The notes below the pieces were generated by a model, which was not told the DNA's origin, did not search any database, and saw only the letters and a program-made list of their open reading frames with translations. A DNA stretch of 30,349 nucleotides from a virus. The position numbers and the translations under genes were made by a program. Shown piece by piece: positions 1 through 30,349 of the stretch (within the stretch, counting starts at the first letter, position 1; each line of letters opens with the position of its first letter). Where the stretch lies: positions 1 to 30,349 of the IMG/VR virus record IMGVR_UViG_3300050033_000296; one strand, written 5' to 3'.

Positions 1-2276
1 AGATAGAGCCCGCACTTGTCGAGGTTCTTGGTGTCCGTCGTGCCCGAGGCGGTGTAGGTGAACTGGACGTAAGCGGTGGCGGCGTTCGACGGCGAGGTCG
101 CCGTCACCGTGGCCTGTGTCCAAGCCACCGCGCTATCGGCCACCGCCGTGCCGGCCGAGGTGCTGATCAGCGTCGGACCGGCGGCGTACCAGGCGATCTG
201 GGCGGTGACATTCTCAGAGGCGAGGCCAGCCCAGTCCGAGAAGAAGGCGGTGTACTGGGTGCTGGGCTGGACCGGGTAGGGCCCGAGCGAGACCACGACG
301 GCACCCGCAGCGCTGGGCGTGACCAGGAGCGAGTTGCCGCCGTCGAGGGCGCGGGTGGCTGACTGCGCCACGGCTGCGTTCGTCGCTGTGGCCGTCCCAA
401 CCCCTGTCTCGAAGCTCGCATCGACGGCGGAGAGGATGTTGTCGGCGCCCTGCACCACCACGATCGCCCGGGCGTTCACCGGGTCCCAGGAAACGCTGAG
501 CGAGGGGGTCGCCGGGAGATCGGCCACCACCGTGGCGGTGCTGTAGACCCAACTCGACGTGAGCGAGCCTGTCTCCGCGACCTGAACGTAGAAGTAGTAG
601 GTGCCCGGCGTGAGCGCCGTGCCCACCTGGACGAGGCTGGCGCTTCCCGACGTGCGCCCGGAGTCCCAGACTGATGTGGACGTCGCCGGGTTGAAGCCTC
701 CCGCTGCGACCTGGGCGGCGGTGAAGACCTTGGCCTCCCAGGCGGTGATGTAGGAGCCGGAGGCCGGCGTCGCCGTCCAGGCGATGAGGGGCTCCGTGGC
801 GCTGCTCGTCCCCGTCGGGCTGTAGACGACGAGAGCGGGGCCAGCCTGAGCGACCAGGGTGAAGTCGCTGGCGAACGGTCCCCGAAGGTTGCCCCCCCCC
901 TCTTGGGAGGCGAAGCTCCAGTTGTAGGTGTGGCCGTCCGAGATCAACGTCGACGACAGCGCTGCCGTGAAGGTGGCTCCCGGGATGGCGCTGTCCGCGT
1001 TCCAGACGACGGTCGACTGGAGGGCGCCGGTCCCGGCGTTGTAGTACGAGTATGAGGTCGCGCCGCTCACCTTGATCCGAAAGGCGTAGGCGTTCTGGTT
1101 CAGGCCGTCCGTGCTGTTGTAGACGGCGGTGAACGTCTCACCGCTGGAGACGTCATGATAGCTGGCGTTGCTGGGGCTTACGAGGGTGGGGGCGTAGGGC
1201 GCCGAGTATACGGAGGGGGTGGTGAAGGACTGGACTGTGCCGTAGACGGTGCCCTGGCTGTTCGATGCGACTATCTGGAAGTAGTAGGTGGTGCTCGGGG
1301 TCAACCCAGTCAGGGGCCAACTCTCACCCGTCGTCCCCGAGAATCCCGTAGCGGTCGTGGTCGTGCAGGGCGAGAGGCCAGCATTCGTCGCCCATCGGAA
1401 GTCGTAGGTGGAGGTTCCACCTCCGTCGGCCGCCAGCCCGTTGTCGCTGACGGTCCCGTTCAGGGTCGCGGTGGTTCCGGTGATCGAACTGGCGGAGCCC
1501 GTCGTCGCACTGGGCGGCAGCGCCAGCGTGGTGAAACCGACCCATGATCCGTAGGTGGTGCCCTCGATGTTCCAAGCCGCAATCTGAAAGGTATAGGTGG
1601 TGTTGGGGGTCAGACCCGTCACCGTTCCCGTGGGCGACACTGAGCCGGTGAAGGAACTCGGCGAGGCGCCCACGGGGGTACCGCCGCAGTTGAAGTCGCA
1701 ATTCGAGGTGGCCGTCCCACCACTAGCGGTGTAGAGACCATTGTCGTTGACGGTGCCGTTCAGGACCGCCGAGGTGGCCGTGATCGAGGTCGCCGTCCCC
1801 GTCGTCGCGCTAGGGGCCGAGACCGGGGCGTAGTTGATATACGCGCCGATGGCCCCGATAGCCGTAAGGCCGCTGAGGCTGGACGGTCCCGCCACGTTCC
1901 CGTCGAGGTAGCCGGTGCCACTGCCGTAGCTAAAGAGCATAGTGCCGGTGGAGGTGCGCCACCAGCCGATGTAGATCTGGGTGCCTGCCGCCAAGCGAAC
2001 GCCGCTAACGGCGAGCGCCTGCCATGCCTGCCCGCCGGTGCTTGGAGACCCGGCACCAAGATAGGCCGTGGCGCTACCGAACAGGATGTTCCCAGATGAG
2101 CCCCAGACGATCCCCTGAAACTCGGTGGTGCCGGAGTAGGCGTCGGCATAGATCACGATGGACGAGACGTAGCCGTCCGCCGGCATCGTGTAGATGGGCG
2201 TGCAGACCTGGGAATGGGTGTTAGAGCCGTACTCCCACCAGCCCGTGAAGGATGGCTGAGAGCCAAGCGTAGCCAT
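1..2276 (-). CDS. Fn3/Ig-like tail protein, C-terminus beyond window
   Basis: The minus-strand frame is open from ATG 2276 to position 1 (758 codons) and leaves the window without a stop, so it is partial. The first ~150 residues form a beta-rich domain with many W, Y and G (starts MATLGSQPSFTGWWEYG). Two similar ~85-residue Fn3/Ig-like modules follow, opening PSATTGTATSIT and PSATTGSASSIT, each with an LNGTV-DNG strand and a closing T-YTF/YYFQI strand. Further beta modules follow (PLIAWTATPASG; PATPSLSVSWDPVNA). Such proteins form tail tips, fibres or baseplate parts that touch the host surface. The start overlaps the stop of the upstream gene as TGATG. Lying just downstream of the tape measure gene supports a distal-tail role. 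The exact structural role is inferred. Confidence 0.8.
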   Translation of the reverse strand, partial: MATLGSQPSFTGWWEYGSNTHSQVCTPIYTMPADGYVSSIVIYADAYSGTTEFQGIVWGSSGNILFGSATAYLGAGSPSTGGQAWQALAVSGVRLAAGTQIYIGWWRTSTGTMLFSYGSGTGYLDGNVAGPSSLSGLTAIGAIGAYINYAPVSAPSATTGTATSITATSAVLNGTVNDNGLYTASGGTATSNCDFNCGGTPVGASPSSFTGSVSPTGTVTGLTPNTTYTFQIAAWNIEGTTYGSWVGFTTLALPPSATTGSASSITGTTATLNGTVSDNGLAADGGGTSTYDFRWATNAGLSPCTTTTATGFSGTTGESWPLTGLTPSTTYYFQIVASNSQGTVYGTVQSFTTPSVYSAPYAPTLVSPSNASYHDVSSGETFTAVYNSTDGLNQNAYAFRIKVSGATSYSYYNAGTGALQSTVVWNADSAIPGATFTAALSSTLISDGHTYNWSFASQEGGGNLRGPFASDFTLVAQAGPALVVYSPTGTSSATEPLIAWTATPASGSYITAWEAKVFTAAQVAAGGFNPATSTSVWDSGRTSGSASLVQVGTALTPGTYYFYVQVAETGSLTSSWVYSTATVVADLPATPSLSVSWDPVNARAIVVVQGADNILSAVDASFETGVGTATATNAAVAQSATRALDGGNSLLVTPSAAGAVVVSLGPYPVQPSTQYTAFFSDWAGLASENVTAQIAWYAAGPTLISTSAGTAVADSAVAWTQATVTATSPSNAATAYVQFTYTASGTTDTKNLDKCGLY

Positions 2277-2497
2277 CAGGCGTGTGCCTCCCAGGCCCGC
2301 TGGGCGTTGAGCACCCGTCGAAAGTTCACGTCATGCCCCCAGTCGCGATGGGTCGGACGGTAGTGGCTGCGCGCCTCGGGGACGAGCTCGCACTCCCAGA
2401 AGGCTTGCCCGCACGGTGCGCAGAGCCACGGGGGCGTCTGCGGAAGGCTCACCTGCTGCATGTCGCGCCCGCAGTTCGGACACTTCTGGGTCACCAT
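2276..2497 (-). CDS. Small zinc-ribbon protein between tape measure and tail protein
   Basis: A 73-residue protein starting MVTQKCPNCGRDM. Two CxxC pairs (CPNC near residue 6, CAPC near residue 27) are spaced as in a zinc ribbon, followed by a charged, aromatic tail. It overlaps the tape measure stop by 7 bp and its own stop overlaps the next start as TGATG, so it is translated within the late tail operon. I do not recognise a specific family. A structural zinc site in a small tail or tail-assembly accessory protein is the simplest reading. Confidence 0.7.
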   Translation of the reverse strand: MVTQKCPNCGRDMQQVSLPQTPPWLCAPCGQAFWECELVPEARSHYRPTHRDWGHDVNFRRVLNAQRAWEAHA

Positions 2498-5202
2498 CCC
2501 ATGCTCGCCTTCATGCGCTGCTCCAGGTCCGCGTTCTGGGCGGCAAGAGCCCCGGCGACGGCCGCCTGGAGCTGAGGCTGCGAAAGGCTCGTGCCCATGA
2601 TCTGGACGGTCGGGTGGTTGTCGATCTGGACGCTGCTGGCCGCCGAGGTGCCGCCATGGCCGCCCGGGTAGATCACCGTGCCGCCGGCGCCGGCGTAGGC
2701 CAGTTCTGGACCCTGCTCGCCGACGATGCCCCAGCCCCCGATGGGGATGGAGCCGCCGAAGGCGTGGCCACTGAAGAGGCTACCTAGCCAACTCACCGGG
2801 TTCAGGCCCTGGATGGCTTTCCAGATCGCCGTGCCCACCCCGGAGATGCCCTTGCCGATGTCGCCAAGCAGCGTCGATAGATAGCCGCCGATCTGCCCCG
2901 GTAGGCCGGTGAAGAACGCCCCGATGGAGTTGAAGAACTTGCCCACATCACCGAGGAGGGACGATGCGTCGCCGGAAACGCCACCCCAGAGGCCACGGAA
3001 CCAGCCCCCGATGGTCGAGAAGAACGCGCCGATGGCGCCGGTGACGGCTTTCCACGCCCCGGCAACGTCACCAGGTAGGCCGCGGAACCAGCCGCCAATG
3101 GTCGAGAAGAACGAGCCAATGGCCCCGAGGGCGGTATTGAACGCCCCATGCACTTGCGACGGACCACTCTCGACCCAGTGCGCGATGGTGGAGAAGAAGT
3201 TGCCCAGGGCCGACACGACGGTATTCCATACACCTACCAGGGTGCCGGGCAGGCTGTGGAACCAGCCGCCGATGTCCTCGAAGAAGTTGGCCACCGCGCC
3301 GGTGAAGAACGCCTTCATGGCGCTGGAGATGTTGTTCCACGAACTCTGGGCCATTGGGCCGATCGAGTTCGGGTTACTACCACTCGGAGCCGAGACGCCC
3401 GGGATCGGGCTCTTCGCGGGCGTACCGAAGGCCTGCTTCGGCATCTTGCTCCAGAGGAGGAGGAAGGCCGCCAGCGGGACGGCCAGCGAGGCGAGAGTGG
3501 CGTACAGGGTGAGGGATGCGATGTTGAGCCCCAGGACCGCCACCGTTGCAGCGCCGATCCCCTCCTCACCCGCAAACGCCACGAAGGCCGCTCCCAACTC
3601 CGGGAGGCTAGCGATGAAGGACAGGATGGCGAGAGCCTTCATCCGGCTCCCCAGGAGTAGGATGGCCGCCGCCCAGGCGAGGATGGGGCCGACGCCAGGG
3701 ATCTTGATCATCCAGCTGACGATGTCGGCCAGCCAGACGACCAGTTGCGTCAACATGGGCGCGATGTCGAGGTACAGCTGCCCGAAGCTACTGAGCAGCG
3801 CCGGCAGCACCCCCAGGATGGCCTCGTACTCCTTGAGGTGGACCTCGAAGAGGTTGCCTACCGAAGCCTTGCCGGAGGTCGAGGTGAGCCACTTGTCGAG
3901 CAGCTTCAGCATGTTGGTAAGGTCCGTCACGATGCCGGACGCCAGACCCTTGCTGTTGGCGAAGACGTCGTAGAGGGTGATCCCAATCTGCTTCAGGAGG
4001 TCCCACCACATGTGGAAGTCGCCGAGCAGATCGTTGACCCACTTCTCCCAGACGCTCGACGGGCCCGTGTTGAGCTTTATCAGAGCCTGGTTGAGCCAGT
4101 TCATGAAGCCCCCGCCCTTCATGGCCACATAATCCAGGATCTTCGCCACCAATTCGACACCGTTCGTGAGGGCGCTCATTGACGTGGGCAGTTCGTTCTG
4201 GAACTTCTGCTCAATCTGGGTGAACATGGCGAGGCCCGGACCGTCGATCCAGGTCTCCAGTGGCACCAGGGCCTTCTGGATGATGCTCATGTTCTCGGCG
4301 GCGTACTTGCCGATGGTGGGGAGGAACTTCTCGGCCACCAGCATCAGGGTGTTGAGGATGTTCGCGCCGGTGGATTCCGCCTGCCCGGTCATCGCGTTGA
4401 ACATCTGGTGGAAGCCCTGCGCGGTGTTGGCCGCTTGCAGGACCGCCGCCCGGGCGAGCGGCGAGAAGGAGGACAAGGTGTAGTTGAGTTGGTTCTGGGC
4501 GGCGACTGCCTGAACACTCCCCGCGCCGTAGACGGCGACCGCTTGGCTAAGCGCGTTCTGCGCTGTCACCACGTTCTTGATGTCGCCGAGGGCCTGCCCC
4601 ATGCCGGCCATGTCGGTGCCCATACCGACGGCCATCGTGGTCAGCGCACCCGCGGCCAGGAGCGCGCCGCCGGCCAGGGCACCAGCGAGTGATGCCCCGA
4701 GCCCGAGAGCGGTGGTCATCAGGTGCTCCATGCCGAAGCCTGCCAGGGAGAGCGCCGACCCGAAGGCCGCCATCCCGCCGATACCGCCGCCCCAGCCGAG
4801 GAAGGTGAGCAGGTTGGTGCCGCCTCCCGCGGCTGCACTGCCACCCGCAGCACCAGCGACGGCACCTAGACCACCACCACCGCCTCCACCGCTGCCTGCT
4901 GAGGCACCCAGGAGGGCCGCTAGGCCACCCCCACCCCCACCGCCTGCTGCCCCTCCGGCGAGGGCGCCTCCTGCGTTCGCACCGATGGTGACGTTGACGG
5001 GCTTGGCCGTGAAGGCGTCCAGGAGGGCTCGCGCCTCGACCAGCTTGGCCTCCAGCGGCGAGATGTCAGCGTCGACGATCGCGGTACCGGAGGCGTCGCC
5101 AAGAGACTGGACCTCCTTCTTGGCCGCGGCGACCTTCGCCACCAGATCGGAGATGTCCCCTTGGAGCACCGCCGTGACTGGAGGGAGGTAAGACCCTGGC
5201 AT
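2491..5202 (-). CDS. Tail tape measure protein
   Basis: About 903 residues. The N-terminal ~60 residues are a helical segment (DLVAKVAAAKKEVQSLG), followed by an extreme Gly/Ala-rich stretch (~90-160) with poly-Gly runs, a long hydrophobic and helical middle, and several membrane-like segments (PILAWAAAILLLGSRM; LTLYATLASLAVPLAAFLLL). Five tandem 29-residue repeats of the type FFSTIGGWFRGLPG follow. The C-terminus has the GGWGIVGEQGPELAYAG signature often seen at tape measure ends. The protein sets tail length inside the tube and usually helps DNA entry. The ATG at 5202 overlaps the stop of the gp10-like gene as TGATG; a TTG one codon upstream is less likely. Location after the tail chaperones fits. 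Confidence 0.92.
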   Translation of the reverse strand: MPGSYLPPVTAVLQGDISDLVAKVAAAKKEVQSLGDASGTAIVDADISPLEAKLVEARALLDAFTAKPVNVTIGANAGGALAGGAAGGGGGGGLAALLGASAGSGGGGGGGLGAVAGAAGGSAAAGGGTNLLTFLGWGGGIGGMAAFGSALSLAGFGMEHLMTTALGLGASLAGALAGGALLAAGALTTMAVGMGTDMAGMGQALGDIKNVVTAQNALSQAVAVYGAGSVQAVAAQNQLNYTLSSFSPLARAAVLQAANTAQGFHQMFNAMTGQAESTGANILNTLMLVAEKFLPTIGKYAAENMSIIQKALVPLETWIDGPGLAMFTQIEQKFQNELPTSMSALTNGVELVAKILDYVAMKGGGFMNWLNQALIKLNTGPSSVWEKWVNDLLGDFHMWWDLLKQIGITLYDVFANSKGLASGIVTDLTNMLKLLDKWLTSTSGKASVGNLFEVHLKEYEAILGVLPALLSSFGQLYLDIAPMLTQLVVWLADIVSWMIKIPGVGPILAWAAAILLLGSRMKALAILSFIASLPELGAAFVAFAGEEGIGAATVAVLGLNIASLTLYATLASLAVPLAAFLLLWSKMPKQAFGTPAKSPIPGVSAPSGSNPNSIGPMAQSSWNNISSAMKAFFTGAVANFFEDIGGWFHSLPGTLVGVWNTVVSALGNFFSTIAHWVESGPSQVHGAFNTALGAIGSFFSTIGGWFRGLPGDVAGAWKAVTGAIGAFFSTIGGWFRGLWGGVSGDASSLLGDVGKFFNSIGAFFTGLPGQIGGYLSTLLGDIGKGISGVGTAIWKAIQGLNPVSWLGSLFSGHAFGGSIPIGGWGIVGEQGPELAYAGAGGTVIYPGGHGGTSAASSVQIDNHPTVQIMGTSLSQPQLQAAVAGALAAQNADLEQRMKASMGW
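2854..3288 (-). repeat. Five 29-residue coding repeats in the tape measure gene
   Basis: Five consecutive 29-codon units encode variants of xFFxxIGGWFxxLPGxxxGxW...(A/D)(I/L/V)G. Units three and four share the exact run FFSTIGGWFRGL. Units are clearly related in protein but diverged in DNA, so this is an old internal duplication. Changes in copy number would change the protein by fixed steps of 29 residues. Confidence 0.8.
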
Positions 5203-5732
5203 CAACTAGCTCCTGGAATTGCGGCGGCCCAGACCGCGTAGAAGCGGGCCGAGACGGCGGCGAGGCTGGCTGGCACGGCCGGCGCGAGGTAGGGCCGGGC
5301 CGGGAGGGTCACGCGATGGGCGTAGAAGCGAACGCCCCCGTTGACCCAACTGAGCATCCCGGGGCGACCGGACCCGCTGCGGGCCATGTGGTGCGGGAGG
5401 ATCGTGCCTCCGAGCTCCTGGATGCGCCCGTAGATGACGGTGGGGCCGATGGTGCTGGACCAGCGGTAGGGGCCCGTCCTGGCCGTCCCAGAGCCCGGGA
5501 TGGCGGCAGCACCGTCCCCGGCCCCGACGATGATCGACCGGCGGAGGACCCCCGTTCGGACGTTGGGCCCGGGCCGGTGGGAGGCGTTGCTGCGCGCCCG
5601 TCCCTGGATGATGGCCGCGCCCTGAAGGACCGCCACCGGGGTGGCGCGCTCGAAGTCCCCCACCATGGTGTCGAGGATCTCGGCGAAGGCCTCAACCGAC
5701 GACGCGGAGAAGCGGGCGGTAAACTCAGCCAT
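5202..5732 (-). CDS. HK97-gp10-like tail/neck protein
   Basis: About 176 residues from ATG 5732 (MAEFTARFSA); a TTG four codons upstream at 5744 is possible. The pattern of an N-terminal helix (SVEAFAEILDTMVGDFERA), then PGPNVRTGVLRRSI and a C-terminal RPYLAPAV is typical of HK97 gp10-type proteins, which act at the head-tail interface. It overlaps the tape measure start by TGATG. No strong ribosome-binding site is visible before 5732. The position is odd: gp10-like genes usually precede the major tail gene, while here it lies between the chaperone pair and the tape measure. Confidence 0.72.
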   Translation of the reverse strand: MAEFTARFSASSVEAFAEILDTMVGDFERATPVAVLQGAAIIQGRARSNASHRPGPNVRTGVLRRSIIVGAGDGAAAIPGSGTARTGPYRWSSTIGPTVIYGRIQELGGTILPHHMARSGSGRPGMLSWVNGGVRFYAHRVTLPARPYLAPAVPASLAAVSARFYAVWAAAIPGAS

Positions 5733-5754
5733 CGCACCAAACAAAGGTTCGGGA

Positions 5755-5782
5755 TTGACTACACGGCCGGGCGTGGTACAAC
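5755..5782 (+). promoter_or_regulatory. Candidate promoter for a leaderless small gene
   Basis: TTGACT (5755-5760), a 16-nt spacer, then TACAAC (5777-5782). Seven bases downstream of the -10 falls exactly on the A of an ATG at 5789, predicting a leaderless transcript. The promoter points against the late operon and lies in its only sizeable gap. It is called by eye from consensus only. Confidence 0.4.
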
Positions 5783-5788
5783 CACGTC

Positions 5789-5929
5789 ATGCGTGAAGTG
5801 ATCGCCCTGGCAGTCATGACTGCGGCGGCCCTGCTGATCTGGTCGGGCCCCGTGGTGCTCGGCATCCTGGTGCTCGTGGTAGGGGCCGTCGTGCTCTTCG
5901 CACTGCGCCCTAGATCAGCCTCGGTCTGA
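5789..5929 (+). CDS. Possible leaderless 46-residue membrane protein, opposite strand
   Basis: The reading MREVIALAVMTAAALLIW continues into GPVVLGILVLVVGAVVLF and ends LRPRSASV. It is almost entirely hydrophobic with a basic C-terminal end, as expected of a one- or two-span membrane peptide. It sits in the 177-bp gap between the chaperone fusion and the gp10-like gene, on the opposite strand, and overlaps the chaperone fusion's last 20 bp tail to tail. There is no ribosome-binding site, but a promoter-like sequence ends exactly 6 nt before the ATG. It could be a small lysogeny-expressed gene. GC-rich antisense sequence often reads hydrophobic by chance, so this is tentative. Confidence 0.35.
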   Translation: MREVIALAVMTAAALLIWSGPVVLGILVLVVGAVVLFALRPRSASV

Positions 5930-6553
5930 CGCTCTCCCGGACGTTGTCGATAGCGAGGAGCCAGTCGCAGAGTTCGGCCGGCGCCGCCTCGATCTGATCG
6001 AGCGTCCAGCCGGTGACCCGGACGATCTCGTAGGTCCTCAGTTCGGGGGGGAGGTTGCCAGTGAAGGACCGCCCGCGGTAGAACCACCCGACCCGCTTGA
6101 GCCGCCAAAAGGGTCATCCCGCTCGCCGTCCAGGTCAGCCTTGGTCGGCGCGAATCGGTTGGGGATCATGGTCCGAGCGATGGCGGGTGCGCAGACCAAC
6201 TGGAGGAAATCGTAGTCGTCGGCCGGGATCTCGCTCAGGTGCTCCAGGTCGATGGGGATGCCGTCGAAGGACCAGGCGGTCACCATGGCCAGGACACAGG
6301 CGTCGTTGGCCGCCAACAGGGCATCGAAGTCCTGATCGGGGAGGGAGAAGTCGATGAGCGGCTCGCGCTCCTGACCATCCTCGAGCTTGGCGTTGCGGCC
6401 GTTGATCTCGGCGTTCTGGCGAAAGACCCGCTGCGTCTCCGCCGAGACGTGGCTGATCGCCCGCTGCAGGGAGCGCCGGCCCTTCTCGGTCAGCTGCTCC
6501 GGCTCGCGGACGTCGGCCCAGGCCCCCTTCGTGATGAGTTCGATCCGTGGCAC
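5910..6553 (-). CDS. Tail assembly chaperone, frameshifted long form (GT-type)
   Basis: A -1 slip at the C-run (6045-6051) avoids the TGA at 6038-6040 and continues as ELRTYEIVRVTGW and then LDQIEAAPAELCDWLLAIDN to TAG 5910-5912. It adds 44 residues to give about 214. The extension has the compact helical, protein-like composition typical of T domains rather than shadow sequence. In lambda-type tails the short form coats the tape measure and the minor GT form recruits tail tube protein. Position between the major tail gene and the tape measure gene fits that role. The shift itself is inferred from sequence. Confidence 0.75.
6038..6553 (-). CDS. Tail assembly chaperone, short form (G-type)
   Basis: A 171-residue protein with GTG start at 6553, preceded by an AAGGAGAG ribosome-binding site at good spacing. 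The N-terminus MPRIELITKGAWADVREPEQ and the following helices (LTEKGRRSLQRAISHV; DFDALLAANDACVLAMV) resemble G-like tail chaperones in length and place. The tail end is low-complexity (GGSSGSGGSTAGG) and leads into the slippery C-run, where translation either stops at TGA 6038-6040 or shifts to the long form. Confidence 0.8.
   Translation of the reverse strand: MPRIELITKGAWADVREPEQLTEKGRRSLQRAISHVSAETQRVFRQNAEINGRNAKLEDGQEREPLIDFSLPDQDFDALLAANDACVLAMVTAWSFDGIPIDLEHLSEIPADDYDFLQLVCAPAIARTMIPNRFAPTKADLDGERDDPFGGSSGSGGSTAGGPSLATSPPN
6044..6050 (-). promoter_or_regulatory. -1 programmed frameshift site C CCC CCG
   Basis: Read on the minus strand, the zero-frame codons are TCC CCC CCG AAC TGA. 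The heptamer C CCC CCG lets both proline tRNAs re-pair in the -1 frame as CCC CCC, after which GAA CTG AGG follows and runs 44 codons. It lies two codons before the zero-frame stop, the usual geometry for tail-chaperone shifts. Confidence 0.72.
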
Positions 6554-6589
6554 GTTTCTCTCTCCTTGCCCCGACCGGATGGTCAGGTT

Positions 6590-7570
6590 CTAGACGTAGG
6601 TGGTGGAGACCGCGTTGGTCAGGGTCACCTTGACCGGGGAGAAGCCCCCCGAGACGCCGATGTCGGTGGTGTTGGCGATCGCGGTCCCGGTGACGTCGAT
6701 CTCCAGGATGTCCTTGTCAGCCTTGAACGGCGCCGCCGTGAAGGCAACGCTCGTGGAGTGGACCTCGAGGATGCCGCTGGCGCCCTGGGTGAGGGTCAAG
6801 TCCACCGCGGGCTGGGTGTTGTTGAGGTAGTAGCCGAGCATCGTGTCGGCGGCATCGGCCAGACCCGAGAGCTTCCACGAGACGGTCAGCGGACCGATGA
6901 AGATCTCGGAGGGGTTCTGGGTGCCGTCCAGGCCCTTGATCACGGTGACCTTGCGGGTCATGGTCACGGTGGCCTCGGTCACGACGACCGTGGAGGTGCC
7001 GCCGATGGTGCAGGCGCACTGCCAGGCTGCCACCGGGAGGACCCCGGTGTAGGTGGCGGTCGGGTTGGTCTCGTGCGCCGAGAGCAGCGACGTGATCTTC
7101 CCGGTGAACTTGAGCAGGTCCTCGGCCGTGTACTGGAGCTCCACCTCGGTCCACTGGGCGCCGGCGTAGCCGCGGGCGTTGGTGGCGTCGTAGTTGTGGG
7201 TGATGGAGTGCGAGGTCGGCTGGCCCTGACCCGAGTTCAGCACCGCCGCAGTGTGGACGTAGGGACCCACGCCGGTGACCGCCTCATCGCCCAGGACGCC
7301 CGAGATCGCGAAGCCGATGGTGTCCACCCAGACGCCGCCGCCGACCGAGATGTTGGCGGTGCCAACGCCCGGCACCATGCCGAGGTCGGTCACCATCGAG
7401 CCCACCAGGGCCGTGACGGGCAGCTCGGTGATCTTGTCTTCGGGGGTGAAGGAGTCCAAGTGCAGGAACGCCGTCGACGTCAGCCAGGTGCCCTTGACGG
7501 CCTCCTTGGCGATGCCGATCTGTTGGCGAGCTACTGGCAGGGCAGTCGCCGGGTAGGTTATTCCTGGCAT
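6590..7570 (-). CDS. Major tail (tube) protein
   Basis: 326 residues, ATG 7570. The N-terminal ARQQIGIAKEAVKGTWLTST matches the G-KEaxxGT pattern of siphovirus tube proteins. The rest is beta-rich with alternating T/V strands (VTMTRKVTVIKG; ILEIDVTGTAIANTTD), as expected of a tube-forming beta-sandwich. It is directly upstream of the chaperone pair, as in most long-tailed phages, and overlaps the preceding small gene by 13 bp. The 36-bp gap to the chaperone start holds that gene's ribosome-binding site. Confidence 0.85.
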   Translation of the reverse strand: MPGITYPATALPVARQQIGIAKEAVKGTWLTSTAFLHLDSFTPEDKITELPVTALVGSMVTDLGMVPGVGTANISVGGGVWVDTIGFAISGVLGDEAVTGVGPYVHTAAVLNSGQGQPTSHSITHNYDATNARGYAGAQWTEVELQYTAEDLLKFTGKITSLLSAHETNPTATYTGVLPVAAWQCACTIGGTSTVVVTEATVTMTRKVTVIKGLDGTQNPSEIFIGPLTVSWKLSGLADAADTMLGYYLNNTQPAVDLTLTQGASGILEVHSTSVAFTAAPFKADKDILEIDVTGTAIANTTDIGVSGGFSPVKVTLTNAVSTTYV

Positions 7571-7761
7571 GGCGGGTTCTCCTCTGGCGTGGCGGGGGCC
7601 GCCTTGCCGGTCTTCGGGTGGGGCTCCGCTGCCACCGGGGTCAGCAGGCCGTGGAAGAGCTCAACGTCCGATTCGAGGACGTCGCCCGGCGCGAGGGTCT
7701 TGCCCACCGACGGGACGTAGACCTCGGCCTCGCCGACGTAGCGGTAGCGGAAGGCGTTCAT
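7558..7761 (-). CDS. Small conserved-looking tail-operon protein
   Basis: 67 residues starting MNAFRYRYVGEAEVYVPSVG. The sequence is a small beta-barrel-like pattern (VYVPSVGKTLAPGDVLESD) with a Pro/Lys-rich C-terminus. The ATG overlaps the upstream stop as ATGA, and its end overlaps the tube gene start. Short proteins with a V-P-G-x-T-xxPGD core often sit between tail terminator and tube genes. No specific function can be assigned. Confidence 0.7.
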   Translation of the reverse strand: MNAFRYRYVGEAEVYVPSVGKTLAPGDVLESDVELFHGLLTPVAAEPHPKTGKAAPATPEENPPCQE

Positions 7762-8243
7762 GTGTTGACGACCTCAAGTGCGGTGATGGCGAGATGGCCC
7801 CAGATGTGCAGACCGGCCTCGTCCTCGGAGAGCACGGGCAAGTCCTGGTCCAGGCGCAGGTCGAAGCTCCCCACCCCGTCGCCTTCACCGGCTTGGAGGA
7901 TGGGGTTGCTGCTGCTGGTGGTGCCGAGGGCTGGGTCGGCCCGGATGGCGTCCAGGATCGACTCGGCGATGGCGTCGAAGTCGGACTGCCCGTCCTCGCC
8001 CTTCTGCTGGGCGGAGAAGCAGACCAGTTCGAGCGTCACCGTATAGGTGATCTGCTTGACCCCCATCCCGAGGCGCTTCTCCTGCTGAGAGGCGATGACC
8101 GGGAAGGAGACGGCCGTGGTCTTCGCACCGGGGTCGTTGAGCGCGTCCGTGCGCTTCGGCATGGCCTCGTAGAAGGCCACGTTGGCGATGCCCTGGCCGT
8201 TGAGGTAGGTGTAGACGGCCTCGCGGACCGTCTCGCGGCTCAC
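7758..8243 (-). CDS. Tail terminator-like protein
   Basis: 161 residues from a GTG at 8243 that overlaps the connector stop (GTGA). The N-terminus MSRETVREAVYTYLNGQGI is a helix, followed by strands (KQITYTVTLELVCFSAQQ) and an FDAIAESILDAIRAD helix, the usual order of small tail terminator or completion proteins. Its place between the connector and the tube gene supports capping of the finished tail and joining to the head. Family assignment is by order and length, not by a diagnostic motif. Confidence 0.65.
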   Translation of the reverse strand: MSRETVREAVYTYLNGQGIANVAFYEAMPKRTDALNDPGAKTTAVSFPVIASQQEKRLGMGVKQITYTVTLELVCFSAQQKGEDGQSDFDAIAESILDAIRADPALGTTSSSNPILQAGEGDGVGSFDLRLDQDLPVLSEDEAGLHIWGHLAITALEVVNT

Positions 8244-9145
8244 AGGTCGCCCTCGACCGACACCTTGGCCACGAAGTGCCCCTTCTGGAGCATCTCCTCG
8301 GCCCGGCGCAGCCAGGCGTTCCCGGTCGACGTTGAGCCCTTCACGCGGGAGGCCGTCGGCGCACCGCCAATGGTGGACATCATGAGGGCGTTGGTTCCGC
8401 GCTCGGCGATCATGCCGGCGGTGGCCTCGATGGCGATCTGTTTGAGCCGTGGGGGCATCGCCGACACCGGGACGCCCGCGGCGTGGGCGTTCGCGGTCGG
8501 GTTCACCAGTGGCACCGACGCCGATCCGAAGATGTAGGTGGAGGCGACCGTGACGACCTCGCTGTTGGGGTCATCGGTAAGGGCCAGGACCATCCCCGGG
8601 AGGACCCCGGGGGGGTTCGGGACGGTGAGGATCGAGGCGCCAGCCGCCACCGACACCGCCAGGACCGTCACGGGGTAGCCGTTGACGTAGCTGTACTGGA
8701 CCCACTGGAGGCGGTCGCGTCCCCGCGGTCCGAACTGAATCGGCCCCTGCATGGTCGCCGTCGGCAGCGCCGATTCGTAGACCACGAAGCGCCGGTTCTG
8801 CACCGCCAGGTTGTCGAGGCTGGTCAGCGGCACCATGCTGCTCGGCAGCCAGCCCACCGAGACGGCGGTGACGGCGCGGATGGGGAAGCAGCGGGGGTAG
8901 ACCGAGAAGGAGCCGAACCGGCTGCGGACCTCGCAGAACTCGGTGTCGTTCGTGGCGGCCAGGACCTGGTTGCAGATGCCGTCCATCCAGGAGGACGCCC
9001 GGACGATCAGCTGCGTCAGTTCGCCCGGTACCAGGTCTCCCGTCTGCACGGCCGTGGGCGCGTCCAGGAACTCCTGGTCGGTGATGTAGGGGATCCCCGC
9101 CGTCTCGGGGCGCGAGATGGTGGAGATCGCGGGGGCGACGGTCAC
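8240..9145 (-). CDS. Head-tail connector (adaptor) protein
   Basis: 301 residues from a GTG at 9145 (VTVAPAISTISRPETAG), with an AAAGGAGAG ribosome-binding site and GTGA overlap with the preceding stop. The N-terminal ITDQEFLDAP and the helix LTQLIVRASSWMDGICNQVL resemble gp6/gp15-type adaptors that dock below the portal. A beta domain with a hydrophobic AAGASILTVPNPPGVLPG loop follows, then C-terminal helices (PPRLKQIAIEATAGMIAERG; AEEMLQKG). It is longer than the smallest adaptors because of the middle beta domain. Confidence 0.68.
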   Translation of the reverse strand: MTVAPAISTISRPETAGIPYITDQEFLDAPTAVQTGDLVPGELTQLIVRASSWMDGICNQVLAATNDTEFCEVRSRFGSFSVYPRCFPIRAVTAVSVGWLPSSMVPLTSLDNLAVQNRRFVVYESALPTATMQGPIQFGPRGRDRLQWVQYSYVNGYPVTVLAVSVAAGASILTVPNPPGVLPGMVLALTDDPNSEVVTVASTYIFGSASVPLVNPTANAHAAGVPVSAMPPRLKQIAIEATAGMIAERGTNALMMSTIGGAPTASRVKGSTSTGNAWLRRAEEMLQKGHFVAKVSVEGDL

Positions 9146-9426
9146 GCTGCTCTCCTTTGACGGGCTCGGTGATCGGCGTAGGCGTTGAGTGCGGTCAGGG
9201 CTGCGTGCCAGCGCCAGTACGCCCGCAGCGCCCGCTCGGTGGCCTCCAGGAACGCCTCGCTGGGCTTGCACCCGTCGGCGAACCAGACCACCGACTGGTG
9301 CTCCACGACGGCGACGAACTCGTCATCTGCCTCGTGGAACCAGGCCAGCCATGCGTCGCCCTCGGCCTTCAGCCGGAGTTGCCCCTCGGTCGGGTCCGTG
9401 AAGAGCGAGGACGACCAGGCGGTCAT
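9142..9426 (-). CDS. Small head/neck-region protein, unknown
   Basis: 94 residues, MTAWSSSLFTDPTEGQLRLK. It is rich in Trp and Ala with long helices (AFLEATERALRAYWRWHAAL) and a very basic end (DHRARQRRAA). The start overlaps the upstream stop as ATGA, and its stop overlaps the connector GTG. It is part of the head-to-tail late operon. No family is recognised. Confidence 0.65.
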   Translation of the reverse strand: MTAWSSSLFTDPTEGQLRLKAEGDAWLAWFHEADDEFVAVVEHQSVVWFADGCKPSEAFLEATERALRAYWRWHAALTALNAYADHRARQRRAA

Positions 9427-9629
9427 AGCTTGCGGAGGACCTTCCCGGTGGCGGGGTCGACCAGGTACTCGCCCGTCTCGTCGGAGACATGGTGGGTACC
9501 GATCGGCCAGACGCGAGCATCCAGGGGCGCCGACGGCAAGGGAGGCGTGGGGGCGACTGCCGCCGGCGCCGGCTGGATGTTGGTGAGATGGCTAACGGCA
9601 CTGCGACGTCTGGAGGCTGTATCAGTCAT
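9423..9629 (-). CDS. Small late-operon protein, unknown
   Basis: 68 residues from ATG 9629, which has an AAGGA ribosome-binding site at 7-nt spacing; longer in-frame readings upstream have none. The first half is Pro/Ala-rich and disordered (IQPAPAAVAPTPPLPSAP), the second half a short ordered segment (GTHHVSDETGEYLVDPATGK). It overlaps the preceding gene by 8 bp and the next as ATGA. Function unknown. Confidence 0.62.
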   Translation of the reverse strand: MTDTASRRRSAVSHLTNIQPAPAAVAPTPPLPSAPLDARVWPIGTHHVSDETGEYLVDPATGKVLRKL

Positions 9630-9894
9630 TGAGTGTTCCTTCCTCGTCGAATGTCGAGCCACCACACCGGGGACACGTCTGGTCACGGAAGTAGGCGCGG
9701 AAGCCGCACCCGGAGCACACGAACGCGCTGCCGCCGACCGCCTGATGCACCCGAGAGGAGCACCCAAGCTGCCGCAGGATGTTGATGTGCTGGGGGTTGT
9801 CGACGGAGACCACTCCGCCGCGCGCCCTGTAGACGGGGCCGCCCTCCCACACCTGGAGCTGGTGGGCCGCCTTGTCGGTGCTCAGGAGGTCCAT
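9622..9894 (-). CDS. Zinc-ribbon protein of the head operon
   Basis: 90 residues from ATG 9894 (MDLLSTDKAAHQLQVWEGG). The C-terminal half carries a clear zinc ribbon: CSGCGFRAYFRDQTCPRCGG. The N-terminal half has a PQHINILRQLGC helix. The start overlaps the previous stop as TGATG; an in-frame ATG at 9915 would lie inside the previous gene and is less likely. Role unknown; probably a structural or assembly accessory given its place after the capsid gene. Confidence 0.68.
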   Translation of the reverse strand: MDLLSTDKAAHQLQVWEGGPVYRARGGVVSVDNPQHINILRQLGCSSRVHQAVGGSAFVCSGCGFRAYFRDQTCPRCGGSTFDEEGTLND

Positions 9895-10118
9895 CAGATC
9901 GACAGCGCCGTCCACGAGCCGGCCGACTTCACGTACTGGCGCTGACCGGAGGTCCCGGGGGTGTCGTTGCGGTGGTAGATGTCCCCGTTCGCCCCCAGCG
10001 CCGCTGCGGGGACGCCAGAGCCGCCCCAGACGGTCGGACCGACGACGCTGCCATTCGTGAGACGCGCCCCCTGCGCGGCGGCGACCGTCACCGGAGGCGT
10101 GGGTTCGTGGATGGCCAT
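9894..10118 (-). CDS. Small fibre/decoration-like protein
   Basis: 74 residues from ATG 10118 with an AGGAGG ribosome-binding site 8 nt upstream, so expression can restart after the non-coding gap behind the capsid gene. The C-terminal half (ALGANGDIYHRNDTPGTSGQ then YVKSAGSWTALSI) matches the G-xGDxYxRxDxP...W module often found at the ends of phage collagen-like or fibre proteins. Next to the capsid gene it could be a head decoration or head fibre. This is an inference from the motif and position. Confidence 0.66.
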   Translation of the reverse strand: MAIHEPTPPVTVAAAQGARLTNGSVVGPTVWGGSGVPAAALGANGDIYHRNDTPGTSGQRQYVKSAGSWTALSI

Positions 10119-10266
10119 GAGGGAGCCTCCTGAAGGGGTGAGAGCGTCCCGGCCACCTGGGCGGCGCAGCGGACCGGGTTCTCCCTGGCGCGCCGGTGTG
10201 GCCGGTCTTAGGGTGGATTCCGCTGGACGCCGCGATCCCAGGTGGTGGTTCCGGTTCGCGTGGATG

Positions 10267-10284
10267 CCGCCCCCAGAGGGGCGG
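10267..10284 (-). promoter_or_regulatory. Alternative hairpin sharing one arm with the capsid hairpin
   Basis: CCGCCCC (10267-10273) and GGGGCGG (10278-10284) form a 7-bp stem with a 4-nt loop. The arm 10278-10284 is the same segment used by the 13-bp hairpin, so the two structures exclude each other, an attenuator-like layout. Confidence 0.45.
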
Positions 10285-10307
10285 AAGGCCCGAAGACCTC
10301 CCGCCCC
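10278..10307 (-). terminator. 13-bp hairpin with UUCG tetraloop after the capsid stop
   Basis: On the minus-strand RNA, GGGGCGGGAGGUC and GGCCUUCCGCCCC pair over 13 positions (two G-U) around a UUCG loop closed by C-G, a very stable tetraloop. It begins 14 nt after the capsid stop. There is no U-run, so it may act as a partial terminator or as a 3' mRNA stabiliser that keeps capsid mRNA abundant, rather than as a simple intrinsic terminator. Confidence 0.6.
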
Positions 10308-10320
10308 AGCGAAGGGGGGG

Positions 10321-12045
10321 CTAGTTGTTGATCTGGGTGATCGAGCCCGACCAGGCCGGCGCGTAGTGCACGAGAGCGCCGAACCAGTAGGTGCTGATGT
10401 CCCAGGACATCTGGATGTCGGGCCAGTCGATGGCCATGAACGGCTGGACCTCGCGGTCGATCACCGTGCTGGTCACGCGGCTGTCCGGGATGGGGAGGGT
10501 GAAGCTCTGGACGAGGATGCTGCCAGCGGGCATGTACGGGTGGACCGTGAGGGGCACGTTGTCCTTGCCGGTCGTCTCGTTCTGCATCCCGGTCACCAGA
10601 CCACCGAGGACCACCCCGTTGTCACCGATCTGGGCGGTGAAGCGGTAGTTGGTGGACGAGGTCGTCTTGAGCAGTTCGGAGAGCTGACGACGGATGGACG
10701 CGGTCAGGAAGATCTCGTCCGGGTCCGCCAGGTTGAAGTTCCCGCCGATCCCCTGGCCGTACAGGCCGGCGAAGCACGCCTGAATCTCGACACCCGGAGT
10801 GGTGGTCGAGAGGGCCGCGTTCAGCTGCTTGGTGTAGCCGGAGAGGCTCGGGTTCGCCGCCACGGTCAGCAGCCCATCGTAGGAGTAGGTGCTGGCCGAA
10901 GCGTCCGCGGCGGGAGGCTGGGCGCCGGAGTTCGGGCATCCGCCCGTGCCGCCGCCCGTGAAGTTGATGGTGAAGGCGCCGGCACCCGCCGTCTGCGTCG
11001 AGCCGCAGTACCAGGCGTTCGCGATGCCAGCCGCGGTGCCGGCGAAGACGTCGTAGAAGAGCGCCCCGGCCGAGCCGGTGAAGCTCACGTTGACCACATC
11101 GCCGGTGGTCGCTGAGAGGCCGGTCGAGCCGACCACGGTGGACGCCAGCGAGTCGCCCGCGCCGCTGTTCGCACAGACGTAGACGTACAGGTTGGCGATG
11201 TTGGCGGTGTTGCCGGTCTGGCCGGCCGAAGCCGCCGCAGCGGCCACAGAGACGGCGGTCGGGGCCGCGAGGGCGCCCGAGTAGCCGGACTGGTTGCCGC
11301 GGCCGTAGAGGTGCTCGCGCTCCTTGGCGCCGAGGCTCGACCAGAGCAGCCCGGTGTGGGACAGCTGGCGGGCGTCCTGGAGGCCTTCCATCGCGTAGCC
11401 GATGCCCCAGTCGACCTGGTCAGACAGGCCATGCTCGATCATGAGCACGGAGCCCGACTTGGTCGCGTAGGAGATCTGCGTGCCGCGACGGAGGCTGATC
11501 GGCCCGAACGCCGTCGAGGCGGAGTCCGAACTGAGGCCGGCCATCAGGTTGGGAACGCCCCCCTGGCCGGAGTTCGACCAGCCGGTGACCTGGTCGAAGT
11601 GGTGAGCGGTGCCCTCGGCCGGTCCGGTGGGGATGCGGTCGACGAGCGGGGTCTTGCGGTTGACGAGCAGCTGGACCACGGGGAGCAGGTCGTACGGGAC
11701 CAGCTGGGTGGAGGGGTTGCTGAACGTCCAGGCCTTGGTCAGGTCCGCCTGGGCGGCCTTGGCCGCGTCCAGGGAGCCGCGGATGCTGGCCAGCGCGTCG
11801 GGGGACATCGACTTCTCGACGGCGTCGAGGTCGAGGCCGGCGAACTGGCGCATGGCGTCAGCAGGCCCGGCGCGACGGCCGAGGCTGGCGAACTTGCCAG
11901 CGGTGGGGCGGGGGTAGTCGCCGCGCTGCGACTTCTCGGTGACGCCGGCCCACACCTGCTTGAAGCGCTCGACCGCGGTCGCCTTGTCGGCGGGGGACGA
12001 GTGCGCCGGCACGATGTAGTCCAGCACGTTGCGTGCGGTGGTCAT
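10321..12045 (-). CDS. Major capsid protein with Ig-like insertion
   Basis: 574 residues, ATG 12045 with a GAGGA ribosome-binding site at 7 nt. Residues ~1-110 are helical (AVERFKQVWAGVTEK; ASIRGSLDAAKAAQADL), like an N-terminal arm or delta domain. The HK97-type core begins near 111 (PSTQLVPYDLLPVVQLLV). Residues ~258-384 form an inserted beta domain (PTAVSVAAAAASAG; NLYVYVCANSGAGDSLAS; GALFYDVFAG) of Ig/Fn3 type, rich in T, S, G and A. The core resumes near 385 with SYDGLLTVAANPSLSGY and DPDEIFLTASIRRQLSELL and ends in a beta-rich domain (IQMSWDISTYWFGALVHYAP). Order after the protease/scaffold gene is canonical. The insertion probably projects from the capsid surface. Confidence 0.9.
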   Translation of the reverse strand: MTTARNVLDYIVPAHSSPADKATAVERFKQVWAGVTEKSQRGDYPRPTAGKFASLGRRAGPADAMRQFAGLDLDAVEKSMSPDALASIRGSLDAAKAAQADLTKAWTFSNPSTQLVPYDLLPVVQLLVNRKTPLVDRIPTGPAEGTAHHFDQVTGWSNSGQGGVPNLMAGLSSDSASTAFGPISLRRGTQISYATKSGSVLMIEHGLSDQVDWGIGYAMEGLQDARQLSHTGLLWSSLGAKEREHLYGRGNQSGYSGALAAPTAVSVAAAAASAGQTGNTANIANLYVYVCANSGAGDSLASTVVGSTGLSATTGDVVNVSFTGSAGALFYDVFAGTAAGIANAWYCGSTQTAGAGAFTINFTGGGTGGCPNSGAQPPAADASASTYSYDGLLTVAANPSLSGYTKQLNAALSTTTPGVEIQACFAGLYGQGIGGNFNLADPDEIFLTASIRRQLSELLKTTSSTNYRFTAQIGDNGVVLGGLVTGMQNETTGKDNVPLTVHPYMPAGSILVQSFTLPIPDSRVTSTVIDREVQPFMAIDWPDIQMSWDISTYWFGALVHYAPAWSGSITQINN

Positions 12046-12054
12046 GGTGGGTCC

Positions 12055-13617
12055 TCAGTGAACGAGCTTCTCGATGTCCGCCTCGCGCGCCTTGGCGAGG
12101 TCTGCGTACCCCTGACGGAGGTCCGAGTCCTCGATCGTCTCGGCGAGACGGCGGTACTCGTCGCGCTCGGTGGAAAGCCGGGAGCGCTCCGAGCTGATGG
12201 CGGCCTGACCGTTGGTGCGGGCCCGTGCGGGCGCCGGCAGCGGCAACGCGAGGACCTTCTCCAGGTCTGCCTCAAGGCTCTTCACCTTCTCCTGCAGATC
12301 GGACTCTGTCTTCGGGTCGATGCCGAGGGCCTTGCGGAGCTCCTCAACTACGGTCGGGTCAGCGATGAGTGACTTGATGAGATCGGGCGTGACCGCCTTG
12401 ACGGCGTCGGGCGTGACGGCCTTGTCCTCGTTGAGGGGGCTGTCGGTCTCGCCCATCCGCGCCTCGTGTCCCCACCAGGCGAGGAACAGCGCGAGGCACT
12501 GGGCGAGGTCCTGGATGTCGAGGATCTCGTCCTCGCCCTTGATGAGTTCCTCGATCTCGAGGATGAGCTGCTGGGCGATGCCCTCGCGAATCTGGGCGAG
12601 TTCGGCCGGATCGTGGATCTGCCCCTCCGGCGTGTCGGGCGCGTCGGCCTTCCAGGTGTCCGGGATGAGGTTCGAGGCACCGAGGGCCGCGGCCCGGCGC
12701 TTGATGAACGCCTTGACTGCGCCCGGGTTCTTGTTGCGGCCGATCGCTCGGATGGCGTTCTTGAGGTCGCCGACGTTGGCGATGGGATCGCGCGGCTTCT
12801 TGCTGCCCGGCAAAGGTGGCAGCGCCTTGCCCTGTTCCTGGAGATCCTCGCGCTCCCCCTGCGAAACGTCGCGCTTCTCCAGGTCGGGCTCGACCGCCTT
12901 GTCGGCGCCGCTCTTGTCGGCGTCCGAGAGCCCCTCGTCGCGATCCTCGACCACGTCCGGGTCCGAATCGGCGTGCTGGTGGGTGTGCGGAACGCCGCTG
13001 TCCAGCGAGCGGTGTTCGGCCACGTCGGGTCCGTGGTTGTGCTGGTGACGGTGGTGGCCGTCGGCATGGGCGTGGGAATGGGAGTGCTCCACCCGCTCCG
13101 CCTTCTCGACGATCTCCTCGACGGCGACGAACGACCCGTCCGCCTCGGCCGCCTTGGCCAGGACCAGTTTGGTGCCAGGGGTCGACCCGCGGTCGCAGAG
13201 CGAGACCTCGACCACCTTGCCGCCCACGATCATCCCGTTGGGGGCGATCGACTTCTGGGTGTAGTCGAGCTTGTGGCCCTTCACCCCGATCGACAAGTCG
13301 GTCAGGATGCCCGTCTGGATCTTCTGGATCGACACGGGGTCAGCCACCAGGCCGGTGATGTAGGCGCCGTCGGGCTGGTCCTCAAGGGTGAGGGCCTTGC
13401 CGATGGCGCGGTGGGGGTCGTGCTGCTCGCGCAGGTTGCCGCCGGTCGCAAACCAGTCCCGCATCGCCGGGATGGCCCACTCCATGCTGGCCCGCTGCCC
13501 GTCGGCGTCGAGGTCCGGACCCGTGGCCTTGGATGCCTCGAAATACAGGATGCCGTCGTCGACGTGGCTCTTGGTGAGCGTTCCGACGACGGTATAGGCG
13601 ATCTCTTCAGGCTGCAT
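12055..13617 (-). CDS. Prohead protease/scaffold fusion with His-rich linker
   Basis: About 520 residues from ATG 13617 (MQPEEIAYTVVGT), with GAGTGAGG 9 nt upstream; an ATG at 13638 overlapping the portal stop as ATGA is the alternative. The N-terminal ~155 residues look like a phage serine protease of the HK97/XkdF group: W-AIPAMRDWF, REQHDPHRAIG (candidate His 66) and DLSIGVKG (candidate Ser 109). Residues 178-215 hold 13 histidines in 38. Near 266-322 lies an LPPLPGSKKPRDP...VGDLKNAIRAIGRN domain seen in other capsid-assembly proteins. The C-terminus is acidic and coiled-coil (LQEKVKSLEADLEKVLALP; ERDEYRRLAETIE), a likely scaffold. It would mature and guide the capsid protein encoded 9 bp downstream. 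Confidence 0.8.
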   Translation of the reverse strand: MQPEEIAYTVVGTLTKSHVDDGILYFEASKATGPDLDADGQRASMEWAIPAMRDWFATGGNLREQHDPHRAIGKALTLEDQPDGAYITGLVADPVSIQKIQTGILTDLSIGVKGHKLDYTQKSIAPNGMIVGGKVVEVSLCDRGSTPGTKLVLAKAAEADGSFVAVEEIVEKAERVEHSHSHAHADGHHRHQHNHGPDVAEHRSLDSGVPHTHQHADSDPDVVEDRDEGLSDADKSGADKAVEPDLEKRDVSQGEREDLQEQGKALPPLPGSKKPRDPIANVGDLKNAIRAIGRNKNPGAVKAFIKRRAAALGASNLIPDTWKADAPDTPEGQIHDPAELAQIREGIAQQLILEIEELIKGEDEILDIQDLAQCLALFLAWWGHEARMGETDSPLNEDKAVTPDAVKAVTPDLIKSLIADPTVVEELRKALGIDPKTESDLQEKVKSLEADLEKVLALPLPAPARARTNGQAAISSERSRLSTERDEYRRLAETIEDSDLRQGYADLAKAREADIEKLVH

Positions 13618-13634
13618 GGGGTTAGACCTCACTC

Positions 13635-16307
13635 TCATTCGGTGCCCGAGGGCACTAGGGCTAGGGCGCATCGGCACCGCGGATGGGCCGGCGGGTTCGG
13701 GTCGCCGCTTCTGAACGGTCGGGTCAGAGGGATCGCCCCCTGAGCCGCATTGGCCACGCATACCGGGCACGCGCCCGGAGCGTCGAGCCACTCCTTGTCC
13801 ATGCCCCCGGTGGCCTTCGCCATCGCCAGCATGGACGCCTCCATCGCCCTGGCTATCTCGGTGCGGGCGATCACTTCCGCCCGCTTCTCGTCGTGCAGTA
13901 TCCCGTCGAGGCGTGCCGTGGTCTGAGCGGTGCTCTCGCCGGCCGCCACGGACGTGGCCAGCTGGTTGCCGATCTCGGTGACCGACGTCTCACTGACCCC
14001 TCGTAGGTCGATGCGCAAATTGGAAAGCGCCTCACCGAGTGCGCCCTGACGGAGCATCTCCTCGGGGAGGGCCGTGCCCGGCATCGCCGCGCTCTCCCAG
14101 CCCATGTCCACCGCAGTGGTGACCGAAGGGGTGAGGGCCGACTCAAGCGCCGCCGCCTGGCTGATGGGGAATCCCAGCGCTTGGAGCGCCCAGTGGAACG
14201 CGGTCCCGACGCCGGTCTTGACCAGCGCCTCGACGGCCTCCAGGAGTGTGCCGGCCGTCCATCCCCCCGCCAGGGCCGCGGTAACGGGGGGAGTGGCCTC
14301 CGCTGCCAGGCGGTCAGCCTCCAGCGTATTCGGCGGCTCAGCGGGGGGAACTACGCCGCCGCTGCCGCCATCGCTTTTGGGGACCGTCGCCACTAAGACC
14401 TTGCAGGCTTCGAGATCGCCGCGCTGGCCCGCTGTATTCAATGCCTTGGCGAGGCTGGGGGTGACTGCGGCGAATTCGAAGTCGCGCCAGGACTTCCCCT
14501 GGCGACGCTGGGCGAAGGTCAGGAACGTCTCGGCCTCATCGGCCACTTGGCTCTTGATGTGGGTGGTGACCTCGCCCTTGGTGGGCGTCTCTCGGGCGGC
14601 GGGAGGCTTGGCTACTGCAGCAGTAGCCTTTGCGCCCGGGGTAGCTTTCCCGGGGACAGTCTGCCCGGTCACCGGGTCCACGGGGGGCGCCGGCTCGGGC
14701 TCGCTGGACCCCTCCATGAACTCCGGGCCGCTGGCGGTCATGACGAACGGCATGTCCGCTTCGGGGAAGCTGTAGAGGCTGTCGCCGTTCTCCGCCCGGA
14801 TGTCGTTCAGCGTCTTCTGGGCGCTGTAGATGCGTACCTGGTCGGTGGTGGCCTGGGCAGCGTCGTCCTCATGGGTGCCGCCGCCGGTGAAGAGCAGGGT
14901 GAGCTCGGGTGGCATCCCGGCGAACCGCCGGAGCATCCCGTTGACCACGTCGACGATCCACTCCTCGAGCGGGCCATCCCCCTCGGTCTCGTCGATGTTC
15001 TGCTCGCCAGCCTGCACGGTGTTGGTGCCGAAGAAGCCGCGAGGGGAGATCACGCCCAGTTGGGTGGGCATCACCGCGTACTTCGAGCCGATCTGCTTGA
15101 TGAGGAACTCGTCGAGGTCGGGCTTGTACTTCTCGGCGAGCTGGGGCGGGAAGACGAAGTCGAAGGTGCCGGGCCAGAGATGGAACTGCTGGCGCGCGAC
15201 GGTGTTGCCCGACATCGCGTCGTTCATGTTCCGTTCCATCTGCTTGCGGTCGGTCTCGTCCCAGGTGGCGTCCTTGGCCATGACCTCAGCCCGGCCGAGC
15301 ACGCCGTGCTCCCACTCCTCCCGCCACCATGCCTGACGCTTCAGCCAGAGGTCGATGGAGGGGAGTGCCTTCTCGGTGGGGGAGGAGCCGAACGGCCAGG
15401 TCCCGGTCGAGCGGATGTCCCGCGGCGCGTAGAACAGCTGGTCCGCGCTGAACTCCTGGTCGTAGTCGGGAGCACTGGTGAACTCGCCCCGGGGGAAGCC
15501 ATACAAAATCTGTTGAAAAGCGGGGTAGGGCGGTGCCGGCCGGTTGCCGTTCTCGTCGAGCAGGGGCTTGATGGTCGAGCCGTCGAGGATCCGGAAGCCG
15601 AGCGGCTGCTGGCCACGCACCCATGCGCCCACGGTGGGGAAGACGGGCCAGATCGTCAGGGCGTCCCAGACCATGTGCTCCTCGGTCAGGTTGCCCAGCC
15701 AGGCGGACCAGTTCTCGCCGTTCTGGCGGTCGGGCTCCTCGAGGATGGCCCGGATACGCTCGATCTCGCCGGAGAGCTTCTGGCGGCCGACGGTCTGGGC
15801 CCGCTGGGCGGACTTGATGCTCTCATCGCCGGCTATGACCGCTGCGGTCGCCTGGGCGGTCAGAGCGATGTCCCAGGTCTTCTCCTGGAGGGAGTGCTTG
15901 CGGATGTCGATGCAGCGGCGGGCGACGTCGCACTGGTCTGCCGCGGCCCGGAGCACCTCGAAGGGGATCGGGCGCTGGTTGGTCAGGCGCAGGTTCCATG
16001 CGATCTCGTACTGGGTGCGGCGAGGAGCCGGGCGCCCCCACGGTCCCGGAGCGTCGATCGGGCGCGGGATCAGCGGGGTAGCCGGACCGAACGGCACCTG
16101 CCCGTCCAGAGGGTTGCGGGGCAGCGGGTTGGTCTGCATCCCCAGGTGGGACGCCAGGGCGATCGCCTGCTGCTGGTTCATGGTCTGCGTCCCGTCAGGC
16201 AGCGTGACGCGCCCCTGGGCGGTCGTGAGCGCGCTGACGGCCTTCTCGACCGCGATCGCGGCGATCTCGGCGACATCTTCGCGCGAACGGCGGGTCCACC
16301 AGGCCAT
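13635..16307 (-). CDS. Portal protein fused to a MuF-type domain
   Basis: About 890 residues from ATG 16307, which overlaps the terminase stop as TGATG; a longer in-frame reading to 16376 lies inside the terminase. Residues ~1-530 are a portal: an N-terminal helical region, YEIAWNLRLTNQRPIPFEVL, GWRILDG-like FRILDGSTIKPLLD, DQLFYAPRDIRSTGTWPFG, and the C-terminal portal stretch QTLND-like AQKTLNDIRAENGDSLYSF. A Pro/Ala-rich linker follows. The last ~150 residues are MuF/SPP1-gp7-like: RAEVIARTEIARAMEAS, EWLDAPGACPVC (C ~847) and PPAHPRCRCALAL near the end. MuF proteins are packaged with the head and sometimes act on ejected DNA. Usually these are two genes. Confidence 0.9.
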   Translation of the reverse strand: MAWWTRRSREDVAEIAAIAVEKAVSALTTAQGRVTLPDGTQTMNQQQAIALASHLGMQTNPLPRNPLDGQVPFGPATPLIPRPIDAPGPWGRPAPRRTQYEIAWNLRLTNQRPIPFEVLRAAADQCDVARRCIDIRKHSLQEKTWDIALTAQATAAVIAGDESIKSAQRAQTVGRQKLSGEIERIRAILEEPDRQNGENWSAWLGNLTEEHMVWDALTIWPVFPTVGAWVRGQQPLGFRILDGSTIKPLLDENGNRPAPPYPAFQQILYGFPRGEFTSAPDYDQEFSADQLFYAPRDIRSTGTWPFGSSPTEKALPSIDLWLKRQAWWREEWEHGVLGRAEVMAKDATWDETDRKQMERNMNDAMSGNTVARQQFHLWPGTFDFVFPPQLAEKYKPDLDEFLIKQIGSKYAVMPTQLGVISPRGFFGTNTVQAGEQNIDETEGDGPLEEWIVDVVNGMLRRFAGMPPELTLLFTGGGTHEDDAAQATTDQVRIYSAQKTLNDIRAENGDSLYSFPEADMPFVMTASGPEFMEGSSEPEPAPPVDPVTGQTVPGKATPGAKATAAVAKPPAARETPTKGEVTTHIKSQVADEAETFLTFAQRRQGKSWRDFEFAAVTPSLAKALNTAGQRGDLEACKVLVATVPKSDGGSGGVVPPAEPPNTLEADRLAAEATPPVTAALAGGWTAGTLLEAVEALVKTGVGTAFHWALQALGFPISQAAALESALTPSVTTAVDMGWESAAMPGTALPEEMLRQGALGEALSNLRIDLRGVSETSVTEIGNQLATSVAAGESTAQTTARLDGILHDEKRAEVIARTEIARAMEASMLAMAKATGGMDKEWLDAPGACPVCVANAAQGAIPLTRPFRSGDPNPPAHPRCRCALALVPSGTE

Positions 16308-17656
16308 CAGCGGTACCCGAACGCGCCGAGGCGAGGCTCGGACCGCTGCGTAGCGCTGGGGATGCTGCGTAGCCAAGCGGCCGTGCTGGAGTTCTCCATC
16401 ACGTCAGTCAGCGCCCAGACGAGCGCGTCCATGCGGTCTGGGGACGTCCCGGCGTCCTGCGTCCATTGCGTCATCTGGTCCTCAAGCTCCCTGTGCGGGC
16501 CGACGTGGTGAACGTGGCCCTGCCGGTAGAGCGTGGCGATCGGCTCGGCGCGGATCACCTTGCCCCGGGTGGCCGAGACGAGCCGCACCGGGACGTGGGG
16601 GTCGACCGAGCGGATGGTGTGCTCGACCATCTCCCCGCCGTAGTTCTTCTCGGCGACGATCCGATCTGCCTTGAACTCGCGATAGGCGGCGATCGCTCGC
16701 TTGGCCCACTCTTCGGGGTGAAGCTGGCCGGAGCGGTCCGCCAGGACGTAGCCGTCGCCGTTGACCCCGCGGCCCGCAGCGACGATGCCGGTCTTGTCCC
16801 GTCCCCCGCCGGCCGGGTCCACCCCGATCACACAGCGGAGCAGCTCGGGGGCCTCGTCCACGCGGAGGGTATCGAGCTCCAGGAGCGTCCAGAGGGCTCC
16901 CTCGACATCGTCGATGAGCTCCCCGAAGATCTCCTGCCGCTCGTACCGGCTGCCAGCGTAGGTGGCCAGGACCTCCTCGGCGAAGGTGGGGGCCAGGTTG
17001 ATTAGGTTGTCATAGGTCGAGCCGGTGCTGAGCCGGGTGGTCGGCCGGCCGATAATCTTGCGGACCAGTGGGCGCGACCGGGGGGTGGTCGTGAAGACCA
17101 CGCGGGGCCGAGGGCCGAGCCGCAGACCGAGGAGGAGCAGGTCGAGCGTCTCTTCCTTCGTCCAGGAACCGACCTCGTCTCCCCAGCAGAACCAGTGCTG
17201 AGGACCGCGCAGCCGCTCTGGCTCGGTGGCGGGGAAGCCCCGAAGTATCGACCCGTTGGTCAGGGTCAGGGTCAGGTCGGTCTTGACCCAGCTCTTGACG
17301 TACTGGCGGGGGATGACGGCCAGGAGGCCACTCTCGCCCTCCACCATCGTCTCCCGGATGTCCGCGTAGGTGGGGCCTACCAGGCCGATGCGGGCCCCAG
17401 GGTACTCGTGCGCCCAATGGGCCACCGTCTCGGCGCCGGTCCGGGTCTTGCCCGTTCCTCGCCCGGCCATGTACAGCCAGGTGAGCCAGTCGCCTTCAGG
17501 CGGTAGCTGCTCCGGCCTCCTCGCCTCCAGCAGGCGCCACTTCGCCCGGCTCCGATCCCACAAGTCGGGGATAGACTTGATCGCCCGGGCCAAGTCGAGG
17601 AGTTCGGATTCGCTCGACGGCCGCGTCGATCTCGGCGTCAACGTCGCGGTCGCCAT
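16307..17656 (-). CDS. terL: Terminase large subunit
   Basis: 449 residues. Walker A is AGRGTGKT (64-71), Walker B ends in WGDE (D160, E161), and the coupling motif region is VVFTTTPRSRPL (~186-197). The nuclease domain has VIGVDPAGGG (D280), RIVAEKNYGG (E336) and DRMDALVWAL (D410), so both ATPase and RNase H-like nuclease sites look intact. It packages DNA into the prohead through the portal encoded immediately downstream. The first ~53 codons overlap the end of the small terminase gene in another frame; conserved sequence around residues 35-62 makes a much later start unlikely. Confidence 0.95.
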   Translation of the reverse strand: MATATLTPRSTRPSSESELLDLARAIKSIPDLWDRSRAKWRLLEARRPEQLPPEGDWLTWLYMAGRGTGKTRTGAETVAHWAHEYPGARIGLVGPTYADIRETMVEGESGLLAVIPRQYVKSWVKTDLTLTLTNGSILRGFPATEPERLRGPQHWFCWGDEVGSWTKEETLDLLLLGLRLGPRPRVVFTTTPRSRPLVRKIIGRPTTRLSTGSTYDNLINLAPTFAEEVLATYAGSRYERQEIFGELIDDVEGALWTLLELDTLRVDEAPELLRCVIGVDPAGGGRDKTGIVAAGRGVNGDGYVLADRSGQLHPEEWAKRAIAAYREFKADRIVAEKNYGGEMVEHTIRSVDPHVPVRLVSATRGKVIRAEPIATLYRQGHVHHVGPHRELEDQMTQWTQDAGTSPDRMDALVWALTDVMENSSTAAWLRSIPSATQRSEPRLGAFGYR

Positions 17657-18083
17657 TGTGTAGGGTGGCCTCCACGTCGAGCCTCTGCCGGTCGATCAAC
17701 GAGCCGTCAAGCTTGGCGATGTCCATCTCGATCTGCCGGAGCTGCCCGTACAACTGCCCGACGTTCAGGCTCTGGTTCCCGGTCGCCTCTAGCCTGGACC
17801 GGATCTCCCGGGCCAATTGGTTCAGGGCGTCGAGATGGATCTGGAGGGCGTCGGCCGCCTCATCCTTCGCCAACTCAATGCCGCGGGATAGGTCTTCCTT
17901 GACCGTGTCCGCGCTGATCTCCAGCGTAGCCGCGATCTCCAGGTAGGTCAGCTTCCGGGCTCGAAGCTCACGGACCTGGCCAATCCGGGCGAGGATAACC
18001 TGATCCTGCCGCCAAGCGATCGTATGGGAGCCGCCCTTCTGGCCGCTGTAGCCACGGGCTCTACCCGTCCGGTGGTTTGCCAT
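17496..18083 (-). CDS. Terminase small subunit-like DNA-binding protein
   Basis: 195 residues, ATG 18083 with a GAGAG ribosome-binding element. An N-terminal basic, Gly-rich tail precedes a helix-turn-helix (LRARKLTYLEIAATLEISAD then VKEDLSRGIEL), then a long helical segment (ALQIHLDALNQLAREIRSRL; QLRQIEMDIAKLDG) likely for oligomerisation. The C-terminus is Pro/Gly/Glu-rich. Small terminases recognise the packaging site and load the large subunit. It overlaps terL by 161 bp in a different frame, which is long for such overlaps. It has its own promoter-like sequence 53 bp upstream. Confidence 0.75.
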   Translation of the reverse strand: MANHRTGRARGYSGQKGGSHTIAWRQDQVILARIGQVRELRARKLTYLEIAATLEISADTVKEDLSRGIELAKDEAADALQIHLDALNQLAREIRSRLEATGNQSLNVGQLYGQLRQIEMDIAKLDGSLIDRQRLDVEATLHNGDRDVDAEIDAAVERIRTPRLGPGDQVYPRLVGSEPGEVAPAGGEEAGAATA

Positions 18084-18134
18084 CTCTCAGGTTAGCCGTG
18101 AGGGCGCAGGGACACGCATCCCAGAATCACCCCG

Positions 18135-18152
18135 AAGGATAGCACGTACGTT
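18135..18152. repeat. 18-bp promoter block, copy 1
   Basis: AAGGATAGCACGTACGTT, identical to 19044-19061. It covers the -10 and the palindrome ACGTACGT, so a regulator bound there could control both units together. Confidence 0.7.
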
Positions 18153-18163
18153 CGGGATTGCAA
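18136..18163 (-). promoter_or_regulatory. Promoter of the late packaging operon
   Basis: On the minus strand: TTGCAA (18163-18158), 16-nt spacer, then TATCCT (18141-18136) preceded by TGC, an extended -10. Predicted start near 18129 gives a 46-nt leader to the small terminase ATG. The spacer contains ACGTACGT, and an 18-bp block is shared with the promoter at 19045. Gap 18084-18196 holds nothing else that I recognise; a packaging site could be here. Confidence 0.55.
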
Positions 18164-18196
18164 ACCGATTCCTTGACGAAGTCAAGAGGACCCCGG

Positions 18197-19036
18197 TCAG
18201 GACTTGTGGAGGTGCGCCGCCAGGAAGCGGTCGGGCCGGAGCCGCGCACCGGCGGTCGAGCCGAGGGCGACCGCTGCGATCAGCAGAGCCCACATCCAGG
18301 GCGACCCTCCGCCACCAGCGGACGGGGGGGTTGTCGCCACCACCGCACCGGACAGCGACCCAACGTTAGACGGCGAGGGCGACGCCACCGGGGTGGCAGT
18401 GGGGCTGGCTGAGGGCGATGGGGACGGAGTGGTGGTCGGGGTGCTGGTCGGGGTGCCAACCGGGAGCGCCGTGCCCGTGGAGGGTGCCGTCTGCCCGCCA
18501 CTCGGGGTAGCGGTCGGACCTGCGGTGGATGTACCCGTCGGCGCGAGGGTTGGGCTAGGGGTTGGGGTTGGCGAGGGGGTGGCAGAGGGAGCCGCGGAGG
18601 GAGTCGCGGTCGGAACCACGCAGTCGTTCGGTGGAGGGACCGCGACCCGGGTGTCGCCGTTCATATCGTAGTGGTTGGGGCCGTCCTGGACGTACTCGGC
18701 CAGTTCGGCGGAGCCACCTGTGGGCCAGTCCAGGTTGGCCGTCCAGAGCACCAGGGTACCCCCCTGAGTGGTCGGCACCGCGAACGTCTGCGTGGAGATG
18801 AGGGCGCCGTTGTCGTCGACCCAGAGCGTGGCTGACAGGACCGCCTCATCGCCGCGGACGATGCCGGTGATCTCCGCCGTGACGGTGGACCCGGTGCAGC
18901 CGGTGGTCACGACGACGGCGGGGTTACTCGGGTCTGAGCCTCCGGCAAGGGCGACGGCCGCACCCCCAATGGTCACGGCGAGAGAGAGGGCCGCCCCCGC
19001 AGCCCAGCGCTTCACTCGGGACACTCCACCCATCAT
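18197..19036 (-). CDS. Secreted, stalked, membrane-anchored surface protein (moron candidate)
   Basis: 279 residues from ATG 19036 (MMGGVSRVKRWAAGAALSLA). The start has basic residues, a hydrophobic core and an Ala-Leu-Ala-Gly end, a signal peptide. Residues ~35-135 form a beta-rich extracellular domain with two Cys (TTGCTGSTV; PNDCVVP) that could pair. About 100 residues of Thr/Pro/Ser/Ala stalk follow (SATPSPTPTPSPTLAPTG). The C-terminus has a membrane span (SPWMWALLIAAVALGSTAG) and an Arg/Lys-rich tail; no LPxTG is seen. It has its own promoter inside a late-strand region and breaks the usual gene order, as lysogeny-expressed cargo does. Possible roles are superinfection exclusion or host-surface change; neither is shown by sequence. 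An upstream in-frame start at 19090 would cross the promoter. Confidence 0.72.
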   Translation of the reverse strand: MMGGVSRVKRWAAGAALSLAVTIGGAAVALAGGSDPSNPAVVVTTGCTGSTVTAEITGIVRGDEAVLSATLWVDDNGALISTQTFAVPTTQGGTLVLWTANLDWPTGGSAELAEYVQDGPNHYDMNGDTRVAVPPPNDCVVPTATPSAAPSATPSPTPTPSPTLAPTGTSTAGPTATPSGGQTAPSTGTALPVGTPTSTPTTTPSPSPSASPTATPVASPSPSNVGSLSGAVVATTPPSAGGGGSPWMWALLIAAVALGSTAGARLRPDRFLAAHLHKS

Positions 19037-19043
19037 CGCGTCA

Positions 19044-19061
19044 AAGGATAGCACGTACGTT
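19044..19061. repeat. 18-bp promoter block, copy 2
   Basis: Same 18 bases as 18135-18152, in the same orientation and the same position relative to the -10 of the surface-protein promoter. Confidence 0.7.
19045..19061 (-). promoter_or_regulatory. Promoter of the surface-protein gene, near-leaderless
   Basis: On the minus strand AACGTACGTGC runs into TATCCT (19050-19045), with TGC forming an extended -10. The predicted start near 19038 is 2 nt before the ATG at 19036, so the transcript would be essentially leaderless. The -35 is weak. The block AAGGATAGCACGTACGTT (19044-19061, plus-strand reading) is identical to 18135-18152. Confidence 0.5.
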
Positions 19062-19098
19062 AACCCTCCAGACGCTTCGCGCAGGTCCATGCGTGGCG

Positions 19099-19386
19099 CT
19101 AGGCTCCGTCGAGAGCACGGAGGAAGGCGCCGATCCTATGCGGCAGCACCAGTAGTGGCCCCTTGTGGAATTCGTCGGCCGCCTCCCTCAGCAGCGCCAC
19201 CGCCTCGTCCCGCTGGCGCTCCAGCCCCGCGAGGAGCGGCCACACGTCGGCCACCCGCACGGTGACGACGCGGCTGTGCGCGATCGGCCGAAGCTCGTCG
19301 ACAGTCAGCGGGGTGGGCTTGCTCTTCTCGGCGCGGAGAGCCTCCCCGATGGTTCGCCCCTGGGGGTCGCGGATGCTCTCATCCAT
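19099..19386 (-). CDS. Small protein after a start-associated repeat, unknown
   Basis: 95 residues from ATG 19386 (MDESIRDPQGRTIGEALRAE). The start is fixed by the repeat that ends a few bases upstream and carries GGGAGGAG as ribosome-binding site; a longer in-frame reading to 19497 lacks one. The C-terminal half is helical (LLAGLERQRDEAVALLREAA). Its heptad-like ERQRDEAVALL stretch resembles that of the neighbouring gene at 19379-19732. Function unknown. Confidence 0.62.
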   Translation of the reverse strand: MDESIRDPQGRTIGEALRAEKSKPTPLTVDELRPIAHSRVVTVRVADVWPLLAGLERQRDEAVALLREAADEFHKGPLLVLPHRIGAFLRALDGA

Positions 19387-19732
19387 GTGGCTCCTCCCGA
19401 TCTCTGCTACCCGGCTGGCTGTCAGCGAGGGCGCGGATGAACCTCTCGCGCCTTTCAAGCCAGGCGACCTGGCGCCCACTGAGCACGTCAGCCGCATAGT
19501 CCCCGAGCAGCGCCACCGCCTCGTCGCGCTCCAGTTCCGCGATTCGCCATAGCCGTTCGTAGTGTCCGATCAGCCCGTCCCGCTGGCGCGAGGCTTCAAA
19601 CAGGGCGTCCCGCTGCTCATCCCGTTCCTGGGTGCGCTGGCGGATCGTGGCGAGCAGACGCCGATCGGGGGCGTGATCTTGGCGCTCCAACTCCGCGATC
19701 TCCTCGTCGGTCAGCGGGATGAGATCAAGCAT
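19379..19732 (-). CDS. Helical protein, paralogue of the gene at 29571
   Basis: 117 residues from ATG 19732 (MLDLIPLTDEEIAELERQ). PLTDEEI and LATIRQRTQERDE are shared with the protein at 29571-29792. Its C-terminal SQPGSRDREEPHG resembles the end of the Gam-like protein at 29042-29578 because both genes end in the same DNA repeat. It is almost fully helical and charged (ERDEAVALLGDYAADVLSG), suggesting a coiled coil. It overlaps its neighbours by 8 bp on each side. The ribosome-binding site is weak. Function unknown; the paralogue lies in the early operon on the other strand. Confidence 0.68.
   Translation of the reverse strand: MLDLIPLTDEEIAELERQDHAPDRRLLATIRQRTQERDEQRDALFEASRQRDGLIGHYERLWRIAELERDEAVALLGDYAADVLSGRQVAWLERRERFIRALADSQPGSRDREEPHG
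19389..19418 (-). repeat. Start-associated repeat, minus-strand copy
   Basis: Thirty bases identical to 29536-29565, centred on CCGGGTAGCAGAGATC and ending in GGGAGGAGCC. It encodes the last residues (QPGSRDREEP) of the upstream gene and supplies the ribosome-binding site of the downstream gene. Confidence 0.85.
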
Positions 19733-20162
19733 CACGTTTCCCCCACCTAGCCTTCGCAGCCCTCCTGGCAGATTCACTCCGAGCTTCGGGGGTTAGGTTG
19801 CGAGCGCGAGACTGGCCCCCCTTGCGGCCGAGGGTGATCGCGGTTAGGCCTCCAGGCGGTAGTAGCAGATCGTAGTGATGGCGGCATAGTCCCATGCGGA
19901 TGGTTGCCTTGGCCCCTTCCAGTTCCACGGCGCTCGTGGCCTCTAGCCCCTCGACGAGGGCGTTGGGGCATTCCCGGATCGCACAGAGCCCTTGGGAATT
20001 GCGGAGCACCGGGAGCCCGATGCCTTGGTTTTGGATCTCGCTGACTACTGGTGCCAACGGACCGAACGGGACTCTCTGGGAGCACGTCGGACGGTGGAGC
20101 ACCGTACCGCGCGTCTCTCGGGCTCCGCACTCGGGGCAAGCCTTCGGGGTGGATTGCCTCAC
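19725..20162 (-). CDS. Cys/His-rich DNA-binding-like protein
   Basis: 145 residues from GTG 20162 (VRQSTPKACPECGARE), overlapping the upstream stop as GTGA. CPEC near residue 9 plus a later Cys, then CAIREC and GLCRHHYDLLL, suggest two metal sites. The C-terminus GRKGGQSRARNLTPEARSES followed by ARRAAKARWGK is a basic motif common in phage and host DNA-associated proteins (LTPEAR...ARRAAKARW). A nucleic-acid-binding role is inferred; no nuclease signature is complete. A longer reading to 20390 lies across the upstream gene and is rejected. Confidence 0.65.
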   Translation of the reverse strand: MRQSTPKACPECGARETRGTVLHRPTCSQRVPFGPLAPVVSEIQNQGIGLPVLRNSQGLCAIRECPNALVEGLEATSAVELEGAKATIRMGLCRHHYDLLLPPGGLTAITLGRKGGQSRARNLTPEARSESARRAAKARWGKRDA

Positions 20163-20410
20163 CGGCTCTCTTCCCAGATGGACCGCCATGCCTTCCGGTA
20201 CGGACCGGCGAGGAAGAGCGCCCCGATCACCAACAGGACCTCGTCGATCCCGAAGTCCGGGAACGGGACGGCCTTGATGGCGAACGCGGCGGCGAACATC
20301 CAGCGCAGCGGCTTCGGGAGCCGGGGGTCGGTGGCGAGCGCCTTCCCGAGGCGCATGGTCCTCGCGAAATGCCTGCGGGAATCTGCCCAACGGGTACGGA
20401 GATAATCCAT
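20159..20410 (-). CDS. DUF1232/YkvA-like small membrane protein
   Basis: 83 residues, ATG 20410 with GAAGGG just upstream. After a basic N-terminus (MDYLRTRWADSRRHFARTMR) comes LPKPLRWMFAAAFAIKAVPF then PDFGIDEVLLVIGALFLAG, the P-P-D-(x)-D/E-E pattern of DUF1232-like proteins, with two hydrophobic segments. The family is widespread and of unknown function. It ends in a basic/aromatic tail (PYRKAWRSIWEES). Confidence 0.62.
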   Translation of the reverse strand: MDYLRTRWADSRRHFARTMRLGKALATDPRLPKPLRWMFAAAFAIKAVPFPDFGIDEVLLVIGALFLAGPYRKAWRSIWEESR

Positions 20411-20456
20411 GCCCTTCAGGTTACCACCGATGCCTAGCGCTCCGCAAGGCTATAGG

Positions 20457-20960
20457 TCAGGCGGTCAGCCAGCCGTCCCCCAGGAAGTCCACCATCCCCT
20501 CGGCGCAGTCATCGAGGATCGCCAGCAGGGCACGGTCGATCGAGAAGGGGCGCCCAGGGGCGTCGCGGACCACCCGCCAGCGCTCCCCGTGGGCGTTGGT
20601 CAGCCAGAGGTCCCAGCGCCGTGGCCATCCTCGCTCCCGGCTGGCGGTGCGGGACAGCTGCGCGAGATCACCGAGAGGCTGCGGGAGAGAGCGCATCGCT
20701 CGCCAGAGGTCGGCCTGTGGGACCGCCATCCGGCCCACCCGGTCGCCCACCTCGCCCGAGCCACCCCCGCTGCTCCCCCAGCAGGCCGCCGGCGCCAGGC
20801 TCCGCAGGTAGGGGTTCCGCTCGTCGTCACGCTCCGGCGAGAGGCCAGCGGAGGGGTAGGCGTTCAGGTACGCCTTGCACCGTGCCTTGAGGACACTGCG
20901 TTGGTGCGCCTCCTGGGCAGAGACGCCGCCGGAGAGGACGGCGAGCGCAGCGACCGACAT
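20457..20960 (-). CDS. Unknown protein with hydrophobic N-terminus
   Basis: 167 residues, ATG 20960. The N-terminal MSVAALAVLSGGVSAQEAHQ could be a short signal peptide with an SAQ cleavage-like site, but lacks basic residues. The middle is Gly/Ser-rich (CWGSSGGGSGEVGDRVG). The C-terminal half has RRWDLWLTNAHGERWRVVRD, a WLTNxHG motif also found in the preceding gene (GIWLTNLHG). The ~46-bp gap to the next gene holds only that gene's ribosome-binding site. No family recognised. Confidence 0.55.
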   Translation of the reverse strand: MSVAALAVLSGGVSAQEAHQRSVLKARCKAYLNAYPSAGLSPERDDERNPYLRSLAPAACWGSSGGGSGEVGDRVGRMAVPQADLWRAMRSLPQPLGDLAQLSRTASRERGWPRRWDLWLTNAHGERWRVVRDAPGRPFSIDRALLAILDDCAEGMVDFLGDGWLTA

Positions 20961-20964
20961 CGGC

Positions 20965-21270
20965 TCAGGTGCCCGGCCGAAGGACGAACGGGTGTGCGCT
21001 GAGCTGCTGCCGGCGCCGCTCCTCCTCCTGCCGCTCTCGCTGTTCCTCGGGGCTCACGCCCTCGATCTCCGCCACCTCGGCGACGTTCTGGACGCTGGCG
21101 GGCGTCAGATAGTCCTCGAGGCCGTGGAGGTTCGTCAGCCAGATGCCGCGGTCCTCCTCGGCGGCGGCGATGATCGCCTCGACCACCTCCCGGGCCCGCT
21201 TCTTGGTGGCCACCTGGAGGCTCGGGCTGTTGGGTCGCATGACCGTAATGAGCGTCACCCGTTCCGGCAT
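20965..21270 (-). CDS. Small unknown protein with WLTNLHG motif
   Basis: 101 residues from ATG 21270 (MPERVTLITVMRPN); a GTG at 21291 is possible but neither has a good ribosome-binding site. A basic helix (ATKKRAREVVEAIIAAAEED) is followed by RGIWLTNLHGLEDYLTP and a long Glu/Arg/Gln helix (GVSPEEQRERQEEERRRQQL). The WLTNxHG stretch recurs in the next gene. It is first in the leftward gene set after the gene-free stretch next to the integrase. Confidence 0.58.
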   Translation of the reverse strand: MPERVTLITVMRPNSPSLQVATKKRAREVVEAIIAAAEEDRGIWLTNLHGLEDYLTPASVQNVAEVAEIEGVSPEEQRERQEEERRRQQLSAHPFVLRPGT

Positions 21271-21649
21271 CGCCCCGAGGCTACGAGCCACCGGCCGGCC
21301 GGCGCAAGCGCATTGCAGGAACTTCGCAGGCCCGCTACACTTCGAACCCGTGACCTATCGGTGGGGGCGTCGGTACGTTCGCCCCCTACATGCTGCGGAA
21401 GGGACGAAGGGCGGCGGAGAGGCCCTTTGCCAAGAACTCATCCGCCTGACCCCTTCATCCCCGGTCGGACGCTACCACGGTTGCGCCACTCCGGGATACG
21501 GGCACTCCGGCCCGCTACAACCCGGGTACTTCCTCCTGTTGCCCTTTGGGCCAGGGTGCGCCCATACTCACGCCGAGCCACCCGACCGGGGTGGTCGCCC
21601 TTTGCCGGGAAACCCTCCGAGGAGGATCCATTCAGTGCGCGTCGGTGTC
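21271..21649. other. Gene-free stretch beside integrase; likely attachment region
   Basis: About 380 bp with no convincing gene. It contains three copies of GCCCTTTG (21422, 21541, 21597), two copies of GGCCCGCTACA (21329-21339, 21509-21519), an inverted pair CCCCGGTCGG/CCGACCGGGG near 21464 and 21585, and a tRNA-arm-like string at 21341-21356. Clustered short repeats around a core next to an integrase gene are the layout of phage attachment sites. No clear promoter for the leftward gene at 21270 was found. Confidence 0.4.
21341..21356. other. Candidate attP core (tRNA-arm-like)
   Basis: TTCGAACCCGTGACCT; its complement AGGTCACGGGTTCGAA matches the variable-loop, T-stem and T-loop order of many tRNAs. 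The 3' half of the T stem is absent, so it is not a tRNA gene. It may be the region shared with a host tRNA attB. Confidence 0.25.
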
Positions 21650-22684
21650 CTACCTCACATGCCAAGCACGAAGCATCTCCTGATCGCTGACGTGAAGGTA
21701 CCTCTGCATCACCTGGAGATCGGCCCACCCGCCGGCGCGGCGGACGATCTCGGTCGGCACCCCGGCTGCGATGGCACGGGTCGCCCAGGTGTGGCGCAGC
21801 AGATGGGGCCAGACGCGGATCCCCGTCGCCGAACTGAGGCCCGAGACGACGCCCCAGATTGCCCCCGGGGACATGGGCTCGAACTCGCCGGCCACCTTGC
21901 GCTCGCGGAGCCAGAGGTGCCGCTCCCGACTGTCCGGAGCTACGGGTCGATCCCACTCGACGTACTGCTGGACAGCCTGCCAGAGCGGATCGTCCGGCAG
22001 CCCCAGCGGGGTGTAGCGATCCTTGCCGCCTTTCCCCAGGCGCACCCTGACCATGGCTTCCCCAACCTCGCCCGCGAGGTCGTCGAGGGTGACCGAGGCG
22101 CACTCGCTGAGCCGCAGGCCCGTCCCGAGCAGGAAGCGGACGATCATCCGATCCCGCGCGGTGCGCGCAGCTCGGAGGAGCCGCGTCACCTGGGCTTGGC
22201 TGAGGACCTCCGGGAGGGTCTTCGGGACGGTGGGGTTGCGGACCCGGAGGAGGGATGCCTCCTCCTCGGTCGCCCATCCCATCTCGATGCACCAGCGGGC
22301 GAATGCCTTGACCCGGGCAGTGACCGCCAGCAGGGAGCTCGGCTTGAGCCCATCCCGGCGGCCAGTGACCAGGAACTCGATGAGCGTCTCGCGCCCGAGG
22401 CACTCCGGCCAGGGCTCACCACCGCGAGCCTGAGCCAGCCGGGGACCGAGCAGCCAGCGCGCATATCCCCGCAGCGTCTCGGGCGATCGGTTGGCAGCGC
22501 GGCAGTTCTCCAGCCAGGCCTGGACCGCCTCATCCCAACACTTCGGCTTTTGTCCCCGTCCAGGCGCCGATACGACCATCGGCTGCCAACGGGCCGATCG
22601 CTGCACTTGTGCCGCGCTCGCCTCCCCCGGCGTGACGTACATCAGCCTGCCGGCCCTGGCGGTGAGCCAGGACACCGCGCTCAT
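21650..22684 (-). CDS. int: Tyrosine-family integrase
   Basis: 344 residues. An N-terminal SAM-like core-binding domain (CWDEAVQAWLENCRAANRSP then TLRGYARWLLG) is followed by the catalytic domain. R191 in LLGTGLRLSECA, K218 in LGKGGKDRYTPL, H294 and R297 in HLLRHTWATRA, W320 in AGGWADLQ replacing the second His, and Y329 in QRYLHVSD are present, so it looks active. It would integrate and excise the genome at attP, probably in the gap just downstream. The ATG at 22684 has no clear ribosome-binding site; starts at codon 15 (MYVTPGEAS) or 36 are possible. It is divergent from the early replication genes. Confidence 0.93.
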   Translation of the reverse strand: MSAVSWLTARAGRLMYVTPGEASAAQVQRSARWQPMVVSAPGRGQKPKCWDEAVQAWLENCRAANRSPETLRGYARWLLGPRLAQARGGEPWPECLGRETLIEFLVTGRRDGLKPSSLLAVTARVKAFARWCIEMGWATEEEASLLRVRNPTVPKTLPEVLSQAQVTRLLRAARTARDRMIVRFLLGTGLRLSECASVTLDDLAGEVGEAMVRVRLGKGGKDRYTPLGLPDDPLWQAVQQYVEWDRPVAPDSRERHLWLRERKVAGEFEPMSPGAIWGVVSGLSSATGIRVWPHLLRHTWATRAIAAGVPTEIVRRAGGWADLQVMQRYLHVSDQEMLRAWHVR

Positions 22685-22803
22685 GGCCCGGGTATTGATC
22701 CAGGACTTCGCCCACTACCCAAGGTCCCGAGGCGCATCCCCTTCGCGTCTGGTGGCCGAGGAGTTTGCGCTCACTCCGGCCCAGGTGTCAAGGGTTCGCC
22801 GTC
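22685..22803. promoter_or_regulatory. Divergent intergenic region, integrase versus replication operon
   Basis: 119 bp between integrase and the plus-strand replication genes. A perfect TTGACA lies on the minus strand (22791-22786), but the -10 at the right distance is poor. AAGGG at 22790-22794 can serve as ribosome-binding site for the plus gene at 22804. No convincing plus promoter was found. Confidence 0.3.
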
Positions 22804-23019
22804 ATGACGCGCCTGCGCGGTGCACGCGCCCGGGGCGCCGCGCTCGAGGTGGGGCGCTTCACCAAGGAGCACGGTGTGCCGCCGACCTACCTCCAACTCG
22901 CCGCGATGCTTCACTGCGGAGAACGGATGGCCTACTACCGGGCCGCCGACGCCGAGAAGCTCGGCCTCCTGGTCCGCGATCACGGGATGTGGCCCGTTGA
23001 GCGGGTGGGCGTGGCATGA
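22804..23019 (+). CDS. LexA-like winged-helix protein
   Basis: 71 residues from ATG 22804 (MTRLRGARARGAALEVGRFT). The stretch KEHGVPPTYLQLAAMLHC followed by YYRAADAEKLGLLVRD follows the LexA N-terminal pattern (G-PPT-xE/Q-A-xL, recognition helix, L-xLGLL). There is no protease domain. It probably binds DNA and may regulate the early operon or assist replication. It is first in the replication block and overlaps the next gene as ATGA. An in-frame start upstream at 22765 has no support. Confidence 0.62.
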   Translation: MTRLRGARARGAALEVGRFTKEHGVPPTYLQLAAMLHCGERMAYYRAADAEKLGLLVRDHGMWPVERVGVA

Positions 23020-29578: not shown

Positions 29579-29792
29579 CGTGGACCCGCTGACCGACGAG
29601 GAGATCACGGAGGTCGAGGCTGAGGCGCTTCTCGGCTTCGTCCGTCGACCTTGGCCCACTAAGGTGACCCGACTTCGGATGCTCGCCACGATCCGCCAGC
29701 GCACCCAGGAGAGGGACGAGGCACGAGAGGTGGTGGCCAAGTGCCCGTACTGCCGCAACCTGGCTCGCTGGACCCAGGAGGAGAAGCCGTGA
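29571..29792 (+). CDS. Paralogue of the gene at 19379, with CxxC
   Basis: 73 residues from ATG 29571 (MADVDPLTDEEITEVEAEAL). Shares PLTDEEI and LATIRQRTQERDE with the 117-residue protein at 19379-19732 on the other strand, but ends in VVAKCPYCRNLARWTQ, where that protein continues helical. Its start follows the same 30-bp repeat that ends its paralogue's gene. Unknown function; a duplicated module is evident. Confidence 0.68.
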   Translation: MADVDPLTDEEITEVEAEALLGFVRRPWPTKVTRLRMLATIRQRTQERDEAREVVAKCPYCRNLARWTQEEKP

Positions 29793-30055
29793 CGACATGC
29801 GCCCACGGTTGCTACGGGATGAACGGCGGGTATCACTGCGGGTGCTGTGCCAGGCTGACTGCCGAGGCCGAGGCAGCTCGACGGCTGCGGGAGGCGGCCT
29901 TGGAGGCGCTGCGACGGTATGACGCCGCCACCACGGGTGCCTTGAGGCTGACCATCGAGGCTCCCGACCTGGCTGTGGCGGCAATAGAAGCTCTCCGGGC
30001 TGCGCTCCTCGCTGATAACAAGCCGGGTAGCAGAGATCGGGAGGAGCAGCCATGA
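29789..30055 (+). CDS. Cys-rich N-terminus, helical protein
   Basis: 88 residues from GTG 29789 (GTGA overlap). MTTCAHGCYGMNGGYHCGCC suggests a tight metal site with four Cys and a His. A long Ala/Glu helix (RLTAEAEAARRLREAALEAL) and a hydrophobic helix (APDLAVAAIEALRAALL) follow. It ends NKPGSRDREEQP, encoded by the repeat at 30021-30047. Unknown function. Confidence 0.62.
   Translation: MTTCAHGCYGMNGGYHCGCCARLTAEAEAARRLREAALEALRRYDAATTGALRLTIEAPDLAVAAIEALRAALLADNKPGSRDREEQP
30021..30047 (+). repeat. Start-associated repeat, copy before 30052
   Basis: Twenty-seven bases identical to the core of the 29536 copy. GGGAGGAG ends 5 nt before ATG 30052. Confidence 0.85.
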
Positions 30056-30349
30056 GCGAGTTCAAGCCCGGAGACGTGGTCGCGGTCAAGGGCCGCATCG
30101 TTGACGAGACGTTCGTGGGCGTCGGTGGCGATGATGGCGAGGAGGATGTCGTTTATCGCAGATGGGCGGACATCGCTCCCTGGGTCTCCCCGGAGCGGAT
30201 CGCCGCCCTGGAGGCGCTCTGGGCGTGGACTGAGGACATGCTGGACTGCGCCGACTGTGAGGACGGGTACTGCAACCGACACCACGAGGAGTTCGTGGGC
30301 GTCTGCCACCGCCTCGCCGCCCTCGCTGACCCACCGGGTAGCAGAGATC
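30052..30349 (+). CDS. Unknown protein, cut by the window end
   Basis: At least 99 residues from ATG 30052 (MSEFKPGDVVAVKGRIVDET), overlapping the previous stop as ATGA. The N-terminus is a small beta-barrel-like segment (PGDVVAVKGRIVDE). The middle has CADCEDGYCNRHHEEFVGVC, a Cys/His cluster fit for zinc. It ends at the window edge in PPGSRD, inside another copy of the start-associated repeat, so the stop and the next gene probably lie just beyond. Confidence 0.65.
   Translation, partial: MSEFKPGDVVAVKGRIVDETFVGVGGDDGEEDVVYRRWADIAPWVSPERIAALEALWAWTEDMLDCADCEDGYCNRHHEEFVGVCHRLAALADPPGSRD
30334..30349 (+). repeat. Start-associated repeat, copy cut by the window end
   Basis: CCGGGTAGCAGAGATC matches the other three copies; the ribosome-binding half would be outside the window. 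Confidence 0.75.

What the first reader, a model, noticed from the sequence alone, without database searches (positions are those of the whole stretch)
18197..19036. Moron-like stalked surface protein next to the terminase
Signal peptide, beta domain, Thr/Pro/Ser stalk, membrane span and its own near-leaderless promoter mark a protein shown on the host surface during lysogeny. It might block superinfection or alter adhesion.
Basis: inference. Interest (0 to 1): 0.6.

Follow-up and report, generated by a model that had tools for sequence, protein, structure and literature searches.

The report
Phage-encoded stalked membrane surface protein
Next to its DNA-packaging genes, a temperate phage carries an extra gene for a protein that is probably displayed on the host cell surface on a long flexible stalk; it has no detectable relatives, and it shares its control element with the packaging gene, so the idea that it is made mainly in dormantly infected cells is doubtful.

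Summary
The gene is real. On the minus strand it encodes a 272-aa protein: Sec-type signal peptide, ~110-aa domain with two cysteines, ~104-aa Pro/Thr/Ser/Ala-rich stalk, one weak C-terminal membrane span and a basic 16-aa tail. Phage codon usage is strong over the domain. Three details need correcting. The likelier start is GTG 19015, with a good Shine-Dalgarno, so the gene is not near-leaderless. The beta fold rests on a low-confidence model (pLDDT 46). The promoter is not private: an exact 18-nt element, AACGTACGTGCTATCCTT, occurs only twice in the window, upstream of this gene and of the neighbouring gene that I call terS (terminase small subunit), and similarity continues 26 nt into both leaders. 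The gene is thus a 909-nt unit bounded by duplicated promoter/leader copies, probably co-controlled with packaging, which argues against lysogeny-specific expression. No homologue was found in phage, plasmid, viral-contig or bacterial-genome collections, Pfam, PHROGs or NCBIfam. The one close kin phage with readable upstream DNA (L005) lacks the gene. Best reading: an accessory, membrane-anchored, stalked surface protein working like a superinfection-exclusion or surface-masking factor. Anatomy well supported, function inferred. An ordinary kind of phage accessory gene with an orphan head domain.

The parts
18197..19015 (-). surface-protein gene, 272 aa, probable GTG start (alternatives ATG 19036 and 19033)
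18944..19015 (-). signal peptide, residues 1-24, cleavage ALA|GG
   Evidence: hydropathy and AxA motif, no dedicated predictor run
18617..18943 (-). exported head domain, residues 25-133, two Cys (40 and 132), net charge -11, probably beta
18305..18616 (-). Pro/Thr/Ser/Ala-rich stalk, residues 134-237
18248..18304 (-). C-terminal membrane span, residues 238-256 (borderline hydropathy)
18200..18247 (-). basic cytoplasmic tail, 16 aa, no LPXTG before the span
19024..19030 (-). Shine-Dalgarno GGTGGAG for GTG 19015
19044..19061 (-). control element copy 1, AACGTACGTGCTATCCTT (TGC-TATCCT extended -10-like)
18135..18152 (-). control element copy 2, upstream of the gene taken as terS
19018..19061 (-). 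44-nt promoter/leader repeat, copy 1
   Evidence: (D7, 80%)
18109..18152 (-). 44-nt promoter/leader repeat, copy 2
   Evidence: (D7, 80%)
18171..18187 (-). stem-loop CTTGAC-TTC-GTCAAG about 10 nt after the stop codon, no T-run; chance occurrence not excluded
17496..18083 (-). probable terminase small subunit (HTH; about 50% identical to terS-position proteins in L004 and L084)
16307..17656 (-). terminase large subunit

Best explanation
The gene encodes a Sec-exported, single-span (N-out/C-in) membrane protein whose ~110-residue, probably disulfide-closed domain is held away from the host membrane by an extended ~104-residue Pro/Thr/Ser stalk (about 30 nm if fully extended, enough to cross a thick wall). 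It is an accessory cassette between the small non-structural genes and the terminase operon, carrying a copy of the promoter/leader of the neighbouring terminase gene, and so is expected to be transcribed together with packaging genes. Most likely job: changing the infected cell's surface so that other phages (or the progeny) adsorb or inject less well, i.e. superinfection exclusion or surface masking. Shown by sequence: the ORF, its codon usage, the segment order, the duplicated control element, absence from close kin L005. Inferred: export, topology, fold, timing, function.
For: Segment anatomy; coding signal in this frame only; exact 18-nt element at both genes and nowhere else in the window, extended by 17/26 matches downstream (P 1.9e-4 for random pairs) but 1/10 upstream; only 1 of 40 simulated windows has any direct 18-mer repeat; L005, terL 64% identical, has RusA-like and HTH genes before terS and no such protein; no stalked type-I membrane protein upstream of terL in the other kin loci examined; the phage is temperate (integrase, Cro/CI-like HTH). 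Analogy: Ltp of phage TP-J34 is a membrane-tethered protein with lipid anchor, Ser-rich spacer and active domain that blocks DNA injection (PMC3952083).
Against: No homologue of any part of the protein, so nothing ties it to exclusion; the membrane span is only moderately hydrophobic; no -35 and no consensus sigma-70 promoter; the host is unknown; timing rests on the promoter copy alone, and terS itself is assigned from position and distant matches.
Confidence: 0.4

Rival explanations
1. True lysogenic-conversion moron: the protein is made in the dormant lysogen and benefits the host (exclusion, adhesion).
For: Accessory position, temperate phage, promoter copy in front, stem-loop just after the stop, absent from kin L005.
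Against: The promoter/leader is shared with the adjacent terminase gene, normally silent in lysogens; G+C (72% for the gene, 70% for the cassette, against 68%) and codon usage do not mark it as foreign; a chance 6-bp stem near a stop is not rare.
Confidence: 0.25
2. Late lysis or envelope-disruption factor of the LysZ/LysF1b sort: a single-span protein that helps break the wall at the end of infection.
For: Shared control with a packaging gene implies late timing; one-span lysis proteins are common in phages of Actinobacteria (PMC13056207).
Against: No lysis gene was recognised in the stretch next to it; LysZ is proposed N-in/C-out and LysF1b has an N-terminal span with a highly charged cytoplasmic domain, whereas this protein is predicted N-out/C-in with a long outside stalk; the record is incomplete and the host unknown.
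Confidence: 0.15
3. The 18-nt repeats are not promoters but binding sites for terminase or a repressor (cos/pac-type or operator), and the surface gene is simply transcribed from upstream.
For: ACGTACGT is palindromic; one copy lies just upstream of terS where packaging sites often are; no -35 is conserved.
Against: Copies are 909 nt apart in the same orientation, each ahead of a start codon, each with an extended -10-like TGCTATCCT, and similarity continues only downstream into the leader.
Confidence: 0.15
4. Non-functional or chance ORF in G+C-rich DNA.
For: Long spurious ORFs are common here; no homologues.
Against: Frame-specific codon usage over domain and tail, ordered secretion/stalk/anchor segments, promoter copy and Shine-Dalgarno.
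Confidence: 0.05

Closest known systems
Ltp-type superinfection-exclusion lipoproteins (Streptococcus phage TP-J34)
   [quoted passage not shown] accessory gene
   Different: Ltp is lipid-anchored, lies in the lysogeny module and is transcribed in the prophage; this protein has a C-terminal membrane span, no lipobox cysteine, a different domain, and lies beside the terminase
LPXTG/sortase wall-anchored stalked proteins of Gram-positive bacteria
   Same: signal peptide, head domain, Pro/Thr/Ser stalk, C-terminal hydrophobic span and basic tail
   Different: no LPXTG-like motif just before the span; the only similar string, LAPTG, is in mid-stalk about 75 residues away
Phage morons (lysogenic-conversion genes)
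   Same: accessory gene placed between conserved modules with its own promoter copy
   Different: promoter shared with the terminase gene, no clear terminator, no compositional mark of foreign origin, no evidence of prophage expression
LysZ / LysF1b one-span lysis proteins of phages of Actinobacteria
   Same: single membrane span, plausible late timing
   Different: topology, size, stalk and genomic setting differ

Membership tests
Moron | accessory gene inserted between conserved genes, absent from close kin | tested here: met
   L005 has terS and terL without it; no similar gene in the other loci examined; only one close kin has readable upstream DNA
Moron | own promoter independent of the flanking operon | tested here: inconclusive
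   promoter-like element present but identical to that of the adjacent terS
Moron | own terminator | tested here: inconclusive
   no intrinsic terminator; stem-loop without T-run after the stop
Moron | expressed from the prophage | not testable with these tools
   needs RNA from a lysogen
Ltp-type Sie lipoprotein | lipobox with cysteine at the cleavage site | tested here: not met
   cysteines only at residues 40 and 132; site reads ALA|GG
Ltp-type Sie lipoprotein | homology to the Ltp domain | tested here: not met
   no Pfam or NCBIfam match at all; only a chance-level PHROGs match in the signal-peptide region
Sortase-anchored protein | LPXTG-like motif directly before the span | tested here: not met
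   sequence
LysZ-type lysis protein | N-in/C-out topology and setting among lysis genes | tested here: not met
   signal peptide at N terminus and span at C terminus; neighbours not recognised as lysis genes; definition from PMC13056207

The most novel reading that the evidence does not exclude
An orphan head domain displayed on a membrane-anchored stalk under the same control as the packaging genes, i.e. a surface exclusion factor deployed late in the lytic cycle (protecting the burst or blocking rivals or re-adsorption) and acquired by duplicating the terminase promoter/leader.
Probability: 0.2. Interest if true: 0.5.

Novelty: new member of a known kind. Interest (0 to 1): 0.25.

Why it matters
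If true, it adds a sequence-orphan surface protein to the list of phage-encoded host-surface modifiers and gives an example of an accessory gene entering a phage by duplicating the promoter and leader of its neighbour, which puts a surface factor under packaging-gene control rather than lysogenic control. It is otherwise an ordinary accessory gene of an uncultured phage.

Tried and rejected
Homologue searches with the whole protein: viral contigs, genome contigs, phages, plasmids, 39 kin records, all ORFs of fetched loci: nothing. The contig searches need near-exact peptide words, so distant relatives could be missed. Domain libraries: Pfam, PHROGs (one E 0.009 match limited to the signal-peptide region, rejected), NCBIfam, PADLOC (E 0.03 match to the stalk, rejected as composition), PDB sequences. 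Single-sequence AlphaFold2 gave pLDDT 45.6 (29) and Foldseek nothing under E 0.5 (58): not used. Exact search of the 18-nt element in viral contigs: none (19). Search for more kin with terS (37), major capsid candidate (38), integrase (62) and the RBS-bearing repeat (61): only remote kin or none. Host could not be identified: terL gave only 40-46% matches in a Caulobacteraceae and a Rhodoferax MAG (22). Considered sortase anchoring because of LAPTG in the stalk: rejected, wrong place. A tRNA remnant at the putative attP could not be confirmed with Rfam.

Full report
What is there. The window is a whole 30,349-base IMG/VR record that may itself be a fragment of the phage, 68% G+C. It carries a tyrosine integrase (21650-22684, -), a CI/Cro-like regulator (25650-25889, -), the terminase large subunit (16307-17656, -), a portal protein (13635-16376, -) and a tail tube protein (6590-7570, -), with replication and accessory genes rightwards from 22765. 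The ORF at 10321-12045 is probably the major capsid protein (PHROG of unknown function plus a weak major-head match). It is therefore a temperate tailed phage of an unidentified host. The gene of the finding lies on the minus strand immediately before the gene I take as terS.

The protein. Reading from the likelier start GTG 19015 gives 272 residues: signal peptide (1-24, n-region KR, cleavage ALA|GG), head domain (25-133, net charge -11, two cysteines at 40 and 132 that could close it), stalk (134-237, 63% P/T/S), span (238-256, best hydropathy 1.52) and a basic tail. The upstream ATG 19036 would make the message almost leaderless, but GTG 19015 has GGTGGAG 8 nt away and yields the better signal peptide. 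Codon usage agrees with phage genes over the domain (+0.316 per codon; other frames negative) and over the tail; the stalk is dominated by composition. The domain's beta character is suggested by a low-confidence single-sequence model only, and its fold matches nothing.

The control element. AACGTACGTGCTATCCTT occurs exactly twice within three mismatches in the window, at 19061-19044 and 18152-18135, both on the minus strand and both upstream of a gene start. Similarity continues for 26 nt downstream (17/26, P 1.9e-4 against random pairs) and stops at once upstream; the repeat finder reports the pair as a 44-nt repeat at 80%. The sequence has an extended -10-like TGC-TATCCT but no shared -35, and consensus scans find no sigma-70 promoter. 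The simplest reading is a duplicated promoter and leader, which makes the surface gene a 909-nt unit bounded by direct repeats; recombination between them would remove it cleanly and leave terS with one promoter. The element is absent from other viral contigs as an exact string and was not found in the loci fetched by then.

Comparison with kin. Terminase relatives at 63-78% identity exist (L002-L005, L056), but only L005 has readable DNA upstream of terS; there, RusA-like and HTH genes precede terS and no exported protein is seen. In the remaining loci examined (terL mostly 40-55% identical) the only ORFs within 4.5 kb upstream of terL with hydrophobic segments near both ends are two small proteins without a stalk. 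L084 carries a terS relative but a different neighbourhood. The gene is thus accessory and lineage-specific as far as these data go.

Interpretation. Anatomy and position fit a surface-displayed accessory protein. Function is not shown. By anatomy it works like a tethered exclusion factor such as Ltp (anchor, spacer, active domain; PMC3952083), but it is not a member of that family: no lipobox, no homology. A lysis role is less likely because topology and setting differ from LysZ and LysF1b (PMC13056207). I put the exclusion/masking reading at 0.4 and lysogenic conversion at 0.25.

Caveats. The PHROGs match of the terS candidate is to an 'RNase E' labelled family and weak HTH families; it is called terS from position and from about 50% identity to the proteins in the same position in L004 and L084. 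Homology searches of contig collections used near-exact peptide words and would miss distant relatives. No signal-peptide or topology predictor was available; segments come from hydropathy and motif reading.

Noticed in passing
29540-29564 (+), 30023-30047 (+), 30334-30349 (+, cut by the record end), 19414-19390 (-): Exact repeat CCGGGTAGCAGAGATCGGGAGGAGC that encodes the last residues (PGSRDREEP) of one small gene and carries the Shine-Dalgarno of the next; resembles in placement the start-associated sequences of cluster K mycobacteriophages (PMC3203893) but differs in sequence. Not found in other viral contigs. The record may end at 30349 because assembly broke in this repeat.
   Followed up: partly
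28171-28968 (+): Pentapeptide-repeat protein with highly uniform 15-nt DNA repeats; similarity to HetL and Qnr/MfpA families below their cut-offs, possibly a DNA mimic. The long ORF 27655-29235 on the other strand looks like its antisense shadow.
   Followed up: partly
21340-21362 (-): Beside the integrase, GATAGGTCACGGGTTCGAA looks like the T-arm of a tRNA gene and may be the attP core; a GGGGGCG...CGCCCCC hairpin lies just before it. Rfam found no match.
   Followed up: partly
19099-19777 (-) and 29571-30055 (+): Small genes with related text (PLTDEEI...LATIRQRTQERDE) occur on both arms in opposite orientations, partly duplicated (18-nt exact repeats at 19190/19506).
   Followed up: no
20159-20410 (-): 83-aa protein with hydrophobic segments (AFAIKAVPFPDFGIDEVLLVIGALFLAG), without Pfam or PHROGs match; possible small membrane protein.
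   Followed up: no
3-2276 (-): Tail-end protein with fibronectin type III domains, cut by the record end.
   Followed up: no
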